64,000 nt of DNA from a virus. Below the pieces are notes generated by a model that saw only the letters and a list, made by a program, of their open reading frames with translations, ran no database searches and was not told the origin of the DNA. Every line of letters begins with the position of its first letter. Positions within the stretch are counted from its first letter, which is position 1. The translations under genes were made by a program, and so were the position numbers. This document shows, in pieces, positions 1 through 64,000 of the stretch. The DNA lies in the IMG/VR virus record IMGVR_UViG_3300033233_000004, positions 62,001-126,000 of that record, one strand, 5' to 3'.

Positions 1-70
1 CTTGTAATATCATATCCACAACACGACTATTATCAACCTCATACCGAACAATGCATCTAATGTTCTCATA

Positions 71-544
71 TCATTGTTTTTCTGTCAACGTAATGGCTTT
101 TAAACCCTCATCCATAAACCTTTTTACATCTTCTCGCCATAAACCATATTTTCTAATTACACGAGAAAATTCTTCAACGTCGTGCGGTATTAAGTAGTAC
201 TTGTTTTTTTCAGAATCGAACCCCACATGTTCAAGCTCGTGCCACACCAAGGCACCCCGTTGATTTTCATTTAATGTTTGCCAAATCGCATAATTGAACT
301 GAATCATAAACTGGTAACCAGAAGCAAACTGATGCACACCAGATACCAACTGACACTTACCCCAAAACTTCTTTGCCTTGTCAATAAAGACATACAGAAT
401 AGGCGTATTTGTCGGAAAATTGAAATTACCAGCATCAATCAACTTAGTGGCAATCTCCTTGGGTTCAATGGCATCAAAGTACTTCTCGGCAACAGTTTCA
501 CCCTTTTGTTCAGTAGCTTCTTGCTTTTCGTTCTTTATACTCAT
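71..544 (-). CDS. Putative phage metallopeptidase (HExxH)
   Basis: Small soluble protein of about 157 residues with a zinc-protease signature: WHELEHVGF gives His102, Glu103 and His106, and an IPHDVEEF segment about 15 residues later could supply the third ligand. The length and the motif spacing fit the 'putative phage metallopeptidase' family, whose substrates are not known. I chose the ATG at 544 over an upstream in-frame codon at 580 because AAAGGTG lies 7 bases before it and the longer start would run into the preceding gene. It is the last gene of the co-directional run that begins at the glycosyltransferases. Function beyond metal-dependent peptidase is inference. Confidence 0.75.
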   Translation of the reverse strand: MSIKNEKQEATEQKGETVAEKYFDAIEPKEIATKLIDAGNFNFPTNTPILYVFIDKAKKFWGKCQLVSGVHQFASGYQFMIQFNYAIWQTLNENQRGALVWHELEHVGFDSEKNKYYLIPHDVEEFSRVIRKYGLWREDVKRFMDEGLKAITLTEKQ

Positions 545-557
545 GGTCGTACACCTT

Positions 558-989
558 TCATTTTGTATTTTGTTTAGCAATTTTTTGTTTTAGTTGTCGC
601 TCAACATCTGCCCTAACGTTTCGCTGTTCATGCTCATAACCTGAAACTTTACGTTTAAGACTTTCATTTTTCTCTTGTATCTTTCGTCCAATAGGAATTC
701 CATTCCATTCCCCATTAATCTTAATATTAAAGGTAGTATCATTATCAGGAACAGGAAAATATCTCTCTGGAAAAGACTTCAGTTTCCGTTGCGCAACTGA
801 TATAGGCTCAAAATACACTCTATCCAGTTCTCTATCGTATATAGGAATCCAATACTCCTTCGTCCTTTCTAAAACAGATTTACAATCAGGACATTCAACA
901 GGTAGAGTAGGTTCTATAACAAGTTCTCCTATACCAAGACCTTTAATCTCTTCACCTAACCACCCACACTTTGGACAAAACTGATTCAT
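558..989 (-). CDS. Zinc-ribbon protein of unknown function
   Basis: A 143-residue protein with two CxxC pairs near the N-terminus (CPKC at 5-8 and CPDC at 33-36), typical of a zinc ribbon. The C-terminal third is charged and probably helical (many Lys, Arg and Glu). The start is the ATG at 989, which overlaps the end of the methyltransferase gene upstream (TAGTTGATG), so the two are likely translated together. I do not recognise a family. A nucleic-acid or protein-binding role is suggested only by the zinc ribbon and the basic tail. Confidence 0.7.
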   Translation of the reverse strand: MNQFCPKCGWLGEEIKGLGIGELVIEPTLPVECPDCKSVLERTKEYWIPIYDRELDRVYFEPISVAQRKLKSFPERYFPVPDNDTTFNIKINGEWNGIPIGRKIQEKNESLKRKVSGYEHEQRNVRADVERQLKQKIAKQNTK

Positions 990-992
990 CAA

Positions 993-1592
993 CTATATAA
1001 CCTTCACTTTAACAAATTCTGGATAAACACCCTGTTGCCAAATGCAATGCATGTACTCAATCGAATCTGTTTTTTTATTATCCGTAAAAGACATTCGTTG
1101 ACTATGAACATATGACAATACAGGCATTTGTTTTTTCCAAAAATCAAAACGCCCTTTGCTACCAAAAAAATTCAACCGTAATAACATAATAATATACCCG
1201 CCCTTGACAACATCCAACAATGCTTTTTCTATAACTTGCTGCGCAATATTAAAAGGTGGATTTGTAATAATAATACAAGGTCTTTGCATGTCTTGAAAGT
1301 CGTAGTTTAGGTAATCAGTTTTTATTTCAGCTAACGAATCCAACCTAATATCTATAGTACAAACATCCACAGTGGGAAAAACTTGTTTTAGTGCTTCTGG
1401 ATAACTCATAAGATGTGAGTTATCGCCACCAGCACATGGATCAAGAACATAATCTCCACCCTTACAAACAAACTTCTTATATAACTCTGTCTCTTCAATA
1501 TTATGTAGGAAATTCACAATATCAAGAATAGGTGTAACATAGTAATCAGATACATGAGACTTTCGTGCCTCAGAACGATTTGTTGAACTCAT
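993..1592 (-). CDS. DNA N6-adenine methyltransferase-like protein
   Basis: A 199-residue Rossmann-fold methyltransferase. It has the SAM-binding motif I as DPCAGG (51-56) and the catalytic motif IV as NPPF (111-114), the form used by N6-adenine and related amino-methyltransferases. It is small and shows no target-recognition domain, as in many phage orphan methyltransferases. The start overlaps the stop of the preceding glycosyltransferase by ATGA, so the genes are translationally coupled. Likely role: protecting phage DNA from restriction, or acting jointly with the neighbouring sugar-transfer genes. The target sequence cannot be deduced. Confidence 0.8.
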   Translation of the reverse strand: MSSTNRSEARKSHVSDYYVTPILDIVNFLHNIEETELYKKFVCKGGDYVLDPCAGGDNSHLMSYPEALKQVFPTVDVCTIDIRLDSLAEIKTDYLNYDFQDMQRPCIIITNPPFNIAQQVIEKALLDVVKGGYIIMLLRLNFFGSKGRFDFWKKQMPVLSYVHSQRMSFTDNKKTDSIEYMHCIWQQGVYPEFVKVKVI

Positions 1593-2536
1593 GCTTTCTC
1601 CTCAAATAAACTCAACGCTGTTGCAAGTTGCTGTTTAGTAAGTACTCTATGATATCGTTCTGTGGTTAAATAACCTAAACGGATATACTCTCTCACTTCT
1701 TTGGAATCACAATGTATTACCATACTATGAGCAATTTCAAGCATCCTACCCAAAGTCTTATAATCACCGTCTTTTGAAGCAATAAGACAATTAGAACCAT
1801 GCTCCATATATGTATTACCACCACCACCTGTAAAACCTACAACAAGGCATCCACTTGCCATTGCTTCCAAAGCAGGAAGTCCAAAACCTTCGGGGTACGT
1901 ATGTGTAATGAAAATCTTTGTATCTCGAAGTTGATTTGCAAAATCCTGTTCATGACAATCCTGAATGAAATGCATTTGACAAATATCTTGAAGGAACGCA
2001 GTCGATGGAAAATCCAATTCGGCACGAAGTTTGTTGAACGCCTCATGTCCAGCTTTACGTTCCTGAATGGAAAACATATATTTACGTTTCGTATAATCCT
2101 CATCAACAGAGTAATTGAACACAGACTTATCTATGAAAGGAGTAACAATATACCAATCATTATCTGCTAAATGTGGCACCGCCAATCGGTTAAAATCATT
2201 ACTGAACCAAAGCGTAATACCATGGTATAAATTAGCCCTATTAACAAAAACCTCACCTTGAATGTAACTCACTTTATGATAAAAACCTGAACGTAATAAT
2301 GGCTCAACATCTTCCCATCCGACAATAACATCTTTTTTCTTATCAGCCATCCGATGCATATCTACGGTCGTGATATGTCGAACATTATAGGCAAACCATG
2401 TAGGAACCTTAAGGATATCGTCATAAACAATGAACGAGTCATATCCAAGTTCACGTTCTAACTGACAAAGTTGATAATGAACCTTGATACCACCAGATGG
2501 AATCAAATTTTTTGGAAGTATATGAAAGATTTTCAT
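1589..2536 (-). CDS. Glycosyltransferase, GT-B fold (GT4/GT1 type)
   Basis: A 315-residue GT-B glycosyltransferase. The C-terminal nucleotide-sugar site is clear: PEGFGLPALEAMASG contains the EX7E pair (Glu216, Glu224), followed by a Gly-rich turn. The N-terminal acceptor domain starts with a short beta strand and the PSGGIKVH loop usual for GT4 proteins. GGAG lies 8 bases before the ATG. It is the last of four glycosyltransferase genes in one direction. Acceptor (DNA base, virion protein or host surface sugar) is unknown. Confidence 0.85.
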   Translation of the reverse strand: MKIFHILPKNLIPSGGIKVHYQLCQLERELGYDSFIVYDDILKVPTWFAYNVRHITTVDMHRMADKKKDVIVGWEDVEPLLRSGFYHKVSYIQGEVFVNRANLYHGITLWFSNDFNRLAVPHLADNDWYIVTPFIDKSVFNYSVDEDYTKRKYMFSIQERKAGHEAFNKLRAELDFPSTAFLQDICQMHFIQDCHEQDFANQLRDTKIFITHTYPEGFGLPALEAMASGCLVVGFTGGGGNTYMEHGSNCLIASKDGDYKTLGRMLEIAHSMVIHCDSKEVREYIRLGYLTTERYHRVLTKQQLATALSLFEEKA

Positions 2537-2558
2537 ACTGGAACTCCAAACAATTTAA

Positions 2559-2687
2559 TTAAACGAGAAGAATGTTGTTACAAGAACATAAACATAGCCA
2601 TACAACAGTACCTCTTCTCCGACCAACATCTTTAAGCACCACAAGATTACCAAATTTATGTCCTGTTAAGTCTTTATACCTACCCAC
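2559..2687 (-). pseudogene. Remnant of zinc-module homing endonuclease (N-terminal part)
   Basis: In the gap between two glycosyltransferase genes one reading frame gives YKDLTGHKFGNLVVL, then GRRRG and WLCLCSCNN, before ending in TAA. This matches the N-terminal module of the intact endonucleases at 25763 and 41445 (LIGKTFNRLTVVEF, then WKCRCECGKE). The rest of that protein (SCGC box, catalytic part) is missing. It is a decayed insertion in a gene junction, and no function is expected. A GTG at 2687 could still start translation. Confidence 0.65.
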
Positions 2688-4623
2688 TAAACATCACCTC
2701 ACTTAACTGTTTTCCAACTGGAATAATATCATAATTCAATGCTTTTAGTCGTGCCTTCTCACCTTTAACTTTGACTTCTTCTGGATGTTCAAAAGCATGT
2801 CTCATCAAAACACGTAAGTGTTCAATATCAGGACAACTCCACTTCGCACCAATATAATTTCTAAAATACGGAAGCACTTGAAGTGGCATGTCTTCCAAGC
2901 GATAACTTAATGGATAACCCACCTCATCACTTATGAAATCCGTCATACCAGAATAATTCGTTGCAATTACTGGTATCCCACAAGCTCCCGCCTCAATTAA
3001 AAAATTACCAAACCCCTCTGCTCGTGAAGGAAAAATTCCACACTGGTGTGCCGTTATCATCTGAGGTACCATAGTCGGATGGAATGAGTTGGAAGTCAAA
3101 TAAATAGGAGCATGCGGCAACTCTCTACCACCAAGAACATTATTCCTCAACCACGTCTGAGCATCCAATCTTTGCTGTTGTAAAATATAGAACAAACTCA
3201 ACATATGAACAGAGAAAAATACGTCTTCATCAGGTTTAAATTCAGTAATAAATGCACGAAGAGCCAACTCCACACTCTTACGTTCTCCATAAGCACCCAT
3301 CATCAAGAATCCAAACTTACGACGCTTTTCAATAATCAATGGAATACGAGTTGGGTTGTAAATCTTGGTATCAATTGGATTTGGAATGATATCAATAGGA
3401 GTAGTAACACCACGCTCTATCAACAAATTCTGACAAAAAGTACTATTTGTTACCACATTGTCTACATGATTCAATTGGTCTACCCAACCATTGTGAGGTC
3501 GAGTGCCCTCAAACGTAGTATGCGCTATCCTTTTTAACCCCGGTGGCATTAAATATTGATGGTCTCCTTCTGAAGAACGCATAACGACTCTATTCCAATA
3601 ATCATTGGGTTTCTTAATCATTTCTTGTATTTCAAAATCATCCATATTCATCGGTTGATGATATTCTTCAGGAGCAATAGATACATCAACACCATTTCGT
3701 TTCAAACCCTTGGCAAGATTACGAAGAACTATGGAAAATGACCAATCACCATAGATTTTCCCTGTGATAAGAGCCTTCTTGTCACTGGTAGGCACATACT
3801 CTGACGCTGGACGATCATGCTTGAGATAGTACTTCTGCTGTTGAGCACGAGACAATTGACTTACCTTGTCTACACCACCAAAAACTTCATTGGAAGTCTT
3901 ATTTTCGTAATGAATTGTCTTAGCAGTAGGAATATAGAAAGTACGATAACCATATTTACGAGCAATAGTACAAAAATCTACTTCTTCAAAATAAGCAGGA
4001 TTGAACAACTCATCAAAACCCTGCATTACTTGTAAACATTCCTTAGTAATATAAAATAATGCGCCTGTAACATATTCCTGTTCTTCAGGATTGACTTCAA
4101 CAAAATCCTTATCCATAACGCCAGCTAATTTATGCTGCCCCCATCCATACACGTTGATAAAAGCTCCTCCATGTTGGATTCTTCCATCTGGAAAGAGTAA
4201 ACGCCCGCCAAGAATACCTATTTTATTAGCCCTATTCTTATCAGCAAAATTTACAAGTTCCTCAATACAATTGGAATACAACTCCATATCATTATTAGTA
4301 ACAAGAACGTCTGCATCAGGGTAATACTTTCTTACAATAGAAATACCATCATTACATCCACCAGCGTACCCACGATTCTCTTTGTTTAATACAAGACCTA
4401 ATGATATATTATGTGATATAATACTCATATATCCAGTATCATCTATAGCACACTTATCTCTCAAATATGTATCAGATATCCACTCTCGTGTTCCATCCGT
4501 AGAACCATTATCTACAATAACAACTGAGAAATCTTTGAAAGTTTGTCGTTCAAGACTTTTCAAAAAGAGTTTGGTGTAAAAGAGGTTGTTTATTACAGGC
4601 GTTACAACGATAACTTTAGGCAT
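2680..4623 (-). CDS. Two-domain glycosyltransferase (GT2 fused to GT4)
   Basis: A 647-residue fusion. Residues 1 to about 260 are a GT2 (GT-A) domain, with the strand KVIVVTPV, the VDNGSTDGT loop, and TNNDMEL as the DxD-like metal site. From about residue 280 a GT4 (GT-B) domain follows, with AEGFGNFLIEAG giving an EX7E pair near the end. Two active sites in one chain suggest that two sugars are added in sequence. GAGG lies 6 bases before the ATG. It sits between the intein-bearing glycosyltransferase and the single-domain one, in one transcription unit. Acceptor unknown. Confidence 0.88.
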   Translation of the reverse strand: MPKVIVVTPVINNLFYTKLFLKSLERQTFKDFSVVIVDNGSTDGTREWISDTYLRDKCAIDDTGYMSIISHNISLGLVLNKENRGYAGGCNDGISIVRKYYPDADVLVTNNDMELYSNCIEELVNFADKNRANKIGILGGRLLFPDGRIQHGGAFINVYGWGQHKLAGVMDKDFVEVNPEEQEYVTGALFYITKECLQVMQGFDELFNPAYFEEVDFCTIARKYGYRTFYIPTAKTIHYENKTSNEVFGGVDKVSQLSRAQQQKYYLKHDRPASEYVPTSDKKALITGKIYGDWSFSIVLRNLAKGLKRNGVDVSIAPEEYHQPMNMDDFEIQEMIKKPNDYWNRVVMRSSEGDHQYLMPPGLKRIAHTTFEGTRPHNGWVDQLNHVDNVVTNSTFCQNLLIERGVTTPIDIIPNPIDTKIYNPTRIPLIIEKRRKFGFLMMGAYGERKSVELALRAFITEFKPDEDVFFSVHMLSLFYILQQQRLDAQTWLRNNVLGGRELPHAPIYLTSNSFHPTMVPQMITAHQCGIFPSRAEGFGNFLIEAGACGIPVIATNYSGMTDFISDEVGYPLSYRLEDMPLQVLPYFRNYIGAKWSCPDIEHLRVLMRHAFEHPEEVKVKGEKARLKALNYDIIPVGKQLSEVMFSG

Positions 4624-4672
4624 GTGTATCCTCTTTCAGATAATACGACGAGCAGATAATGAAGTACTCGTA

Positions 4673-7114
4673 TCAAACGACAATTCTCCCGACCTGCGCA
4701 ATGTTAGTATTAGTCACAGTAAGAATGTTCTGCATTGCTTCATTCAAAATAACCGAAGCTCGTTCCAACGACCAGTTCTGACGAATGTCTTTACCGAGGG
4801 CTTCTGCTCGTTGTTTGGCAATTTTGTAACCATCGTGACATCTCTTAAGACGATTCTTTGCCTTTTCAAAGTCAGGATATGCCCATGTTTGACCTTGACC
4901 AAGAAGTTCTGGCATCCACATCGCTGGTGGAACCTGTCCCATTTGAAACTCAACAATATTTACCAAATCCTTATTGATAAAATCCATATGTCCAGAATAA
5001 CCAGTAACAATAATTGGAAGATCACATGCAGCAGCTTCTGCCAAAGGACGACAATTATGAACAACATAATCCTCTGTGCAATAAGTCTCGTCCTCATCCA
5101 CAGATATATTGTATACAACCTCATCAGCAATCTTAGTCTGAATCTCTTTAATAGTAAACTCCGAATAATCAGATATCAATATACTATCCTTCCTAAAATT
5201 CATCGCCGCGTTGTAGTCCATGGGTACATCAACTCCATCAACAATATTTTTAACTTTATCCACATCTTCCCCATATATACACACACGATATCCAACATTA
5301 TCAGTTGAAAACCCTTGCTTTGATGTACGAGAATACATGTTACTTCTCACACCAAATGTCCTCAACAAAAGTCGAACGTGCTGCGCAAGTCCTTTTGAAA
5401 TTGACGAATATTCAAAAGACTTCTGATTAGTGCTAAAACCACCATCCCCCCTTAATAAGCCACACAGCAAACCAAGACGAAATTCCTTTGATCCGAATAA
5501 CAAGTCTGGATGAATATCCTTATTTTTAGCACCTGTACCAAACAACGATAACAAAAAATCGGCAAGCACTGGCGACGATACAAATACTTTATTTACAAAC
5601 TTATCAATAGGTTTATGAATAGATATAGATTCTGTATTAACTAAAAACTCGGATTTTAATATAAACAACACATCATCAACATACTTATCTTCATCTTGAG
5701 AAAACGTAAACCCTACAGTACCGCCATCTGTAGAGTGCCCTTCTGCAAGATAATAACCAAATAATCTACCGACGTTAGCATTCGTATTGACAAGATTTGA
5801 TATTACATTGTCCGAAGACGATTGAAAAATATTTTTTGATTTTGTCTCAAACATTTTACCTATCTTACCATTATCTACAAAGTAACAATTATGATTTGTA
5901 TTAACATAATTGGAAACCCTAAGTAAAATATTGTTAAACCCACGGGAATTAACCCAGAACTTAGGCATAAGTAATTTATCATCCTGTAATACATCTTTGG
6001 CTTCTTTCCATTGTATGGTAGAGTGGCGGTGAATCAATACTGGATGTTCAGGAGTAATCCACGATTCATTTGCTCTATTTGTAGAATTTGTAATAAATCT
6101 ATACATATTACCGTAATAGTGTCGAGTCATTAACTTCTTAACCATTCGTAACCGTCCATTACGAGTTACAACACTATCCATTTCTGTAATTGATTTTATA
6201 GGCTTCAAACCACTATCTGTTATTATATTAGTTTCACCATTAAAACAATACCCTTCTCCATGAGTCAATAATACAGAAGCCTTAATTTGAGGATGATGAT
6301 ACAATTCTGCCAACTCCTTCTCGGTTAAAGTACCATGGACAAAGTGTACTCGACCAGCAGCCTTTGTGCCCAAAACTTCACTCATTCTTTCAATAAGAGC
6401 ATATTTGTCAGGTGAAGAGTTATTATGAAGATAAGTTTTCACAACTATACCGACCTCTGGATTGTCGGGAAAAGCATCCAAAACGGCAAGAATAGTAAGA
6501 GGTATATTCTTACGGTCTTCGCCAACATTACCCGGAAGCCATTGTCCAACAGTCAAAAAATTGAATGTAGTTGGAAAAGAAAAGGTAGGTGTAGGTATAA
6601 CAACTTCCGTTTCAGGTTCTTCTGCCAATTTATTAATCTTGAAAGGATTAATATCATTGAATACCTTCGTATCAACACCCTCCGGCACTACATACACGGG
6701 AACAGTAACACCACAACCTATCAAACGGTCTTTAACAAAGGTCGATGGTACAATAATAGCATTCATTTGATTGCAATATGCAGCCCACTTCGCTGGATAC
6801 TGCTCAACTTCAAGACCGGCAGTAATTCCGATGTTGCAGGTGTTAGATGCTCTCTTAAACTCGTGTGGTACACCCATTTGTACCCATGCAAACTCAGAAC
6901 CATCTGAGATGCGATTATTGCACATGAATACCAATGCATCATCTACATCTTTGGCTGGCTGTATGGTACTCGACCCACCCCATCCGGTTGGAATAATTGA
7001 GATATTGAAGTTGCCACTATTAAAAAGTCCCATAACAATGTCACGAGCATGACATCCGTATCCACTAAGAGAAAACACAGGCATCTGGCATATCAAATTC
7101 TTTCTTTCCATCAT
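4673..7114 (-). CDS. Glycosyltransferase (GT4) interrupted by an intein
   Basis: An 813-residue precursor. Residues 1-289 and 688-813 form a 415-residue GT-B glycosyltransferase, and residues 290-687 are an in-frame intein. In the joined protein the sequence reads THGEGY-CRPLAEAAACD, restoring EX7E (Glu287 and Glu693 of the precursor, eight apart after splicing), so the enzyme should be inactive until splicing. AAAGGAG precedes the first of two ATG codons by 8 bases. It lies 14 bases after the upstream glycosyltransferase gene and belongs to the same operon. Confidence 0.88.
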   Translation of the reverse strand: MMERKNLICQMPVFSLSGYGCHARDIVMGLFNSGNFNISIIPTGWGGSSTIQPAKDVDDALVFMCNNRISDGSEFAWVQMGVPHEFKRASNTCNIGITAGLEVEQYPAKWAAYCNQMNAIIVPSTFVKDRLIGCGVTVPVYVVPEGVDTKVFNDINPFKINKLAEEPETEVVIPTPTFSFPTTFNFLTVGQWLPGNVGEDRKNIPLTILAVLDAFPDNPEVGIVVKTYLHNNSSPDKYALIERMSEVLGTKAAGRVHFVHGTLTEKELAELYHHPQIKASVLLTHGEGYCFNGETNIITDSGLKPIKSITEMDSVVTRNGRLRMVKKLMTRHYYGNMYRFITNSTNRANESWITPEHPVLIHRHSTIQWKEAKDVLQDDKLLMPKFWVNSRGFNNILLRVSNYVNTNHNCYFVDNGKIGKMFETKSKNIFQSSSDNVISNLVNTNANVGRLFGYYLAEGHSTDGGTVGFTFSQDEDKYVDDVLFILKSEFLVNTESISIHKPIDKFVNKVFVSSPVLADFLLSLFGTGAKNKDIHPDLLFGSKEFRLGLLCGLLRGDGGFSTNQKSFEYSSISKGLAQHVRLLLRTFGVRSNMYSRTSKQGFSTDNVGYRVCIYGEDVDKVKNIVDGVDVPMDYNAAMNFRKDSILISDYSEFTIKEIQTKIADEVVYNISVDEDETYCTEDYVVHNCRPLAEAAACDLPIIVTGYSGHMDFINKDLVNIVEFQMGQVPPAMWMPELLGQGQTWAYPDFEKAKNRLKRCHDGYKIAKQRAEALGKDIRQNWSLERASVILNEAMQNILTVTNTNIAQVGRIVV
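5054..6247 (-). mobile_element. Intein with LAGLIDADG homing endonuclease
   Basis: A 398-residue intein (residues 290-687 of the host protein). Block A begins with Cys (CFNGETNIITDSG), block B has WITPEHPVL with the conserved TxxH, block F reads VYNISVDEDETYC, and the last residues are VVHN followed by Cys as the +1 nucleophile. All splicing residues (Cys1, block-B His, penultimate His, terminal Asn, Cys+1) are present. The centre has two LAGLIDADG helices, LFGYYLAEGH (about 451-460) and LCGLLRGDGGF (about 550-560), each with its acidic residue, so the endonuclease could be active. It is inserted in the nucleotide-sugar binding motif, a strongly conserved site that favours homing between glycosyltransferase genes. 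Confidence 0.93.
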
Positions 7115-7128
7115 AATTAAATACTCCT

Positions 7129-8352
7129 TTACATTGTAGTAACAGTATAACGTTTGAACTTTGAAGGCATGACAACAGTTTCTTTTAGAATCTTATCCCA
7201 TGCTGCAACCGTTCTATTTATATGATAATTTTGTATAATATGTTCACGACCCGCCAGACCAAGCTCCTTAAGCTTTCCAGTTTGTTTCATCTGATATGCT
7301 TGTTCAAGAGCTTCCTCAACTGCTTCAATAGAAGTAAAATCTTGAAATATATAGGGGTTTCCAACTAATCCAAAAATGGTTCTTACTGTTGGTTTCAACA
7401 AAAGTCCAAACTCTTGTTTACCATCAGTCATTTGCTCAGTAAGTCCACCTGTTGCTACTGCAATATTGGGTGTACCTGCAAGAAGTGATTCCATACAAGA
7501 CAAACCAAAACCTTCGTTTATCGCAATATTCATAGTCACATCAGAAACATTGTAGAACTTGTTCAAGTCCGAAGAAGTAACCTTGTTTTGGTTAATAATA
7601 ATAGGTGCTGCATTGGGTTCAACTTGTTTGAGAAGCATGCCCAAATCATTTCCATCACGGTCAACAGCAACGGTGTTCATAATGAGAGCGGACTTCGGAT
7701 GTTTCGTCCAAAATCGACGGAAAGCAAGAATGACATCAGAAGTACGTTTCCGAGGAATATTACGATTATTATAAAGCACTACAAAGTCTGGTTTCTCTGG
7801 AAGGTTCTTAAACATAATATCTTTTGCAGCTTCTACTTCTTGTGGTTCCAATGGATAAAACTCAGAAGGGTCTCCACCATGTGGAGCAAAATCTACATCA
7901 ACACCACCGTTTTTCATCAACTCATAAGAAAAACGAGAGAGCATAACAATACGGTCACACGCAGCATACCACGTCTTGTTGAATGCAGGAAATGGTTCAT
8001 TATCCCACGTATGATAAAATACGAATTTGGTAAATGGACGAATCTCATTATCCAAAGTAAAAGCGTATACAAAAAATCGAGGGTCGGAAAAGAATACTGT
8101 AACATCAGGACGCTCTCTTTGAATAACCGCCTTCAACAAATTTGGGTCTCCATATCCATTACTACAGGGATACAGACGAATACCTTCAAATGTAGTTGGA
8201 TTTGGATTTTGTGGTATCAAAGAACCAGCAATGGAAACAATTTCGTATTCGCCGGTCTTGAGTAAACCTTTCATAAGCATATACGCCTGTATTGCAACAC
8301 CAGATTTTAGTCTTATATCATCCGTAACAAAAAGAATTTTGTATCTACGCAT
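7129..8352 (-). CDS. Glycosyltransferase, GT4 family
   Basis: A GT-B glycosyltransferase of about 407 residues. The N-terminus is RRYKILFVTDDIRLKSG, the acceptor-domain strand and loop. The C-terminal site is NEGFGLSCMESLLAG with an EX7E pair, followed by TGGLTE. I place the start at the ATG at 8352, with GTGGGG just upstream, rather than at the GTG at 8364. It is the first of four glycosyltransferases in a row. Substrate unknown. Confidence 0.87.
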   Translation of the reverse strand: MRRYKILFVTDDIRLKSGVAIQAYMLMKGLLKTGEYEIVSIAGSLIPQNPNPTTFEGIRLYPCSNGYGDPNLLKAVIQRERPDVTVFFSDPRFFVYAFTLDNEIRPFTKFVFYHTWDNEPFPAFNKTWYAACDRIVMLSRFSYELMKNGGVDVDFAPHGGDPSEFYPLEPQEVEAAKDIMFKNLPEKPDFVVLYNNRNIPRKRTSDVILAFRRFWTKHPKSALIMNTVAVDRDGNDLGMLLKQVEPNAAPIIINQNKVTSSDLNKFYNVSDVTMNIAINEGFGLSCMESLLAGTPNIAVATGGLTEQMTDGKQEFGLLLKPTVRTIFGLVGNPYIFQDFTSIEAVEEALEQAYQMKQTGKLKELGLAGREHIIQNYHINRTVAAWDKILKETVVMPSKFKRYTVTTM

Positions 8353-8363
8353 ACGTAGCCCCA

Positions 8364-8453
8364 CTATTTGTAATAATAATTAGAAATAACAGAAGAAATA
8401 TCTTTAATACGTCGTCCAAAATGATTATTTAATGTATCAACTACTGCTCGCAT
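8364..8453 (-). CDS. Possible 29-residue peptide or endonuclease scrap
   Basis: A 29-codon frame starting at an ATG preceded by GAGGTAAGG, a good ribosome-binding site, and ending just before the glycosyltransferase start. Its middle, NNHFGRRIKD, resembles the GQxFGRL box of the zinc-module endonucleases found elsewhere in the window. It may therefore be a fragment of a decayed endonuclease rather than a working gene. No family recognised. Confidence 0.35.
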   Translation of the reverse strand: MRAVVDTLNNHFGRRIKDISSVISNYYYK

Positions 8454-8529
8454 TATTCCTTACCTCTATATCAAATTGTTGAAAGCCTTTTTCTATTGCT
8501 TGTTCCATATGCAGAAAGTTTATATTCAT
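8437..8529 (-). CDS. Possible 30-residue peptide
   Basis: A 30-codon frame whose ATG overlaps the stop of the preceding gene (TAATG), the usual layout of a translationally coupled phage microgene. The peptide (MNINFLHMEQAIEKGFQQ and 12 more residues) has no recognisable domain. Support is only the coupling and the lack of another use for this stretch. Confidence 0.35.
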   Translation of the reverse strand: MNINFLHMEQAIEKGFQQFDIEVRNNASSS

Positions 8530-9029
8530 TAAGATTTACCATATCTGCGTCTCTTTTGTTGTTTTACAGGTTTAATAACGTCTTGAATAGTAAAATGATG
8601 TGGCTTTATATCAGCATATAAAATCTTAAGCCGTTTAACATCTTTCGTTAAATAGTTAATAGTATTTCTATAATTAACTGGATACAGACGGTCATCTATA
8701 AGTTTACCAGCCTCTTTAGCATCTATAAGAATAGCAATACATGCCAACACATGTCCCAAATGATGAACGCCGGAATCAGGAGCAAAATCTTCACCTTCAA
8801 GCCATGCATCCAAATGTCTACGAGCAGCATCATAATATATGGATGCTCGTACACCAGCAATACGCCAATTAGTACGACCATATTTTAGCATACCTTCAAG
8901 AAGACCAAGAACACCATACATTGTTGCCGTATTAGGCCAAAGATGGAGTGGCATCTTATCACTACCAATAATATCTTTTGGATTTGTTGGTTTAAGATTA
9001 GGTATTGCCTTAATGTTTTTCTTAATCAT
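8529..9029 (-). CDS. DUF5664 / MazZ-like dATP/dGTP diphosphohydrolase
   Basis: A 166-residue protein matching the DUF5664 family (all-alpha nucleotide pyrophosphohydrolase, MazG-like). The recognisable core runs NPKDIIGSDKMPLHLWP, then GLLEGMLKYGRTNW, AARRHLDAW, and HHLGHVLACIAILIDA. In characterised relatives this domain removes pyrophosphate from purine dNTPs, and one member (MazZ) serves phages with diaminopurine DNA. No PurZ is visible here, so a modified-base pathway is only a possibility. The start overlaps the upstream stop by ATGA. The C-terminus is basic (QQKRRRYGKS). Confidence 0.8.
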   Translation of the reverse strand: MIKKNIKAIPNLKPTNPKDIIGSDKMPLHLWPNTATMYGVLGLLEGMLKYGRTNWRIAGVRASIYYDAARRHLDAWLEGEDFAPDSGVHHLGHVLACIAILIDAKEAGKLIDDRLYPVNYRNTINYLTKDVKRLKILYADIKPHHFTIQDVIKPVKQQKRRRYGKS

Positions 9030-9337
9030 ATATATTGTCCAAAAAGTTTTCTGAAAAATGATTCAAAAGTATTGGAATAATAAGTACCAAGCCAAAGACC
9101 TACCAACCATATCAATGAAACATAGAAGTTAACAATGATACCTTCAACCAAAAAGATTGAACACAAACCTATACCAACTGACCAGAAAGCAGCTTCTCGT
9201 AAGAGAAGCTTGCGCTTGAGAGAATCTTGTGTACGTTTACATTCAGATAATTTCTGAATGTAAATTGCCCACATGAAATCGGTAACGATTCCAGAAATAA
9301 AAAGTGTTATTGCGAGTAACCAGAGATTCATTGACAT
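9026..9337 (-). CDS. Small membrane protein, three predicted TM helices
   Basis: A 103-residue protein with hydrophobic stretches at about 4-24 (LWLLAITLFISGIVTDFMW), 50-70 and 70-88, separated by a charged loop rich in Lys and Arg. There is no signal-peptidase site. Its size and topology are common for phage inner-membrane proteins of unknown role, and a holin function cannot be excluded. Stop and start overlap the next gene (ATGA). Its own start lies within the end of an endonuclease remnant. Confidence 0.65.
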   Translation of the reverse strand: MSMNLWLLAITLFISGIVTDFMWAIYIQKLSECKRTQDSLKRKLLLREAAFWSVGIGLCSIFLVEGIIVNFYVSLIWLVGLWLGTYYSNTFESFFRKLFGQYI

Positions 9338-9510
9338 GCGCTGGATTTTGATACATTAAAAAGTTTAGACAAAGAAGGTAGATACTTACTAAATTGAAAG
9401 TCTATATCTCGACAAGTGTTAACTAACATTCTCACAATCGTATAACCATGTTGTAAGGCAATACTGTCTTTCAAAGAATCAATTTGTTTAGTAGTTTTAT
9501 GCCAGTACGG
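9328..9510 (-). pseudogene. Remnant of Vsr-like homing endonuclease (C-terminal part)
   Basis: One open stretch reads PYWHKTTKQIDSLKDS, IALQHGYTIVRMLVN, then a tail ending in TGA over the start of the next gene. The pattern YWH, KD, ALxxGYxIxR is shared with two other gaps (12170-12307 and 39977-40154). It resembles the C-terminal catalytic region of the intact endonuclease at 36140 (FGTYWHGKHFED, then IGVTCLVIWE). There is no start of its own. It is the 3' end of a decayed insertion whose N-terminal module lies just upstream. Confidence 0.6.
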
Positions 9511-9811
9511 TCTATTGACAATTCACGAGATAAGCAACCACAAGACTTAGTTATTTGTGATGTAAGGCTGTGACCTCTTACATCCTTTATCCTTCCACAA
9601 TCACAAAGACATCTCCAACTTGAAAATGATTTTGTATTGCTATTTCTTTACGTAGACAACCACAACTATTTGTATTACCAGAAGCCAATGCACCAGCTAC
9701 AACATATGCAACATTACCACAAATACATTGACATTGCCATAAAAGACCACCACGACGACGACCCACAATAGAAATAGCAGTTAGTCGTCCAAAAGTTTGT
9801 CCTATTAAATT
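9511..9811 (-). pseudogene. Remnants of zinc-module endonuclease, two frame-shifted copies
   Basis: From 9811 down one frame reads NLIGQTFGRLTAISIVG, LLWQCQCICGN, then LASGNTNSCGCLRKE, ending at a stop at 9587. From about 9633 a second frame reads SFSSWRCLCDCGRIKD, then TSQITKSCGCLSREL. Both match the N-terminal zinc module of the intact endonucleases at 25763 and 41445. Two modules in tandem but in different frames mean a duplicated-module protein broken by a frameshift, or two successive insertions. Together with the Vsr-like tail at 9328-9510 this explains the whole 470-base gap. Confidence 0.7.
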
Positions 9812-10817
9812 AAGTGGGATTTTTGACGTATTCGGAATGTGCTATAAAATAACGAAGTATACGAAAGTAAATATTAGCATCACTATCAATATAAACATTT
9901 TTATTGTCAAATGCAAGTCTTTCAACAAAATAATTCAACATACATTCATCTCGCCACTTCTTCATACGCTCAAAGTATCGAATCTTAAGCCACGCTGGTG
10001 ACCATTGAGCATTATAGGTTTTAGAGAACAATCCATCGAGCATATCTCGTAACATAGCATCTGATACCTGAAAAAGGTCATAATGAGATTTTGGAAGTTT
10101 AAATTTGCCATTCCATTGAACAATACGAACAAGAATAGACATTCTATAAGCTTCAAACTCACTTTCCAGTCTATAAATAGGAGCTACTGGTAATGTCAAA
10201 AGAAAACCTATTACTCCACAAAACCAAAATAGCAATCCAAATTCACTAATACCTATTATACAAGCAATCAAAAGTAATGCTAATCCAATTGATTCAGGTA
10301 AAGAACCCAATAAATTATGTAACTGGTTATTTCTACGTTGAACCAGATGAACGTATTCATGAGCCAATATCTCATTTATGGTCTCATTAGAGACTCCATT
10401 AAAAGACTTCCTTGAAGGAAACCAGATAGAATTTTTAGAACATGAAATAGTATTTTTATAGTTAAAATTTATAATTTGAAATAACTTCTGTAGAATTGAG
10501 TCATCTTTGAATTTAAGTTTTATTTTTGGAAACTCAACTTGAATTATTGATTTATAAAAATCATTCATAACATAATATTCGGTGGTCTTTTTGTTGTTAA
10601 AAACTGTTGGTATATCTATTATTGCTGTCGGGTTGTGTTTTTCAACAACCTGACAGAAAAAATTGAGAGCGAAGCGAACACAAGTCGAATCCCCCCTACC
10701 CCCCTTTTTGCATTGCGTGGACGGGATGGGTAATGCTCCACAGTAGTTTCTGTCACTACTAACACTATTCATACTTGTTTGACCCACAAGCCATAAAGAC
10801 TCTCGTTTTGCTGACAT
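9810..10817 (-). CDS. Membrane-associated metallopeptidase (HEYVH)
   Basis: Up to 335 residues. LAHEYVHLVQ gives the zinc-protease motif (His153, Glu154, His157). It is followed by two hydrophobic helices (about 172-215) and ESEFEAYRMS, whose Glu could be the third ligand, a layout seen in membrane-anchored gluzincins. The first 83 residues are odd: they include CKKGGRGDSTCVRF, encoded by a C-tract-rich segment unlike the rest of the window. The native start may be the ATG at 10568, although the ATG at 10817 has AGG 4 bases upstream. A promoter at 10965-10993 faces it. The substrate is unknown. Confidence 0.6.
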   Translation of the reverse strand: MSAKRESLWLVGQTSMNSVSSDRNYCGALPIPSTQCKKGGRGDSTCVRFALNFFCQVVEKHNPTAIIDIPTVFNNKKTTEYYVMNDFYKSIIQVEFPKIKLKFKDDSILQKLFQIINFNYKNTISCSKNSIWFPSRKSFNGVSNETINEILAHEYVHLVQRRNNQLHNLLGSLPESIGLALLLIACIIGISEFGLLFWFCGVIGFLLTLPVAPIYRLESEFEAYRMSILVRIVQWNGKFKLPKSHYDLFQVSDAMLRDMLDGLFSKTYNAQWSPAWLKIRYFERMKKWRDECMLNYFVERLAFDNKNVYIDSDANIYFRILRYFIAHSEYVKNPT

Positions 10818-10892
10818 CTGCCTACAGCTTAACTACGGCGGTTAAAAACTAAGTTATGTTTGCATGAAAAATATAGAATTATTAGAAAAGGC

Positions 10893-10921
10893 TTGACTTT
10901 GTAGATAGAAAATTATATATT
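10893..10921 (+). promoter_or_regulatory. Promoter for RNA ligase gene
   Basis: TTGACT and TATATT are separated by exactly 17 bases, and TATATT is followed by G. The same layout occurs at five other sites in the window, always before a gene start. Transcription would begin near 10929, giving a leader of about 90 bases before the RNA ligase ATG. Confidence 0.75.
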
Positions 10922-10964
10922 GAAGTATGATGAGGACAGGAGTCTCTACATCGAAGATAAAATC

Positions 10965-10993
10965 AATATACACATTTTTTTCATCAATGTCAA
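10965..10993 (-). promoter_or_regulatory. Promoter for membrane metallopeptidase gene
   Basis: On the minus strand TTGACA, 17 bases (beginning TTGATG), then TATATTG. It is divergent from the promoter at 10893-10921, only about 45 bases away, so the two starts may influence each other. Transcription would begin near 10958. Confidence 0.75.
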
Positions 10994-11017
10994 GTGATAT
11001 GCAGGATATTTTTGAAA

Positions 11018-12160
11018 ATGAATTTTGACACTACCAATTTCAACGTTTCTGAGCAAAATGGTTTACGTCTTATTACCCCTACACGAGAGACTGCCGTATC
11101 TAACTATGCTTGGAAGACCGACAATCTCTGGTTTCGTTCACGTGTTGAGACTCTGGACGGTAAAACTGTTTCTCAAGGCTTCGGTAAATTTTGGAATCTT
11201 GGAATGGGCACACAAGGTTTTATTACAACGGTTGCTGATATAGTTCAAGCTATTACAAAAAATGACGCTGTTGCAACAATCAAAATGGACGGTTCATTAT
11301 TGATTAGAAGTGTTCACGAGGGCAAAATCATGTTACGTACTCGTGGTTCATTCGGTTACGAACATCTTGACAACGGATGGGAAGTTGACCAAATATTTAA
11401 GCAGAAGTATCCACGTCTTTGGGACATTTCACTGTTTAATGGTCTTTCGCTATTAACAGAGTGGACTACTCCCAACAACCCTATAGTTTTAAAGTATCCT
11501 GAACCTGAGCTAACCCTTGTAGGTGCTGTTAATCACTCTACAATGACCTACCTGACACTTTCTGAATTAAAGATAGTCTCGGATGCTGTTGGTATTCCTC
11601 TTGTTGAATGGTACAAGTTAGATTCACGGGGTTTGGAAGACCTCATGACTCGTGTAACAACTGAACAACGCATCGAGGGATGGGTTGTCCGTATTGACAA
11701 CGAACAAACGTTGGTAAAAATCAAATGCGATTCCTACTTAGCTCGTCATAGACTAAAGTCGAATCTTACTACAGACACGTTGGCGGAAATCTGGTTTCAG
11801 CAAGGTTGCCCCTCGTATGTTCAGTTTGTAAAGAATATGACAGAACAGTACGACGAAGAAACGGTCGCTTGGATGTTACCTGTAGTGAGTTTATTGATAG
11901 ATGGTACAAAGGTGTTACAGAATATTGTAACTGTGATTGAAGATAAGGTAAGAGTAGCCAAAGAACAAAATACATCCAGAAAAGATTTCGCTTTAGCTCG
12001 ACTTTCTGAGTATGGTCAAACAAAGAAATTTTCATTAGCTATGAACTTGTTTTCGGGAAAAACAGACAATACTGAGTTACTGAAAGGTATTCTGCTGCAA
12101 AACACTCGTCAAACTGAGCGGGGAATGTTTAGTCGCATGGAACAAAGCGAGGAAAGTTGA
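11018..12160 (+). CDS. RNA ligase, T4 Rnl1-like
   Basis: About 380 residues with nucleotidyltransferase motifs. Motif I is KMDGS (lysine near residue 89, the AMP acceptor), a mid-protein TEW segment resembles motif IIIa, EGWVVRI is motif IV and VKIKC is motif V. Order and spacing fit the Rnl1 family, which joins 5'-phosphate to 3'-hydroxyl RNA ends and repairs cut tRNA. I place the start at the ATG at 11018 (AGGA 11 bases upstream), not at the GTG at 10994 that overlaps the opposing promoter. It is one of the few plus-strand genes and is transcribed alone. Partners (kinase, phosphatases) are at 50931-52464. Confidence 0.88.
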   Translation: MNFDTTNFNVSEQNGLRLITPTRETAVSNYAWKTDNLWFRSRVETLDGKTVSQGFGKFWNLGMGTQGFITTVADIVQAITKNDAVATIKMDGSLLIRSVHEGKIMLRTRGSFGYEHLDNGWEVDQIFKQKYPRLWDISLFNGLSLLTEWTTPNNPIVLKYPEPELTLVGAVNHSTMTYLTLSELKIVSDAVGIPLVEWYKLDSRGLEDLMTRVTTEQRIEGWVVRIDNEQTLVKIKCDSYLARHRLKSNLTTDTLAEIWFQQGCPSYVQFVKNMTEQYDEETVAWMLPVVSLLIDGTKVLQNIVTVIEDKVRVAKEQNTSRKDFALARLSEYGQTKKFSLAMNLFSGKTDNTELLKGILLQNTRQTERGMFSRMEQSEES

Positions 12161-12169
12161 GTTATATTG

Positions 12170-12421
12170 CCGTAGTTTTCGAAGTACGTCTTGGACAGTA
12201 TCTACTCGAAATCTATATAACGGGTATCCATATTTTAGAGCAAGCTTTTCTTTGATGTCATCATTTAGTATGTCTTTTGGTCTATTATGCCAGTAATGAC
12301 CACCCACCTCAAATAACTTGTCACCTATCTGACCGTCAACACTTTTACCCTCAAGTTTGAACGTCGAATCTGATTACTACTATAACGTGCTTGAACTACG
12401 CGCCGTCCAAAACGTTGGACG
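12170..12421 (-). pseudogene. Remnant of Vsr-like homing endonuclease
   Basis: Lying tail to tail with the RNA ligase, this stretch reads VGGHYWHNRPKDIL, then IKEKLALKYGYPLYRFRV, matching the YWH and ALKYG blocks of two other remnants. Upstream, in another frame, FVQRFGRRVVQARYSSNQ looks like a worn GQxFGRL module. A nominal ATG frame of 76 codons covers part of it (12307 to 12077) but runs into the ligase 3' end. It fills the gap between the ligase and the structural genes. Confidence 0.6.
12404..12421 (-). terminator. Perfect hairpin after structural operon
   Basis: CGTCCAA and TTGGACG form a 7-bp perfect stem with a 4-base loop, 3 bases after the stop codon of the last structural gene. 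There is no U-run, so termination is not certain. It also lies within an endonuclease remnant. Confidence 0.35.
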
Positions 12422-12423
12422 AA

Positions 12424-13557
12424 TTATAATTGTTCAGACCAATGAATTATACTATAACTTCCAAGACCATCTAATGTAGCTGCATAAACTTTATACCAAG
12501 CACCCGGTGGAATAATAGCCGTTAGTTGTTGATATGATGAGTATGCTTCAGTTGTTGCTGAGTCTTTAGATAATGATGTATGACCAAGAATAATAATGTC
12601 ATTATTATTAAATGAAGAGTCCACACGGTCAACATAAATAGCAGCTTCAATTGTATGTGGTGCTGCTGTAGCCACGGTTAGTAATTCGATAGATACAGAC
12701 AAAAACATACTTCCGCTTGCTGTATTTTGATAAACAGTGTTTAAAGCCCTATTACCTTCATTGCCTGCCGGGTGTCCTACATTTTTATGAATAACTGTAC
12801 TAAGAATACTTCCTGAAACTAAATCGCTTAGTACCATTCCATGAGGATTTGTAGTAGAAGGAGTACCAGTACCTACTGCTGTTATATGTTGTTCTACTGT
12901 ACTAAGTGATGGAACAGGAGAATTTTTCACCAATGTAGATTCTGCCATAGCCCATGGACGTGCCCACTCTCGTTTATCTTGGAATGTGCCTGCCGTAATA
13001 AGATTACCGTTTGCAGTAAATTGTGCAAGAGGAATCTGATTAGAACCTGATGGATAAGTATCAGAAACACGAATAAGAAAATCGCCAGTATATCGCTTAT
13101 AATATATGTTTCCACTACTATCATTACCTACCGATGAAGACATTTCTTGGTATTCTGCTGTTACATATGCTGGTTGACCATCAGTGAGTGTTCCCCATAT
13201 ACGATGAAAATCATTATCTCCTTGATTGATAGTAATCGACCCTGTAAGAATACAAATGTCTGCATTGTCAGTAATACCCCATCCTCTTTGAATACTAATT
13301 TGAGAAAGAGAACCTGTAATTGGAAGAAGGTAATCCGAATTAAACCCCCCACCAATACCTCTGTACGAAAATGGATTTGGGGTTTGATCTGCTAACGTTT
13401 GTTGTATGATAGTTGCAATAGAACCTGTATATTGATGTGAAAACTTTGCAAGCATAAATGCAAATTGTTGTCGTATAGCACTTGCTCGTGATTGTTCGGT
13501 ATTATTCAAATCCGATTCATTAACTCTCATATCTGGAAAATATAGTGTTTTGTTCAT
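12424..13557 (-). CDS. Virion structural protein (distal tail/fibre region)
   Basis: A 377-residue protein with no transmembrane segments, rich in Ser, Gly, Thr and Asn and with repeated TGS/SGS turns, like its neighbours. The region near residues 70-190 (GIGGGFNSDYLLPITGS, then RIWGTLTDGQPAY) looks beta-rich. AAAGGAAA lies before the ATG. It is the last gene of the tail-fibre block, so it is probably a fibre or adsorption component. No family recognised. Confidence 0.6.
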   Translation of the reverse strand: MNKTLYFPDMRVNESDLNNTEQSRASAIRQQFAFMLAKFSHQYTGSIATIIQQTLADQTPNPFSYRGIGGGFNSDYLLPITGSLSQISIQRGWGITDNADICILTGSITINQGDNDFHRIWGTLTDGQPAYVTAEYQEMSSSVGNDSSGNIYYKRYTGDFLIRVSDTYPSGSNQIPLAQFTANGNLITAGTFQDKREWARPWAMAESTLVKNSPVPSLSTVEQHITAVGTGTPSTTNPHGMVLSDLVSGSILSTVIHKNVGHPAGNEGNRALNTVYQNTASGSMFLSVSIELLTVATAAPHTIEAAIYVDRVDSSFNNNDIIILGHTSLSKDSATTEAYSSYQQLTAIIPPGAWYKVYAATLDGLGSYSIIHWSEQL

Positions 13558-13568
13558 GACGTTTCCTT

Positions 13569-14660
13569 TTATGTTGATGAAACAATAACTTGTCCAGCTT
13601 GTTGTCCCGAACTACCAGACGTTCCAATAAAAATGGGAAGAGCATATAAATCTGTAAGCCTTGTATCAAATATAGAAGCACTCGTGTTTTGTAATCCTCG
13701 AATGGAGAACTGGTGCAATTCAAACTCATTACTACCACTGGCAAATATAGTGAAACGAGCTTGGTGGAATGGGTAGTACGAACCTGATGGCATACCAAGA
13801 TATCTTAATCGTTCTTTTGTTAGATTATAGTTGTATTTCGTTTGATTCTCGTTCAATGTTCCGGCGTAGATAACAAACTCATCGACAAACATATTTTCAC
13901 CGTGACGTACATTGAAAGGCACACTTGCTGATGCTATTCCACCAGTATATGCTGTAAAACCTTGTTGAACTCCATCTATATACAGAAATAATCCAGACCC
14001 ATGAATAAAGGAGCCTGCGAAGTAATGATAGTTAGGCGGGAACCCACTCTCTAACAACAAAGGAGCTATGGATGCAGTAACAACTCCTGATATAGATGCT
14101 GAACCAACAGTAAATCGAATGTACTGTCCTGCAAAATCAAATTCCACGGCATAACCCTGTCCGGTAGACCCTGTACGAATAAACGATAAATATGAAGTAA
14201 ATGGAGAATTATCTACATTAGTTGTAGTATTATCTATACCATAAATGTAAGTTTCCCATGCAAAACTCACATTGTCAAAAGCAAGACTTGGTAATGAGGC
14301 TGTAGCAGATAGATTGTATCCCGTACTACCACCGCCCAAAACAAGAATATTATCTCTACGAGAACAACATAGATTGTTAGTTTCAACTGATGTCTTAGAA
14401 TTAATCAATGTAGCTTGATTACCAGAAATGTCATATACTGATTGTGTTGGATGATTAACGGCAAATGTCCAATGTCCTCGAACTGACCCATCTGTTGCCA
14501 GATTTAAAAGAGGAATCGGGAATATGGGGTCATATCTCTTCCAAGGAATTGAATCTGGAATGGACTGACTATTGTACTGTCGAACCTCTACAGTATAATA
14601 AGCATCGTTCTTGGCTATTGCTGCCCAATCATAAAACCAATTGTAAGATATCGAAGCCAT
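13569..14660 (-). CDS. Virion protein with LamG/concanavalin-like lectin fold
   Basis: A 363-residue protein. The central part has features of a laminin-G-like domain: GHWTFAVNHPTQS, SFAWETYIYG, FTVGSASISG, GLFLYIDGVQQG, and FVDEFVIYAGTLNENQ. This is the usual strand order of phage sugar-binding jelly-roll domains. The likely role is carbohydrate recognition at the tail tip. The ATG directly follows the stop of the upstream gene (TAAATG). The lectin assignment rests on pattern recognition, not on a search. Confidence 0.65.
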   Translation of the reverse strand: MASISYNWFYDWAAIAKNDAYYTVEVRQYNSQSIPDSIPWKRYDPIFPIPLLNLATDGSVRGHWTFAVNHPTQSVYDISGNQATLINSKTSVETNNLCCSRRDNILVLGGGSTGYNLSATASLPSLAFDNVSFAWETYIYGIDNTTTNVDNSPFTSYLSFIRTGSTGQGYAVEFDFAGQYIRFTVGSASISGVVTASIAPLLLESGFPPNYHYFAGSFIHGSGLFLYIDGVQQGFTAYTGGIASASVPFNVRHGENMFVDEFVIYAGTLNENQTKYNYNLTKERLRYLGMPSGSYYPFHQARFTIFASGSNEFELHQFSIRGLQNTSASIFDTRLTDLYALPIFIGTSGSSGQQAGQVIVSST

Positions 14661-15884
14661 TTAGATTAATTCACTCCATTTAATCGCTCCACCTACGTTA
14701 GTTGTACCACTTGTAGATGTAACAACAAGTGATAAATTGATTGGATTTATTCCATTAATATCCAACGTCAAAGGTAATTTGCTGAACAATTCACCAACTG
14801 AGAGTCCTTTAATACCTGTAGCACCAGCAACAACGTATCCAGAAGCAATCACTAACCCACCAGTAATTGTAGTCGCTGATACATCCACGTCTACAACTGA
14901 TTCTGAATTAGCACTTGTGAAATTAGCACCAGATAGTGTACCATTATAAACAATTTCCCAAAAGGCTGCGTTTGTCTGAGCCAGTATCTCTGTTTCTAAT
15001 GCTGTAATTAATCCACGATTGATAATGTTATTGAAAGTCAATTTTGGACGAATAGACAGAATTGGAACTCTTGTAGTTACTGCTACAAGCGATGCGCCAG
15101 TTGAGGCTTCAAATATTTGTGAAGTTTCAGGCGTTGTTATACCTTCATTGGCTACTGCTGAACAAACATGAACCAAATCTGTTTGACTTGCAGCAGTATT
15201 TGTATTGGTCAATTCCAATCTAATAGGTAGATTTGCTGTCGTCATATATGGTGTAGTCAATGAATTAGCATTTCTAAACTCGTGACAGATGATTGGCATT
15301 CCTTTTTCAGTAAATGTGCCTAAACGTACCCTGCCTGCTCCCAACCATTCGATGTCAATGGTATAGATATTGGCTTTTGATGTATCCAAATTGAATCCAG
15401 ATACACCAGAACCATCTAATTTATCCACGTTCCAAGAGGATTGATTAACAACGGTATCTATAGAACCAGATGTTACGAAACTTCGTTGAACTACTTTTAG
15501 ATTACTACCGTCTTGCTCAAAGAATATACCATTATTACTGTCGAAATATCCCCAACGTTGACGAACGTTATTTTTCTTAGCTCCTATGATGCTACTGAGA
15601 GTAATACTTAAACCTACTCCGGGCGTGTATCTGAAATAATGTCTCGTCTGACGAATAACTGATGAACCACTTGTAGTTGTAGTAGAGATTTGTGTGGCTG
15701 ATTGATTTGGTAAATGTGTGGTAAAGCCACCATTAGATAATTGATCTTGATAAAATAATGACCCACTGTTGTATTGAGTGCTATACTCTGCTTGAGATAA
15801 TAACTGGCTGACACGTAAACGGTGAAAAGCATCTACTGAAGTGGAATCAGCGAATTGAATATTTGTTGTTGGGAAATAGCTCAT
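14661..15884 (-). CDS. Virion structural protein, about 407 residues
   Basis: The start is placed at the ATG at 15884 because GGAGGGTGG lies just upstream; the longer frame from 15923 has no such site. The N-terminus (SYFPTTNIQFADSTSVDAFH, then RLRVSQ) is followed by beta-rich sequence with many SGS turns. WGYFDSNNGIFFEQDG and TKANIYTIDIEWLGAG-like blocks resemble large phage virion proteins of unknown function. It lies between the fibre gene and the lectin-like gene and is likely part of the adsorption apparatus. Confidence 0.62.
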   Translation of the reverse strand: MSYFPTTNIQFADSTSVDAFHRLRVSQLLSQAEYSTQYNSGSLFYQDQLSNGGFTTHLPNQSATQISTTTTSGSSVIRQTRHYFRYTPGVGLSITLSSIIGAKKNNVRQRWGYFDSNNGIFFEQDGSNLKVVQRSFVTSGSIDTVVNQSSWNVDKLDGSGVSGFNLDTSKANIYTIDIEWLGAGRVRLGTFTEKGMPIICHEFRNANSLTTPYMTTANLPIRLELTNTNTAASQTDLVHVCSAVANEGITTPETSQIFEASTGASLVAVTTRVPILSIRPKLTFNNIINRGLITALETEILAQTNAAFWEIVYNGTLSGANFTSANSESVVDVDVSATTITGGLVIASGYVVAGATGIKGLSVGELFSKLPLTLDINGINPINLSLVVTSTSGTTNVGGAIKWSELI

Positions 15885-15938
15885 ATTATTCCACCCTCCC
15901 CCTATTATGAGAATTGTATACATTGTTTTGCTCCTATT

Positions 15939-18206
15939 TTAAATTATCCACCACTGTGCTCCATCCGAAATAATTGTTATATTGGTGTAAGGCGTAGCGA
16001 TACTTTGTACAGCAGCATTATCAATTAATTCCCCAGAACTTCCGCTTACATTCACCAAATTACCACTTACATCTGTCTTTTTAACATTCAACCACATGCC
16101 CTTTACAGATATTGCTGTTGGTAATTGAATTTCTATACTTCCAGATACGGCATTGGCAAGTATTATACTATCTGTTCCAACAACAGAGTATGCACCTGCA
16201 AGAAGTGATGTTGGTGTAAATCTGATAGACCCCGATGAGAGAATAGAACCCGTGATACTGAGGTTGCCGCTCAACAACTGTAAGTTGCCCCTGTTATCCA
16301 ATATCATTCTATTAGTGCGTGTTGCAGAACCATTTGCTGTCGTTTGAAAAACTAATTCTGAACCAATTGTTGTAGCACTTCCTGAATTAAAGTTTTCTGT
16401 AGCTCTTGCAAAAATTTCAACAGAATTTGCCTGACTATACGCTGTGTCGGTGAATGCACCAAAAAGAATACGTCCTAATCTATCGCCAGATTGTGGTGGG
16501 TTATATCCTAATCTACTATGCTGTAAGAATAAAATAGGGCCAGCCGTAGGAGTATCGGATATTGAAACAAATCTCATTTGAGGGCCAGCACCACTCAAAT
16601 ATATTTTAGAACCATGGAAAAGTGTAGTAGGAAAAGTCTCTTCAATATGTAACTCTGTAAAATTATTGTCCCAAAGCATACCACTTGTATTTGTACCAAC
16701 AGCAAAGCTTCCACTAACATTTACACTTCCGCTAACATTTACACTTCCAGTTACTTGCACATCACCTTGTAATTTGGATGTGCCGTTGACATGCAACAAA
16801 TCTGTAGGAGTTATACCAATTCCAACTTTTCCATCATGTTTAATAGTTAATCGTGTTACTCTTGTTGTACTACCCGATGACGCAGTTCTAAATTCTATTC
16901 TTGTAGGTAAACTTGTAGTAGTATAATCTGCACCATCTGCAAATGCAAGCAACGCTCCACCAGAGCGTCCCGCTCCTGAAAATAAAGACCCAAAAGTAAT
17001 ACCACCAAGTTGATCTTCTGCAAATGGTGATACTAAACCAGCACGGCTGTGACGTAATTGTAAGAAGCCACCAAGATTTGCAGCATCTCCTTCGGAACGA
17101 AGCATGAGATGATTTGCAAATTGAGAAGTACCGTGAGTCACTATTTGTAATTTAACATTTGCAAGGTTTCCAGAACCAGAAGATGATTGTTCTCCAATAT
17201 GAATAGATGAAGACGCACCATCCAAACCATCAAAATAGGAAACACCATTAAAGTCTGATTGTAATGCAGCAAGTGGAACAAGACTACCATCGTCTTTAAT
17301 TCGCACACGTTTTGCACGAGTAACACTTCCACTTGGTGTCGTCCAGAAACTTATTTCTTGTCCCCAATTGGTTGGACTTTGGTCACCTATAGCATCAAAA
17401 TGAATAGATGCGGGTGAACTACTTTGAAATGCAGTTCCATCATATGTTCGTCCACCAAAACCGCCAATGAGGTCTCCATTTAATGTTGGCAATAACCCAG
17501 ATTCCGAACCATTTGCATGTATTGAGTGGAATGTACCAATAACATTAAGTTCTTTGAAATCTCCTATAGTACCTATAGCAACACCGCAGTTTGGATTTTG
17601 TAATAGAACTGAATTTACTGGTGTATGTATTTGAAGCGTATTTGTTATATGTACACTTCCACTAACATTTACACTTCCAGTTACAATCTGATTTTGTGTA
17701 AATGTATTAGGTACGGCTAATCCAGCAAATCCAGTATGTCCAGATGAGGCATAGGATAAATTCTGTAAGTCAGAATGTTTGATGCTGCCGGTGGAATTAA
17801 TTAGTAAGAAAGCTGATGCGTGTTGTCCATCCAAAAGATCAGCATTAAGGTTGGTTACTAAATTAGAGTTATCTATGCTCATCAATCCAGTAAGATGAAA
17901 TGTGCCATTAACGTCTAAAGCACCAGTGATATCAAAATTCGTAAGAAAGTTTACATTACCAACAACAGAACCAAGCCAGACACGGCCCCATTCAGCTTTA
18001 ATACTACCATCAACATACCAGAAACCATATTTTTCCTGTTCTGACCATGCAGCGACATAATTACCGCTACTTGCAGGAGATTCCACGGCGGTTGTTACTA
18101 AAACAGGAACACCTTCATCTGTTTTAATTGTAACAGTATGCCCTGTGTCTGGTTGATAAACACCTGCAACTACCTTCAAAATAACACGTGTTAATTGTCT
18201 CGACAT
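15939..18206 (-). CDS. Tail fibre protein
   Basis: A 755-residue fibre. The N-terminal domain ends in YGFWYVDGSIKAEWGRVW. The shaft then has the common fibre motif NADLLDGQHASAFL (about 118-131), repeated TGSVNVSGSV units (about 180-190 and 490-510), and recurrent blocks such as LGGITFGSLF and LGRILFGAFT. The C-terminal part (about 640-755) has a different, beta-rich sequence that may form the receptor-binding tip. No chaperone-type peptidase signature is visible at the end. AGGAG lies 5 bases before the ATG. Confidence 0.85.
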   Translation of the reverse strand: MSRQLTRVILKVVAGVYQPDTGHTVTIKTDEGVPVLVTTAVESPASSGNYVAAWSEQEKYGFWYVDGSIKAEWGRVWLGSVVGNVNFLTNFDITGALDVNGTFHLTGLMSIDNSNLVTNLNADLLDGQHASAFLLINSTGSIKHSDLQNLSYASSGHTGFAGLAVPNTFTQNQIVTGSVNVSGSVHITNTLQIHTPVNSVLLQNPNCGVAIGTIGDFKELNVIGTFHSIHANGSESGLLPTLNGDLIGGFGGRTYDGTAFQSSSPASIHFDAIGDQSPTNWGQEISFWTTPSGSVTRAKRVRIKDDGSLVPLAALQSDFNGVSYFDGLDGASSSIHIGEQSSSGSGNLANVKLQIVTHGTSQFANHLMLRSEGDAANLGGFLQLRHSRAGLVSPFAEDQLGGITFGSLFSGAGRSGGALLAFADGADYTTTSLPTRIEFRTASSGSTTRVTRLTIKHDGKVGIGITPTDLLHVNGTSKLQGDVQVTGSVNVSGSVNVSGSFAVGTNTSGMLWDNNFTELHIEETFPTTLFHGSKIYLSGAGPQMRFVSISDTPTAGPILFLQHSRLGYNPPQSGDRLGRILFGAFTDTAYSQANSVEIFARATENFNSGSATTIGSELVFQTTANGSATRTNRMILDNRGNLQLLSGNLSITGSILSSGSIRFTPTSLLAGAYSVVGTDSIILANAVSGSIEIQLPTAISVKGMWLNVKKTDVSGNLVNVSGSSGELIDNAAVQSIATPYTNITIISDGAQWWII

Positions 18207-18214
18207 TGATTCTC

Positions 18215-18646
18215 CTAAACTGCTGGTATTGCTATAACTGCAAAGTCTTCATCGCTCAATAGATAAAGCGGTAGAATCCAATAACTACTAATTATGTATG
18301 ATGGTGTACCCGAACTTGGTGGTCTTTTTTGATTAAATGAGTGTTCCTGTACATTTCTTACTACAAGAATTGAGGTAGCATTATCAACTGTTTGTCTGAG
18401 AAAAACAGTAGGGTCACTATTTGCAGTAACCATTTTTGATAAAGTTAACGTATTAACGGTATCAGTAAATGTTATTGTATATGTTTGTGAATTTGCTACA
18501 TATACTAAACGCTCGCCGTCTGGTGGTACTGTTCCTACACTTGGAATAATAGCATAGTTGGCTCCTGATGAACTCCAAATAAATCTGCAAAGTTGTCCAG
18601 CAAAACCAACAGTAACAGGAATTATATTAAAGGAGCCTGAAATCAT
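18215..18646 (-). CDS. Small structural protein near the baseplate
   Basis: About 143 residues. The ATG at 18646 overlaps the stop of the gpI-like gene by ATGA, which sets the start; a longer frame from 18715 would overlap that gene by 70 bases. The sequence is beta-rich with no clear domain (GFAGQLCRFIWSSSGANYAI, then LVYVANSQTYTITFTDT). It sits between the baseplate and the fibre genes and so may connect them. Confidence 0.6.
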   Translation of the reverse strand: MISGSFNIIPVTVGFAGQLCRFIWSSSGANYAIIPSVGTVPPDGERLVYVANSQTYTITFTDTVNTLTLSKMVTANSDPTVFLRQTVDNATSILVVRNVQEHSFNQKRPPSSGTPSYIISSYWILPLYLLSDEDFAVIAIPAV

Positions 18647-19608
18647 GGTATTTGAATTACGTCTGTAATGAAAACTGAACCTGTAACGTTGGTTGGATTG
18701 GCGTTGTATATCCAACCATACTTGTTAACAGCAAAAATATTCGAACCTGAAACCATTGTATCAACCGCAGGGGCTACTGGTCGCCACAGTACAAAATCAA
18801 ATGAATAATGAATCTCTGGTTTAATGTATGCTGGTAAAACATTGTCTACTGCTGTTTCAATAACATTTTTAACATCATTTATTTGTGTTGATGAACCAGA
18901 GGGTATGAAGAAGTAGAGTAACACCCCCGCTTGTTCAAACGAGTTTTGTTTTAGAATAGTATTCAAACCGAGAATACTATATGATAAAGAAATAGTACTG
19001 CCTGTTGCAACCAACGCATCCTTAATAGGAATAACTTTTCCAAAACGTCCGAAAGAAGGAGTTACCATCACATAAAATTTCTTTGCCGCAGAATTGAACG
19101 ACGTTTCAATGACCGACCCTGAAAAATTTGATAAAATCCAGCCCGGATAGTTGTCGATGGGTTCGATAATTACGGGGCTAATACCGTTGATGGCTTGTCC
19201 AATACGAGTTAGTGCATCTGGTGTTGTTGTTTCTGTATAAGCTAATGTTAGAAATTTCAAACTTGTACGGTATGAATTGAGTATCGAACCAGTATTAAAT
19301 TGTGAGAATTCCTGAGATGGTAATTTGTTTATTCCCAACAGGATGCCAAAGTTTTCATACATCTTTGATGTACTATGTCCCTGTATTACACCATCTCGAA
19401 CATTTTCTATGAACAAGTCATTAAATGTTTGTGTAATCTCTGACGAACCAGATGATAGTTCTGATGCATACATATCTAACAAATCATATAACGTACTCCC
19501 AATGATATTTTGTGGATACCACTGTGAAGATAAATTCGAAAAAAGATTTGTAATAAATCTTTCCTTGCTATCGGGGGCTGTTGTCTGCCATTTTATGTAT
19601 ATAGACAT
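18643..19608 (-). CDS. Baseplate/tail protein, gpI-like
   Basis: A 321-residue protein. It directly follows the baseplate-J-like gene in transcription order (with a transposon between) and precedes the fibre genes, the P2 gpI position. The N-terminal helix GSTLYDLLDMYASELSSGS and a mid-region with TRIGQAINGISP fit that role. The assignment is by context more than sequence. AGG within the upstream endonuclease scar (GATATAGGTTAAGAAT) is the likely ribosome-binding site. Confidence 0.55.
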   Translation of the reverse strand: MSIYIKWQTTAPDSKERFITNLFSNLSSQWYPQNIIGSTLYDLLDMYASELSSGSSEITQTFNDLFIENVRDGVIQGHSTSKMYENFGILLGINKLPSQEFSQFNTGSILNSYRTSLKFLTLAYTETTTPDALTRIGQAINGISPVIIEPIDNYPGWILSNFSGSVIETSFNSAAKKFYVMVTPSFGRFGKVIPIKDALVATGSTISLSYSILGLNTILKQNSFEQAGVLLYFFIPSGSSTQINDVKNVIETAVDNVLPAYIKPEIHYSFDFVLWRPVAPAVDTMVSGSNIFAVNKYGWIYNANPTNVTGSVFITDVIQIP

Positions 19609-19640
19609 ATTCTTAACCTATATCCTAAATAACTATGTTT
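19609..19640 (-). pseudogene. Endonuclease C-terminal scar
   Basis: The bases before the gpI-like start read GTTATTTAGGATATAGG, which in one frame gives VI-stop-DIG. It is nearly the same as the end of the NUMOD3 remnant at 23436 (VIIWDIG) and like the scar at 43940. It appears to be the last scrap of the same kind of insertion. It now carries the ribosome-binding site of the next gene. Confidence 0.45.
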
Positions 19641-19654
19641 GAAATCTTTTAAAC

Positions 19655-19850
19655 GTGACGTGAACTACCCACCCACGCCAGAGGCGATGGGTTGGGCTTC
19701 AAGGGTCATGAACTATCCATTTACTAAAGACAAATGGGCTTCTCGCTTCAAAGCCTGCGCCCCAACAAGTTGAGGTCTTATTTTGGCTCTGCGAGTGTAA
19801 TCGCCAGTTCCTGACGATATTATTTTTAATCCCTCTAAGAGGATATTTTT
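19655..19850 (-). ncRNA. Candidate omega (re) RNA of the TnpB element
   Basis: In characterised elements the guide RNA spans the 3' end of tnpB and the right end. Here this would be the last ~140 bases of tnpB plus the palindrome at 19668-19696, ending near GTAGTTCAC. The guide would then read into the flanking bases at about 19640-19655. This is inference from family knowledge, and the borders are not fixed. Confidence 0.3.
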
Positions 19851-20906
19851 ACTTGCATTTATGTCCCTGTCCAATTTATGTCCATTGGCACAAGTCCATT
19901 CCCTTTCAGAAAGATTCAAGTCCTGATGTATCCAACCACATTCTGAACAAGTTTTAGAACTCGGATACCAGCGATTTATTTTTACAACTTGTTTGTTGTT
20001 CCAATCCGCTTTGTATTCAAGCAACCTTACGAATGTTCCCCAACTTGCATCAGCAATATGTTTTGCAAGTTTGTGGTTTGCCATCATTCCTTTCACATTC
20101 AAATCTTCAACACATATCGTATCATACTCATTGGTTATCTGAGTAGATATTTTATGCAACAAATCTAATCGGGCATTTACAGTTCTTTCGTGCAATACTG
20201 CAACTTTCATCCTTTGTTTGTTTCTCCGATTTGAACCTTTTACTTTCCGTGAAAGATGTTTTTGTGCTTTTGCTAATTGTTTTTCATATTGTTTTAAGTG
20301 TTTATGATTTTCATATTTAATTCCATCAGAAGTTATCACAAAATCTTTCAGACCTAAATCTATTCCAACTGATTTGCCTGTTTTTTCTTTCGGTTGATAT
20401 TTCACTTCACAAAGTATAGACACAAAATATTTTCCTGTTGGTGTTTTACTAATCGTGCAATGTTTTATTTCTCCTTCCAATTTTCTGTGTAGATTGATTT
20501 TAATTCCCTCTTTGAACTTTGGAATATTCAATCTGTCATTTTCAACTGTTACAAATTGTGGTATAGTGAAACTATTTTTATTTTTCTTGCTTTTGAATCT
20601 CGGAAACTTTGCCTTGCCACGAAAGAAGTTTAAGTATGCAGTATCCAAATGTCTTAATGCGTGTTGCAATGTTTGACTATTCACTTCTTTCAGCCAATCC
20701 GTTTCTTTTTTCTTTTTTAATCCTGTGAGTGTTTTTGCCTGTGCATAATAGTTCGGTGATTTTTTATGCTCCTGATATTTTTCTTTTCGTTCATTCAGAA
20801 AGTGATTGTAAATATACCTGACACATCCAAAATGTTTACTCAACAAGGATTCTTGTTCCTTTGTCGGGTAAATTCGGTATTTATATGACTTGTGAATATT
20901 CTTCAT
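19713..20906 (-). CDS. tnpB: TnpB RNA-guided nuclease (IS605 OrfB)
   Basis: About 397 residues. The N-terminal HTH/wedge part begins SYKYRIYPTKEQE. The RuvC acidic triad is complete: GIDLGLKDF (Asp189, counted from an upstream ATG), CVEDLNVKG (Glu273) and LDRDINASKN (Asp352/354). A zinc motif CSECG with CANGH lies between the last two. Length and motifs are those of active TnpB proteins, with no stop or frameshift. The ATG at 20906 is preferred to the one at 20924, which lies inside the end palindrome. Known members cut DNA under guidance of an RNA from their own right end. Confidence 0.92.
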   Translation of the reverse strand: MKNIHKSYKYRIYPTKEQESLLSKHFGCVRYIYNHFLNERKEKYQEHKKSPNYYAQAKTLTGLKKKKETDWLKEVNSQTLQHALRHLDTAYLNFFRGKAKFPRFKSKKNKNSFTIPQFVTVENDRLNIPKFKEGIKINLHRKLEGEIKHCTISKTPTGKYFVSILCEVKYQPKEKTGKSVGIDLGLKDFVITSDGIKYENHKHLKQYEKQLAKAQKHLSRKVKGSNRRNKQRMKVAVLHERTVNARLDLLHKISTQITNEYDTICVEDLNVKGMMANHKLAKHIADASWGTFVRLLEYKADWNNKQVVKINRWYPSSKTCSECGWIHQDLNLSEREWTCANGHKLDRDINASKNILLEGLKIISSGTGDYTRRAKIRPQLVGAQALKREAHLSLVNG

Positions 20907-20970
20907 TGGTCGCTTACATCCCATCCACGCTAAAGCGATGAATGGGTTTTGCGCTCCGTTTTATAAAACC

Positions 20971-22374
20971 TTAAAATAAATTCACTGTTATTGTACCAGC
21001 ACTGGCATAAGCGTGTTGCGGTATAATTAGATTATTATTACTATCTTGCAATATAGTACTATCTTGAGATTGAAAAGTAGTAAGAGGTACAAGTACATCA
21101 TCGACCCCAACAGTATTTAATATTTCTCTAATAACATCTGATTGATTCACCGCTTCCCCGATTCCTTTATTTGTTAAAAAAGTATTTATAGCAGAAGAAA
21201 CTAATGATGTTACATCACTTCCTGTAAACCCTTGTAAAATACGAATTGCTACTGTTATCGAAATAGGTATTTCGGTTGCCCACTTAAGAAGAGTATTACT
21301 ATTCACAACATCTTGATTATCTTTGCTGAGTAGTGATTGCAAATCTTCCACGATACCATTATATTGGTAGTTGACAACAATAGAACCAGAAGTATTAGGT
21401 ACTGCTGTTATCCAATGCAATTTATCTTGAGCTATAGTAGACCCACCGTATGCCCCAACATCTTTTGATACTGACCAACCCGAAGTAGGAAGAGCACCAT
21501 TAACACTGGACAATACAGAAGTAACAGATGCAGCAATTACTGGTTGCTTAGTAAAAATAAAATCTGGATATGGACTGAATGGGTCTGAAAATTCATCAGC
21601 AAAATTTCTGAACAACTTACCTTTAACATAAATATCTACAGCCCCAATATCCCCTCGACCAGTAGCTCCTTTTCCAACAACCAGTACGTCCTCTACGGAA
21701 TCTTGTTCAATAATAAACGACAAAAAACCAGATTTGGAACCAAGTGCTGTACCAGATAAAGCAGTACTAAGACGAGATTGCATCTGAGTAGCTGTTTCCT
21801 TATCTTGGCCGCCAGTTGCTGAAAATGGATTATAGACACCATCAATACCTGAAATAGACCCATTAATAACAGTAATTGTTCCAGCACCAACATTGCTATT
21901 TGCACCACCGTTTACTGCTTCTACATCAACAGCAATCTCGTATTTACCAGTAGTAGAATTTAAATAACTCAATGCAAGAGCCGCTATCATAGTAATCGAC
22001 TGCACTGTTCTAAATTGTACTGCGTTCGATGTATCAGAAAGTAGTGTTGAAACAAGTGTTCCAGCAGGAATAGTAATATTAGAAGATGGTGCTTGATTCT
22101 TGAAAAATCGTACTGTAGTTCGAGAACGTCGAGCACCCCTGACTACCTTGGAAAAGTTTAGTAGTGTTTTTTCTAAACCTACTTCACTGGCAGTAGAAAT
22201 ACTTTGTTCGTTGGATACTTGGTCAGTACGAGTATATAGTAATTCAAACTCTTTAGCAGGAGCATCAATTACAATGTCTTTTGTAAATGTACCTTCAGAT
22301 AATTCTGCTTTCGAATTTTTACTTCTAATAAAATCCTTAAACGCTTGCACGATAGTGAGGAAGTTTCGAGCCAT
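20971..22374 (-). CDS. Baseplate J-like protein (gp47-like wedge)
   Basis: A 467-residue protein with the baseplate_J pattern: an N-terminal helical part (FTKDIVIDAPAKEFELLYTR), a barrel with NITIPAGTLVST, then the diagnostic NPFSATGGQDKETATQMQSR followed by an SGFLSFI segment, and a C-terminal region with ITVAIRILQG. It forms part of the baseplate wedge around the hub. AGAGG precedes the ATG. Its stop codon is directly followed by the left end of the tnpB element. Confidence 0.85.
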   Translation of the reverse strand: MARNFLTIVQAFKDFIRSKNSKAELSEGTFTKDIVIDAPAKEFELLYTRTDQVSNEQSISTASEVGLEKTLLNFSKVVRGARRSRTTVRFFKNQAPSSNITIPAGTLVSTLLSDTSNAVQFRTVQSITMIAALALSYLNSTTGKYEIAVDVEAVNGGANSNVGAGTITVINGSISGIDGVYNPFSATGGQDKETATQMQSRLSTALSGTALGSKSGFLSFIIEQDSVEDVLVVGKGATGRGDIGAVDIYVKGKLFRNFADEFSDPFSPYPDFIFTKQPVIAASVTSVLSSVNGALPTSGWSVSKDVGAYGGSTIAQDKLHWITAVPNTSGSIVVNYQYNGIVEDLQSLLSKDNQDVVNSNTLLKWATEIPISITVAIRILQGFTGSDVTSLVSSAINTFLTNKGIGEAVNQSDVIREILNTVGVDDVLVPLTTFQSQDSTILQDSNNNLIIPQHAYASAGTITVNLF

Positions 22375-22379
22375 TAGAT

Positions 22380-22877
22380 TTACCTCTTGAGTTGAGTTGT
22401 CACACCAGCAGTAGCTCCTGCTACTGTAAGTACAGAAACATTAACAGTAACTGCACGTGGGTCTGTTTCGGTAACAAAAGCATCCAGTACAGTAATGCTT
22501 TGTCCATTTGTACTGATTTCTTCTGTTGGAAGATAAATGAAACCCTCTTTTTTTTCTTGTTGTTGAGAAGATTTCAAATATTCTATACATCGTACAATTT
22601 CAGATTTAACTGCTGTTATTGTATTGGGAGCAATTACACCAGAAAGAACACTGTAGTCGAAACCATAACCGGACGGCCTCTTTGTTTCTGTCAATATTTT
22701 CTGTATCTGTTGTATCAATTTATTAACACCTGATACCGTAACTATTTTACCATCTGTACCAAATTGATAGGCGTTATAGAAACCTTTACCAAGACAACGA
22801 GGGCAAGTCAACAAAATAAATTGTTGAAGTGGATTACCCAATATATGATTACATGTAACTTTAAATTGCGCATCCAT
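22380..22877 (-). CDS. Baseplate protein, gp25/gpW-like
   Basis: A 165-residue protein directly upstream of the baseplate-J-like gene, the position of gp25/gpW. The region IQQIQKILTETKRPSGYGF, followed by a helix KSEIVRCIEYLKSSQQQ, resembles the gp25 lysozyme-like wedge fold. An N-terminal CPRC motif may bind metal as part of a longer pattern. Assignment is moderate and rests on order plus partial likeness. The ATG directly follows the previous stop (TAGATG). Confidence 0.55.
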   Translation of the reverse strand: MDAQFKVTCNHILGNPLQQFILLTCPRCLGKGFYNAYQFGTDGKIVTVSGVNKLIQQIQKILTETKRPSGYGFDYSVLSGVIAPNTITAVKSEIVRCIEYLKSSQQQEKKEGFIYLPTEEISTNGQSITVLDAFVTETDPRAVTVNVSVLTVAGATAGVTTQLKR

Positions 22878-23432
22878 CTATTGCATCCTTGAGAAGATTG
22901 CTAAATATGTATCAATTACAGAAAGAGAACGGTCTATACTTGTAGATAATTTACTGGCCTTGTCAGAAACAGTCAACGCTCGTTGTAAACGAAACGCTAA
23001 TTCATCTAATTTGTTACGCATGCTTTTATAATCGGTAACACCAGTGAATATATCAAATCCATCTATATTTGCAGCTTGAGTAATAAAACTTGATGGAATA
23101 GCGGTTGGAGTATTGTCTACAACGTGTTGAAGGTCTTCAGTTGCTCCCGCACATTTACTAAGTTGTGCAAAAGGTATTGCACCAAGAATAGTATTGAAGG
23201 GAGCTAATGCTGCCCGACCTGCTGCTACAATAATACCTAATTGTTGAGCAATTACGTCTGCCTGTGCTGTTTTGCCAACAAGTTTTGCTTTTTCTGCAAG
23301 TAGAATCGCTCTATAGGTTTGTAAAAAAGTTGTTAATGAAGCTCTAAGTGGGAACGATAGAGCTACCAATACAGATACTAAACAACGAGATGCGCCTGTT
23401 GCTGCTACAATATTATCAACAAGAGAAGACAT
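22878..23432 (-). CDS. Helical structural protein in baseplate operon
   Basis: A 184-residue protein, Ala- and Leu-rich and mostly helical, with a predicted amphipathic C-terminal part (NKLDELAFRLQRALTVSDKA). No motif recognised. It lies between the gp5-like spike and the gp25-like gene, so a baseplate or tail-assembly role is likely. The start is preceded by GATATAGGTTAAACA, the tail of an endonuclease remnant, which gives AGG as ribosome-binding site. Confidence 0.6.
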   Translation of the reverse strand: MSSLVDNIVAATGASRCLVSVLVALSFPLRASLTTFLQTYRAILLAEKAKLVGKTAQADVIAQQLGIIVAAGRAALAPFNTILGAIPFAQLSKCAGATEDLQHVVDNTPTAIPSSFITQAANIDGFDIFTGVTDYKSMRNKLDELAFRLQRALTVSDKASKLSTSIDRSLSVIDTYLAIFSRMQ

Positions 23433-23435
23433 TGT

Positions 23436-23774
23436 TTAACCTATATCCCAAATGATGACGAACTTACAACCCAAATAGTCTTCGATTTCTTTCTGACGAA
23501 TAGTACTTATTTTCTTCTTCTGTTCATCAGAAAGAGTTTTACAAAAATGTGTGAGGCTTAAATTTTTTCTATGTTCTTCGGAAAAAACCCTTCCCAAATT
23601 AGCTTTTCTAATTTTTTCTCGGATTTTATCAGAACGAGGTTTACCAGATAAGGCAATACTTATTTTTCTTTTAGTCTCTTCAGAAAGATGTTTTTCTGAT
23701 GTTCTAAGTTTCTGTTTAATTTTTTTTGTCCGTATGTACATATCTTTAAGCATAATTACTATGTCTACTTTCAA
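23436..23774 (-). pseudogene. NUMOD3-repeat remnant of a homing endonuclease
   Basis: A 112-codon frame made almost only of NUMOD3 DNA-binding repeats (HLSEETKRKISIALSGKPR, then SDKIREKIRKANLGRVF and EEHRKNLS), ending in GCKFVIIWDIG. The ending matches the C-terminal block of the intact endonuclease at 36140 (VTCLVIWEHE). The catalytic domain is missing. It lies exactly between the gp5-like gene and the next baseplate gene. It may still be translated, but cutting is unlikely. Confidence 0.75.
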
Positions 23775-23806
23775 AATATAAGCATTTCTTACCCGTTCTT
23801 GTAGTC

Positions 23807-24880
23807 CTACCCTAACTTAACTTTCTGACTTAAAATGGTTGTCAAATTGTTTTTGATACTGGTAAATGTAGCTGCATTGATAGGTGTACTTGTTGGCCCA
23901 CCGCCCGAAGGTGCGGTAACTGTAATAGAATTAATAGCATCTATAAGACTTTCCAATGTAGATTTAAGCGTGTTACCCAACACTGCTTTTTCTGTTGCAT
24001 TCTCACTTCCTAAACGAATATCATCACATGTTTCAACTATTCTTGGTGCAGTTACATAGAGTTTACCAGATTTATCAATTGTAACAAGAAGTGACCCTGC
24101 ACTTGATTGAATTTCCAGCTTAAGAGCTAATGCTGAACCACTGGTGGTTGATACAATAGCATTGTCCTTGTCTCGAACTTTACCTTCGTCATCAACTACC
24201 GTTCCTATAGTTACTTTACATATAGGCGTGGAAGCTTGATATTTGTCCGTAATTGTTAGATTAAGTTCTGTTAAAGGAGTACCATCAGGAAATGTTACTG
24301 TTGGAATACCATCAGAAATAACTTTATTAGTACCTTGTGTTCCTTCTTGTACCCATCGTCTAACTTGTCCAAACGTTTCTGTACCAGCAGCCGAGGCTAC
24401 TTTCCAATTAACAGTTTTAGCACGAATAGTACTAATGTCAGGGTCTATTTCAAAAATATCATCAAAAGGTGATACTAAAGAAATCTTACCTGTGCTATTC
24501 ATATAGATGTACGCTCCACCAACACTTTCCCAATATTTTTCACCTGCTTTAAGTTTAGGTAATGTTCCTGTTCCACCTTCGGAAGGAAATTTTTGACGTT
24601 GTACCTGATTCAAATTAATGTAACGAACAATACGAGCTTGGTCATTTTTGTCAAATTGAACGAGAACTATTGCCCCCTCTATAGGCATATTATATTCACC
24701 CCAACTACCTTGTGTAAGAAGTACATTTACACGTCCCCCCGGATGATCCAACCAACGCAAAACACAAACACCATTATCAGTATCGACTGAACTAATAACA
24801 GCAGGACGATTGTATCGAGATAAATGCTCTTGTGGATTAATGGCTTGTAATGGATATATTTTTCGTCGTCGTATATGCAT
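23807..24880 (-). CDS. Baseplate central spike, gp5/gpV-like
   Basis: A 357-residue protein. The N-terminal part carries an OB-fold of the gp5/gpV type: RYNRPAVISSVDTDNGVCVL, then WLDHPGGRVNVLLTQGSWGEY, and GAIVLVQFDKNDQARIVRYI. It is followed by YIYMNSTGKISLVSP, a beta-prism-like stretch, and a long C-terminal tail. No lysozyme domain is present, unlike T4 gp5. It is likely the tail spike under the hub protein at 29080. No strong ribosome-binding site is seen before the ATG. Confidence 0.78.
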   Translation of the reverse strand: MHIRRRKIYPLQAINPQEHLSRYNRPAVISSVDTDNGVCVLRWLDHPGGRVNVLLTQGSWGEYNMPIEGAIVLVQFDKNDQARIVRYINLNQVQRQKFPSEGGTGTLPKLKAGEKYWESVGGAYIYMNSTGKISLVSPFDDIFEIDPDISTIRAKTVNWKVASAAGTETFGQVRRWVQEGTQGTNKVISDGIPTVTFPDGTPLTELNLTITDKYQASTPICKVTIGTVVDDEGKVRDKDNAIVSTTSGSALALKLEIQSSAGSLLVTIDKSGKLYVTAPRIVETCDDIRLGSENATEKAVLGNTLKSTLESLIDAINSITVTAPSGGGPTSTPINAATFTSIKNNLTTILSQKVKLG

Positions 24881-24885
24881 AAAGA

Positions 24886-25716
24886 TTATATGATTTTTTG
24901 GAGATGAACTCTCTCTATTGCAAGCAGGGGAGTATTTCCTGCGACGTTCAAACCGTTGGCAACGTGGACATCAAGTCTCGCTACTGTCGGGATATCGGTT
25001 GTATTTACTGCTGAATATGCAAGTGTTCTGGTAACCGAGCCTGTGGACGGATTTCCAGTCACACGCCAAACATCCATGCCAAATCGTGATTTGTCTGGTA
25101 AAAACGATATTAGTACTTCTAAGATATCTCCATTTACTCTTGGTATACCAGTATCAGTTCTAACAGGAGTGCCACCACCACTATGCATATGAAACCAATT
25201 AGGAGTGCTACCGGAAACTGAGTCTGTTGTATCATATCCTATCCCATAACAATTTAGAATACTTGATGGCTGAGATGCATCACTTCCTGCTAAACCTGAT
25301 GTAGGATGTAACCCTACATATGCCTTAATCCCGGTTCGATCCGCATCAATACCAAACCTGATAAATGCACGATACAATGTAAACACTGTAAAGGAATTCA
25401 TTGAAAACCAAAAACCAGTTCCAAGTCCTTGATACGTATTTGTTAAACCACCGCCAACACCCGCAAATTCAACCATGTAATATAATGACTTTGCGGACGT
25501 ACCAACACCTGTTCCTATAATAGAATTACTCCCGGCAGCAGACATATTATGAGCTATGTTAAGATTATAGGTGGAAGTAGTTAAAAAAATAAATCCTTCA
25601 CTGGTCGTATAAGCAAATAAATTCTCTTTAGAGTCATTGGATATGTCGATAGTATTGGCGGAACCTGAAACGACTATTCCGTCACTGCCTATTAGCGACC
25701 TTAAATTTACCTGCAC
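24886..25716 (-). CDS. Fibre-tip-like structural protein, paralogue 1
   Basis: A 276-residue protein related to the next two genes. All begin with a 'NxxSLxxSD' block (here NLRSLIGSDGIVVSG) and share FRFG- and GIGYD-containing stretches and a 'VWRVTGNPSTGSVTRT' block near the C-terminus. The start is a GTG with GGGG upstream; the paralogues use ATG. An endonuclease gene on the other strand sits directly upstream. The function is probably a beta-sandwich attachment protein of the tail. Confidence 0.65.
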   Translation of the reverse strand: MQVNLRSLIGSDGIVVSGSANTIDISNDSKENLFAYTTSEGFIFLTTSTYNLNIAHNMSAAGSNSIIGTGVGTSAKSLYYMVEFAGVGGGLTNTYQGLGTGFWFSMNSFTVFTLYRAFIRFGIDADRTGIKAYVGLHPTSGLAGSDASQPSSILNCYGIGYDTTDSVSGSTPNWFHMHSGGGTPVRTDTGIPRVNGDILEVLISFLPDKSRFGMDVWRVTGNPSTGSVTRTLAYSAVNTTDIPTVARLDVHVANGLNVAGNTPLLAIERVHLQKII

Positions 25717-25727
25717 TTTTTAACCCC

Positions 25728-25756
25728 TTGCATTTGATATTAAAAATACGTATATT
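25728..25756 (+). promoter_or_regulatory. Promoter of plus-strand endonuclease (leaderless)
   Basis: TTGCAT, 17 bases (beginning TTGATA), TATATTG. The -10 box ends only 6 bases before the ATG at 25763, so transcription should start at or within a base of the ATG and the mRNA would be leaderless. The promoter lies in the short gap between two structural genes on the other strand. Confidence 0.75.
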
Positions 25757-25762
25757 GTAACT

Positions 25763-26461
25763 ATGCCTAAAAGACGGAATCTTATAAATCAAACTTTTGG
25801 ACGATTAACCGTACTTGAATTTGCTGGTATAAGCAAGTATGGTTATAGTCTTTGGTTATGTCGTTGTAATTGTGATAAAGAAATCATTATTGCTGGCAGA
25901 GATTTAAAATCTGGTAATACACAATCTTGTGGATGTTTGAAAACAAAACATGGATTATCTCGTACACCAGAATATTATACTTGGCACCATATGAAAACAC
26001 GTTGTACTAATTCAAAACAGAAATATTATCCTCGTTATAATTCTCTCGGTATCTATGAACCATGGTTGAAGTTTGAAGTATTCCTACAATACCTCAAAAA
26101 CAATAACATGTATCCACGTCCTGAAGGCAAATCTATAGACCGTATTAAAAATGAACAAGGATACTTTCCCGGTAATATCAGGTGGTCTACTCCTGAAGAA
26201 CAAGCCAATAATCGTAGACCACATAAAATTCGTTCTGATAATACATCTGGATTCAAAGGTGTCTCGTACAATAAAGCTAAAAAGAAGTGGATAGCACAAA
26301 TCTCAATCAATAATAAACGAATCTTCCTCGGTTATTTTCCCACTCCCGAATTAGCTGCTCAAGCCATCGAAGAGGCTCTTCAAGAACGGAATACCCACCC
26401 TTTTTCTATCAGAGTGCTACTTCCAATACCAGTAGCCGATCCGTTACTTGTCGCAACCTGA
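25763..26461 (+). CDS. HNH-type homing endonuclease with zinc module and AP2 domain
   Basis: A 232-residue free-standing endonuclease. The N-terminal module is LINQTFGRLTVLEF plus a zinc motif WLCRCNC and SCGC. The central HNH-like part has TWHHMKTRC, then GKSIDRIKNEQGYFPGNIRW. The C-terminal AP2 DNA-binding domain has TSGFKGVSYNKAKKKW, then YFPTPELAAQA. The last 27 residues overlap the 3' end of the structural gene on the other strand (26380). It sits exactly between two paralogous structural genes. Nothing suggests inactivation. Confidence 0.85.
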   Translation: MPKRRNLINQTFGRLTVLEFAGISKYGYSLWLCRCNCDKEIIIAGRDLKSGNTQSCGCLKTKHGLSRTPEYYTWHHMKTRCTNSKQKYYPRYNSLGIYEPWLKFEVFLQYLKNNNMYPRPEGKSIDRIKNEQGYFPGNIRWSTPEEQANNRRPHKIRSDNTSGFKGVSYNKAKKKWIAQISINNKRIFLGYFPTPELAAQAIEEALQERNTHPFSIRVLLPIPVADPLLVAT

Positions 26462-27231
26462 ACCCCAATTGCTTGTCCAGTACTGGGAAGAGACCCAGTG
26501 ACAACAGCGTTGTAGATTTGTGTGCGAGTAATCAAAGTGGATGTAGATGGATTTCCCGCCAACCGCCAAACAGTAACAGTATAACTTGTGCTTGCTGGAT
26601 CAAATTCCAAAAGTAAATCTATAAAATCAGTTGTATTTCTTGGTAGTAATGTTAATTCTGTTTTAACAGCATTTCCACTTGCGCCGTTATGGTATAATGA
26701 CCAATTACCACTTGACAAATCCGCATTGTCATATCCTATTCCAAATAACTCCACAGAGCCTGAAGGGTCACTCGCTATGGTAGCAGAACCAGCAAACGCT
26801 ACATTGGCTGCGGCACAAATACCCACGAACCCCCTTGTGTTATTCCTATTATCGCCTTTTCCAAATCTCAAGAATACTTTGTATTTTGTAAAATGTGAAT
26901 ATTGAGAAAGTACAATACTTCCTGACGATCTTACTCCACTACCAACATTTGCACCAGTTGCACCAACGAACGAAGCATATGAAAATATATCTCTTGCTTG
27001 TGCAGGTGCTGCGGTAACAGAAATAAAAGTTTCAGTTCCAAGTTTAACTGTAGGCGCATTAATCCAATTGGCTCCTTGAGAATTTGTACCTATACCAACA
27101 CGAGGAGACAATAATGCCCAGTCCCCACTTAGACTGAATGGGTTGAAATGAGGGTTGCTCAGGGTAATATCGCTCGGATTTTGCAGGATATCTATATCAG
27201 AAGAAACCAATGATTTTAAATTAGCTATCAT
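26380..27231 (-). CDS. Fibre-tip-like structural protein, paralogue 2
   Basis: A 283-residue protein very close to the next gene over its whole length (SHFTKYKVFLRFGK, GIGYDNADLSSGNWSLYHNG, and ELTLLPRNTTDF). The C-terminal residues KGWVFRS end where an opposing endonuclease gene overlaps by about 80 bases; in paralogue 3 the end is KGFIFRGV. The insertion therefore took the end with the loss or change of only a residue or two. The ATG directly follows the previous stop. Confidence 0.7.
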   Translation of the reverse strand: MIANLKSLVSSDIDILQNPSDITLSNPHFNPFSLSGDWALLSPRVGIGTNSQGANWINAPTVKLGTETFISVTAAPAQARDIFSYASFVGATGANVGSGVRSSGSIVLSQYSHFTKYKVFLRFGKGDNRNNTRGFVGICAAANVAFAGSATIASDPSGSVELFGIGYDNADLSSGNWSLYHNGASGNAVKTELTLLPRNTTDFIDLLLEFDPASTSYTVTVWRLAGNPSTSTLITRTQIYNAVVTGSLPSTGQAIGVQVATSNGSATGIGSSTLIEKGWVFRS

Positions 27232-28083
27232 TTATACACCCCGAAAAATGAAACCTTTTGAGATAGCTATGCCCTCTCCTGTACCACTTGCCGAAGCATT
27301 TGCAACGGCGCATTGAACTCCTATACTTGATCCTGTTACTGGAAGAGAACCCGTAACTACTGCTGAAAATATTCCTGCTCTTGTTATTTGTGTTGATGTT
27401 GCAGGATTCCCTGTTATTCTAAATACTTGTATAGTATATTGAGTGGAGGCTGGATTGAATTCTATTAACAAATCAATCATGTCATTTGTATTTCTTGGTA
27501 GTAATGTTAATTCTGTTTTAACAGCATTTCCACTTGCCCCGTTATAATACAAACTCCAATTACCACTTGCTAAGTCGGCATTGTCGTACCCTATCCCAAA
27601 CAGATTCGTAGAACCGGAAGGATCAGTAGCCATGGTTGCGCCTTGAAACGCCACATTAGCCATAGCTCCAATACCTACAAAGGCTCTCGTATTATTCTTA
27701 TTAGTTGTTTTTCCAAATCTCAAGAATACCTTGTATTTTGTAAAATGTGCATACTGCGTAAGTGGTATACTACCGGAGGAACGAATACCAGTACCTGTAT
27801 TTGCCGTAGTTGCTGAAACAAATTGAGCATATGAAAATATATCTCTGGCCTGTGCCGGTGCTGCTGTAGGAGACACAAAAGTTTCAGTTCCAAATTTTAC
27901 TGTAGACGCATTAATCCAATTGGCTGCGAAAGTAGATGCACCTAATACTACGCGAGGCGACAATAGGGCATATGCTCCAGAAGTACTGAATGGGTTGTAA
28001 TTGGTGTTGGATAACGTAATGTCATTTGGATTTTGTACGACATCAATATCAGAGCCTACAAGCGAACGAAAGTTAACAGCCAT
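27232..28083 (-). CDS. Fibre-tip-like structural protein, paralogue 3
   Basis: A 283-residue protein, a tandem copy of the gene at 26380 with about two thirds or more of residues identical by eye. It keeps the same N-terminus (NFRSLVGSDIDVVQNPNDIT) and beta-rich body. The 'QNPNDITLSN' block is also like the end of the small gene at 28097. The three paralogues with that small gene resemble a fibre cut into separate polypeptides. No enzyme motif seen. Confidence 0.7.
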   Translation of the reverse strand: MAVNFRSLVGSDIDVVQNPNDITLSNTNYNPFSTSGAYALLSPRVVLGASTFAANWINASTVKFGTETFVSPTAAPAQARDIFSYAQFVSATTANTGTGIRSSGSIPLTQYAHFTKYKVFLRFGKTTNKNNTRAFVGIGAMANVAFQGATMATDPSGSTNLFGIGYDNADLASGNWSLYYNGASGNAVKTELTLLPRNTNDMIDLLIEFNPASTQYTIQVFRITGNPATSTQITRAGIFSAVVTGSLPVTGSSIGVQCAVANASASGTGEGIAISKGFIFRGV

Positions 28084-28096
28084 ATTAGTTTAATCC

Positions 28097-28429
28097 TTAC
28101 GTTGACCCGCTATAAATTTGTGCGCCACCGCCCACATTTTGAAACGTGATTGCCAAGTCCAATTTAATATCATTGGCATTTTGAATTATGCTTATGTTGT
28201 TACTTCCACTTGTTAAGGTCTTAAACTGTAAATCGGTACCAACCTTTTGTAAAAAAATTCCAGCACCAGTACCAACATTAACACCTGTTGTTCTTCCACC
28301 AATAAGGTCTGATATAACCTGTAAACTGATTTTTTCAGTAACACCATTAATTACAATTGGTAGATAAGCCTGAGCCGGGTCTACAGATGCAGAAGTAAGT
28401 TGTTCTGGTAATTGAGAAATTTTTGGCAT
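28097..28429 (-). CDS. Small fibre-like protein
   Basis: A 110-residue protein. It starts PKISQLPEQLTSAS, a typical phage-fibre N-terminus, and ends with GTGAGIFLQKVGTDLQFKTL, then NNISIIQNANDIKLDL, the repeat seen at fibre-domain borders. A related stretch begins the three paralogues downstream, so it may be the common head for these proteins. Role: tail adaptor or attachment (inference). Confidence 0.65.
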   Translation of the reverse strand: MPKISQLPEQLTSASVDPAQAYLPIVINGVTEKISLQVISDLIGGRTTGVNVGTGAGIFLQKVGTDLQFKTLTSGSNNISIIQNANDIKLDLAITFQNVGGGAQIYSGST

Positions 28430-28444
28430 AAAAACTCTTTCTGT

Positions 28445-29080
28445 TTAGTGTTCTATCAACAAGGAGATATTATCTTCTGTATATATAATAGATAGAGGAT
28501 AATCAAACTGTTCTGTTAACAATTCGAAATTAAGACTTGGTTCAAACAAATGTGTATCCCTTGTATCGGGTAATAAAATGTTTCGCAATCGGTCTTTACG
28601 TATAGCGTCTTGAAAAAGAATACCGGGACACGACACAGATACAACATCACTATGTAGTAAAATGTCTGTTATTGAAGGTACATTATCTCTAACAAGAGCT
28701 ATCAATTTTTCTAATGTATTTATCTGTGCAATAGATGGTAGATTAATATCGAAATTTCCAAGAAGCACGATGTGTAAAGCTTGATAATTCATCTGTTGAT
28801 TAGAACAAGCATCTGCGATATCATGTAATGTGTATTTAAACACCGAATACAAAGGTGCGTTCTCGATGTATTGTGTAGGATTTGCTGCTCGAATCCAACG
28901 TGGACTAAGATCAATTCTCCCATTAACATTAACAATAATGTCAAAAGGTATTCCAAACAACCCTTCTTGTACTAATGCTGCATTGATGTCTTTACCACTC
29001 ACTGGTTGAAAATGTTCTGAATGATGAAGCATAACAAACTTAAGGTCGGAATTCTTTCGTATGTTACGGGTTATAGGCAT
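28445..29080 (-). CDS. Amidase_2/PGRP-fold protein in the tail operon
   Basis: A 211-residue protein of the T7-lysozyme/PGRP (N-acetylmuramoyl-L-alanine amidase) fold. The zinc ligands match: His19 or His20 in MLHHSEH, His143 and Cys151 in LHSDVVSVSCPG (spacing of 8 as in T7 lysozyme). The catalytic Lys/Thr two residues before the Cys is Val here, and the usual Tyr-His strand is GIPFDIIV, so activity is doubtful. It could bind cell wall during entry. The TAATG overlap couples it to the hub gene. Confidence 0.72.
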   Translation of the reverse strand: MPITRNIRKNSDLKFVMLHHSEHFQPVSGKDINAALVQEGLFGIPFDIIVNVNGRIDLSPRWIRAANPTQYIENAPLYSVFKYTLHDIADACSNQQMNYQALHIVLLGNFDINLPSIAQINTLEKLIALVRDNVPSITDILLHSDVVSVSCPGILFQDAIRKDRLRNILLPDTRDTHLFEPSLNFELLTEQFDYPLSIIYTEDNISLLIEH

Positions 29081-31251
29081 TATGGTCTATTTGGAATAGT
29101 AGTTGGGTTTGTTTGTGTATCTGGCAATAGAGTCGAAGAATCTGTAAGTACAGACTGGCGTAGACCAGTATTATCAACCTTGGGTTGATTAGCGTCATCA
29201 TTTTTGACAATACGAATATGACCGTCTGTAGCATGCATGATATCAAAATCCTGTGTTAGTATTTCTGAAATTTCTTCCCACGGTTTATGTCCATACGCCA
29301 AATGAAGTGTAGTCGTATGTTGTCCACCAAATGTAAAAGCATGCTCTACCGTTTCGACCCAATACACCATGTTACGGAAGGGGATATAAACCGGAAAGCC
29401 GGGTTCTATTTCGGCTCTTCCTACAATAGTTATTTGTCCTTGTAGTTTATTAGCTATCAATTGTTGAAGCAGTTTCTTCGCATAGAAATTAGCTTGGTCA
29501 GAAGAGAAAGGTCTGGCATTGGCTATATCATCAATAGAAGCTAAAAATGGATTTGTCATAGTCAGAATTTTTACACCAAACTTATACATAAGTAGTTCGT
29601 CAGCATAAAAACCTCTTCCTAAAGCGTCACCAATTTGTCCCGGAGGTTGTACACCACCTTTTGCTGAAATACCAGCTTCAGACGCTACAACAGCAACAGA
29701 ATACACATTGGTGTCATCTTCGACAAAACCGTAACTGATAATAGAATCGTCTTCTATGATAGGTAATTTGTCGTTCTCTGCTGCAAGAATCCAACCGTTA
29801 GAATAACGAGGCGGATGAAACCAAATATGTCCATTACGGTCGGCGTAGAAGTTGAACTTAGAGTCCTCAGCGACCTTGTAGCAAATATCTCTACGATTCA
29901 TATACTCGGTCTGGAACTCTGAAGGCAACATAAAATTAGTTTTGTACGCAAGGTAATAATCTAAATCAGTAATGGTGGGGTCAATAACGTGTACTGCGGA
30001 TTTGGTAAAAAGTGTTCCCATCATACCACGAACGTCTATCGTGGAAACTTTCTTAGAAGCACCCGATACAGCATCATTCGTTACAACAAACGAGTCTGTA
30101 GTATTGTCATAAACAATGTTTTGATTATTTGTGGTATTCTCACCAGCAATCACATACAAACCAACACCAAGAAAATCTTTACCTCGTCCATCAAAACCAG
30201 TTCGTGCGGCTGTGGCAGTATCAAGACCCTTTGTTCCTAATGTAAGAAAACGAATAACATTTGGCGCACTCAGCCCTGCAAAAATATTGGTAACTGAAAT
30301 TTCTTTACTACTTATTGATAATTTACCATGTAGTTGGTCTTCTATAACAGCAACGGGGTTTGTTGGAACAACAGAAAGTTTAAGCCATTTGGTTACATCC
30401 TCACCAGACACTGTGATGGTATTGCCGCCTGAATCGGCATAACCCATTTGTACAGTGTTTACTAATCCAGTGAATACACGCACAAGTTCAGTCTTTGGTA
30501 CTTGATTGATTTTCCAGTTTCCAGTGTTGTCTTGAGTGAAACGCTTTGAAATGAAAATAGCAACTCTATCCATAGGTTCGATCTTACATCGACCGACAGT
30601 CTTGGTAACACCCAATTGATATTTACTTAAAAAATCTACATTAGATTTCTTCAACAAAGTAAACAAACGTGTTTTTGTTTGTCCTGCTGAATTCTTCACC
30701 GTAAATGGGAGTGTTTTACCATTGGTAGTTGGACTTTGGAAATCCTCTTCCGATAGATCATCAGATACGGTAATGACATCTCCATTTTCATCAAATGCCC
30801 ATCGTTCTACAACATTACCATCAGGCGTGCGTCGATAATGAATTGGTGTACGAAATTTTCTGTCTGTGGATACCAGCACGCCCCATTGAAATGTAAGCCA
30901 AGGAAATTTGCCATCCTTGAGTCCATCAAATTCATAATAGCGTTGTCCGCCTTTTTTGGTAGACTTAAAGCTACGTTGGGATATGTCTCGTTTGACTTGA
31001 AAGTCAGAGTTATACTTCAAGTTAGGTATCTCTATAGTTGGATTATCTGGTAAAGAAAATCTGTTGGCAACATCATTGATAGTTATAGAAAATGTTCCGG
31101 GATTGTTCGCAACAGTTAGTGTTACATTCAATGATGCTATCTCTTTTGTGTGTAATAGAAGAAGATCGTCATTAGTAATATTTTCTATCTCTCGAAATGA
31201 TTTTAAGAACACTACCAATGCGTCTGGGTAATAGTGAGTGGTCTGTGCCAT
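29080..31251 (-). CDS. Baseplate hub protein, gp27/gpD-like
   Basis: A 723-residue protein in the hub position between the tape-measure-proximal protein and the spike. The middle part has VFTGLVNTVQMGYADSGG followed by TVSGEDVTKWL, the typical 'hub' barrel signature. Further on it has YKVAEDSKFNFYADRNGHIW and YGFVEDDTNVYSV, the pattern of late-control-D-like proteins. The C-terminal Asp/Asn-rich tail is extra. It forms the ring that joins tube to spike. Confidence 0.75.
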   Translation of the reverse strand: MAQTTHYYPDALVVFLKSFREIENITNDDLLLLHTKEIASLNVTLTVANNPGTFSITINDVANRFSLPDNPTIEIPNLKYNSDFQVKRDISQRSFKSTKKGGQRYYEFDGLKDGKFPWLTFQWGVLVSTDRKFRTPIHYRRTPDGNVVERWAFDENGDVITVSDDLSEEDFQSPTTNGKTLPFTVKNSAGQTKTRLFTLLKKSNVDFLSKYQLGVTKTVGRCKIEPMDRVAIFISKRFTQDNTGNWKINQVPKTELVRVFTGLVNTVQMGYADSGGNTITVSGEDVTKWLKLSVVPTNPVAVIEDQLHGKLSISSKEISVTNIFAGLSAPNVIRFLTLGTKGLDTATAARTGFDGRGKDFLGVGLYVIAGENTTNNQNIVYDNTTDSFVVTNDAVSGASKKVSTIDVRGMMGTLFTKSAVHVIDPTITDLDYYLAYKTNFMLPSEFQTEYMNRRDICYKVAEDSKFNFYADRNGHIWFHPPRYSNGWILAAENDKLPIIEDDSIISYGFVEDDTNVYSVAVVASEAGISAKGGVQPPGQIGDALGRGFYADELLMYKFGVKILTMTNPFLASIDDIANARPFSSDQANFYAKKLLQQLIANKLQGQITIVGRAEIEPGFPVYIPFRNMVYWVETVEHAFTFGGQHTTTLHLAYGHKPWEEISEILTQDFDIMHATDGHIRIVKNDDANQPKVDNTGLRQSVLTDSSTLLPDTQTNPTTIPNRP

Positions 31252-31257
31252 AACTTA

Positions 31258-32109
31258 TTATTGATTTAAGTCTTTAAAAGGAAATGTGGTACCAGCCGTT
31301 ACTGCATTTTTAATTGTGGGGCTGAAAGTGGACACATTGGTTTCATAAAGTATTTTCATTGTGAAAGCATAATCAAACTGATAAGGTGAATCCGAAGATT
31401 GATTAGGCCCACTAAAGCTTGTAAAATATCCAACGTAAAAAGAATCGTAGACTGCTATACCCAATAATGTTAATTGTTCTTGGTTACGTACAGCATGGTC
31501 TATATCATACAACTGTTTGAGTTGTAGAAGTCTTCGCCATGCTTCAGTATCTGTAACATCCTGTCCTTCTCGTAAACCGTCACCGCTTTCTTGAGCTTGT
31601 GCAGATGCATTTTCTATAGCAGCTACTGTAGTATCTCTATTAATACGAGGTGTATTTCCTCTTCGATGCATACCACCTGATTTACCTTCTATTCGAAGTT
31701 CAGTTAAAGCATCACCCCAATGTTGAACTTCCCATCCACCACGAGTACGAATTTCAGAAACAATTTTGGAATAATTGGGTGATAGTCTTTGAGGGTTGAC
31801 ATAAAATTCAAATACAACAGGAATATCGGCTATTGTTTCTGCCATGGCAGGAGTTCTAATATATAATTTATTAGCTCCATCAAGAATAACATATTTTCCT
31901 AATTTGTCAGTGTATACTTTTGTTAATATTGCTTGAGCTAACGGTTGATTAGCAGGAGTTTCATTTATAGCGATATATTCACTTCCATCTTGAAATGTAG
32001 TAATATCATTTGTAGTTACATTACTAACAAAACGTGTTGGTGCATTATCGAGTATAGCAAATTGCGTTTGTTGAAGACGGAATATTTTAATAGGGATACG
32101 TGATGGCAT
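31258..32109 (-). CDS. Tail hub-proximal protein (baseplate assembly)
   Basis: A 283-residue protein after the tape measure and before the hub. The central block FEFYVNPQRLSPNYSKIVSE, then RGGWEVQHWGDALTELRIEG, is characteristic of a phage tail family found at this position in contractile tails. The C-terminal part YQFDYAFTMKILYE is the usual close. No LysM motif is evident. It probably joins the tube end to the hub. Confidence 0.68.
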   Translation of the reverse strand: MPSRIPIKIFRLQQTQFAILDNAPTRFVSNVTTNDITTFQDGSEYIAINETPANQPLAQAILTKVYTDKLGKYVILDGANKLYIRTPAMAETIADIPVVFEFYVNPQRLSPNYSKIVSEIRTRGGWEVQHWGDALTELRIEGKSGGMHRRGNTPRINRDTTVAAIENASAQAQESGDGLREGQDVTDTEAWRRLLQLKQLYDIDHAVRNQEQLTLLGIAVYDSFYVGYFTSFSGPNQSSDSPYQFDYAFTMKILYETNVSTFSPTIKNAVTAGTTFPFKDLNQ

Positions 32110-32113
32110 AAAA

Positions 32114-34165
32114 TTACTCTAAGGCTTTGGGTGTAGTGGTTTGGTCATGATTAATTTGTTCTTTTACACGAGCAGCTATTTTTTCACTATCTACATAAAT
32201 ATTAACTTGATTCACAATAGGTTCTCTCATTCCAAATATAGGAGTGTTACTCGTTTTTGTTGGAAATACTGTAGAAGGAGCCATAGTATTTTTTTCTGAT
32301 GCTGGTACAGACCCCATTTGTTGCATGTCATTATAATATTGTGCTCGTTCTTTTATAGACATATGTTCTACATCTGGAAGCGTTGGGGTTCCCTGAGCGA
32401 GTGTCCCTGCGGGTGTAGTATAGAAACCTTGATTTTTCTTTCTTTCTTCTTCTAACAATATTGTACGTGTTTTTTGGATTACAGGAGCATTTGCATTGAT
32501 ACTATCAATCAATTCGTAAATGCTGTAAACTGCTCCTGCCCAACCTAAAACACGACTGCCTATTTTTGCAAAACGCATAAATTTTGAAGCCACTGTTGCA
32601 GTAGATTCAAAAGGTAATGTACTCATTACAGTAGAAGTACCAACACCAAAGCCAGTACCGCCTGCTCCGCCGCTACCTAACGCACCTAATATACCCCCAC
32701 CACCTAAACGACCGAATAAACGTGGAATATCGGCCAATAACCCACCCGCTAAAGTTACAGCACCAAGCGCAATTGCAGCAGCATCAGCAGCTATAGATGC
32801 TAAACCTAAACTTTTTGCCATAGAGTCCAAAGACTCTTGCCATGTACCTGCTGCTTCTAATATGGCATTGAGTTTAGAATCGAATTGAGTTAACCCATTA
32901 TCAGCAATCTGTTTTAATTTATCATTTAAAGAATCTGCTGGCTGTTTAATATTAACAGTTTCTCCACGAAGAAGCTTACCCCAATCTTCTATAGATACTC
33001 CCAACATCTGGAACTCTTTTATCATCTGATTGCTATTCTTTGACATGGCAATCCAATCAATATCACCCGTCTTCGTTGTAGGAATAACATTACGAGCATA
33101 TTGTTGCAAGAAACCCATGAATTTTCCGGGTTCCATACGTTGCATAGCAAACATAGCTTCATCTGACCTAAGCCCTTGTTTTGTATATGGAGATAACATG
33201 GCATTCATTTCTTTAGGCATGAGTTGTTGTGCCATAGCAGTAAATCGTAATCTATTTTGTATTCCTTGTTGACCGAACTCTCTAAGACCAGCAGTACTAC
33301 GATACATTTGAAGCATACTATCAGTAGTTAATCCTAATTGATTAGCGGCTTGATTCATTTCCAGCATGGCTTGAGTTGCTTGTGGTAATCGCATGCCTTG
33401 TGTAACAAACTCTGTCAGTAATTGAGTACCAGCTTCAATGTTGTCATTCAAATTACCGATAGCTGTGTCGCCTTTATTCCAAGCATCGCGTATCATATCA
33501 ACCGCAGATAGAGCTTCCATGCTACTGACTTTGTAATTGCTCATGTGGTCTTGTAAGACGCTAATAGCACGACCATAATCCACGCCGGTTGCCATAGAGA
33601 GTCCTGTAATAACCTCAAACATCTTCTGCTGGCGAGTCGCTGGCATACCTTCCCGAAGAACTCTGCTCTGCATCTGCTCTACTGTCTTTTTGAACTGATC
33701 TGCAAATTCTTTACCATAGGTGTATTGCATTGACATTTGCGCCTTGGTTAAACCCATAGCTCCTTCAAAACCAGTTCCGTATGCTGTACCGCCACGTTCC
33801 CCACCCATTTTGATAAGAGATACACGTGTCTTTTCTACCTCATCTCGAATAGACCTTAAACGAAGACCAATAGCGAGTACGTGTGACCCAAGGGCCATCC
33901 AACTTCGTGGGTCTTTCATCAAAGAGAATTCTTGGTTGGTGCTTTTTGCCTCTTCTTTTAACTTTTTGATTTGTTGAATAACACGTCCAATTTGATTTTC
34001 TACACCAATAACAGCCAAAGGTGCTGCTAATGGATTTTTAGAAATAGTATATAAAAGGCTATTAAGTTGAGAGAGAATACCAACCGCAGCCGTCATAGTA
34101 CCAAGACCGGCTTCTGATAGAGCTAACGACTCCCCAAGATTTCCGCCTTCTGTTTCTTTTGCCAT
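32114..34165 (-). CDS. Tail tape measure protein
   Basis: A 683-residue protein, mostly alpha-helical with coiled-coil stretches (IGRVIQQIKKLKEEAKS). A Gly/Ala-rich hydrophobic region near 455-505 (DAAAIALGAVTLAGGLLADI, then GGGGILGALGSGGAGG) is typical of tape measure proteins and their membrane passage. It follows the two overlapping chaperone-like genes, the canonical order. At 683 residues it predicts a tail of about 100 nm, by the usual 1.5 Angstrom per residue rule. Confidence 0.85.
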   Translation of the reverse strand: MAKETEGGNLGESLALSEAGLGTMTAAVGILSQLNSLLYTISKNPLAAPLAVIGVENQIGRVIQQIKKLKEEAKSTNQEFSLMKDPRSWMALGSHVLAIGLRLRSIRDEVEKTRVSLIKMGGERGGTAYGTGFEGAMGLTKAQMSMQYTYGKEFADQFKKTVEQMQSRVLREGMPATRQQKMFEVITGLSMATGVDYGRAISVLQDHMSNYKVSSMEALSAVDMIRDAWNKGDTAIGNLNDNIEAGTQLLTEFVTQGMRLPQATQAMLEMNQAANQLGLTTDSMLQMYRSTAGLREFGQQGIQNRLRFTAMAQQLMPKEMNAMLSPYTKQGLRSDEAMFAMQRMEPGKFMGFLQQYARNVIPTTKTGDIDWIAMSKNSNQMIKEFQMLGVSIEDWGKLLRGETVNIKQPADSLNDKLKQIADNGLTQFDSKLNAILEAAGTWQESLDSMAKSLGLASIAADAAAIALGAVTLAGGLLADIPRLFGRLGGGGILGALGSGGAGGTGFGVGTSTVMSTLPFESTATVASKFMRFAKIGSRVLGWAGAVYSIYELIDSINANAPVIQKTRTILLEEERKKNQGFYTTPAGTLAQGTPTLPDVEHMSIKERAQYYNDMQQMGSVPASEKNTMAPSTVFPTKTSNTPIFGMREPIVNQVNIYVDSEKIAARVKEQINHDQTTTPKALE

Positions 34166-34171
34166 ATAATC

Positions 34172-34906
34172 CTACTTGATAATATCCAAGTCGTTATCCG
34201 ACTCGATATTTTGTGATTTGGATTGTTCTGCTACTTCCAACTGAGAAATGATAGCTTTATCTGATTCTGGTAATCCAAAGGTACCGCTCAACATTTGTTT
34301 CTTGTGTTCTTCAAATTCCACATTGGTCTTTTTATTTTCTTTAACTTTCTCAACAAATTGATACAATTCCTGATTTAACCATGGTTTGATAGACTCTACT
34401 ATATCTACTACGAATTTACGTTCCTCCTGTCGGTAGAATGCACTGGCATAAGCTATCCACAATTGCTGTTCCATAGATACTGGAAGAGTCATTATAGCAT
34501 TAATACCAATAGATTGAGCAATCTCCCATTGAAATTTTGAAATAGGTTGTTTGGTATAATCTGCCAAGTGTTCATAAAAAAAAGTCTTCCAATTTGAAAA
34601 TTCTCGTATAACTTCTGCGAAGATTAGGTTAACAAGAGGCATATTAGTAGTGGAAAGAAAATGAAAAAGCTCTGGTTCGGTCAATTTCGAATTCTTGATA
34701 GCTACAATAACTTTGGAGAGACGACTATGAAGTGGAGTACTGTTGTTATCAAGATGGCGTGAAGAAAGCTGTATACGAAAATTCATTCGTTGAAGTTGCT
34801 CATTGCAAGACGCTCGAAAAGGATAGATGTTTACTTCGGGTGCCAGATTGTGAAATAATACTTTTTCAATATCGAAATCATTAAACCGTGTTTGTTGTTT
34901 TTTCAT
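34172..34906 (-). CDS. Tail assembly chaperone, distal frame (gpT-like)
   Basis: About 244 residues if started at the ATG at 34906; the frame stays open to 34945. It overlaps the 3' end of the upstream gene in the +1 frame and sits just before the tape measure, the position of the G/T chaperone pair. Helical, acidic C-terminus. The ATG has only a weak GGCAG upstream. A run of six A at 34898-34903 lies in the overlap, so it may be made as a frameshifted extension of the upstream protein. Confidence 0.6.
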   Translation of the reverse strand: MKKQQTRFNDFDIEKVLFHNLAPEVNIYPFRASCNEQLQRMNFRIQLSSRHLDNNSTPLHSRLSKVIVAIKNSKLTEPELFHFLSTTNMPLVNLIFAEVIREFSNWKTFFYEHLADYTKQPISKFQWEIAQSIGINAIMTLPVSMEQQLWIAYASAFYRQEERKFVVDIVESIKPWLNQELYQFVEKVKENKKTNVEFEEHKKQMLSGTFGLPESDKAIISQLEVAEQSKSQNIESDNDLDIIK

Positions 34907-35609
34907 GTGTTTCTGCCAAGTCAATAAGATAGTCTCTGTATTCATCTTGAGTTTTAAAATCAGCAGGAGTCCTTACAGTAGGCGTGTTTTGAGGTGATGC
35001 TGCGGTGGGTTGAACGTCGTCTTTTTTCGGTTCAGGAATTAATTCTTGTTCTTCAAATTCAAATGCGTCTTCTTCACTTATCTTAGGCAAACAATCAATA
35101 CAAAGGAATTCTGCTGTACTAAACTTAAGTTTACGAGCACCCTCTGGAAGTATATGGTCTATGCGTTTACAAATACCACACATCTGCATCCCCATTACTT
35201 TTCGAGCTTGTTTTTGTTGCAGTTCTGAGTAGAGCGAGTATAGATAGTCTACTAAATACTGTTCAAAATCATTAACAAAAACTCGTTTATACTCAAGGTC
35301 AGATAGTTCTGTTTTATGCGCTTGGTTGTACTGTTCTAAATCTTCTTTGACAACAACATTAGAACCATCTACTGTCCATAAGGTACGAGCAACAATTTCC
35401 TTTTTAAGAGCTTGGTCTTGAGCCGTAACAGAAGCATTGTTGATATATTCCAATGATTGTTCGAGTTCTCCTGCATTCAAAAGACGCAATCCAACCGTTC
35501 TACCTCTCCATAAAGGAAGTCCAAACCAAGCTCGAAACGGTTTAAGCACTGTTATCCCATTAGGACTTAATGCTGTGAGTTCTGTAAGTATTTTCAAAAT
35601 GGATGCCAT
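34881..35609 (-). CDS. Tail assembly chaperone, proximal frame (gpG-like)
   Basis: A 242-residue protein. The N-terminal half contains the substrate-like part (VGLRLLNAGELEQSLEYINN) and a helical region with YLVDYLYSLYSELQQKQ. A zinc pair CGICKR with FLCIDC follows, then an acidic Pro-rich linker. Position between the tube and the tape measure, with a frame overlap to the next gene, supports a chaperone role. The zinc motif is unusual for gpG-like proteins, and this is flagged as moderate confidence. Confidence 0.6.
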   Translation of the reverse strand: MASILKILTELTALSPNGITVLKPFRAWFGLPLWRGRTVGLRLLNAGELEQSLEYINNASVTAQDQALKKEIVARTLWTVDGSNVVVKEDLEQYNQAHKTELSDLEYKRVFVNDFEQYLVDYLYSLYSELQQKQARKVMGMQMCGICKRIDHILPEGARKLKFSTAEFLCIDCLPKISEEDAFEFEEQELIPEPKKDDVQPTAASPQNTPTVRTPADFKTQDEYRDYLIDLAETHEKTTNTV

Positions 35610-35641
35610 AGAGGAACCTATAGGTAAGATGAAGGAAGGAG

Positions 35642-35665
35642 CGGCACTTAAAATATAAAGTGCCG
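35642..35665 (-). terminator. Hairpin between tube and chaperone genes
   Basis: CGGCACTT and AAGTGCCG form an 8-bp perfect stem with an 8-base AT loop, placed in the 72-base gap downstream of the tube gene. No U-run follows, so it may be a partial terminator or an mRNA-stabilising end that keeps tube mRNA above chaperone mRNA. Confidence 0.5.
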
Positions 35666-35681
35666 TTAATATAAGAATGGA

Positions 35682-36146
35682 TTACTTATTACTCATAAAA
35701 ATTCTTTCGCACTCTAACGTAGCATTTTCTTTAATTGTAATTTCACCGGCACCAACTGTCTTACTCCAACCTGTTATCCAGCAACGGTCATATACTATTT
35801 GGCGAGACTCACCATTAGGGCCTGTGATTTGTTCAACAATGGTAATTGGGTCACGAATTTGAGCGATTGATTCACCAAAAATATTGTAACCTAATGCTTT
35901 GATAACGTTCTTATTGTATGTTTCAATACGGTCGATAGTGATTTTGAATTCAGAACGACCCGGAACAATTTCAAACGTGTCTTCCAACGTATTTAGAATT
36001 TCACGAACACGTTCGACTGCTCGGTTAGCCGTAGGATTAAATCCTTGAAGTGTACCAATTTCTACACCTTGGGATTTAATTGTGTAGCTATAGGAGACCA
36101 CACTTTGAGTATTTGGAATTTGAGTATGATTTTTGAAATTTAACAT
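35682..36146 (-). CDS. Tail tube protein
   Basis: A 154-residue protein, the usual tube size, in the order sheath, (endonuclease), tube, chaperones, tape measure. It shows the beta-rich tube pattern: SYSYTIKSQGVEIGTLQGF, FEIVPGRSEFKITIDRI, and a closing VGAGEITIKENATLECERI. No enzyme motifs. Its start overlaps the end of the inserted endonuclease gene by a few bases. Confidence 0.78.
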   Translation of the reverse strand: MLNFKNHTQIPNTQSVVSYSYTIKSQGVEIGTLQGFNPTANRAVERVREILNTLEDTFEIVPGRSEFKITIDRIETYNKNVIKALGYNIFGESIAQIRDPITIVEQITGPNGESRQIVYDRCWITGWSKTVGAGEITIKENATLECERIFMSNK

Positions 36147-37228
36147 GTGATATTCTCCTTCGAGACATAGTTTACAAATTGTGAAATTTTGTTCTTGAGA
36201 TGTAGCATGTCTTTTAGTTCATGTTCCCAAATGACAAGACAAGTAACACCGATTGCTGAATAATTATTAACAATGTCGGCTTCATGGTCGGCTGGTTCAA
36301 GGTCTTCAAAATGTTTACCGTGCCAGTAGGTACCAAAGCATTCAATTACGGCTGTGCGAGATGGAAACAACGTAAAATCGGCATTCTTATTACGACCATC
36401 TTGAAACTTGAACATACCAGACGGATTGAAGTCGCCAGTATATTGAAAGTCTGATGGAAGAAAAGCAGCAATCTTTTGTTCAAACTTGTTAGGTCGAAGC
36501 TTGAGACCTTTCTGAAGAGCATCCCAATACTTCTGAGATTGCATACTACGCTTGAGGCTTTCTTTTCGTTTTGCGATCTCTTCTGGCGAATGCTTTCTAC
36601 CAGTTTGTGCTTTACTAACAGCGTCTTTTACATTCTGTGGTGCACGATAGCCATTAATTGCTTTTGAAGCTTTTATCTTGGCAAGAGTTTCGGAAGAACG
36701 TGGGATACCCCGCCTTTTGTTTGCTAATCTCGCAGTAATTTGTTTACCAATATCTGTCTGATAAAACTCTTTGAGTTTCTTTGAAACTTCTGGTCGTTTA
36801 ATACCACGTGTAGATTGTGCAAGTTCTTTTTGTCTATCTTTACCTTGCGGACTTTTCCAATACGCTCTCAAGATTTTTGAATTATCTTTAGATAAATTCG
36901 GGTATAACTTTTTACGAGTTTCGACACCCCTCTTCACACCACTTTTCCATTTCGATCCTTGGAAAACTTCATGCATTCGTACTTTATGCTTATACAAGGC
37001 TTCTTCTGACCACGGCTTATATTTCTTCTTTGGTACAGTAGAGGACTTAAAAGACTTTAATTCAAAGGATTTTTTACTAACAGTAATAGCATTTGGAAAT
37101 CTTTGCCTGTAATCTTTCAAAGTAGTTTGATGTATTTGTCTAAGATGTGATGCGGACAATCTTTTACTTCTGCGTCCACACAATTCACAAATTACATAAT
37201 CTATATTTTGTAAGTTATTATCAGACAT
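36140..37228 (-). CDS. Homing endonuclease with NUMOD3-like repeats and Vsr-like (EDxHD) nuclease domain
   Basis: A 362-residue protein between sheath and tube. N-terminal CELCGRRSKRLSASHLRQIH is a zinc-finger-like start. The middle has Lys/Arg-rich NUMOD3-type repeats (RRGIPRSSETLAKIKAS, then TGRKHSPEEIAKRKES). The C-terminal part is Vsr-like: AVIECFGTYWHG, FEDLEPADHEAD, then TCLVIWEHELKD. Glu, Asp and His are in place for an EDxHD active site. Starting 4 bases after the sheath stop and overlapping the tube start, it is neatly fitted into the operon. Confidence 0.85.
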   Translation of the reverse strand: MSDNNLQNIDYVICELCGRRSKRLSASHLRQIHQTTLKDYRQRFPNAITVSKKSFELKSFKSSTVPKKKYKPWSEEALYKHKVRMHEVFQGSKWKSGVKRGVETRKKLYPNLSKDNSKILRAYWKSPQGKDRQKELAQSTRGIKRPEVSKKLKEFYQTDIGKQITARLANKRRGIPRSSETLAKIKASKAINGYRAPQNVKDAVSKAQTGRKHSPEEIAKRKESLKRSMQSQKYWDALQKGLKLRPNKFEQKIAAFLPSDFQYTGDFNPSGMFKFQDGRNKNADFTLFPSRTAVIECFGTYWHGKHFEDLEPADHEADIVNNYSAIGVTCLVIWEHELKDMLHLKNKISQFVNYVSKENITC

Positions 37229-37232
37229 ACTC

Positions 37233-38759
37233 TTATATGAAGGTCGAAACCACGATGTTGATAAACTTCATTGGATAAAGGAATTTTATACTGCATGTTA
37301 CGTTAATTCTTCGCGGTTCATTTACATCCTGAATTGCAGTAATCTTGGTTTCACCAGTGTTGGGATCATCCTTAATACCATATCCAAATATTTCTCCTGC
37401 TTGACGTAAACTATTGAGAATTGAACGAGTCGTTGCCTCAACATCACGTACCGTTGAAGGGTTAATCGTTTTGCCTTTATTGGTGTAAACCTCAAACAAC
37501 TTAGCGGAAAGTGTACGCTCAACCAATCGACGCTGTGATACTACAGAAATCTCTTGTGTATCAGCACTTGTACTATCAGTCGTAATAGCATCACGAATAG
37601 TAATGAGACCAGCAATGTTTTGTAATACCAAAACACCACCAGCACCAAGAGAATTCATCTGGAACATATCCCACTTATCTTCTTCAATATTAATACCAGT
37701 TACCGGGAATCCAGTTATTGGAATGGAACGCAATGGTTGTGCAGCATGAACACCAGCAATAGCACATGCAGCGTATGCCGAATCCAGTTCTATACGAATA
37801 TTATTATTGTCAAATCTCCATACAACAGATGGAGCAACTAAAGCAACATCTTCATGCGAAAATGCTTTTGCTTTACCAATGTAAGAATTTGATACACTGG
37901 AATCTCCAATAAGGTCAAAACTTTCAGATGGATTGTATAATGGAGACGATACACCATAATACATACCTCTCCAACGACCATTAAGATTCATTAATTGTGT
38001 ATGCTGAAATAAATATGTCTGAACATCGTTACGGAATGTCGATGTTGGAAGAGAACCACTTGGGAAAATAGCAATAACTTCTTCAATAGCACTCTTCTTA
38101 CGCAATTTATCAATAGCATCTCGATAATTTGCAACAGAGAATGATGCCAACGAACCAGACACTTGACATACAATAACAGCAGGTGCTCCATTTTCTAAAG
38201 CAATAGATGCAGCAATTGTCAAGCTACCCGATGTGTTATTTTCCTCACCGAAGAAATCAACAAGAGATTGCTTGTCGGAGAATGTCATTGGTAAGAATTG
38301 TGATGCAGGAACGTCAAATTGATATGTTACATAATACACAGAACCTGTTGCTGGAACCGAACCTGTAGTAACTGCTGCGGCTTCTTGATTCCAAGAAATT
38401 ATACCATTAGTATACAAACCATTACTTCCAAAGTAACCTGCAACTGGAAATACACCACCTGCTGGAATAGAACCAGATGGAAGATAAAGACTTCCATTCA
38501 CACCTTGAATAGCATCTGGACTACTACCGCTTACCAAGCCTGTACGTTTTGCAACTTTTGTAATGACAACATTCGTGGATGGATACGCAGCAAGAGCATC
38601 AGTACCGCCGACACCTCTTTGTACAGCTTCATCAACAACATAGCGAACAACAGGGCCTATGCCGACAATGGCTGGCAATCGTGCCTCACCAGCAATATTA
38701 ATAATGCGTGGATTTGGAACGACATTGACATCGACTTTTGGTGGAGAATAAAGAGACAT
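37233..38759 (-). CDS. Tail sheath protein
   Basis: A 508-residue sheath. The N-terminus is YSPPKVDVNVVPNPRIIN. The C-terminal domain RDVEATTRSILNSLRQAGEI followed by NEPRRINVTCSIKFLYPMKF is the conserved sheath core that contacts the tube. The middle insertions are Gly/Ser-rich. AGGAG lies 8 bases before the ATG. The presence of a sheath defines a contractile tail. A scar of an endonuclease C-terminus lies in the gap upstream. Confidence 0.88.
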   Translation of the reverse strand: MSLYSPPKVDVNVVPNPRIINIAGEARLPAIVGIGPVVRYVVDEAVQRGVGGTDALAAYPSTNVVITKVAKRTGLVSGSSPDAIQGVNGSLYLPSGSIPAGGVFPVAGYFGSNGLYTNGIISWNQEAAAVTTGSVPATGSVYYVTYQFDVPASQFLPMTFSDKQSLVDFFGEENNTSGSLTIAASIALENGAPAVIVCQVSGSLASFSVANYRDAIDKLRKKSAIEEVIAIFPSGSLPTSTFRNDVQTYLFQHTQLMNLNGRWRGMYYGVSSPLYNPSESFDLIGDSSVSNSYIGKAKAFSHEDVALVAPSVVWRFDNNNIRIELDSAYAACAIAGVHAAQPLRSIPITGFPVTGINIEEDKWDMFQMNSLGAGGVLVLQNIAGLITIRDAITTDSTSADTQEISVVSQRRLVERTLSAKLFEVYTNKGKTINPSTVRDVEATTRSILNSLRQAGEIFGYGIKDDPNTGETKITAIQDVNEPRRINVTCSIKFLYPMKFINIVVSTFI

Positions 38760-38888
38760 ATGATTACTCCTATGACTTTGGTAGTGTATCCCAAATAATT
38801 AGGTGTTATAATAGCTGTTGTTACATACTATAAATACACACTTTGTAAGGTATTTTATAGTGGTATAATGAGATTTTTTATGGTCTTA
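38760..38888 (-). promoter_or_regulatory. Leader region of sheath gene with late-promoter-like box and scar
   Basis: The 129-base gap before the sheath gene. On the minus strand it contains CCACTATAAAATACC (about 38853-38867), similar to CCCACTATAAATTTC before the scaffold gene, which may be a late-promoter box of the TATAAATA type. Near the gene TAATTATTTGGGATACAC reads LIIWDT, the same C-terminal block as the endonuclease remnants. Both are tentative. Confidence 0.35.
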
Positions 38889-39977
38889 TCAAAACCCAGT
38901 AACTGCGCCATGAGTATTGATTTCTTTAATAGTTTGTTCTTCAAAATCAAGGCTCCATTCGGTACGTATATCAACAGTAAGACCAATAGTGAAAATTATG
39001 TCATTATCTCCACGCTTACGGTTCTCTAAGGCTCCCTTTGCCACTTTTTTAATAGAAATACCTTTACTGGTAAGGAAAGGTACATTATCAACCAATAATC
39101 TGGATAAATTGAGTTTGGCTTCATTAGTGCTTGAACGACTCAATGCACCATACTGTCCCATTTTAATGTATATTTCACTTAAATCTGCAAGATTTTGTGC
39201 TTTTTCCATAGAGTTCTTTGAAGAACAACGAATAATAATGGAGAATTCTTGAGCACCACCCATTCGCATAAGCGGAGAATAACGTAATCCGCCATAAATA
39301 CTGCCAGTGACCAGAGTGCCTATAGGAGTGCTGCCTGAGTAGGCTATGGAAGAATAAACACCATTGTACGTAGTATCTATAGCAATTCGATATACTGAAC
39401 CTGATTTTGGTGTAAGTTCAATCCAGTAGTCCTGACCATTCTGAATCAAAGGATATGAATAGAAACCACCGAAATATGTACTTGTCGTAAGAGAATCAAA
39501 ACTCTGAATACTACCTGATGCAAGAAGTACAGACCCTGTAGTAAAGTAATTTTGAAATAGTTTGATAGTGATGTCTTCAACATTCTCACCATTTTTCCAT
39601 ACCATATCTGTAATAAATCCACCCAAAGAACCTGTAAAATTGGATGGTAATTTAAAAGCAAATGGAGTACTGGTTGAAAAATTTACTAAAGCTAACGACC
39701 GAGTACCAAGTGGAGATGTGAAATCAAAAGTGTTATCTACTTGGTCATTGAAACCGAGTGATACAGACGTACCACCTAAAGAACCCACGGTTATCAAAGG
39801 ATACTTTTCAGGCTCTTCAAAAAATTGTTCGAAGACAAGTTCACCTTCTGGCTTATCTACCGAAACTATCTCCAATTCACGATTAGTCCATGAACCACCA
39901 TATCTAAAACAACGTCTTAGATATTCTACAAATGTATCTTTTCCATGTTTTTCAAAACGATAAAATAGTTTATCCAT
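38889..39977 (-). CDS. Virion structural protein near the tail/neck
   Basis: A 362-residue protein just upstream of the sheath. Beta-rich in the middle with SGS turns, and with a C-terminal helical domain (SMEKAQNLADLSEIYIKMG). MRMGGAQEFSIIIRCSSKN and KGISIKKVAKGALENRKRG are notable but match no family I know. AAAGGTG, inside an endonuclease remnant, is its ribosome-binding site. A neck or tail-completion role is inferred from position. Confidence 0.58.
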   Translation of the reverse strand: MDKLFYRFEKHGKDTFVEYLRRCFRYGGSWTNRELEIVSVDKPEGELVFEQFFEEPEKYPLITVGSLGGTSVSLGFNDQVDNTFDFTSPLGTRSLALVNFSTSTPFAFKLPSNFTGSLGGFITDMVWKNGENVEDITIKLFQNYFTTGSVLLASGSIQSFDSLTTSTYFGGFYSYPLIQNGQDYWIELTPKSGSVYRIAIDTTYNGVYSSIAYSGSTPIGTLVTGSIYGGLRYSPLMRMGGAQEFSIIIRCSSKNSMEKAQNLADLSEIYIKMGQYGALSRSSTNEAKLNLSRLLVDNVPFLTSKGISIKKVAKGALENRKRGDNDIIFTIGLTVDIRTEWSLDFEEQTIKEINTHGAVTGF

Positions 39978-40247
39978 TACAATACACCTTTTAATATTAA
40001 GGCTTTTTGAATACTGTGTTTATAAAACTCGATTGCCTTAGAAACAGCAGCCGTGTTCTCAACTACACAACGAATTATTGAAAACCCGTATTTTAATGCC
40101 AACCTATCTTTATAGTCATCATTTTCTTTTTGATTCTTGTGCCAGTATGTACTGTCATCCACAGGACATTGTTTCACCCGCCAACAAGTGTCCCATAACC
40201 GACAGCATTCCAAATTTCTGTCCAGTTATATTTTTGAAGACACCCAT
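39977..40247 (-). pseudogene. Remnant of zinc-module plus Vsr-like homing endonuclease
   Basis: From 40247 one frame reads MGVFKNITGQKFGMLSVMG, then AGETMSCG and a stop at 40155. From about 40150 another frame reads STYWHKNQKENDDYKDRL, then ALKYGFSIIRCVVEN, ending at the start of the next gene. It is the same gene type as at 9328-9811, with the N-terminal zinc module and the C-terminal part kept and the middle lost. It is the clearest proof that both modules belonged to one protein. Its end supplies AAAGGTG to the next gene. Confidence 0.7.
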
Positions 40248-40251
40248 AGGT

Positions 40252-41118
40252 TTACTTTATGAACGGAATATCATAACGCTGGTCGAATTTCTCAAGCAAA
40301 TTTAACTTGAAACGTTGAGATACAAGTTGTCGTTGGATTACAGAGTCTGTGGAGTTAACAATTTCGTACCGATACTCTATTCCATCAGGACTATCCTCAG
40401 CATCGAGTATTAGTACATCAAAGTCATTCACATATGGAGTCCAAGCCATATGAGAATCACGATTTTCAATAATTACTTTACCCTCATCACTAATAACTAC
40501 ATCATGAATATTGATTGGAAGACGAACCAATACTTGATTTGGTTTTTGAACGAGGTTCCAAAAATTGTTGATATATTGTCGCCAGCCAAATAAAGATTGG
40601 TTAATAGAATCCCCTCGTTTTACAGAAAGGTCTTCAACACCATCTTCCCATGTTGTATAATGATATGTAACCGCGGTAGTATTAGTAAAACCAACATTGA
40701 AGACTACTTCTACACGATGTGGGTCTGTGTCTTTTCTTTCCACTACTGCTATTTCAGTATCGGCAATTATGTCATCGGGGGTTAGCACACGTGTAAGACG
40801 AGAACCATTGACATAAATACCAATATTTCCCTGTCCATTATTAACATATGGACGTGTGTCAGGATGATTAGACCCACCACCCCAAATTATTAATCTGTAT
40901 TGATTGTTGGATAATATAAATTGCTCTGATAACGGTGCTATTTGTGCACTGGCATAACCTACAGGTACACCACCAGTTGCTTTCTGTAGAAGATACATTG
41001 GTGTATGCGAAATTCTTTGTAACACCAAGTAAGTATCACGAATATATTGAATATGTAGGGGATCAATTCCCAGATATTCGTCGTATCCAAAAGAAATATT
41101 TCGAGGTGTAATGGTCAT
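40252..41118 (-). CDS. Head-tail or neck structural protein
   Basis: A 288-residue protein. Features: YDEYLGIDPLHIQYIRDTYL at the N-terminus, GNIGIYVNGSRLTRVLTPDD, and KPNQVLVRLPINIHDVV. Globular and mixed, with no transmembrane helix or enzyme motif. Proteins of this type (long, beta-rich, in the neck region) are common in large phages, but I cannot name the family. No strong ribosome-binding site is visible. Confidence 0.58.
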   Translation of the reverse strand: MTITPRNISFGYDEYLGIDPLHIQYIRDTYLVLQRISHTPMYLLQKATGGVPVGYASAQIAPLSEQFILSNNQYRLIIWGGGSNHPDTRPYVNNGQGNIGIYVNGSRLTRVLTPDDIIADTEIAVVERKDTDPHRVEVVFNVGFTNTTAVTYHYTTWEDGVEDLSVKRGDSINQSLFGWRQYINNFWNLVQKPNQVLVRLPINIHDVVISDEGKVIIENRDSHMAWTPYVNDFDVLILDAEDSPDGIEYRYEIVNSTDSVIQRQLVSQRFKLNLLEKFDQRYDIPFIK

Positions 41119-41126
41119 GAAATGTA

Positions 41127-41363
41127 TTACCCACTGCTCTTTTTTTCTTTAGGTTCTTTAATATCTTTCGCCTTTGGTATTTGTATAGATGGTGTATCTA
41201 CATATTCAAATAATGTGTCTATGGCATCACGAAGCTGTTCTTGAGTTAACACAACTTCTTCACCTTCTTCGGTATTATACTCCAAAGCATCAGTACGAAT
41301 AGGATTCCCCTTTTCATCCAATGTAACCACATTGATAGTTATGTCTGTAATGAATTTGTTCAT
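41127..41363 (-). CDS. Small acidic protein of unknown function
   Basis: A 78-residue protein, acidic with a Lys-rich C-terminus (KDIKEPKEKKSSG). AGGTG lies 6 bases before the ATG, in an operon with the gene downstream (8-base gap). The middle has DALEYNTEEGEEVVLTQEQL and then a helix. No family recognised. Confidence 0.6.
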   Translation of the reverse strand: MNKFITDITINVVTLDEKGNPIRTDALEYNTEEGEEVVLTQEQLRDAIDTLFEYVDTPSIQIPKAKDIKEPKEKKSSG

Positions 41364-41409
41364 AGCGACACCTATTGTACTAATGTGAATGTTGTGATAC
41401 GAAAAAAAT

Positions 41410-41438
41410 TTGCTTTTGATGTAGAAAATGTGTATATT
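41410..41438 (+). promoter_or_regulatory. Promoter of second plus-strand endonuclease (leaderless)
   Basis: TTGCTT, 17 bases (beginning TTGATG), TATATTG, ending 6 bases before the ATG at 41445. The layout equals that before the endonuclease at 25763, including the TTGAT bases after the -35. The mRNA should begin at the start codon. Confidence 0.75.
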
Positions 41439-41444
41439 GTATAT

Positions 41445-42134
41445 ATGAATAAACGATTGAATCTCATAGGGAAAACCTTCAACAGACTAACTGTTGTTGA
41501 GTTTGCTTTTGTGGATAAACGACATAAGTCTTATTGGAAATGCCGTTGTGAATGTGGTAAAGAAATAGTTGTTCGCTCTGATTGTCTAAAATCAAACCAC
41601 ACTAAATCTTGTGGTTGTCTAAGTAAAGAAATAACAAGTAAACGACTACAAGGAAATAAATTAGCTTTCAAACATGGACATTCCACGAAGACTAAGAAGT
41701 CGCCAGAATATTGGTCGTGGAAAGATATGGTTCATAGATGCATTTACAAAGGATATCGGTATTACAAACGCTATAGTGAGCTTGGTATCTATGAACCTTG
41801 GTTAATCTTTACCAACTTCTTGCAATATCTTAAAGATAACGGTATGTATCCAAGACCTAATGGGCTATCCATCCACAGAATTGATAATGAACAAGGATAC
41901 TTTCCCGGTAATATAAAATGGGCTACATCTAAAGAACAGGCCAACAATCGAAGACCACCTAAAATTCAATCTAATAATACATCTGGTTTCAAAGGTGTCT
42001 CGTACAATAAAACTGCAAGAAAATGGGTAGCACAGATTAAAGGAACTTATCTCGGTTTATTTCCTACTCCTGAATTAGCTGCTCAAGCCTATAAAGAAGC
42101 TGCAATTAAAACATACGTTAGTTTACCAATGTAA
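41445..42134 (+). CDS. HNH-type homing endonuclease with zinc module and AP2 domain
   Basis: About 229 residues, a close relative of the gene at 25763 (same order: LNLIGKTFNRLTVVEF, WKCRCECGKE, SCGC, SPEYWSWKDMVHRCIY, GLSIHRIDNEQGYFPGNIKW, TSGFKGVSYNKTARKW, TPELAAQA). The frame is open upstream to 41385, but the promoter layout and the likeness to the sister gene favour the ATG at 41445. The end overlaps the 3' end of the CHAP gene on the other strand by 17 bases. Inserted between a small gene and the lysis block. Confidence 0.85.
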   Translation: MNKRLNLIGKTFNRLTVVEFAFVDKRHKSYWKCRCECGKEIVVRSDCLKSNHTKSCGCLSKEITSKRLQGNKLAFKHGHSTKTKKSPEYWSWKDMVHRCIYKGYRYYKRYSELGIYEPWLIFTNFLQYLKDNGMYPRPNGLSIHRIDNEQGYFPGNIKWATSKEQANNRRPPKIQSNNTSGFKGVSYNKTARKWVAQIKGTYLGLFPTPELAAQAYKEAAIKTYVSLPM

Positions 42135-42660
42135 AGTAACAAATTCTGAAATAATTTGATGGTTGGATAGTTCTCGTTTTTTGAAAAACCCCACCGCCCT
42201 CGAACTGAGAACCAACCTCATTAGAACTCGTATTCCCTTCTATTGTCTCTCCTGATACTGTACCCCACCTGCGTATAAATCCAATATGACCAAGTGGCCC
42301 TGTTCCACGTTTCCATATTACAAGCGAACCAGACGGAATTTTGATTTTGCCAATTAAAACGTCGTTCGCCTTTATGGATTGTTTCGTAATGAACTTCTGT
42401 GCTAATGCAGAACGAATTGGAAATGTAGAATGGGATACTGTAAGGCAATACGATACAAACGCTGCACACCAAGAATACCCTTTTTCTAATCCAACCGAAC
42501 GAAGAAATTTCTCAACATTTACGCCATCATTATGACCCGTCGCCTCGACAGTACCGACATATGTATTTGCAGTATCAAGATGTGCTGCTGTTTTGTAATG
42601 ACCATGGGATGTGGATATACAAAACAAAGAAAACAGCAATATAATAATATACCGATACAT
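42118..42660 (-). CDS. Secreted CHAP-domain cell-wall hydrolase (endolysin candidate)
   Basis: A 180-residue protein with an N-terminal signal peptide or membrane anchor (YRYIIILLFSLFCISTS). It is followed by a CHAP-type domain with the catalytic Cys in KGYSWCAAFVSYCL, His in GPLGHIGFI and a polar residue in ETIEGNTSSNE. Such enzymes cut peptidoglycan amide bonds. The export signal suggests it may not need a holin for passage. It is grouped with small membrane proteins at 42664 and 43419, a lysis cassette. Weak ribosome-binding site. Confidence 0.78.
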   Translation of the reverse strand: MYRYIIILLFSLFCISTSHGHYKTAAHLDTANTYVGTVEATGHNDGVNVEKFLRSVGLEKGYSWCAAFVSYCLTVSHSTFPIRSALAQKFITKQSIKANDVLIGKIKIPSGSLVIWKRGTGPLGHIGFIRRWGTVSGETIEGNTSSNEVGSQFEGGGVFQKTRTIQPSNYFRICYFTLVN

Positions 42661-42663
42661 GTT

Positions 42664-42978
42664 TTATGATGCTATAATTGCACAACCAATAACTACTGCC
42701 AAAGAAAGTAAAAATAATCCGTAAGCAATATTACCCTTCTTTAACTGTCCCACTGTATCTATTTGTTTCATCATAAAAGAATCCATGAGCCAAAAGAGAA
42801 TAATACCCATTCCTGCTTTTGCAAGAGCTATTGCAAATGAAGATAATTCAATAGCAAATGAAAACGTGATAAAGACACCAAAAATGGCAACTATAGAAAG
42901 CAACACCATGAATTTGCTATGTGTTGAACGAGGTATAATTGCTTTTTCAAGTGTATTAATTGTAGTTGTTGTATTCAT
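42664..42978 (-). CDS. Small membrane protein, holin candidate
   Basis: A 104-residue protein with three hydrophobic segments (about 23-43, 45-66 and 85-103: FMVLLSIVAIFGVFITFSF, FAIALAKAGMGIILFWLM, and GLFLLSLAVVIGCAI). A short N-terminal polar part precedes them. AAGGAG lies before the ATG. Its place next to the secreted hydrolase supports a holin or lysis-timing role; no family recognised. Confidence 0.6.
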   Translation of the reverse strand: MNTTTTINTLEKAIIPRSTHSKFMVLLSIVAIFGVFITFSFAIELSSFAIALAKAGMGIILFWLMDSFMMKQIDTVGQLKKGNIAYGLFLLSLAVVIGCAIIAS

Positions 42979-42990
42979 AATACTACTCCT

Positions 42991-43416
42991 TTATCGTGAT
43001 GTACTTGAACGAATCCAAGCCTCGCCTTCTAACCAACGTTCAGCAAGCTCAACATTTCCACTTGGATACATAAACAAGTCCCATACTCCACGAAGACCGC
43101 TCTCAAGAGGTCTCGATTGTGAAGCCAGAAGACTAAGAGTTAAACCGCCATTACTATCTGAAGAACCTGTATTTGGATTACTACCACTAAATGTAATAGT
43201 GAATTGTACCATAACATTCGGATTGTTGTAACCATCTCGTATTTGTGCAAGACCAGTAAAGCCAGTTAAATCTATAGGAACAAAAACAGGATTGGCAGAA
43301 GATGACGGAGCAAAGAAAGTGATGGGTAAATTAAATATTGCACCTTTATCAATCGTAATATCATAGTGAACAGCATTGTTTCGTTGTTCAAGATTGATGT
43401 TCGCTATGTTCGGCAT
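42991..43416 (-). CDS. Small structural protein
   Basis: A 141-residue beta-rich protein. ITIDKGAIFNLPITFFAP, then IDLTGFTGLAQIRDGY resembles the N-terminal domain found in some phage baseplate or receptor-binding proteins (BppU-like), but the likeness is partial. AAGGA lies 9 bases before the ATG. It lies between two membrane proteins of the lysis block. Confidence 0.5.
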   Translation of the reverse strand: MPNIANINLEQRNNAVHYDITIDKGAIFNLPITFFAPSSSANPVFVPIDLTGFTGLAQIRDGYNNPNVMVQFTITFSGSNPNTGSSDSNGGLTLSLLASQSRPLESGLRGVWDLFMYPSGNVELAERWLEGEAWIRSSTSR

Positions 43417-43418
43417 AG

Positions 43419-43919
43419 TTAATTATCCTTCTTTTTACCCATGTGCACAAAAACACGAAGTTTATCAAGAAGACCATTTGGAAATGGTAATCCTGCTATC
43501 ATACATGCATTTTCCACGATTGAAATAACTTCAGTTATAGCCAACCATGCTAAAGCTCCTGTATCGAGACCCATCCAACCAAAAATAAATAAACTGACAT
43601 ATGACAAAGAATGAAAAGCACCTATGATAATGAAATACATAAGTAACTTTATCAAACCGTTTCGAAATGCACTTGAATTGAATGAATTGTTTTTGAAAGC
43701 AAGCCATACTCCTGTTAGTTGGTCAATTAACACTAATCCAACTAATACACCGACACCCATTACATTTGAATGAATAAAAAAAGTGATAAAAGAAGCTATA
43801 ACAGTTAATGCTGTTTTTAACCATGGGAATTCCCACAATGAAGCAAAGTTATGTTTCAGAGGAAGAAAAAGCAAATTCAAATATTCCATTGATTCTATCT
43901 CACATTCTTTTGCACACAT
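43419..43919 (-). CDS. Phage holin, Holin_4 (TcdE/toxin-secretion) type
   Basis: A 166-residue membrane protein with about four hydrophobic segments. The diagnostic block is VLIDQLTGVWLAFKNNSFNS followed by FRNGLIKLLMYFIIIGAF, which is the Holin_4 signature (D-x-x-T-G and a following helix). The C-terminus is basic (MGKKKDN). GGAG lies 9 bases before the ATG. This is the most likely holin of the window, working with the CHAP hydrolase. A remnant of an endonuclease lies in the gap upstream. Confidence 0.75.
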   Translation of the reverse strand: MCAKECEIESMEYLNLLFLPLKHNFASLWEFPWLKTALTVIASFITFFIHSNVMGVGVLVGLVLIDQLTGVWLAFKNNSFNSSAFRNGLIKLLMYFIIIGAFHSLSYVSLFIFGWMGLDTGALAWLAITEVISIVENACMIAGLPFPNGLLDKLRVFVHMGKKKDN

Positions 43920-43939
43920 AAAAGTAAACTCCTGACACG

Positions 43940-44174
43940 CATATTATATATCCCAAATAATTACAAACTATAGTTTGGATTCTTACTACCAGACATTAAA
44001 GCACTCATTATCACCCATATTTTTACCAGTACAAGCTCTACTAATTTTACGCTTAATTTCCTCAGAATTTTTACAACCAAGTTTAGGCATACAATTATCC
44101 ACCCATCCCAAGACGTGTTCCTCTGAGACCTCTTGTAAGACTTCGTGGAAAAGAGGTTTGACCAGAAAAAGCAC
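43940..44174 (-). pseudogene. NUMOD3 homing-endonuclease remnant
   Basis: One frame reads NSEEIKRKISRACTGKNMGD, a NUMOD3 repeat, then after three in-frame stops FVIIWDI and a stop, in the same frame. It equals the end of the remnant at 23436. It overlaps the last codons of the structural gene upstream (44095), whose C-terminus (RSLTRGLRGTRLGMGG) may therefore be altered. The catalytic domain is missing. Confidence 0.65.
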
Positions 44175-44649
44175 CCTTCGGATGTATACGCTCGAAGGCG
44201 AGGGTCTTTCTTAAAACGGGAAGTGTTGTATTAATAAAGGAAAGAATAGAACCATTGGCAATTGCGGCGTAATCTTGTTGCTTCTTACGCATTAAACTTA
44301 TACCATTATCCGAATATTCGAAATGGGTTCCAGCTTCGAAAATTTGTAAACGAACGCAAACAAAGAATTCAGCACATATCATCACTGGTGTAGAAAGTAT
44401 AGAAGATACAGTTTCATCTGTAGGATTAGCTGCACCCGCATATAAATCGGAAGAAGTAAATGTCGTAATGATTGGTGGAAAGGTATTGAAAAAATTGAGA
44501 CCCATACGAAAATCTTCCCACAACTCATCATTACTTAATTGACCCGGAAGTCGAAAATTAGAACCCGATGCTAATTGAGTCCTCATAGAAATTCTTGATC
44601 GTAAAAGGTCTACGAAAAATAACTGTTCAGTAGATAATTGATAAGGCAT
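44095..44649 (-). CDS. Structural protein, possible head-tail connector
   Basis: About 184 residues, started at the ATG at 44649; a longer frame to 44697 overlaps the upstream gene. The N-terminus MPYQLSTEQLFFVDLLRSRI is helical. The middle has NFRLPGQLSNDELWEDFRMG and a long helical end. It resembles head-tail connector proteins in size and place, but only weakly. The C-terminus runs into an endonuclease remnant and may not be original. Confidence 0.5.
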   Translation of the reverse strand: MPYQLSTEQLFFVDLLRSRISMRTQLASGSNFRLPGQLSNDELWEDFRMGLNFFNTFPPIITTFTSSDLYAGAANPTDETVSSILSTPVMICAEFFVCVRLQIFEAGTHFEYSDNGISLMRKKQQDYAAIANGSILSFINTTLPVLRKTLAFERIHPKGAFSGQTSFPRSLTRGLRGTRLGMGG

Positions 44650-44663
44650 GTAATCACCGCAGA

Positions 44664-45152
44664 TTAAATTTGAAATTGTATTGATAACCAAGTCCAACCA
44701 GCACTCTTACTACCATTTCCACCGAATCCAACAACTCTTAGAAGTATATCAGTTTTCGCTGGTGGCGCAATTGTAACAAAGGGGGTAGTTCTTACCACTG
44801 TTCCGCCAGTTCCTGCATTTATATCACTAAGTGTTCCAGTGGATTCCAGACTTTGCCATGTAGAACCAGAATCTAATGAATATTGAACTCGTAATTTTGC
44901 AGTAGAAAACCCATCAATATCTTGAATACTACATATACGAAATTGTTCAAAATAACGTAGGTTAACCATTCTTCTGGCATATACTCCATTTTTGAATTCT
45001 GTAAGAGCAACGGGAATAGTCCAAGTAGTATCATACGCCACAGTTTGAGATACAATAGTCAAATCAAAAAAGGTATGATTCGGCAATATATCAGAGGATT
45101 GTAATAATTGCGGTTGTCCATCAACTACAACTACTGGTCTTCTAACAGTCAT
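44664..45152 (-). CDS. Small virion protein
   Basis: A 162-residue beta-rich protein. It starts with RRPVVVVDGQPQLLQSSD, like the next gene (RKPLVLNNGQIEQLQFGD), which suggests the two share an N-terminal motif. Later it has RVQYSLDSGSTWQSL and VTIAPPAKTDILLRVVGFGG, a jelly-roll-like pattern. Likely a head or attachment protein. The ATG follows the previous stop closely. Confidence 0.55.
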   Translation of the reverse strand: MTVRRPVVVVDGQPQLLQSSDILPNHTFFDLTIVSQTVAYDTTWTIPVALTEFKNGVYARRMVNLRYFEQFRICSIQDIDGFSTAKLRVQYSLDSGSTWQSLESTGTLSDINAGTGGTVVRTTPFVTIAPPAKTDILLRVVGFGGNGSKSAGWTWLSIQFQI

Positions 45153-45153
45153 T

Positions 45154-45618
45154 TTAGAGTTTTATTGGTTGTCTTTGAGTAATTTCAAAAGACGTTGCAG
45201 ACAATGCTTGACCAACTTCGACCACGTATCCGGTAACTGGTGGAGTATTGGATAGTCGTCCCTCTATTGTATCCAAATAATATACAGATTGAGGAACAAG
45301 GAATGTAGAACCAATGACTGCCGTCCAATCACTCTGTTCCAACTCACCATCAGTAATTATACTTCCACTGGCACCTGATAGAATGCTCGTATCATACACC
45401 AAACCAAATACACGCTGTTTTCCAGCAGTGGCGGCATTGGCAAGGTTTATACTACCACCAGAAGCTACGTAAACTGGTTGTCCTTTTACAATAGAACCTG
45501 TATTAGCATTGCCAGCTAATACCAAATCTAACTGTATGCCAAAAGCATCCAGAGTATCGCCAAATTGTAATTGTTCAATTTGACCGTTGTTTAAGACAAG
45601 GGGTTTTCGAGATGACAT
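45154..45618 (-). CDS. Small virion protein (decoration-like)
   Basis: A 154-residue beta-rich protein with RKPLVLNNGQIEQLQFGD at the start and KGQPVYVASGGSINLANA, then SGASGSIITDGELEQSDW, as seen in capsid-decoration and fibre-tip proteins of large phages. The ribosome-binding site is GAGG. Related in pattern to the gene at 45627, which also has 'VVTIDG...SSDISMSG' turns. Function inferred from position near the major capsid gene. Confidence 0.55.
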   Translation of the reverse strand: MSSRKPLVLNNGQIEQLQFGDTLDAFGIQLDLVLAGNANTGSIVKGQPVYVASGGSINLANAATAGKQRVFGLVYDTSILSGASGSIITDGELEQSDWTAVIGSTFLVPQSVYYLDTIEGRLSNTPPVTGYVVEVGQALSATSFEITQRQPIKL

Positions 45619-45626
45619 AAATTACC

Positions 45627-46085
45627 TCATAATATAATAGGTTCATTAAACGAAAGTAATATTGTGCTTGGTTCAATAACTAACGCTATCCTTTGAACAA
45701 ATCCTGTAGATGGCGGTTCGTTAGAGAGTACTTTTCCATTTAAAAACAATTTATTACCCACTGTCCAAGACCAAGTGGGATTAACTACAAAACCATGTTG
45801 TTGTACTTGTTTTATTTCATCAATAGCCATATCTTCCAATGCAATTCCAACAAGCATTCCGCTCATTGAAATATCAGAAGAATTTGCTACTCGGCCATCT
45901 ATTGTAACAACATCATAAGCTGAGATTAATTCAGTAGCTTGAATTGCTACAGTATTTGTACCACCAGTAAATTGCAGTAGTCGTTCAATATTATCAACAG
46001 CTTCGGCAAGTAATAATACCTGATTTCTATTAGCTGCCCATGTATGCTCGCCGTAATTATCAAGAATGAATTTATTAATTGGCAT
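45627..46085 (-). CDS. Small virion protein (decoration-like)
   Basis: About 152 residues, started at the ATG at 46085. The frame is open to a TTG at 46109 that lies in a terminator and is not chosen. The block NNALF-type decoration pattern is weak, but AYDVVTIDGRVANSSDISMS and TVGNKLFLNGKVLSNEPPST resemble the protein at 48267 (KVYINHSAEVAAGD, VNSLGRLTLTG). It follows the major capsid gene across a strong terminator. There is no clear ribosome-binding site. Confidence 0.55.
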   Translation of the reverse strand: MPINKFILDNYGEHTWAANRNQVLLLAEAVDNIERLLQFTGGTNTVAIQATELISAYDVVTIDGRVANSSDISMSGMLVGIALEDMAIDEIKQVQQHGFVVNPTWSWTVGNKLFLNGKVLSNEPPSTGFVQRIALVIEPSTILLSFNEPIIL

Positions 46086-46107
46086 AAGATAGGAAGTATT
46101 AAAACGC

Positions 46108-46141
46108 AAAAAGGGTTAACCCTCGTTAAGAAGGTTAACCC
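46108..46141 (-). terminator. Strong rho-independent terminator after capsid gene
   Basis: GGGTTAACC and GGTTAACCC form a 9-bp perfect stem with an 11-base loop, followed in the transcribed direction by TTTTT. It lies 40 bases after the major capsid stop, so capsid transcription should stop here and the genes below would need read-through or another promoter. Confidence 0.85.
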
Positions 46142-46183
46142 CTTTGAAGGTTTCTTAAAAATTACAGATTAAATTACCCTATG

Positions 46184-46978
46184 TTATTGGGTAATTGTAC
46201 CTGAATGCGTACCACGAGCAACGCCGTTAGCAACCAAAGCCGCCATACCAAGTTCCTCATAAGCTACGTAACCGATACTTGCCTGTTTTGGAGCATCGTC
46301 TGGCATAAGCATAAGCTCAGTACGGACAGGCATAACACCAAAGAATCTTGGCTCTGCCAATGCGTACACTGAACCACGCTGTACCTGACGGCTGACAATA
46401 AGGTCAATACCCCAAATGGAACCGTACAGACCAGTTTCCAATACCTCACGAAGAGATACAGGGTCGAGGTCTTTGTTCGACCAAACACGGATGTCTGCGA
46501 ACGAACGGAAACGCATAAGGAATGCGTACTGTGGGAGGTCGAAGTCCATGATAGACGTAGATAAGTCGTTCAAGAAAATCTTGCTTGCACCAGCCGTACC
46601 AACTGTGTAAGGAACATTGGCAAGGTTACCTGCCGTTGTACCATTCAAAAGTGCCAAGAACTGCAAGTCTTCCTGTTCCTGAACTGCAATCTTAAGTGCT
46701 TCTTGAGTACGATCAAGAATGTTGAAACGCCTCTGTTGAATCTCAGACAGACGGATGTTTGCGTCTGCGAAGATTTCCCAAGTCGTCGGTTCAACAAACT
46801 CAGCGTTGATATTAACTTCATCAACCGCACCCTTCTTTGCAACTACGAAAGCATTAACTTGTTTCTTAATGTCCCTATCGTAACGAACAATCTGACCTTG
46901 AGCCAGAATGTCAATTTCGAGGAACTTTCGGGCTACACCAACGTAGTCCAATTGTTCACGGATAGGCACTGCCATTTG
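46184..46978 (-). CDS. Major capsid protein, exon 2 (HK97-like)
   Basis: Encodes the last 264 residues of a capsid protein of about 314 residues. In frame it begins QMAVPIREQLDYVGVARKF and contains VRYDRDIKKQVNAFVVAKKG, then a P-domain-like helix and DLPQYAFLMRF and the E-loop-like parts of HK97 folds. The first residues of the mature frame lie 1 kb upstream (48003-48152), across a group I intron. Joining GCT (Ala) to CAA (Gln) keeps the frame. A nominal start 3 bases upstream (TTG) is not used. The terminator downstream is at 46108. Confidence 0.85.
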   Translation of the reverse strand, partial: QMAVPIREQLDYVGVARKFLEIDILAQGQIVRYDRDIKKQVNAFVVAKKGAVDEVNINAEFVEPTTWEIFADANIRLSEIQQRRFNILDRTQEALKIAVQEQEDLQFLALLNGTTAGNLANVPYTVGTAGASKIFLNDLSTSIMDFDLPQYAFLMRFRSFADIRVWSNKDLDPVSLREVLETGLYGSIWGIDLIVSRQVQRGSVYALAEPRFFGVMPVRTELMLMPDDAPKQASIGYVAYEELGMAALVANGVARGTHSGTITQ

Positions 46979-48002
46979 CAATATGTTACGTCTTATTCAG
47001 ACGGTGACAGTATTTCTACTGCACTCTTACTGTTGCCAGTAAGCTCGGACTATCTCTTCACTTTGGTATATTCAACCAAAATGTTTCACGTATAGTCTCT
47101 GAGGAGCACAAAACTTCTTTATGCATTTTGTATTTGAAATAAGGAACATAAAATCGAGAAAGATATTTGCTCAATATATGTCTTGTATCAGCCGCAAAAT
47201 ACAAATACCAATAGTGGGTTTTTCCATTACTTTTTTGAATCGGTGTTGTTTTTATTCCAAATTTTTTGAAGAAGTAATACCGAATAAGTTTTACTTCTTC
47301 TAAAGTAAAGGAACATGTTGATAACCAATAACTATTTTTATCAAATGCTCCATCGTCATAGAATAAAAAGACAAGGCCAAGTATACTTAACCTATCCAAC
47401 GCCTCTTCTGTAACAATTTTACGTTTTTCTTCATTATACATCATCCTATATATACATTTCAAATCGGGATGTTGTATAGTAGAAAATCCGCAACTAACAT
47501 CGTTCATTTCATATTTTATATCTTGAACACATAGATTATTCAGCAGTAGCCTTTTAATCTTTACGTATTCTTGTTGTTTATACGAATGATGAACTCTTAG
47601 TCTAACAGAACCATTTTTATTAATATCTAAATTACCATCTCCAAAAATAGTGCCAATAATAAAACCATATTGCCATTCTGGAATTGGATTACATCGAAGT
47701 ACTTCCGCCCGTTGTTGAATATCGGCAAGTTCTGTTGTCAATCCAAAAGATTTTCTATAAAATATTATAGGGTCTATAGGAATATTCAGTATACTTGCAA
47801 CTTCAACATGAGAAAGTTGCTTGATATCATTTTGATTAAGAAAAGATTCTGTCAGTATGTTACTATACTTGTAACGATACGTTCCCATCTTAGTTTTGCT
47901 TTCCTGCTGATTGACTCTGTTCTCGGATTTTTACCCTTTGGGTACCGCTAACATTAAATGAGTTGTTCCAGCATATAGTGAAATTAGGTGCCCAAATTAC
48001 TA
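46979..48002 (-). ncRNA. Group I intron in the major capsid gene
   Basis: A 1,024-base intron. P1: exon end GGTGCT pairs with GGGCACC in the intron, with a U-G pair at the splice site. A P-like element AATCAGCAGGAAAGC is at 47898-47912. R is CAGAGACTATACGTG (47084-47104 region) and S is GAAGAGATAGTCC (47047-47059); GACTAT and ATAGTC pair as P7. A P9 hairpin CTTACTG-GCAA-CAGTAAG (GNRA loop) is at 47026-47043, followed by CAGTA-GAAA-TACTG and CGTCT-GAATA-AGACG. The intron ends in G before CAA. The LAGLIDADG gene lies between P and R. Confidence 0.93.
47058..47888 (-). CDS. Intron-encoded LAGLIDADG homing endonuclease
   Basis: A 276-residue protein with two LAGLIDADG motifs: FIIGTIFGDGNLD (about 96-108) and GLVFLFYDDGAFD (about 192-204). 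Both keep the acidic residue, so it is likely active. Its N-terminus overlaps intron helix sequence and its last codons (SSETIRETF) are the R element of the intron core, so protein and ribozyme share bases. It would spread the intron to capsid genes without it. An ORF in this place is typical of group I introns of this type. Confidence 0.9.
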   Translation of the reverse strand: MGTYRYKYSNILTESFLNQNDIKQLSHVEVASILNIPIDPIIFYRKSFGLTTELADIQQRAEVLRCNPIPEWQYGFIIGTIFGDGNLDINKNGSVRLRVHHSYKQQEYVKIKRLLLNNLCVQDIKYEMNDVSCGFSTIQHPDLKCIYRMMYNEEKRKIVTEEALDRLSILGLVFLFYDDGAFDKNSYWLSTCSFTLEEVKLIRYYFFKKFGIKTTPIQKSNGKTHYWYLYFAADTRHILSKYLSRFYVPYFKYKMHKEVLCSSETIRETFWLNIPK

Positions 48003-48152
48003 AGCACCAACTGCTTGCCTTCCCGCTTCTGTTTGCAACGCATCAAACACTTGGTCTACGCTTACGGCATCCTGAAACGTCTGGAATCCGTCTTGTGCAG
48101 CCGTTGCCTGTGATGCTGTTGTTGCAAAACCTGCTTGTGGCTTGTTATTCAT
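48003..48152 (-). CDS. Major capsid protein, exon 1
   Basis: The first 50 codons: MNNKPQAGFATTASQATAAQ, then a helix ending QTEAGRQAVGA, after which the frame would stop at TAG inside the intron. AGAGGTAATATC before the ATG is a good ribosome-binding site, the same as before the gene at 48267. The reading frame continues in exon 2 at 46978. An Ala/Gln-rich N-terminus is common in capsid proteins with a delta-like or unordered arm. Confidence 0.88.
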
Positions 48153-48188
48153 GATATTACCTCTCATGTTATTATGTGATTATATTAC

Positions 48189-48250
48189 CTGCAAGACAAA
48201 CTTGCAGTTATTGTACCGATATTGGAGCGGGATTTAAGGGAACCCCGCTC
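48189..48250 (-). promoter_or_regulatory. Two hairpins in the capsid leader
   Basis: CTGCAAG-ACAAA-CTTGCAG (48189-48207, 7-bp perfect) and GAGCGGG with CCCGCTC (48225-48250, 7-bp perfect, 12-base loop) lie between the upstream virion gene and the capsid ATG. Neither has a strong U-run. They may be a partial terminator and an mRNA 5' stabiliser for capsid mRNA. Confidence 0.55.
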
Positions 48251-48266
48251 AGACCTTTTGCACAGC

Positions 48267-48749
48267 TTAGATACGGAACAAAATACCAAGCGTGTAATCG
48301 TTGGCTGCATTAGGCACCTGAATAAGCTTTGCCTGTACAGAACCTGTCTGGCTTGCGCCACCAACTGTAACCACCGAACCAGTAAGCGTTAGCCTACCAA
48401 GAGAGTTGACCCACAAGTTATTACCAACAGAACCAGCTTCAACATCAAGTGCATATGCACGAGTTGGATCACCTGCTGCAACTTCTGCGGAGTGGTTGAT
48501 ATAAACCTTTGAACCAACACCATAGATACCAGTCAACAGAGAACCTGTTGGCGGAGTCGAAAGACCCAACTGTGTGGTATTTGCAGGGTCAACACCCATG
48601 AAGAGAGCATTGTCATTTGCTGCTAATACTGCTTCCCCAAGAGAGTTTAATGTGAAAAAGTTACCCGGAACCCAACCAGTTGTAATGGTTGCTGCGGAAA
48701 CTTTGAAAGTGTCTTTTGCAAACACACGATTCATTAATACTTTACTCAT
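48267..48749 (-). CDS. Small virion protein, decoration-like
   Basis: A 160-residue beta-rich protein upstream of the capsid gene. WVPGNFFTLNSLGEAVLAAN, KVYINHSAEVAAGD and LWVNSLGRLTLTGSV are the pattern of capsid-decoration proteins of this type (a short N-terminal arm and beta-tulip-like barrel). GAGGTAATATT precedes the ATG. It is translated at high levels if the equal leader of the capsid gene is a guide. Function is inferred. Confidence 0.6.
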   Translation of the reverse strand: MSKVLMNRVFAKDTFKVSAATITTGWVPGNFFTLNSLGEAVLAANDNALFMGVDPANTTQLGLSTPPTGSLLTGIYGVGSKVYINHSAEVAAGDPTRAYALDVEAGSVGNNLWVNSLGRLTLTGSVVTVGGASQTGSVQAKLIQVPNAANDYTLGILFRI

Positions 48750-48801
48750 AATATTACCTCTTTACATTTGAGATTGAACGAATTTACGATTTTTTGACCG
48801 C

Positions 48802-50652
48802 TTACACTTTTTTCCTGTAATGCGGACGAACTTTTCGATACGATTCTTGTTCAGGGTCGAGTCCTTGTTTACGCAGACGATTTGCATACGTATCAAGATT
48901 ATGTGCAAATGATGTCTTAGTTAACGAAGACGTTGTTTGCATCTGTGGTACTACTGCGGCTTGAGTAATCTTACCATCAGTACTTACTTCTGATGCAACA
49001 CCTTCTGTATCAACATTCTTGTTATCTGGTTTACGAACAGCTTCATGAGTATTTGCAAGAATACCTTGTTCTACTTCTTCATTATCAGGAATACGAGCTT
49101 CTTTCAAAGCCGCTTCATTGACGATTGGCATAGACTCAATAAGTTCTTTCTGTGCTGCGAACTTAGCTTCGTCATATTCGACAACCTTACGAGCATACTC
49201 TGCAATAGCCGTCTTTGTAAACTTCACAATACCACGGCTTGCTGCCAAACGAGAGAAGTCAACTGCTACGCGAGCTTTTGCCCTGCGTATTTCAACTGAA
49301 GCTTCCGTCTTTGGCTTACCAGAACCAACTGAATCTGCATCATTACCACCAGTCAAACCACCCTCTACATCGTTTGCCGACTCTTCCTCTGGCTTGTAGT
49401 TAATGTTCATATCAACACCACTCTTGGTACCTGCATTTGCAGCAGCATCATTGATACCTGCGCCAAGATTAGCACCAGTCTTCTGACTTGATGTTAATGC
49501 TTTTGCAAACTCTGCATCACCAAATGCATCTTTGTAATATGCACGAAGTTTTGCTTTGTCCTTTACCTTTGGTTCGCGTTCTGCCGTTGCTTCCAAACCA
49601 ATAGTATCAACTTCTGCATTCAAATATGCTGCAACAGCCTCGATACCATTCTTTCTAATATGATTTACAACATTCTGTGAGAATGCTGGACTTGTGAAAA
49701 TAGCATAATTTTCTGCGGTCTTATCACCAACTGCTTTTGCCAATTTATCCCACGTTACAACAGCGTACTTACCTTGTTTGTCCTTGTTCAATGCACGAAG
49801 AACAAGAGCCGAACCAAATACATTGTTCTTGTTAACAACCTTGGCATTAACATATGCACCGAATTCATGTGGGTTACCTTCATCAGTCAAACGAGGTTCA
49901 GCAGCAGCATTTGGAAGAGCATCTTCCTTTGCCTTGTTTGTATGGAATTCTGCATTACCTGCTTCGTAGTGTTTGATTTCTTTTTTTGCGGAGTAGTTAA
50001 TGTCTCCATTAATACCCTTATCACCACTAAACTCTGCACCTGTTGGTGGAACTGCGGTACCAAATACTGTACCAAGTTCTGACCATGCTTGTTTTGCTTC
50101 TTTCACGTTCTGAACAACTGCATGAAGAGGGGAGTTATTGGAAACTTTAGTTGATGTTGATTTTCGTTTCAAAAGAAAAGCCCAATGACGAATTGCTCCA
50201 CGAGCATCCTCAACTGCGGAAATAGCTTGCTGTGTCAAAAGACCAATTTCGTTTTGTGCCTTTGCACTCAAACGGAAAGTCTTACTTGAAGTCTTTTGTT
50301 CCATATCAGCACCTTGGTCGGTAATGTTGTCGATACCCTCAACAACAGCCTTAAGGTCTGTGATAGCTTCATTAACAGTCTTCTTCGCCTCTTCAGGAGT
50401 CTTGATCTCAGGAACTTTTTCTTTACCTTCTTCTGTACCTGCTGGTGCACCAATTTCACTACCACCTGTCATGTCAACACCACCAAGATTTGCACTATCT
50501 TCATTGGACATATCGCCTGTACCTGCACCTGTAAAGGATTCAGGCGTATCATTAGATAGTTTGTTAATTAAATACTGTGCGCTCTTTTTGACAGAAGCAA
50601 GTTCAGTCAACATTTCACGCAGACTCTGGTTAACCTGTGCAGTTGAAATCAT
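48802..50652 (-). CDS. Scaffold or internal head protein
   Basis: About 616 residues, started at the ATG at 50652 (GGGG upstream). The protein is highly charged, Ala/Lys/Glu-rich, with low-complexity linkers and coiled-coil stretches (AAQKELIESMPIVNEAALKE), no enzyme motif visible and a basic C-terminus (SYRKVRPHYRKKV). Such composition directly upstream of capsid genes is typical of scaffolding or internal head proteins. A fused prohead protease is not seen. The C-terminal basic tail could bind the capsid. Confidence 0.55.
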   Translation of the reverse strand: MISTAQVNQSLREMLTELASVKKSAQYLINKLSNDTPESFTGAGTGDMSNEDSANLGGVDMTGGSEIGAPAGTEEGKEKVPEIKTPEEAKKTVNEAITDLKAVVEGIDNITDQGADMEQKTSSKTFRLSAKAQNEIGLLTQQAISAVEDARGAIRHWAFLLKRKSTSTKVSNNSPLHAVVQNVKEAKQAWSELGTVFGTAVPPTGAEFSGDKGINGDINYSAKKEIKHYEAGNAEFHTNKAKEDALPNAAAEPRLTDEGNPHEFGAYVNAKVVNKNNVFGSALVLRALNKDKQGKYAVVTWDKLAKAVGDKTAENYAIFTSPAFSQNVVNHIRKNGIEAVAAYLNAEVDTIGLEATAEREPKVKDKAKLRAYYKDAFGDAEFAKALTSSQKTGANLGAGINDAAANAGTKSGVDMNINYKPEEESANDVEGGLTGGNDADSVGSGKPKTEASVEIRRAKARVAVDFSRLAASRGIVKFTKTAIAEYARKVVEYDEAKFAAQKELIESMPIVNEAALKEARIPDNEEVEQGILANTHEAVRKPDNKNVDTEGVASEVSTDGKITQAAVVPQMQTTSSLTKTSFAHNLDTYANRLRKQGLDPEQESYRKVRPHYRKKV

Positions 50653-50725
50653 ATGAGAACCCCATTTTAAAAATTCATGTAAAAGAAGATGGTATATGTC
50701 CACCCTACACACTAAAAGTAATGCT

Positions 50726-50745
50726 GAGAGGTCGAAATTTATAGT
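50726..50745 (-). promoter_or_regulatory. Late-promoter-like box before head genes
   Basis: CCCACTATAAATTTCG lies about 80 bases before the scaffold-like gene. It shares CCACTATAAA with the sheath leader and is close to the TATAAATA late-promoter core of T4. Only two sites are seen, so this is tentative. Confidence 0.35.
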
Positions 50746-50761
50746 GGGTAAGAGAAAAAAG

Positions 50762-50798
50762 TAAAATAAAAAGAGATGCCACTTACAATGACATCTTT
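50762..50798 (-). terminator. Terminator after metallophosphatase gene
   Basis: GATGTCA and TGGCATC form a 7-bp stem (one G-U pair) with a 7-base loop, followed by TCTTTTTATTTT on the minus strand. It separates the repair operon from the head operon. The opposite side also has a short T-run, so it could work both ways. Confidence 0.7.
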
Positions 50799-50930
50799 TC
50801 GATGACGAAACTTATGTTAATTGCTTAATATAGAGTAGATTGAGCTATCCCGTATGAGATGCAGTATTTAGCTTCTTTTGGAAGTTTAATACCATGCCAC
50901 ACAGAAATAATAAGATAAACAGAAATGTTA

Positions 50931-51743
50931 TTATACTACAATTGAGGAAGGTTTTCCAATAACTTGTAATGTCACCAAGTCTGGAAAAGATACTGCGGTA
51001 AGAATACCTGATTGGAAACAGCCTGTATCAACTCCACAAGCTTTTTTACTGAACTTAGGTACATCTCCTACAATTTTGTGTCCATAGAAAACAAAGAATT
51101 CCCCATCATAATTATTTTCCCAATCAATACGGTCTGGCTTACCTTCAAGAGAGACAGAACGAACAGGGCCGTATATTGCATATTCCATTGTCTTCGCTGG
51201 CCCCCATTCATTGACCATACCATAGCCATAAAAATGTGGATAAAAGGCTGCATGTACAGCTACAGCAGTTTGCGTTGGAGCAACCATCTTAATAGTTAAA
51301 GGTGTAGTTGCAAGAAATCGTTTATATGTATTTCGAGTATGCTCATCGACACCGGCAATTTGAAATAGAGTTGTATCAAGACCATGTTTTGGTTGAACTT
51401 TATTACCATTAAGTGCTCGAAGTAATTTCTCATCATGATTTCCAAGCACATTAAAAAATGGCATAAGAAGTTGGTCTTGTGTAAATCCTGCTCCTCGAAG
51501 ATATAACATAAGATGTAAACTCTGAAGAGAATCCTCACCACGATCACAAATATCTCCAATAAATACTATTTTTGTAGTGAAGTTGTCATTCGCTCCACCA
51601 TCTTTACCAAGAGCTATCTCATAGTCAGCAATTTTGAAAAGAAGGTCTTGAAATTGATTAACCATACCATGGACATCACCTATAATCCAAAATCGGTTGG
51701 CTGTCTCTTCTTGTACAAATGGCATTGTTGCTGGAATTTTCAT
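50931..51743 (-). CDS. Metallophosphatase (calcineurin-like), PP2A/lambda-PP type
   Basis: A 270-residue phosphatase. It shows all metal-site motifs: GDVHG, GDICDRG, GNHDE, a middle His (VAVHAAF) and YGHKIVGD. The order is that of lambda-type protein phosphatases and of phage 2',3'-phosphatases. It is the last gene of a coupled set (ATGA overlaps) with a small protein and a P-loop kinase, so a role as RNA-end phosphatase in repair is attractive but not proven. Confidence 0.85.
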   Translation of the reverse strand: MKIPATMPFVQEETANRFWIIGDVHGMVNQFQDLLFKIADYEIALGKDGGANDNFTTKIVFIGDICDRGEDSLQSLHLMLYLRGAGFTQDQLLMPFFNVLGNHDEKLLRALNGNKVQPKHGLDTTLFQIAGVDEHTRNTYKRFLATTPLTIKMVAPTQTAVAVHAAFYPHFYGYGMVNEWGPAKTMEYAIYGPVRSVSLEGKPDRIDWENNYDGEFFVFYGHKIVGDVPKFSKKACGVDTGCFQSGILTAVSFPDLVTLQVIGKPSSIVV

Positions 51744-51991
51744 TGACGGTCACCTTTGTGTATAGAATCTACTATATCCTTCATCTTTGAAAAAACGTCA
51801 TTGATAGCATTCCATGAATTTTCAAGTTGAATATAACTTTGTTTTATTTCGAATAGTTGAGTTTCTAACCATAGTTGATATTCCCAAGAAGCAAAACCTA
51901 ATTCACCATGACAAACTGGATTTGTTAACCATCTTTTACCAGTAGTTCTTTCATAATCTTCTCGTATAACTTCTGTTATTTCTTTATTCAT
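51740..51991 (-). CDS. Small helical protein of unknown function
   Basis: An 83-residue protein, helical and charged, with WEYQLWLETQLFEIKQSYIQ in the middle. Both ends overlap its neighbours by ATGA, linking it tightly to the kinase and phosphatase. No family recognised. Coupling suggests it acts with them. Confidence 0.65.
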   Translation of the reverse strand: MNKEITEVIREDYERTTGKRWLTNPVCHGELGFASWEYQLWLETQLFEIKQSYIQLENSWNAINDVFSKMKDIVDSIHKGDRQ

Positions 51992-52464
51992 AGTCGGTCA
52001 TCCTCCACAAATGGAAAAGCGTGTTTAAAATTGTTATGATAGCGTCGCACCACATCTTCTGATACTCGACGTTCACGATTGGCGTTTGCTATTAATGCAT
52101 CTTCAAGCGTAGTACCAAGGATAATATATACAATACGATATCCATATCGCTTTGCATAGTCGGCCATAATACGGCGAGTTTTTTGTTTGACCATGTATGC
52201 TGCATCAAAAATGACATCTTGTTTGAAACGCATTGCTTCTTCCAAACGTTGATATGCAATACGCCATGCTTCAGCATTTACTGATTGGTCAGATTCATCA
52301 CCGGATATTTCTGCACGAATTTCATCAGGACATATCTCGTTGACATTATGTGGGGCATCTATTGATTGTTGTTGAAGAAGCCCCAAGGACAAAGTTCGAC
52401 GAATAGTGCTCTTTCCTGTGGAGATACCACCTATTAATAAATACAATATAGGTGTATGTGTCAT
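51988..52464 (-). CDS. P-loop kinase (polynucleotide kinase-like)
   Basis: A 158-residue nucleoside/polynucleotide kinase of the AAA_33/T4-Pnk N-domain type. Walker A is GGISTGKST (about 12-20), followed by NEICPDEIRAEISGD with the substrate-site Asp, and DVIFDAAYMVKQKTRRIM as the Walker-B-like region. The lid has RERRVSEDVVRRY. With RNA ligase at 11018 and phosphatase next to it, an RNA 5'-kinase is the best guess; a zeta-toxin-like role is less likely. Coupled by ATGA. Confidence 0.8.
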   Translation of the reverse strand: MTHTPILYLLIGGISTGKSTIRRTLSLGLLQQQSIDAPHNVNEICPDEIRAEISGDESDQSVNAEAWRIAYQRLEEAMRFKQDVIFDAAYMVKQKTRRIMADYAKRYGYRIVYIILGTTLEDALIANANRERRVSEDVVRRYHNNFKHAFPFVEDDRL

Positions 52465-52889
52465 ATTGTGATTACCTTTCTTTGAATTAAATACTCTTGT
52501 AACCTATCCAAAAATACAACTTGAGTGTGATGAATTATCGTTTTTGCTTCTTCAATAGAATAGGGTGCAAAACTATTAATCTCCCAACTAAGCTTTCCAA
52601 AGCCGATATATGGATGACAAAAACCATGTATTGTCTTCTGACCGTGTTTATACAATGAACAGCCAAGATAATACAAGTCTTTATCTTGTGCTTCAATACC
52701 AATTTCCTCTTTTACTTCTCTAATGGCACAATGACGAAAACTATTTTCATCAATAGCGTCCATCTCTCCTTTAGGAATACTCCACTTAGCTTTACTATTA
52801 TCGTTGATAACAGAAGATGGATGAACTAACCAAACTCTTAGATCAAAAACACGTTGTTCATAGAAAAGAATACCCGCCGTATAAATCAC
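52461..52889 (-). CDS. Nudix hydrolase
   Basis: A 142-residue Nudix protein. The box is KGEMDAIDENSFRHC followed by AIREVKEEIG, which fits GX5EX7REUXEEXG with one shift in the first part. PKGEMD near residue 42 and a later GKLSWEINSF are usual. Possible substrates are dinucleoside polyphosphates or ADP-ribose. The gene starts at a GTG overlapping the upstream stop (GTGA), so it is coupled to the kinase operon. Confidence 0.85.
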   Translation of the reverse strand: MIYTAGILFYEQRVFDLRVWLVHPSSVINDNSKAKWSIPKGEMDAIDENSFRHCAIREVKEEIGIEAQDKDLYYLGCSLYKHGQKTIHGFCHPYIGFGKLSWEINSFAPYSIEEAKTIIHHTQVVFLDRLQEYLIQRKVITI

Positions 52890-53179
52890 TTCTCGTCTTC
52901 TTCTTTCACAATAGATTTCTTGATAAGATGTTTATGTTCTGATTCTTTGTATGGAATCACCTCTGTATGTCTTGAAATAAGCTCATGTTTATACATAGGT
53001 GGATAAGTAACCATTACATTACCTAAACCAATACTTATCAATTCGATAATTTTGTCACAATCAACAATAACATACTTTTCGCCTACTTTGCCATTTTTGA
53101 TATACATTAATCCTTCCTGCAAAGGATAAGATGGATTATCATAACTTTGGTCGATATGTTCTTCTTGTTTTGACTTCAT
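52886..53179 (-). CDS. Small protein of unknown function
   Basis: About 97 residues, started at the ATG at 53179 with GGAG 7 bases upstream. A central beta-like part (EKYVIVDCDKIIELISIGLG) and a Lys-rich C-terminus (HLIKKSIVKEEDEK). No family recognised. It is in the operon from 53508 to 50931. Confidence 0.6.
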   Translation of the reverse strand: MKSKQEEHIDQSYDNPSYPLQEGLMYIKNGKVGEKYVIVDCDKIIELISIGLGNVMVTYPPMYKHELISRHTEVIPYKESEHKHLIKKSIVKEEDEK

Positions 53180-53181
53180 GT

Positions 53182-53508
53182 TTATCTCCACGAACGCAAT
53201 TGTGTATGACCTTTGACTCCACGATTATGTCTTCGAGCAAGTCTTTGAGCTTTACGAAATTTCTTTCTGGCAACAATAGCTCGCCTCTTACTTTTACTCG
53301 TTTGGTTATTAATTCTCTTATTTGGTGAAACAATCCCTCTTTTGAAACGACGCAGTATTCCCTGTACTGCATTGAGTGCACTATCACTATGTGGATATAA
53401 TTCTGTACCTTCTCCACGTGAGTCTATAAAAGGTTCCGATGGTATCTTATCAGAACGTAGTGGTTGATTAGCAACCACATCAAGTTTCTCGTCTTTTTCC
53501 GAAGTCAT
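53182..53508 (-). CDS. Basic protein of unknown function
   Basis: A 108-residue protein whose C-terminal half is strongly basic (SKSKRRAIVARKKFRKAQRL, then ARRHNRGVKGH), which suggests binding to nucleic acid. AGGAG lies 8 bases before the ATG. It starts the operon that continues through Nudix, kinase and phosphatase. It is just below a terminator, so it likely has its own promoter or relies on read-through. Confidence 0.62.
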   Translation of the reverse strand: MTSEKDEKLDVVANQPLRSDKIPSEPFIDSRGEGTELYPHSDSALNAVQGILRRFKRGIVSPNKRINNQTSKSKRRAIVARKKFRKAQRLARRHNRGVKGHTQLRSWR

Positions 53509-53533
53509 AACAAAATCTCCTGTGAATATAAAT

Positions 53534-53551
53534 GGGGGACTTTCATCCCCC
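53534..53551 (-). terminator. GC-rich hairpin after DUF932 gene
   Basis: GGGGGA and TCCCCC form a 6-bp stem with a 6-base loop just after the stop of the DUF932 gene, followed by ATTTATATT. It is the likely terminator, although the U-run is imperfect. Confidence 0.65.
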
Positions 53552-53562
53552 GTGGGGCTTGT

Positions 53563-54591
53563 TCAGTTCACGTTGATATTGCTGATTGGACGTTTGTCGT
53601 CAGCTAATACCAGTGCATGGTTGAATGCCAGTTGCTTCTTTTGGTAACCAGTACCAAAAAGTAAGCTATCTGCACGAGCATCAAGAGTTTTGAATGTAGT
53701 CTCGTGGTCGATGAATTCAGCTACAGCATTGAAGGCTCCCCAAACAGTTCCTTTCGCTGTTTCCAACTGAGCACCGTGCCCAACTTCAACAAGTTGAAGA
53801 ACCTTGTCTCTTTTCTCTTGAACACGCCCTTTAATGAGGTCAGATGCTTCTTTCTTGATGGGAAGAAGTGTGTTTACATATCGAAGAAGTTCGTCTGGTG
53901 TAATTTTGGCAAGAGCCATCTTGTTGAAAACTTTGCCAATCTCCATATTGTATTGATTGACCAGACCCATCAAACGAGACGCTTCTTCCATACGTCCTTC
54001 CGCAGAAGCTGTATGACGTATGGAAACCTGTGAGAAATTATTATTCAACGCCATATTAAGAGTGTTATTGCATACTACTCTTATTGGCGTGAGCATTGCA
54101 AGAAGAGATGAGGTTCCATCATGCCAATTCGCTAACAACATGTATGGACGAATCTTATCATCTTCATGACCAAGAATCTTGATAAAGTCAGGAAGAACTG
54201 CCAACAAGAAGATTGCACGTCCCTGCTTCAGGATACCAGCCGTCTCGTAGATAGCTTCGCCCTTACCGACCACATTGTCGAAAAACTTGAAGGCATCGAC
54301 ATTCTGGATAGGCGTGTAATTACGACCAACCCGCCCACACAGAATTGACTCGGTACCATCTTGATTAATACGGACGTTGGAAAAGGAGTCGCTGAGAGCG
54401 ATAGTTTCAATGCGCCCGCGCTCTCGTTTGAGAAATGTGGTGTTCTGTCGTTTCTCGACCTTGAAGTTGAAATTGGGAACGTACTGAATTATCTCTTCCG
54501 AGGTAATCAGTTGTTGTGGGAGAACGGTTGCGATACCATGCCACGGTACCAGACCTTTTGTGCTGACCATATTCTCGATTTTGTGTGCCAT
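53563..54591 (-). CDS. DUF932 protein (phage/plasmid-like)
   Basis: A 342-residue protein of the DUF932 family. The core is GLVPWHGIATVLPQ, then VGRNYTPIQNVDAFKFFDNV, then LLANWHDGTSSLLAMLTPIR and VVCNNTLNMAL, and HTASAEGRMEEASRLM. This family is common in phages and plasmids and its function is unknown. The gene has its own promoter (54640-54668), AAAAGGAG before the ATG, and a hairpin at its end, so it is a single-gene unit. Confidence 0.88.
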   Translation of the reverse strand: MAHKIENMVSTKGLVPWHGIATVLPQQLITSEEIIQYVPNFNFKVEKRQNTTFLKRERGRIETIALSDSFSNVRINQDGTESILCGRVGRNYTPIQNVDAFKFFDNVVGKGEAIYETAGILKQGRAIFLLAVLPDFIKILGHEDDKIRPYMLLANWHDGTSSLLAMLTPIRVVCNNTLNMALNNNFSQVSIRHTASAEGRMEEASRLMGLVNQYNMEIGKVFNKMALAKITPDELLRYVNTLLPIKKEASDLIKGRVQEKRDKVLQLVEVGHGAQLETAKGTVWGAFNAVAEFIDHETTFKTLDARADSLLFGTGYQKKQLAFNHALVLADDKRPISNINVN

Positions 54592-54639
54592 AATAGAATC
54601 TCCTTTTTGAGTGATTGGATGACAACTTTTGACACATTC

Positions 54640-54668
54640 AATATACTACATAGAAATTTAAAAGTCAA
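54640..54668 (-). promoter_or_regulatory. Promoter of DUF932 gene
   Basis: TTGACT, 17 bases (ending GTAG), TATATTG on the minus strand. The start would lie near 54633, giving a leader of about 40 bases. The promoter overlaps the stop of the upstream metallophosphatase gene, so the unit is independent. Confidence 0.78.
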
Positions 54669-55411
54669 GTAGCTATATGAAAATTCTTTACATTTTCTTC
54701 TGGAATAGTTATATCAGTAAAAAGACCAGTTTCTGTATCAAATTCAAGAAATGTATACTCACTTTGCAGACAGTCAATATTGTAATTATTACCGATGGAA
54801 CGTATCCCGTTTGTAATACCATCTCGCGCTGCATCCTTATGTATGTCTATCCACAATGTGTGCCCAAATACTTGCTTCAGTCCTTCTACAGGTTCGAAAT
54901 CTAAATTATAATCACACCAAAGTATTCCAGAACATGGTCTTCTACCGCCCCTCGATTGACCAATCCAATGAATCGGAGATTCTACTGGTGTCGATGACCA
55001 TGTAGTCAGGGTTTCTTCTACTTTGTCTAATGTCAAACCTACATTATCCCATAACCCTTTTGAAAGACCTGCATGTGTTACCAATAATTGATGGTCTTTC
55101 AAATAGAGAAAATATTTTGATCGAGCTTTAATAGCATCGTAATATGGTTGTAATAAATAATCTGTTTCTGGATTCCAACCAGAAGCTCTCATGTGTTGAT
55201 ATAAATACGATTCCTCGTGATTACCTCTGATTAAACCACAATCACTACTCAGAATTAAACGCATACATTCAACTTGATCTCTTGGTGTGAATTTAAACGA
55301 ATCCATAATATCACCAACAAAACAAAGTTGATATTGCGAGAAATTTCCAAGTAAGAATTGAACCAACTTTAAATCACCGTGGATATCGCCTATGAACAAA
55401 TACTTACTCAT
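54665..55411 (-). CDS. Metallophosphatase (calcineurin-like), second
   Basis: A 248-residue phosphatase with GDIHGDL, GDIMDSF, RGNHEES and VTHAGLS motifs and a late GHTLWIDIH. It is related to bacterial PrpE/ApaH-type enzymes in motif order, so it may act on phosphoprotein, RNA ends or dinucleotides. Coupled to the small gene upstream by ATGA. It ends in the DUF932 promoter. Confidence 0.82.
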   Translation of the reverse strand: MSKYLFIGDIHGDLKLVQFLLGNFSQYQLCFVGDIMDSFKFTPRDQVECMRLILSSDCGLIRGNHEESYLYQHMRASGWNPETDYLLQPYYDAIKARSKYFLYLKDHQLLVTHAGLSKGLWDNVGLTLDKVEETLTTWSSTPVESPIHWIGQSRGGRRPCSGILWCDYNLDFEPVEGLKQVFGHTLWIDIHKDAARDGITNGIRSIGNNYNIDCLQSEYTFLEFDTETGLFTDITIPEENVKNFHIAT

Positions 55412-55635
55412 TCTTCAAGAGAGCCTATTATGATATTTCGTTTGCGAACAATATCAAAAGCTTCATCTACGTCTACAACCATTTCGGTTTTGATATCTGC
55501 TGGTTTATTTAATGAATATTGCCATTCATCTTTACCAGTCCCTTTACTCTTTTTACAAAAGACAAAGGCTCGGTCATCCTGTTTATGTGTTGCCGCAGGA
55601 AGTGTAAATCCTGTTTCAAATTGAACCTCGTTCAT
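55408..55635 (-). CDS. Small protein of unknown function
   Basis: About 75 residues from the ATG at 55635 (AAGG 7 bases upstream). The part VQFETGFTLPAATHKQDD, then AFVFCKKSKGTGKDEWQYSL has no family known to me. It overlaps the next gene by ATGA. Confidence 0.58.
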   Translation of the reverse strand: MNEVQFETGFTLPAATHKQDDRAFVFCKKSKGTGKDEWQYSLNKPADIKTEMVVDVDEAFDIVRKRNIIIGSLEE

Positions 55636-55643
55636 AATATGCC

Positions 55644-56462
55644 TTATTGATTTGTTATTGAATTCACACACATATCAGTATAATAAGTTCCAGCCATAAG
55701 TTGTATCAGTAATTTATCTATAGCTTCTCTATCTGGCTGTGTAGGTAGAGTAGATGCTAACCAAGCTGATGTTAATTCTTTTTGTAAACCTTCTGCCATA
55801 TCCTGAATAGCAGATAGTGAATATTTCCCACGCTTGATCTCTGTAAGATAATCTGCATCTATATTGGTACGATCACAAATTATTTCACCAGTCCTTAAGA
55901 ACTCAGTCCCTTGTCTCAATAACAAAATGAGACTACTGGCATTCTTTGTATCATAGCCGAAGTTATCCACCATCTCTTTGCGCTTGGCACCCATATCACG
56001 TGTATGTCCACCATTCTTCATACGATGTAATTGACCAAGAGCATATTTTCCAAATGATTCATAAGCTAATTTGCTACTAAAGAGATGTCGATTAGATCGA
56101 AGTAATTGATATTGCCATTTACGAGTAATAATTTTGTTATCTGGTATCCAAAGTATTTCCATCAAATTTGGATTACATTTAAGCATTAGTCGAACTACTT
56201 TATCCATACTATAAACAATGACATCCCAATCACCATCTTCCTCTGATGATTGATGTTCAAATTGTTCCCATTTATCAGGCGGCGCATTATTCAAACCTAT
56301 GATATGTGTCAAAGGCGGTGTAACAAAACCAATAAGGTCATTATCGGAAAGACCTTGGATATAGGTACCATGAAGCATACTTCCTCTATACGCCAAGAAA
56401 ACCGTGTTAGGAAGTAAATCAAACCGTGTTTCTCGACCAAAGAGTTCAGGTATTTGTATCAT
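55644..56462 (-). CDS. RlaP-like nucleotidyltransferase (PF10127 type)
   Basis: About 272 residues from the ATG at 56462 (AAAGG upstream). A Pol-beta-like nucleotidyltransferase core: AYRGSMLHGTYIQGLSDND with Asp-x-Asp, then VIVYSMDKVVRLMLKCNPNL and MEILWIP, the signature of the predicted nucleotidyltransferase family named for its link with RNA ligase. An AHR-like tail of helices follows. The family is thought to modify RNA ends; here a ligase is encoded at 11018. It overlaps the AAA gene end. Confidence 0.78.
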   Translation of the reverse strand: MIQIPELFGRETRFDLLPNTVFLAYRGSMLHGTYIQGLSDNDLIGFVTPPLTHIIGLNNAPPDKWEQFEHQSSEEDGDWDVIVYSMDKVVRLMLKCNPNLMEILWIPDNKIITRKWQYQLLRSNRHLFSSKLAYESFGKYALGQLHRMKNGGHTRDMGAKRKEMVDNFGYDTKNASSLILLLRQGTEFLRTGEIICDRTNIDADYLTEIKRGKYSLSAIQDMAEGLQKELTSAWLASTLPTQPDREAIDKLLIQLMAGTYYTDMCVNSITNQ

Positions 56463-57780
56463 ACTTAACCTTTTTTCTTTCCCAATAGCGTTTGATTGCC
56501 AATAGTTCACATTTCTTGGTAAATTGTGCACCCGTTTCACCTTCAGAGGCATTCACAAGTGGTAAAATCTCTGTTAGTGGGTCAAACTCGGTGAGAATAC
56601 GATTTGCAATCATTGTTCTACCAGTCGCATCTGGTGAAATAAATTCAACCAATTTATCAATTCTACCCGGTCTTGTACTTTCACCTTGTTTATTCAATAT
56701 ACCTAAAGCCGAATCAATTCTCGAAATATCATTTGCTGTTATAAATGTTAAAACTCCATTCGATTGTTCAACACCAGAAATACAGTTGAGTAAACTATCA
56801 AGGGTCATAGCATTTTGGTTCATTTTATGTCCAACATTGAAATTACCATCCTTGTCAAACAGACGGTCGATATCTTCAAATAAAGCAACACACGGAGCAT
56901 GTTCAAGCATGTATTGCCAATTTTTTACTAAATCCTGATTATTCATTGAATTTAAATCAAAAGAAAAAATGGGTATATCCAATAATTGTGCAATGGCTCT
57001 AATGAAACTTGATTTACCAGTGCCAGCAGACCCATATGCGCAAACTCCAAATCGCCAATCAAGTCCGTGGTCTAAATACCACTGTTCAGATTCTTTCCAT
57101 TGTTGTAATAATACTTTCATCTCTTCTAATGAGTTATTCAAAGCCAAATATTCAAATGGCTTTTTTGAAGTTGGTGCACCAAGGTCAGAAAGCGTATATT
57201 TTAACGGACGAATACCAGTTTCGAGTTCTGCGAATGACTTTATATTACGTTCGTCGCCGGATGATGGAGCGGTAGTTTTATTACCTTGGTCATTTCTTAA
57301 TTGGAGAATTGAACCAAACAACTTTTCAATTCTAAATCTTGTTTTCCCGTTAGCATTTTGTTTACGATGATTATATTCATCTATAGCATTAATCAATAAC
57401 TCTTCTGTATTAAACAAGCCGCGTACAAATGATATAGTAAGCATATTATTTGGGTCTCCATTATTATTAAATCCTTGAGAAACGAATAATGGTTTCCAAC
57501 CTTTGAAAAATGTTAGTGCTTTACCTGAGCTTTCAAAAGGCACAGATTCATAACGATTACTTGGTTTAACAAATATATCTATGGCAATGTATCGTTTTTT
57601 TCCAATACGACTCGTTTTGAAATTACGCCATAGATATCCCATTGTTGCTTCTGCTATTGTTCCATGTATCTCAAATGAAACAACAACATATGAAGTTAGC
57701 CGTTGAAGAAAACCACGTATTTGATTCCACATTGCGATAATTGCAGCAATAGGGCCGAAGGTCATTAGATCAGCCATCAT
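56446..57780 (-). CDS. AAA ATPase, BCS1-like
   Basis: A 444-residue AAA protein. The N-terminal part starts with a hydrophobic segment (GPIAAIIAMWNQIRGFL) that could anchor it in a membrane. The AAA core has Walker A YGSAGTGKSSFIR, Walker B VALFEDIDRLFD, then LLNCISGVEQSNGVLTFITA, sensor-like and TRPGRIDKLVEF arginine part. The arrangement is that of BCS1-like proteins. In bacteria such proteins are little studied and occur in phage and defence settings. Role unknown. It is next to RlaP and PDF genes. Confidence 0.8.
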   Translation of the reverse strand: MMADLMTFGPIAAIIAMWNQIRGFLQRLTSYVVVSFEIHGTIAEATMGYLWRNFKTSRIGKKRYIAIDIFVKPSNRYESVPFESSGKALTFFKGWKPLFVSQGFNNNGDPNNMLTISFVRGLFNTEELLINAIDEYNHRKQNANGKTRFRIEKLFGSILQLRNDQGNKTTAPSSGDERNIKSFAELETGIRPLKYTLSDLGAPTSKKPFEYLALNNSLEEMKVLLQQWKESEQWYLDHGLDWRFGVCAYGSAGTGKSSFIRAIAQLLDIPIFSFDLNSMNNQDLVKNWQYMLEHAPCVALFEDIDRLFDKDGNFNVGHKMNQNAMTLDSLLNCISGVEQSNGVLTFITANDISRIDSALGILNKQGESTRPGRIDKLVEFISPDATGRTMIANRILTEFDPLTEILPLVNASEGETGAQFTKKCELLAIKRYWERKKVKYDTNT

Positions 57781-57783
57781 GGT

Positions 57784-58047
57784 TTATATTTTCTCCTGCT
57801 GTTTCATTTGGTTGGTTAAATTTTTCAAAAATTCTAAGGGGTATTGTTCCATTGGATGTTCCTTTATATACTCTTCACATTGTACCCATATCCATCCTTT
57901 TCTTGGTCTATAGTGCCGAGTTGTGCCAGTATTTTTTGGGTCAACTTCCAACTTATAGACATAATAGTAATACTCATCTAAGATTTGTTGTAATTCAAAT
58001 AACGCTTTTGATAGTTTGCTGGCAATATTTGATTTGAACTCATCCAT
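57784..58047 (-). CDS. Small protein of unknown function
   Basis: An 87-residue protein. The N-terminal part is helical (SKLSKALFELQQILDEYYY), then YKLEVDPKNTGTTRHYRPRK and WVQCEEYIKEHPMEQYP. No family recognised. Its start overlaps the 29-residue membrane peptide upstream. It is directly before the AAA gene. Confidence 0.62.
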   Translation of the reverse strand: MDEFKSNIASKLSKALFELQQILDEYYYYVYKLEVDPKNTGTTRHYRPRKGWIWVQCEEYIKEHPMEQYPLEFLKNLTNQMKQQEKI

Positions 58048-58129
58048 TACATAAGCTTACAAGTAATGAAACAAAGACACCAACTACAAGAAATAATGCA
58101 ACAACCAATATGAGATGTTTGTATTTCAT
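58040..58129 (-). CDS. 29-residue single-pass membrane peptide
   Basis: A very short gene: ATG overlaps the stop of the deformylase by ATGA and its own stop overlaps the start of the next gene, so both ends are translationally coupled. The peptide is one hydrophobic helix (LILVVALFLVVGVFVSLLVS) with KYKH before it, i.e. positive inside. Such tiny membrane proteins are common in phages and easily missed. Function unknown. Confidence 0.65.
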   Translation of the reverse strand: MKYKHLILVVALFLVVGVFVSLLVSLCNG

Positions 58130-58626
58130 CTGCCATGACACTTTTTGAATTTCTTATTTGAGCCGCAATAACATTTTTCATTACGACCGATCTTTCGATT
58201 GATATCGGTAATTAAAATTCCATCAAGATGATTTGTCTCATGTTGATATACTCTGGAATCATCCCCTGTCAGAACACAATGTCCCATAACATCATCACTA
58301 ACTTCAATTTGAGAATATCGTTCTACCCAACAATACACATCAGGTAAAGACAAACAACCTTCTTCTGATGTAATCATCGGACGGTCAAAACGAATAATAG
58401 TCGGATTAGCAACTCGATTCAAGACTTTCTTGGCATCTTCCAATTTGCCAGAAGCTCCCCAATATACAAAAGCTCTTTTCTTGATGCCTATTTGTGGAGC
58501 ACTCAACCCAATTGCATTTTTATGTTTCTTGATTTCTTCTTCCAATTGAGCAAATATAGATTCATATTCTTCTGGATAAATCGGGTCGGACGGCTTATGT
58601 AGTTCGACGAGATCAGTTACTATCAT
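58126..58626 (-). CDS. def: Peptide deformylase with C-terminal SEC-C motif
   Basis: A 166-residue deformylase. Motif 1 is GLSAPQIG, motif 2 EGCLSLP (metal Cys) and motif 3 QHETNHLDG (HExxH type, with N for the usual D). The C-terminus ends in GRNEKCYCGSNKKFKKCHGR, a SEC-C zinc motif, as seen in SecA. Phage deformylases are known, but the SEC-C tail is unusual and might bring the enzyme to the ribosome or the membrane. AAGGG lies before the ATG. Confidence 0.88.
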   Translation of the reverse strand: MIVTDLVELHKPSDPIYPEEYESIFAQLEEEIKKHKNAIGLSAPQIGIKKRAFVYWGASGKLEDAKKVLNRVANPTIIRFDRPMITSEEGCLSLPDVYCWVERYSQIEVSDDVMGHCVLTGDDSRVYQHETNHLDGILITDINRKIGRNEKCYCGSNKKFKKCHGR

Positions 58627-58637
58627 GATTACCCTTT

Positions 58638-59231
58638 CTATTTACGTGCATAACGACTCCAAATTTCATAATCCAATTGTGCGGGACTCATCTTGAGATT
58701 ATCCGCACAACGTAAGAACATCTCTTCCCAATATAGATACTTCTTACCTGTTGGCGTTGAAGTTGGTACATCTTCTTTATTATATACCTCTTTGAGAAAT
58801 TTCAAGATGTGTGTGTCAAGTACTGCCAATCGTTGATTAGGTCTGGTGTGGAGAATAAAAAATCGAGCCGTCTTAGCTCCAATGCCATGAATCTTTTCCA
58901 AATCTTCAACCGAACACATCCGTAAATTGATACCAGATCGAACCAATTCTGCATATGATCGTGTAAGTACATCATATCTTCCAAGACTGGCCGTCTTAAG
59001 ATTTCTTCTCAGTGTACGTTTTGCCAGCATACGTCGAACTCTTAAGAAAGGAGATGTCCCTTTTTCCAAAGCAAGAAACTTGTCTATTGCAAGCACAATT
59101 GTTTTTGCTGTCTTACCAGCTACTGCTACAGCAAACAAAATGAACTTCTCAAGTTGTGCATCAGACATCTTCTTATGAGGGTCTGGACTTGCTAAATTGA
59201 ACTCTATATTTACTTTGTGTTTTTGTGGCAC
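58638..59231 (-). CDS. HhH-type DNA glycosylase/lyase (EndoIII/Ogg-like)
   Basis: About 197 residues if started at the GTG at 59231; a longer frame from a TTG at 59330 has no ribosome-binding site and overlaps a small membrane gene. The helix-hairpin-helix is LEKIHGIGAKTARFFILHTR followed by LAVLDTHILKFL with the catalytic Asp. No iron-sulfur Cys cluster is seen. The family removes damaged bases (8-oxoguanine type). The start is uncertain. Confidence 0.72.
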   Translation of the reverse strand: MPQKHKVNIEFNLASPDPHKKMSDAQLEKFILFAVAVAGKTAKTIVLAIDKFLALEKGTSPFLRVRRMLAKRTLRRNLKTASLGRYDVLTRSYAELVRSGINLRMCSVEDLEKIHGIGAKTARFFILHTRPNQRLAVLDTHILKFLKEVYNKEDVPTSTPTGKKYLYWEEMFLRCADNLKMSPAQLDYEIWSRYARK

Positions 59232-59256
59232 TTTTTCTTTCTTTAGTCTGTTTATT

Positions 59257-59403
59257 TCACCATTTTCTTTGGAACGTTGTTTCCAGTTTTGTTGTCGAAG
59301 AAAGTATAAGTATGAATGTCCACCATCCAACCATACCAGTTATACAAAGATATATTCCAAGACCAATTGTGATTATTGAAAACCAATTTATTATAAGTTT
59401 CAT
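59257..59403 (-). CDS. Small membrane protein, 48 residues
   Basis: A 48-residue protein with two hydrophobic stretches (IINWFSIITIGLGIYLCI and GMVGWWTFILILSS) and a basic end (FQRKW). GAGGAG lies 8 bases before the ATG, overlapping the stop of the CCA-enzyme gene, so it is coupled. It is too short for most gene callers. Function unknown. Confidence 0.6.
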   Translation of the reverse strand: MKLIINWFSIITIGLGIYLCITGMVGWWTFILILSSTTKLETTFQRKW

Positions 59404-59407
59404 ATCA

Positions 59408-60103
59408 TTACTCCTCAGTTGTTGGTTTTAACCATAGTTGTGGATAAAGCTTAAAAAGGGTATATGTTAACCGCCCAAACTTATTCAAAGCAAGGAGAGT
59501 CTTATATGAATTTGCTTTGAAGCATTTGGTCAACTCATCACGTACTCGATCTACGGAGACAGTATTCAACTTGTTAATAAGCTTATCATTATAGAGACAT
59601 ACTTCCGTCTCATTCACAATCTGAAAGTCTTTCGTAATAGAGAAGCGAATAGCTCTCAACATACGGAGCGGGTCTTCATTGAAGCGGTCAAATGAATTAC
59701 CAACGCATCGAATAAGACCGACAGTGATAGCTGTACGTCCATTATGAGGATCAATATACTCTCCTGTCTCGACATCTTGAGCAATGGCGTTCATGGTGAA
59801 ATCTCGTCTGGCTAAGTCATCGTAGATGGTACCCACTGTAACATTATCTGGTCGTCTGCCATCTGAATAGAAACCATCCCTGCGACATAATACAAAATCA
59901 GCATCACCCAACTTTGGCATCTTAGCCCGAATGGTCAGATACTGTTCCCGTTCCTGCCATATGGTACCACCATTGGCGAGAATGTAGTCACGCATAGCTT
60001 CATAGCTTGGAGCTTCAACAGCGTAGTCCAAATCTTTACCAATAGATAAACCAAGCAACTGGTCTCGAAGGGTTCCACCAACAAGATAAATTTTGATACT
60101 CAT
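59408..60103 (-). CDS. CCA-adding enzyme / poly(A) polymerase family, class II
   Basis: A 231-residue nucleotidyltransferase with VGGTLRDQLLG, the DxD pair in KDLDYAVE, DDLARRDFTMNAIAQD and EDPLRMLRAIRFS, all class II tRNA nucleotidyltransferase motifs. It is shorter than bacterial enzymes because the C-terminal body and tail are reduced. Most tRNA genes here lack CCA, so this enzyme probably completes them. AAAGGA precedes the ATG, and a promoter and terminator lie upstream. Confidence 0.85.
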   Translation of the reverse strand: MSIKIYLVGGTLRDQLLGLSIGKDLDYAVEAPSYEAMRDYILANGGTIWQEREQYLTIRAKMPKLGDADFVLCRRDGFYSDGRRPDNVTVGTIYDDLARRDFTMNAIAQDVETGEYIDPHNGRTAITVGLIRCVGNSFDRFNEDPLRMLRAIRFSITKDFQIVNETEVCLYNDKLINKLNTVSVDRVRDELTKCFKANSYKTLLALNKFGRLTYTLFKLYPQLWLKPTTEE

Positions 60104-60121
60104 GAAGTTCCTTTATGACAC

Positions 60122-60150
60122 AATATAACACATGAAAGTGTCAATGTCAA
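60122..60150 (-). promoter_or_regulatory. Promoter of CCA-enzyme gene
   Basis: TTGACA, 17 bases (beginning TTGACA), TATATTG on the minus strand; the TTGACA is repeated one step on. Transcription would start near 60115, with a very short leader. It lies 10 bases below the terminator of the lipoprotein genes. Confidence 0.82.
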
Positions 60151-60158
60151 GTAAAATT

Positions 60159-60202
60159 AAAAAAAAACTCAACATCTACAATTTCTTGTAAACATTGAGT
60201 TT
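60159..60202 (-). terminator. Rho-independent terminator after lipoprotein protease gene
   Basis: AAACTCAA and TTGAGTTT form an 8-bp stem with a further inner TACAA/TTGTA stem, followed by nine T on the minus strand. It ends the lipoprotein/tRNA unit. Confidence 0.88.
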
Positions 60203-60221
60203 AACAATGTTAATAGTTACT

Positions 60222-60869
60222 TTATCTGATTTTTGCACTATCTATATTATTTGCAATTTGTATTTTGGTTAATAATGTTTCAAAAGCCGATACTTGAGCG
60301 GCTACACCATATACGATTTGATTATCTATACCAACAGACTTTTCTATTATACCTATCAATTCGCCGTCAGTATTGAAAACTCCACTACCAGAGGCTCCCG
60401 GTAATATCGCTTGATTAATTGAGAAATGATTAGTATAGATACGATTGATATAACCAGTATTATGATAAAGGTGCAAGTGTGGTACATTTAATGAGTCATA
60501 AAATGTTAAAGGTTGTATCCAATAAATAATTTCACCTAAGTAAACATGTTGATTAACAACAATAGGAGATTTACTTTTACAATATGTACCCTTTAGTAAA
60601 GCTTGGTCTTCAACACTATCAACTACAGATACAACACTATCAATTAATTCATCATTAATTATAGCCCAATGACTACAATTAATTACGACATGTTGTGCTG
60701 TGATAACATATTTGTTTCCTATTTGTACGCCAGACCCAAAGCCGTCATCTGTCCATACAATAACATAACGTGATATCATCTCACGAGTATCAATTCCGTT
60801 TCTATAAAAACAAGAAGAAAGAAACGGAATTATGACAATGAATAGAAATGCTTTCACAAAAAAACGCAT
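60222..60869 (-). CDS. Lipoprotein trypsin-like serine protease
   Basis: About 215 residues from the ATG at 60869 (AAGGA upstream). A signal peptide with lipobox (PFLSSC) is followed by a chymotrypsin-fold protease: His in VITAQHVV, Asp in SVEDQALLKG, Ser in LPGASGSGVFN. The catalytic triad is complete, so it is likely active outside the membrane. Phage lipoproteins are mostly used to alter the host surface, e.g. to block superinfection. It follows another lipoprotein by a few bases. Confidence 0.8.
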   Translation of the reverse strand: MRFFVKAFLFIVIIPFLSSCFYRNGIDTREMISRYVIVWTDDGFGSGVQIGNKYVITAQHVVINCSHWAIINDELIDSVVSVVDSVEDQALLKGTYCKSKSPIVVNQHVYLGEIIYWIQPLTFYDSLNVPHLHLYHNTGYINRIYTNHFSINQAILPGASGSGVFNTDGELIGIIEKSVGIDNQIVYGVAAQVSAFETLLTKIQIANNIDSAKIR

Positions 60870-60880
60870 GGATTTTTCCT

Positions 60881-61333
60881 TCAATATATGAAAATGAATT
60901 TTAACCGATGATACAAACCAGTTGCACCAAGTGGTGGTATAAAGACTTTTGTCTTAGCCATGTGTTGTAATGTTTCATTAGGAAGAATCACAGATTTTAT
61001 AGAAACAAATTGTGGGTCTTGAATATTAATAAATGTATCTACATGACCAATTTGTCCAGTACTCACAAGGTCTGGTCTGTCATTATCATATGCTTGAAGC
61101 GTGAAATATACTTCCAAATAAGGTACAACCCGTAGAGGTATAGTTCCTGTATTTGTAATATCACCGCCCGTAAATACGAAATAACTTAATCCTGTATCGG
61201 TTCTAATATAGAAGCCATAATTAAATTCGTATTGAGGATATACTGAAGTGACGATATCTCCTTTACAACTAAAGAGAGATGTGCAGAGTATAAGTAAGAA
61301 GAAAAAAGAAAAGTATTTGAAAGAAGGATTCAT
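60881..61333 (-). CDS. Lipoprotein of unknown function
   Basis: A 150-residue protein with a signal peptide and lipobox (LILCTSLFSC). The mature part is beta-rich, with GDITNTGTIPLRVVPYLEVY, which looks like a small immunoglobulin-like domain. Its ATG is 3 bases from the end of the tRNA-Leu gene, and the TGAGGG of the tRNA acceptor arm serves as ribosome-binding site. It may change the host surface during infection. Confidence 0.72.
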   Translation of the reverse strand: MNPSFKYFSFFFLLILCTSLFSCKGDIVTSVYPQYEFNYGFYIRTDTGLSYFVFTGGDITNTGTIPLRVVPYLEVYFTLQAYDNDRPDLVSTGQIGHVDTFINIQDPQFVSIKSVILPNETLQHMAKTKVFIPPLGATGLYHRLKFIFIY

Positions 61334-61335
61334 AG

Positions 61336-61421
61336 TACCCTCAGTAGGATTCGAACCTACACGCTACTATTACTTCGCACTGGCTTCTAAGGCCAGCATG
61401 TCTGCATTTCATCATGAGGGC
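61336..61421 (-). tRNA. tRNA-Leu(UAG)
   Basis: 86 bases, class II. Acceptor GCCCTCA pairs with TGAGGGT; anticodon stem CTGGC/GCCAG with loop CTTAGAA gives UAG; a long variable arm is present; the T arm is GTAGGTTCGAATCCTAC. No CCA is encoded. Its 3' end doubles as the ribosome-binding site of the lipoprotein gene. Confidence 0.92.
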
Positions 61422-61612
61422 AGTAATAAGTACTATGGTGACATTGCATTTGCAGCGAAGGACTTACTCTTAAAGTTACTGGCGGAAAAAGCACAAGAAG
61501 CAGGCGAAAGTATACCTTCTTGTGTAAGACCAGCAAGTAAACGAGCGGACAATGAACGAACTATACTTGAAGAGCTATCATTTGCTACGCCAGTACACAT
61601 TACAACTATTGT
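61422..61612 (-). other. 191-base gap between tRNA genes
   Basis: A gap with a 55-codon minus-strand frame (about 61433-61600, Ser- and Ala-rich, no ribosome-binding site) and a longer plus-strand frame. Neither shows a family or a start signal. I see no tRNA here. It may hold an RNA or only processing space. Confidence 0.3.
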
Positions 61613-61683
61613 CAAGGTGTTGGGAATCGAACCCAAATTATTCCAATTTCCGATACTGGTACCATACCATTAGGCGACACCCT
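61613..61683 (-). tRNA. tRNA-Pro(CGG), by anticodon
   Basis: 71 bases. Acceptor AGGGTGT pairs with ACACCTT; anticodon stem CCAGT/ATTGG with loop ATCGGAA gives CGG (Pro); T arm TTGGGTTCGATTCCCAA. The D loop (AATGGTATGG) is unlike many Pro tRNAs, so the identity should be read with care. No CCA encoded. Confidence 0.75.
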
Positions 61684-61691
61684 GAAATTTT

Positions 61692-61754
61692 TGAGGAGTC
61701 ACGGTCGCACACGCTTCGTGCATCCAAGTTAACCGTTTGTGAGTTGACTCCTCA
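61692..61754 (-). ncRNA. Structured RNA element of 63 bases
   Basis: TGAGGAGTCA and TGACTCCTCA form a 10-bp perfect stem. Inside, CGGTT pairs with GACCG and GCAC with GTGC around a 7-base loop. It lies between tRNA-Pro and the RNase H-like gene, just after the stop of the latter, with no U-run. It could be a small RNA, a processing signal or a terminator. Not a tRNA: no standard anticodon arm or T loop. Confidence 0.5.
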
Positions 61755-61756
61755 TT

Positions 61757-62251
61757 TTATAACTCTCTTCGTACTATTTTATCCGCCGCATAAGATGCAG
61801 CATATGCTTCTGGCTTAGGCGTACATGGAAAACCACAACCTCGAACCCATCCTATTGCCCAATCATACATTTCATTGCTTTTGAATTCTTTCTCTTTGTT
61901 GAAGTCTAAATGCATGTCATACTCCACAATATTTGGTAATTCAAATGTACCAGTATCTCTGAAATAAGTAGCCATCTCAATGATAATTTCAACTTCACGA
62001 CTCAATCGTTTGAAATCATCTCGATGATATTCTCTTGTCATAGTCCCAACAATGTGTGCACCTTTACCATAACGGTAAAGTACAATAGCGATACCAAATT
62101 CTGCCCATCCCGCATCTTTTGGAAGAGAATCACATCCTACCCAAAGAGAAAATGGTTCCTGTCGATACTCAGCAACATATGCTTTAATATATTGTGCCAA
62201 GTCAGTAATATGAACACGAGAGAGACCAGTTGTTCTAAACTTGAAATCCAT
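61757..62251 (-). CDS. RNase H-like protein (YkuK/DUF458 type)
   Basis: A 164-residue protein with an RNase H-like fold. FSLWVGCDSLPKDAGWAEFG has the first Asp, EIIIEMATYF the Glu, VEYDMHLDFNKEKE the next acidic residues and GWVRGCGF with KPEAYAASYAADK is the usual ending. The match with the DUF458 family is clear by pattern. Role unknown, likely nucleic-acid cutting. AAGGAAACC lies before the ATG. Confidence 0.78.
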   Translation of the reverse strand: MDFKFRTTGLSRVHITDLAQYIKAYVAEYRQEPFSLWVGCDSLPKDAGWAEFGIAIVLYRYGKGAHIVGTMTREYHRDDFKRLSREVEIIIEMATYFRDTGTFELPNIVEYDMHLDFNKEKEFKSNEMYDWAIGWVRGCGFPCTPKPEAYAASYAADKIVRREL

Positions 62252-62291
62252 GTCTATGGTTTCCTTTCTTTGTCAGCGTAACTTATTATTG

Positions 62292-62362
62292 CTGCCCCAC
62301 AGAGATTCGAACTCCGATAAACACCTTCAAAGGGTGCCGTCCTTCCGTTGAACGATGAGGCA
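62292..62362 (-). tRNA. tRNA-Gln(UUG)
   Basis: 71 bases. Acceptor TGCCTCA pairs with TGGGGCA; anticodon stem GCACC/GGTGT with loop CTTTGAA gives UUG; T arm CGGAGTTCGAATCTCTG. No CCA is encoded. Confidence 0.9.
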
Positions 62363-62368
62363 ATTATT

Positions 62369-62875
62369 TTACATAAAAATAAATGCTATAACGAATGACA
62401 CAATCAAACCAATTGCTGCTTGAATCAACAAGATTCTTCCAAAAATAGGTGTCACTCTTGTTATCTTTGGTGAAATCTTCTTAAATATGAAATTGTATGC
62501 CTGTAAAAATAATCCAACCAATGTCCACGATGCCCATACAACTTCGTTTCCCAATACTTCCAACATAAATGCAAATTTATGATTGTACCAATTGAATATG
62601 TAGCAGAACAGATAGTAAAGCAAATCTGCCAACCATACATCCCACATGAAAAGAAACAAAATTGCAGGAACCCAACTAAACTGCCACCAAAGTACTGTTG
62701 TAAGAAGTATCTGAAAAATGGTTTGATAGATTCGATATTCATTAACTTCCCATTTAAAAAATGTAACCATAATATTATTTCGCCCAAGTTTGTTATACCC
62801 TATATAATCAAATAAGGCAAACACAAACAATGCTGCAAAAGCTATTAACCATATAATAATCCATGAAAACATCAT
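62369..62875 (-). CDS. Multi-pass membrane protein
   Basis: About 168 residues from the ATG at 62875, with AAGG just upstream; a longer frame would run into tRNA-Lys. About five hydrophobic segments (WIIIWLIAFAALFVFALFDY at the start, WVPAILFLFMWDVWLADLLY, and ILLIQAAIGLIVSFVIAFIF at the end). No family recognised. It lies between two tRNAs. Confidence 0.65.
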   Translation of the reverse strand: MMFSWIIIWLIAFAALFVFALFDYIGYNKLGRNNIMVTFFKWEVNEYRIYQTIFQILLTTVLWWQFSWVPAILFLFMWDVWLADLLYYLFCYIFNWYNHKFAFMLEVLGNEVVWASWTLVGLFLQAYNFIFKKISPKITRVTPIFGRILLIQAAIGLIVSFVIAFIFM

Positions 62876-62892
62876 AGTACCTTCCTTTTTGG

Positions 62893-62965
62893 TGCATCCA
62901 GTAGGAGTCGAACCTACAACCTTTCGATTAAGAATCGAAAGCTCTACCAATTGAGCTATGGATAC
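62893..62965 (-). tRNA. tRNA-Lys(CUU)
   Basis: 73 bases, with CCA encoded after it (62890-62892). Acceptor GTATCCA pairs with TGGATGC; anticodon stem TTCGA/TCGAA with loop TTCTTAA gives CUU; D arm AGCTCAATTGGTAGAGC; T arm GTAGGTTCGACTCCTAC. The only tRNA here with its own CCA. Confidence 0.93.
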
Positions 62966-62992
62966 GTATTTTTAAATTCGAACTGTATTTTG

Positions 62993-63064
62993 TGCCGCCA
63001 CTCAGAATCGAACTGAGGCCTCGCTGCTTAAAAGGCAGGTGAGCTACCATTACCCCATGGGGGC
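62993..63064 (-). tRNA. tRNA-Lys(UUU)
   Basis: 72 bases. Acceptor GCCCCCA and TGGCGGC pair except for a C-C mismatch at position 4; anticodon stem CCTGC/GCAGC has a mismatch at its outer end; loop CTTTTAA gives UUU. T arm CTCAGTTCGATTCTGAG is perfect. The mismatches may mark early decay. No CCA encoded. Confidence 0.82.
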
Positions 63065-63106
63065 GATTTTATTTCATCCCATAAGGCGTTTCATCAATTG
63101 GTGAAA

Positions 63107-63589
63107 CTACTCATTAGGTGAAACTTCAAACGGAGACTCCTGTTTAAGAGCCTCAGTCTGTTTAGAACGTAATTCATCAAGTTCCTGTTTGGATTCTATA
63201 ACTTCTTGTTTCATTGCTTCTACAAGAGTATCCACAAGTGTAGGAGTTAATGCAACAGACTGACCAGATACTTCCGTATTTCGTTCTTGTTCATCCTTAA
63301 CAAACTTATAACACGAAGACAGATTTTTCTTGATTAACTTGGCATTATTCAAATCAGCACGAATATAACTTTCTATCTTTCCATTGAATAAATATTGTGC
63401 TTTAGCACCGTCCATTCCATTCCATATATATCGAACAGAACCATCATTGAAAAATAATGCTAATTCAAATGCAACAGTACCTTCTGGAAGATTCAGAGCT
63501 TTAATATCTTCATTGATATCCGGTCTATTAACCAAACCCATTTCTGCATTAATTTCTTCTGCTGATTTTGTTACTGTATTTTCTTCCAT
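63107..63589 (-). CDS. Acidic protein of unknown function
   Basis: A 160-residue acidic protein. GTVAFELALFFNDGSVRYIW is a beta hairpin. The C-terminal half is a predicted coiled coil (TLVEAMKQEVIESKQELDEL). AAAGAGGATATC precedes the ATG. TGGACAT repeats at 63654-63680 lie upstream and may regulate it. No family recognised. Confidence 0.6.
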   Translation of the reverse strand: MEENTVTKSAEEINAEMGLVNRPDINEDIKALNLPEGTVAFELALFFNDGSVRYIWNGMDGAKAQYLFNGKIESYIRADLNNAKLIKKNLSSCYKFVKDEQERNTEVSGQSVALTPTLVDTLVEAMKQEVIESKQELDELRSKQTEALKQESPFEVSPNE

Positions 63590-63653
63590 GATATCCTCTT
63601 TGTGTCTGGATATGTCTTGATACTTATGAATTGATTAAATACTGTCTATTTTC

Positions 63654-63680
63654 TGGACATTTATCTGGACATAATGTCCA
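63654..63680. repeat. TGGACAT repeats, operator-like
   Basis: TGGACAT occurs at 63654-63660 and 63666-63672 and inverted (ATGTCCA) at 63674-63680; the last two form a 15-base palindrome. The spacing of 12 between the first two starts puts them about one helix turn apart. Looks like a repressor or activator site before the gene at 63107. Confidence 0.5.
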
Positions 63681-63685
63681 AATTG

Positions 63686-63768
63686 CAGATAGTACGAGAC
63701 TTGAACTCGTAATCCCAATTAAGGACACCAATATTCCAAATTGGCTCTTTTCCATTCAGTTACTCTTT
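63686..63768 (-). pseudogene. tRNA-Ser(GGA) with broken 5' half
   Basis: The 3' two thirds look sound: anticodon stem CCAAT/ATTGG with loop TTGGAAT gives GGA, a long variable arm, and T arm ACGAGTTCAAGTCTCGT followed by acceptor half ACTATCT. The expected 5' acceptor half (AGATAGT) is absent, and AAAGAGTAACTG stands there instead. This is the end of an HNH gene (63760). The tRNA seems to have lost its 5' end to an insertion. Confidence 0.6.
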
Positions 63769-64000
63769 ATTTACATTAGTTGTTGCTCCCCATCCACGAG
63801 CTTGTCTATATGCAGTTGTGTCTTGTTCTGGATGAAGGCTACGAAAATTTCTTTTGTTTATTATTTTACAAAGTTTACATATTCTGCTGTTTCTGTTTGG
63901 TGGTATATAAGTATTGTCTTTATCATATGCATGTCCTTTTGGACAATGTGTTTTATTGGTTCGAGGTTCTCCAACATTACACGCTAAATGACTGAAAGCT
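63760..64000 (-). CDS. HNH homing endonuclease, 3' part (runs off the window)
   Basis: The C-terminal 79 codons of a gene that continues past the right edge. LACNVGEPRTNKTHCPKGHA, then NSRICKLCKIINKR, is the ending of HNH endonucleases with a zinc CPxGH ... CxxC motif. It overlaps the 5' end of the broken tRNA-Ser. The catalytic part lies outside the window. Confidence 0.6.
   Translation of the reverse strand, partial: AFSHLACNVGEPRTNKTHCPKGHAYDKDNTYIPPNRNSRICKLCKIINKRNFRSLHPEQDTTAYRQARGWGATTNVNKE

What the first reader, a model, noticed from the sequence alone, without database searches (positions are those of the whole stretch)
5054..6247. Intein placed inside the EX7E catalytic motif of a glycosyltransferase
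The intein (residues 290-687) has all splicing residues and two LAGLIDADG motifs. It lies between the two glutamates of the nucleotide-sugar site, so the enzyme is dead until splicing. The same phage has three further glycosyltransferases with this motif that are free of inteins, which could be future targets. I am not aware of a described intein at this position.
Basis: partly seen in the sequence, partly recalled or inferred. Interest (0 to 1): 0.8.

Follow-up and report, generated by a model that had tools for sequence, protein, structure and literature searches.

The report
Intein inside a phage glycosyltransferase active site
A phage sugar-transferring enzyme is interrupted, in the middle of its donor-binding motif, by a self-removing protein element that carries a DNA-cutting domain; the element is of an ordinary kind, but the site is apparently undescribed, and a second, unrelated viral enzyme carries such an element at exactly the same spot.

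Summary
Window 4673-7114 (-) encodes an 813-residue precursor. Residues 290-687 (window 5054-6247) are a class 1 intein: Cys1, block B TPEH, two LAGLIDADG motifs, C-terminal His-Asn, and Cys at +1. An AlphaFold model of the intein matches solved intein and homing-endonuclease structures (best Z about 21). The flanks form a GT4/GT-B glycosyltransferase (Z about 30, both flanks aligned). Joining the flanks restores the Pfam Glycos_transf_1 match, and three close relatives lack exactly this insert. The insert separates the two glutamates of the EX7E donor-site motif, as claimed. One claim fails: the three neighbouring glycosyltransferases are poor future targets (Gly at +1; only 18-21 of 40 bases match around the site). 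I found a second glycosyltransferase, in an unrelated viral contig (L145), with a different intein at the same position (EGF|C...HN|CLPLLE). Both intein alleles have Cys where all 91 readable intein-free viral relatives have Gly (88) or Phe (3). So this is a new member of a known kind at an apparently undescribed insertion site used at least twice. Splicing and homing are inferred from sequence and structure, not shown.

The parts
4673..7114 (-). precursor gene: GT4 glycosyltransferase interrupted by an intein, 813 aa
6248..7114 (-). N-extein, residues 1-289, ending ...THGEGY; holds Glu287, the first E of EX7E (6254-6256)
   Evidence: fold match spans both exteins
5054..6247 (-). intein, 398 aa, Cys1 to Asn398
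   Evidence: exact absence in relatives
6245..6247 (-). Cys1, N-terminal nucleophile (block A, CFNGETNI)
   Evidence: invariant and alignments
6044..6055 (-). block B TPEH (Thr65, His68)
5228..5791 (-). LAGLIDADG homing endonuclease domain (intein residues 153-340)
   Evidence: structure match to I-DmoI, Z about 17, rmsd 2.5-2.6 over about 165 residues; Pfam LAGLIDADG_3
5738..5764 (-). LAGLIDADG motif 1, LFGYYLAEG (Glu169)
5441..5470 (-). LAGLIDADG motif 2, LLCGLLRGDG (Asp268)
5054..5059 (-). C-terminal His397-Asn398 (block G)
5051..5053 (-). Cys+1, first C-extein residue; Gly in 88 and Phe in 3 of 91 readable intein-free loci
4673..5053 (-). C-extein, residues 688-813 plus stop; holds Glu693 (5036-5038), the second E of EX7E

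Best explanation
The insert is a full-length class 1 intein (Hint splicing domain with a nested LAGLIDADG homing endonuclease) in a phage GT4 glycosyltransferase. The whole gene is translated as one 813-residue precursor in which the donor-sugar site cannot form. The Hint domain then excises itself: Cys1 acyl shift, transfer to Cys+1, Asn398 cyclisation helped by His397, then S-to-N shift. This leaves a 415-residue enzyme with the motif EGYCRPLAE. Separately, the endonuclease domain is expected to cut intein-free alleles at the joined site so that repair copies the intein in. Insertion inside the donor motif means that any imprecise loss would destroy the enzyme, which favours persistence. Shown by computation: domain content, fold, exact boundaries, intein-free relatives, the +1 Cys association. 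Inferred: splicing, endonuclease activity, and inactivity of the precursor.
For: Pfam/NCBIfam intein and LAGLIDADG matches. All residues invariant among aligned inteins are present. The intein model (pLDDT 77) matches whole inteins: TliVMA Z 20.9, PI-PkoII Z 19.9; mini-intein Hint domains at about 1.7-2.1 A over 128-137 residues; I-DmoI Z about 17. The exteins, modelled in the precursor, fold as GT-B: 3oy2 Z 30.4, HepE with UDP-glucose Z 29.9, aligned range 4-5 to 797-799, so both flanks. The precursor has no Glycos_transf_1 match; the joined exteins pass its cut-off (27.1 against 26.4 bits) across the junction. Three close relatives (about 63-70% identity) lack exactly these 398 residues; L009 and L010 keep the neighbouring glycosyltransferases. 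The Microcystis and Flavobacterium phage homologues are also intein-free. A second glycosyltransferase carries an intein at the same site. Cys at +1 occurs in both intein alleles and in none of 91 readable intein-free loci.
Against: No experiment. Block F:4 is Asn, not the commonest Asp. Pfam Intein_splicing is 5 bits under its curated cut-off for the precursor. Endonuclease activity cannot be judged from two acidic residues alone. No near-identical intein-free allele was found, so recent homing is not shown.
Confidence: 0.92

Rival explanations
1. Intein that still splices but whose homing endonuclease is inactive or decaying; kept only because precise loss is rare. (A variant of the best explanation: it differs only in the homing step.)
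For: Intein-free relatives are only about 63-70% identical and 25-28 of 40 bases match at the site; no close copy of this intein was found elsewhere in IMG/VR, so there is no sign of current spread.
Against: Both LAGLIDADG motifs, their acidic residues (E169, D268) and the conserved Lys243 are intact; the I-DmoI-like fold is predicted complete.
Confidence: 0.35
2. The two EX7E inteins (window and L145) descend from one invasion of an ancestral glycosyltransferase rather than two separate invasions.
For: Same insertion point to the residue; the AU test does not reject them as sisters (p 0.104).
Against: They are 25% identical, no closer than to inteins in other genes; the window intein scores higher against KorB-type, Annamia plasmid and Enterococcus phage inteins (97-116, 103 and 95.5 bits) than against L145 (58.5 bits). 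About 90 intermediate homologues are intein-free, and only 22 of 40 site bases match.
Confidence: 0.2
3. The Hint domain cleaves without ligating (bacterial-intein-like behaviour), so the enzyme is made as two pieces.
For: Hint folds of BIL domains also align (2lwy Z 17.5).
Against: Cys+1 is present, insertion is in a conserved motif rather than a variable region, and a LAGLIDADG domain is present; all fit inteins, not BILs (BIL features from PMC5874633).
Confidence: 0.04
4. The 398 residues are a genuine domain of the glycosyltransferase.
For: Single ORF without stops.
Against: Absent in about 90 homologues; has its own Hint/LAGLIDADG fold.
Confidence: 0.01

Closest known systems
Class 1 LAGLIDADG-containing inteins (TliVMA 7qsu, PI-PkoII 2cw7, PI-SceI)
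   Same: Same order of blocks, same Hint plus two-motif LAGLIDADG endonuclease fold (Z about 18-21), same nucleophiles.
   Different: Host protein and site; about 17-22% identity in structural alignments; block F:4 Asn.
2-oxoacid:ferredoxin oxidoreductase beta (PorB/KorB-like) inteins of Bipolaricaulota and Aenigmatarchaeota (L116-L123)
   Same: Best-scoring sequence relatives found (up to 116 bits, 25-29% identity); all core motifs shared.
   Different: Sit in another enzyme (WCPG|C...HN|CGD), bacterial or archaeal genomes.
Intein in the glycosyltransferase of L145 (IMGVR_UViG_3300035198_000100)
   Same: Same site within EX7E (EGF|C...HN|CLPLLE), Cys1 and Cys+1, LAGLIDADG.
   Different: Intein 25% identical, 418 aa; the glycosyltransferase is a distant GT4 (22% identity over 259 residues).
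Active-site inteins of mycobacteriophages (TerL ATPase motifs, RecB-like PD-(D/E)XK, TOPRIM; PMC5050341)
   Same: Phage hosts; insertion next to invariant residues of catalytic or nucleotide-binding motifs.
   Different: Mostly DNA-metabolism proteins; glycosyltransferases do not appear in that paper (term count 0).

Membership tests
Class 1 intein | N-terminal Cys/Ser nucleophile | tested here: met
   Cys1, invariant in alignments
Class 1 intein | Block B TxxH | tested here: met
   T65-P-E-H68
Class 1 intein | C-terminal His-Asn followed by Cys/Ser/Thr | tested here: met
   H397-N398 | Cys+1
Class 1 intein | Block F:4 Asp (assisting position; not a required feature) | tested here: inconclusive
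   Asn380 here; also Asn in the six relatives. PMC4031507 lists F:4 as a less conserved position, most commonly Asp, so Asn does not exclude membership
Class 1 intein | Hint fold | tested here: met
   Model matches solved Hint domains at about 1.7-2.1 A over 128-137 residues, Z 17-18
Class 1 intein | In-frame insertion precisely absent from homologues | tested here: met
Class 1 intein | Autocatalytic splicing | not testable with these tools
   needs expression
LAGLIDADG homing endonuclease | Two motifs with acidic residues and the matching fold | tested here: met
LAGLIDADG homing endonuclease | Cleavage of the intein-free allele | not testable with these tools
   needs purified protein and target
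GT4 glycosyltransferase (host protein) | GT-B fold, Glycos_transf_1 domain, EX7E | tested here: met
   Z about 30 to 3oy2 and HepE; PF00534 restored on joining the exteins; E287-x7-E295
GT4 glycosyltransferase (host protein) | Glycosyl transfer activity, donor and acceptor | not testable with these tools
   not known

The most novel reading that the evidence does not exclude
The EX7E donor motif of phage GT4 enzymes is a recurrent intein site, invaded more than once, at which the conserved Gly (or Phe) is replaced by Cys; splicing there acts as a switch on when the phage's glycosylation enzyme becomes active.
Probability: 0.12. Interest if true: 0.65.

Novelty: new member of a known kind. Interest (0 to 1): 0.42.

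Why it matters
Most described inteins sit in DNA-metabolism proteins, often at nucleotide-binding sites. Here the same logic, a motif too conserved to lose, holds for a nucleotide-sugar site. Two divergent inteins at the identical residue, each with Cys replacing a nearly invariant Gly, make a simple test case of how a host motif is altered to suit an intein. The joined EGYC enzyme can be compared directly with the intein-free EGYF and EGYG enzymes.

Tried and rejected
Yersinia phage fHe-Yen9-02 first looked like an allelic glycosyltransferase intein (hit 278-384); translation shows a cytosine-type methyltransferase with an intein at SPPC. PHROG 36001 (residues 283-385) was not looked into further. 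The first junction pattern (GEG[FY]C + block A) gave 5 loci: four a protease-like protein without an intein, one a short frame. Wider junction patterns gave 22 loci; only L145 is a glycosyltransferase, and L147 is an intein-like insert in another protein. Intein alignments A3 and A6 were too divergent for a collection scan. The intein alone found no match in IMG/VR. The LR756511 hit (H64) is a ribonucleotide reductase intein. The full precursor model left the intein unresolved (pLDDT under 50), so it was predicted alone. A tree of 16 inteins is mostly unresolved. Surveys of whole genomes by phylum could not be run. Codon usage does not mark the intein as foreign (-1.436 against -1.477); its G+C is lower (0.34 against 0.41). 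No second intein or LAGLIDADG gene was found elsewhere in this virus record, but the PF14890 search also missed this intein, so it is weak evidence.

Full report
The window is 62001-126000 of a 171,836-base uncultured virus record, with tail sheath, baseplate and major head proteins, so a tailed phage with a contractile tail. The precursor ORF is window 4673-7114 on the minus strand, 813 aa.

Is it an intein? Profile searches find LAGLIDADG_3 (4e-12), Intein_splicing, Hint_2 and the NCBI intein N-terminal model in the insert; all but the first are under their curated cut-offs. Aligned with inteins of Enterococcus, Aeromonas, Mannheimia, Eggerthella and EBPR phages and an Annamia plasmid, it keeps every invariant residue: Cys1, T and H of block B, the Gly and Asp positions of the LAGLIDADG motifs, VYN of block F, HN and Cys+1. 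The same holds for a second set from bacteria, archaea and viral contigs. An AlphaFold model from 13 sequences (mean pLDDT 77) aligns over its whole length to TliVMA and PI-PkoII (Z 20.9 and 19.9). The overall rmsd there is large (about 16 A), presumably because the two domains are placed differently. Taken singly they fit well: Hint domains at about 1.7-2.1 A, and I-DmoI at about 2.6 A.

Is the host a glycosyltransferase, and is the insert foreign to it? The uncut precursor has no Glycos_transf_1 match; joining the flanks restores it above cut-off. In the precursor model the flanks form a confident GT-B fold, Z 30.4 to viral glycosyltransferase B736L (3oy2) and 29.9 to HepE with UDP-glucose, the alignment running from residue 4-5 to 797-799. 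Three viral contigs carry close relatives (70, 63-64 and 65% identity: L009, L010, L094) without the insert. In L009 and L010 the neighbouring glycosyltransferases are also conserved. Homologues in Flavobacterium phage immuto and Microcystis phage Mel-JY01 are likewise uninterrupted.

Where exactly is it? Motif after joining: E287-G-Y-C-R-P-L-A-E295. In PglH the first Glu contacts the N-acetyl group of the donor sugar and the second the ribose; either to Ala costs about 300-fold in turnover (PMC5792488). The splice junction falls after the third residue of the motif. The precursor is therefore very probably inactive (inference).

The +1 residue. Splicing by a class 1 intein needs Cys, Ser or Thr there (PMC4031507). 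Of 92 intein-free viral loci, 88 have Gly, three Phe (the three closest relatives), one was not parsed, none has Cys. The simplest reading is Phe to Cys (TTT/TTC to TGT) in the window's lineage, at or with the arrival of the intein.

A second case. A scan for EG[FY]C followed by an intein block A found L145 (IMGVR_UViG_3300035198_000100): a 799-residue ORF, open at the contig end, with a 418-residue intein at EGF|CLIPDT...IVHN|CLPLLEALA. Pfam gives Intein_splicing 4.5e-11 (over cut-off), LAGLIDADG_3, and Glycos_transf_1 in the C-extein. The two glycosyltransferases share 22% identity over 259 residues, the inteins 25%. The inteins are no closer to each other than to inteins in other genes, although a common origin is not rejected (AU p 0.104). 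The site DNA matches at 22 of 40 bases. Separate invasions are favoured, not proven. The scan needed a canonical block A and phenylalanine or tyrosine before the junction, so other cases may have been missed; and only the best 80 of 583 homologous loci could be inspected.

Literature. Inteins in catalytic or nucleotide-binding motifs are the rule, also in phages (PMC5050341; PMC7765530; PMC5874633). Searches for inteins in glycosyltransferases found none described, within an open-access library that lacks most subscription papers; InBase and the Novikova survey (PMC4760082) were not available. 'Apparently undescribed' is as far as this goes.

Verdict: real, correctly read in its essentials, ordinary in kind, at a site that appears undescribed and is used at least twice.

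Noticed in passing
L145:11329-13725 (+): Second GT4 glycosyltransferase with a 418-aa LAGLIDADG intein at the same EX7E position (EGF|C...HN|CLPLLE).
   Followed up: yes
L147:4536-6113 (+): Intein-like insert (EGYCFTPETRIL...FAVHN|T) in an unrelated protein of a viral contig.
   Followed up: no
L001:3749-5827 (+) (Yersinia phage fHe-Yen9-02); also many Erwinia phage hits: Intein at the SPPC motif of a cytosine-type DNA methyltransferase, annotated 'hypothetical protein'; weak similar hits in about 44 Erwinia phage records.
   Followed up: partly
L116-L123, about 3001-4130: Inteins in 2-oxoacid:ferredoxin oxidoreductase beta-like proteins of Bipolaricaulota and an Aenigmatarchaeote, at the conserved WCPG|C or WCAG|C motif.
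   Followed up: partly
L124:1108-4779 (+): SufB-like protein of a Thermoflexus MAG with two inteins.
   Followed up: no
L113:2446-6273 (+): Rad50/SMC-like ATPase of a viral contig with an intein inside its Walker A motif (GRGK|C...HN|STL).
   Followed up: no
L148 (LR756511.1, 595-kb phage): Ribonucleotide reductase with one clear intein and a second probable one further on; record is unannotated.
   Followed up: no
window 2680-4623 (-): Fusion of a GT2 and a GT4 glycosyltransferase in one protein, conserved in L009 and L010; the cluster of four glycosyltransferases suggests a phage-encoded glycan pathway.
   Followed up: partly
window 61335-63064 (-): Cluster of five tRNA genes (Leu, Pro, Gln, Lys, Lys).
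   Followed up: no

What the first reader, a model, noticed from the sequence alone, without database searches (positions are those of the whole stretch)
46184..48152. Group I intron with LAGLIDADG gene splits the major capsid gene
The capsid protein starts at 48152, stops at a TAG after 50 codons and resumes in frame at 46978. The 1,024 bases between show a P1 pairing with U-G at the splice site, R and S elements forming P7, GNRA hairpins after S, a terminal G, and an LAGLIDADG gene. Introns in phages mostly sit in DNA metabolism genes. One in the most highly made structural gene would tie capsid output to splicing.
Basis: partly seen in the sequence, partly recalled or inferred. Interest (0 to 1): 0.88.

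Follow-up and report, generated by a model that had tools for sequence, protein, structure and literature searches.

The report
Self-splicing intron in phage capsid gene
The gene for this phage's main shell protein is cut in two by a mobile, probably self-splicing RNA element that carries its own DNA-cutting enzyme; such capsid introns are known from a few phages, but close relatives of this one turn up mainly in capsid genes of many unrelated phages, while the same element in bacteria sits in ribosomal RNA genes.

Summary
On the minus strand, MCP exon 1 (48152-48003), a 1,024-nt group I intron (48002-46979) and exon 2 (46978-46184) join in frame to a 314-aa phage-G-type major head protein (PHROG 2522, 1e-50). 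Four IMG/VR relatives (72-84% DNA identity) have the unbroken gene with the exact junction GCT|CAA. Rfam Intron_gpI hits the 3' half (44 bits, E 1e-9, below the gathering score because the ORF splits the core). P1 with U-G, a perfect 5-bp P10, P3-P9 and terminal G are all present. Three related introns in homologous capsid genes, one ORF-less at exactly the same site, give strong covariation (11 of 29 pairs doubly changed, 0/500 shuffles). The LAGLIDADG gene sits in P6 and runs through the 3' core. Splicing is inferred, not shown.

Capsid introns are already known (LittleE, Tuc2009, crAss-like phages), so this is a new member of a known kind. New here: introns with this core, found without reference to host gene, lie in MCP genes in 45 of 68 phage exon clusters (ten PHROG families), but beside rRNA in 114 of 117 bacterial and archaeal loci. 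Cultured Lysinibacillus phage LysYB2 carries an unannotated one, allowing bench tests.

The parts
48003..48152 (-). MCP exon 1 (50 codons, ends ...GTTGGTGCT)
   Evidence: Unbroken in L001-L004; covered in part by PHROG 2522
46979..48002 (-). group I intron, 1,024 nt, terminal G
   Evidence: Rfam RF00028 44.2 bits, E 1.4e-9; comparison with unbroken genes; covariation with three related introns
46184..46978 (-). MCP exon 2 (264 codons plus stop)
   Evidence: PHROG 2522 major head protein 1.1e-50 on the spliced protein
48003..48008 (-). P1 5' strand GGUGCU (exon)
   Evidence: sequence; MFE fold
47987..47992 (-). internal guide GGCACC (P1 3' strand, U-G at splice site)
   Evidence: sequence; MFE fold
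47993..47997 (-). P10 5' strand AUUUG, pairs with exon 2 CAAAU at 46978-46974
   Evidence: sequence; equivalent P10 pairings in L020 and the second L058 intron
47978..47983 (-). P3 5' strand UUUCAC
   Evidence: 4 of 6 pairs covary
47969..47973 (-). P4 5' strand UGCUG (element P)
   Evidence: alignment A4
47905..47909 (-). P4 3' strand CAGCA (element Q)
47902..47904 (-). P6 5' strand GGA; may overlap a Shine-Dalgarno-like AGGA for the ORF
   Evidence: SD role inferred
47058..47888 (-). LAGLIDADG homing endonuclease ORF (276 aa), in P6 loop and reading through P6', R, P3' and P8; stop just before S
   Evidence: Pfam LAGLIDADG_2 4.8e-25; PHROG 11023 2.5e-11; both acidic motifs intact in 4 of 4 relatives
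47103..47105 (-). P6 3' strand UCC
47092..47097 (-). P7 5' strand GACUAU (element R)
47084..47089 (-). P3 3' strand GUGAAA
47059..47083 (-). P8 hairpin CAUUUUGG...CCAAAGUG
   Evidence: Rfam alignment; MFE fold
47048..47053 (-). P7 3' strand AUAGUC (element S)
47026..47043 (-). P9 hairpin with GCAA tetraloop
   Evidence: 4 of 7 pairs covary, GNRA loop in all four

Best explanation
A mobile group I intron of the IB type common in rRNA genes (subgroup assigned from general knowledge, not tested) sits in the MCP gene of a phage-G-like phage. Inferred working: the late capsid transcript is made as one precursor; the ribozyme folds, guanosine attacks after GGUGCU, and the exons join to give the 314-aa capsid protein. 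Ribosomes entering from exon 1 stop at the TAG that begins the intron and so do not disturb the core. A second ribosome entry inside P6 makes the LAGLIDADG endonuclease from unspliced RNA. Because that ORF runs through R, P3' and P8 and stops just before S, translating it and splicing the same RNA molecule should exclude one another. The endonuclease is expected to cut intronless capsid alleles of coinfecting relatives at the conserved GCT|CAAATGGC site and copy the intron in.
For: Exact empty-site alleles in four relatives and a 40-bp site matched at 31-34 of 40 positions in many intronless relatives. Complete group I anatomy with U-G P1, perfect P10, P3-P9 and terminal G. Covariation: 99.1% paired, 11 doubly changed pairs, 0/500 shuffles, slid controls 36-43%. 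An ORF-less homologous intron at exactly the same site in L058 (71% identity outside the ORF) and an ORF-bearing one 5 nt away in L020. ORF with both acidic residues intact and foreign composition (31% GC against 47% in the exons). Sporadic presence: among about 32 distinct relatives of at least 50% identity (L029-L061) only L058 and L020/L060 have it.
Against: No RNA data. The Rfam score is below the family's gathering threshold (44.2 against 50). Cleavage by the endonuclease is untested; the closest annotated phage proteins are about 30% identical, no PDB chain matches, and the single-sequence AlphaFold model was useless (pLDDT 34). The competition between translation and splicing is inferred from overlap alone.
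Confidence: 0.93

Rival explanations
1. A degenerate, non-splicing intron: the phage is a dead or defective lineage, or the capsid is made from exon 2 alone by starting at the ATG that is the second codon of exon 2.
For: Exon 2 has an ATG at codon 2 and phage G's MCP is shorter at its N-terminus.
Against: All core helices, P1 and P10 are intact and covary. No Shine-Dalgarno sequence precedes that ATG. Phage G and all close relatives code across the junction. Both exons keep an open frame.
Confidence: 0.04
2. A standalone LAGLIDADG gene inserted without a ribozyme, with two capsid fragments assembling in trans.
For: An endonuclease gene lies between two open frames.
Against: Group I covariance-model hit, P1/P10 guide pairing, homologous ORF-less intron at the same site.
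Confidence: 0.01
3. The capsid location is adaptive, on top of the best explanation: the intron-borne endonuclease acts as a weapon against coinfecting relatives by cutting their capsid gene, as gp210 of PhiPA3 does to a PhiKZ RNA-polymerase gene (PMC11620839), or splicing times capsid production.
For: Repeated occupation of MCP genes across ten PHROG families; published precedent for interference by an intron endonuclease in another gene.
Against: Purely selfish homing into a conserved, essential gene explains the same pattern; intron-free relatives are the majority.
Confidence: 0.25

Closest known systems
Mycobacteriophage LittleE capsid intron (PMC3706429)
   Same: Putative group I intron with a LAGLIDADG reading frame in a major capsid gene; splicing shown by RT-PCR and protein sequencing.
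   Different: Different phage type; there the reading frame is on the opposite strand; intron class was left open by its authors. Not compared by sequence here.
Lactococcal phage Tuc2009 capsid intron (cited in PMC3706429)
   Same: Intron in a capsid subunit gene.
   Different: Not compared by sequence here.
MCP introns of crAss-like Delta and Zeta phages (PMC7886860)
   Same: Group I introns in MCP, up to four intervening segments in one gene.
   Different: Gut Bacteroidetes phages; not compared by sequence here.
Bacterial and archaeal rRNA group I introns with the same core (loci L225-L341)
   Same: Same core motif TATATGCTGGAA...AATCAGCAGGRAA.
   Different: Lie in or beside 23S/16S rRNA genes (114 of 117), none next to a relative of the intron-bearing capsid genes.
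L058 intron 1 (IMGVR_UViG_3300035659_001042)
   Same: Homologous intron at exactly the same MCP site; nearest relative on the core tree.
   Different: No ORF, 271 nt; the same gene carries a second, LAGLIDADG-bearing intron downstream.

Membership tests
Group I intron (Rfam RF00028) | Covariance-model similarity | tested here: met
   44.2 bits, E 1.4e-9; below the gathering score of 50, explained by the ORF separating the core halves
Group I intron (Rfam RF00028) | P1 with U-G at the 5' splice site, P10, terminal G | tested here: met
   exact empty-site junction
Group I intron (Rfam RF00028) | Conserved core P3-P8 supported by covariation | tested here: met
   (P3, P5, P9 covary; P4, P6, P7 invariant in the counted columns)
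Group I intron (Rfam RF00028) | Guanosine-initiated self-splicing | not testable with these tools
   needs in vitro transcription with labelled GTP
Group I subgroup IB | Subgroup-specific structure (absence of P7.1/P7.2 etc.) | not tested
   no subgroup models available; assigned from general knowledge and similarity to rRNA-type cores
LAGLIDADG homing endonuclease | Domain with two acidic motifs | tested here: met
   Pfam 4.8e-25; GDG and DDG invariant
LAGLIDADG homing endonuclease | Cleaves the intronless allele | not testable with these tools
   only indirect: sporadic distribution and conserved target site
Phage-G-type major capsid protein | Similarity of spliced product along its length | tested here: met
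   PHROG 2522 1.1e-50; phage G gp27 39% identity

The most novel reading that the evidence does not exclude
A lineage of group I introns, sharing the core found in bacterial rRNA genes, has made phage major capsid genes its main home: it occupies MCP genes of at least ten PHROG families at many positions, up to three introns per gene, with endonucleases whose C-terminal part is often encoded by the ribozyme core. In phages the capsid gene would play the part that rRNA plays in cells.
Probability: 0.65. Interest if true: 0.66.

Novelty: new member of a known kind. Interest (0 to 1): 0.52.

Why it matters
A review lists phage DNA polymerase, ribonucleotide reductase and terminase genes as typical intron homes (PMC3984707). 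For this core type the usual phage home is instead the gene for the main structural protein. That raises a testable question: how is splicing made efficient enough for hundreds of capsid subunits per particle, and does the resident endonuclease harm coinfecting relatives? It also warns annotators: such capsid genes are split and easily missed, as in the cultured phage LysYB2, where the last exon is not annotated.

Tried and rejected
Searching viral contigs with the LAGLIDADG protein alone found no relative. Phage isolates share only about 30% identity with it, and no PDB chain matches. A single-sequence AlphaFold model was too poor to use. A control pattern with the P4 variant TGCGGG found one locus only, so it could not serve as a control for host-gene preference. 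I first took the L020 intron for the same site; P1/P10 pairing places it 5 nt downstream. A regular expression for R was wrong at first and was redone. A 20-source Rfam call failed and was replaced by an eight-source sample. L018, L024 and L027 resemble fungal mitochondrial genes (judged from sequence, not tested) and L162 a tRNA intron; they were not counted as phage capsid cases.

Full report
WHAT IS THERE. The window is bases 62001-126000 of a 171,836-bp IMG/VR virus record. On the minus strand an ATG at 48152 opens 50 codons, a TAG follows at once, and a 264-codon frame resumes at 46978. Joining 48152-48003 to 46978-46184 gives a 314-aa protein that matches PHROG 2522, major head protein, at 1.1e-50, with phage G gp27 as the nearest annotated relative (39% identity). 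Between the exons lie 1,024 nt with a 276-aa ORF (47888-47058) that matches Pfam LAGLIDADG_2 at 4.8e-25.

THE EMPTY SITE. Four IMG/VR contigs (L001-L004) carry the same gene unbroken, 72-84% identical in DNA, and align through the junction without gap...GGTGC(T/A/G)|CA(A/G)ATGGC.... The first exon is therefore part of the capsid gene, and the 1,024 nt are an exact insertion. Across 20 bp on either side many intronless relatives match 31-34 of 40 bases.

THE RIBOZYME. Rfam RF00028 scores 44.2 bits (E 1.4e-9) on the 3' half. I attribute the shortfall from the gathering score of 50 to the ORF, which separates the two halves of the core. By inspection and folding: P1 GGUGCU/GGCACC with U-G at the splice site; P10 AUUUG/CAAAU, perfect and directly 5' of the guide; P3 UUUCAC/GUGAAA; P4 UGCUG/CAGCA; P5 ACUC/GAGU; P6 GGA/UCC; P7 GACUAU/AUAGUC; P8; P9 with a GCAA loop; terminal G.

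COVARIATION. Three related introns in homologous capsid genes were found: L058 intron 1 (271 nt, no ORF, at exactly the same site), L058 intron 2 (second MCP site, LAGLIDADG ORF) and L020 (851 nt, LAGLIDADG ORF, 5 nt downstream). On their alignment with the window (ORFs removed), 29 pairs of P3, P4, P5, P6, P7 and P9 are 99.1% paired, with 11 pairs changed on both sides; 0 of 500 shuffles reach this, and slid structures fall to 36-43%. In L058 intron 2, P7 reads GACUG/CAGUC in the sequence, a compensated change that lies in a gapped column outside the count. Caveat: the structure was written from the window sequence, and four sequences are few. P10-type pairing is also perfect at L020 (AUCGCU/GGCGAU) and L058 intron 2 (GUCAUA/UAUGAC), read by eye.

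THE ORF. It begins in the P6 loop and runs through P6', R, P3' and P8, ending at a TGA just before S. L020, L058 intron 2, L010, L019, L023 and L026 show the same plan or read on into or through S. Both acidic motifs are intact in the four aligned proteins. GC is 31% against 47% in the exons. An AGGA that overlaps the start of P6 lies about 13 nt before the ATG and could serve as a ribosome entry; this is inference. If so, translating the endonuclease and splicing the same molecule exclude one another.

DISTRIBUTION. In 80 loci found with the capsid alignment, about 32 are distinct relatives of at least 50% identity; only L058 and L020/L060 carry recognised introns. The rest of the window's own record has no second group I intron. 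Such patchiness fits homing.

HOST-GENE CENSUS. For each intron the longer open flanking frame was taken as exon, clustered at 80% and scanned against PHROGs. In this set 45 of 68 clusters (58 of 117 contigs) are MCP by PHROG match or by blastp homology to a matched exon; ten PHROG families are covered across the whole collection of introns. The next commonest is the portal protein (three loci groups: L168, L175, L209). The only DNA polymerase case (L006/L009) came from another core pattern. About 20 clusters are unassigned, many with short exons, and the exon choice was mechanical. L022/L025 hold three introns in one probable MCP gene, L058 two. The pattern was taken from a capsid intron, so the claim is about this core type, not about phage introns at large.

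CELLULAR CONTRAST. The same pattern over GTDB genomes gave 117 loci, mostly Patescibacteria and other metagenome-assembled genomes. In 114 an rRNA match, with the intron core masked in the query, lies within 2.5 kb, against 4 of 115 viral loci. In an Rfam sample of eight, seven cores lie inside 23S or 16S rRNA. None of the GTDB loci has a relative of the intron-bearing capsid exons. On a core tree (148 columns, weakly resolved) MCP and rRNA labels need 11 changes against 27-36 in 200 shuffles: a limited number of transfers between the two habitats, followed by spread within each, fits best; the tree cannot give their direction. The window pairs with L058 intron 1 (SH-aLRT 95).

A CULTURED EXAMPLE. 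Lysinibacillus phage LysYB2 (OP628076, locus L343) has an ORF-less intron of this kind near the 3' end of its annotated major capsid gene. Exon 1 ends at L343:3258, the intron is 3259-3585, and the last exon codes PVLYAPKKWMRFRNIKAELYNGVI; unbroken Bacillus phage Goe26 reads LLYGTPILYAPKKWVRFKNIKAE at this place. The record's capsid annotation stops at a stop codon inside the intron.

WHAT IS KNOWN. LittleE has a capsid-gene intron with a LAGLIDADG frame, shown to splice by RT-PCR and protein sequencing, and Tuc2009 is cited there as another (PMC3706429). crAss-like Delta and Zeta phages have MCP introns (PMC7886860). Reviews and surveys otherwise stress DNA polymerase, nrd and terminase genes (PMC3984707; PMC11878797). 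An intron endonuclease that harms a coinfecting phage is known from PhiPA3 (PMC11620839). The window's intron is therefore a new member of a known kind. The capsid preference of this core type I did not find described in the papers searched, which cover open-licence papers only.

SHOWN AND INFERRED. Shown: exact insertion, group I anatomy with covariation, LAGLIDADG ORF, homologous introns at or near the site, MCP-rich host genes for this core in phages. Inferred: splicing in vivo, endonuclease activity and homing, mutual exclusion of ORF translation and splicing, any effect on capsid output or on competitors.

Noticed in passing
window 61336-63064; L015 (record 126001-146000): The phage carries about 36 tRNA genes, covering most amino acids, and a tmRNA gene (L015:9597-10010, minus; Rfam 105 bits) whose predicted tag AEAKSSTAFVDEAGILVFADESELVPVMV is long and does not end in the usual LAA.
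   Followed up: partly
window 41385-42134 (+): Standalone HNH/AP2 endonuclease gene on the strand opposite to its neighbours, overlapping the end of a CHAP-domain endolysin (42118-42660) and near a holin (43419-43919).
   Followed up: no
L022:7380-10330 on the reverse complement; also L021, L025: A probable capsid gene split by three group I introns, two of them with LAGLIDADG ORFs.
   Followed up: partly
L343:3259-3585 (Lysinibacillus phage LysYB2): Unannotated ORF-less group I intron in the capsid gene of a cultured phage; the last exon is missing from the record's annotation.
   Followed up: yes
L010:10558-11534; L007:2535-3463: Related introns in genes that look like tail-tube or other virion proteins, each with a different LAGLIDADG-like ORF placed downstream of P3'.
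   Followed up: no
window 48805-50712: A 636-aa protein two genes upstream of the capsid gene matches no Pfam or PHROG family; its place suggests a scaffold or internal head protein.
   Followed up: no
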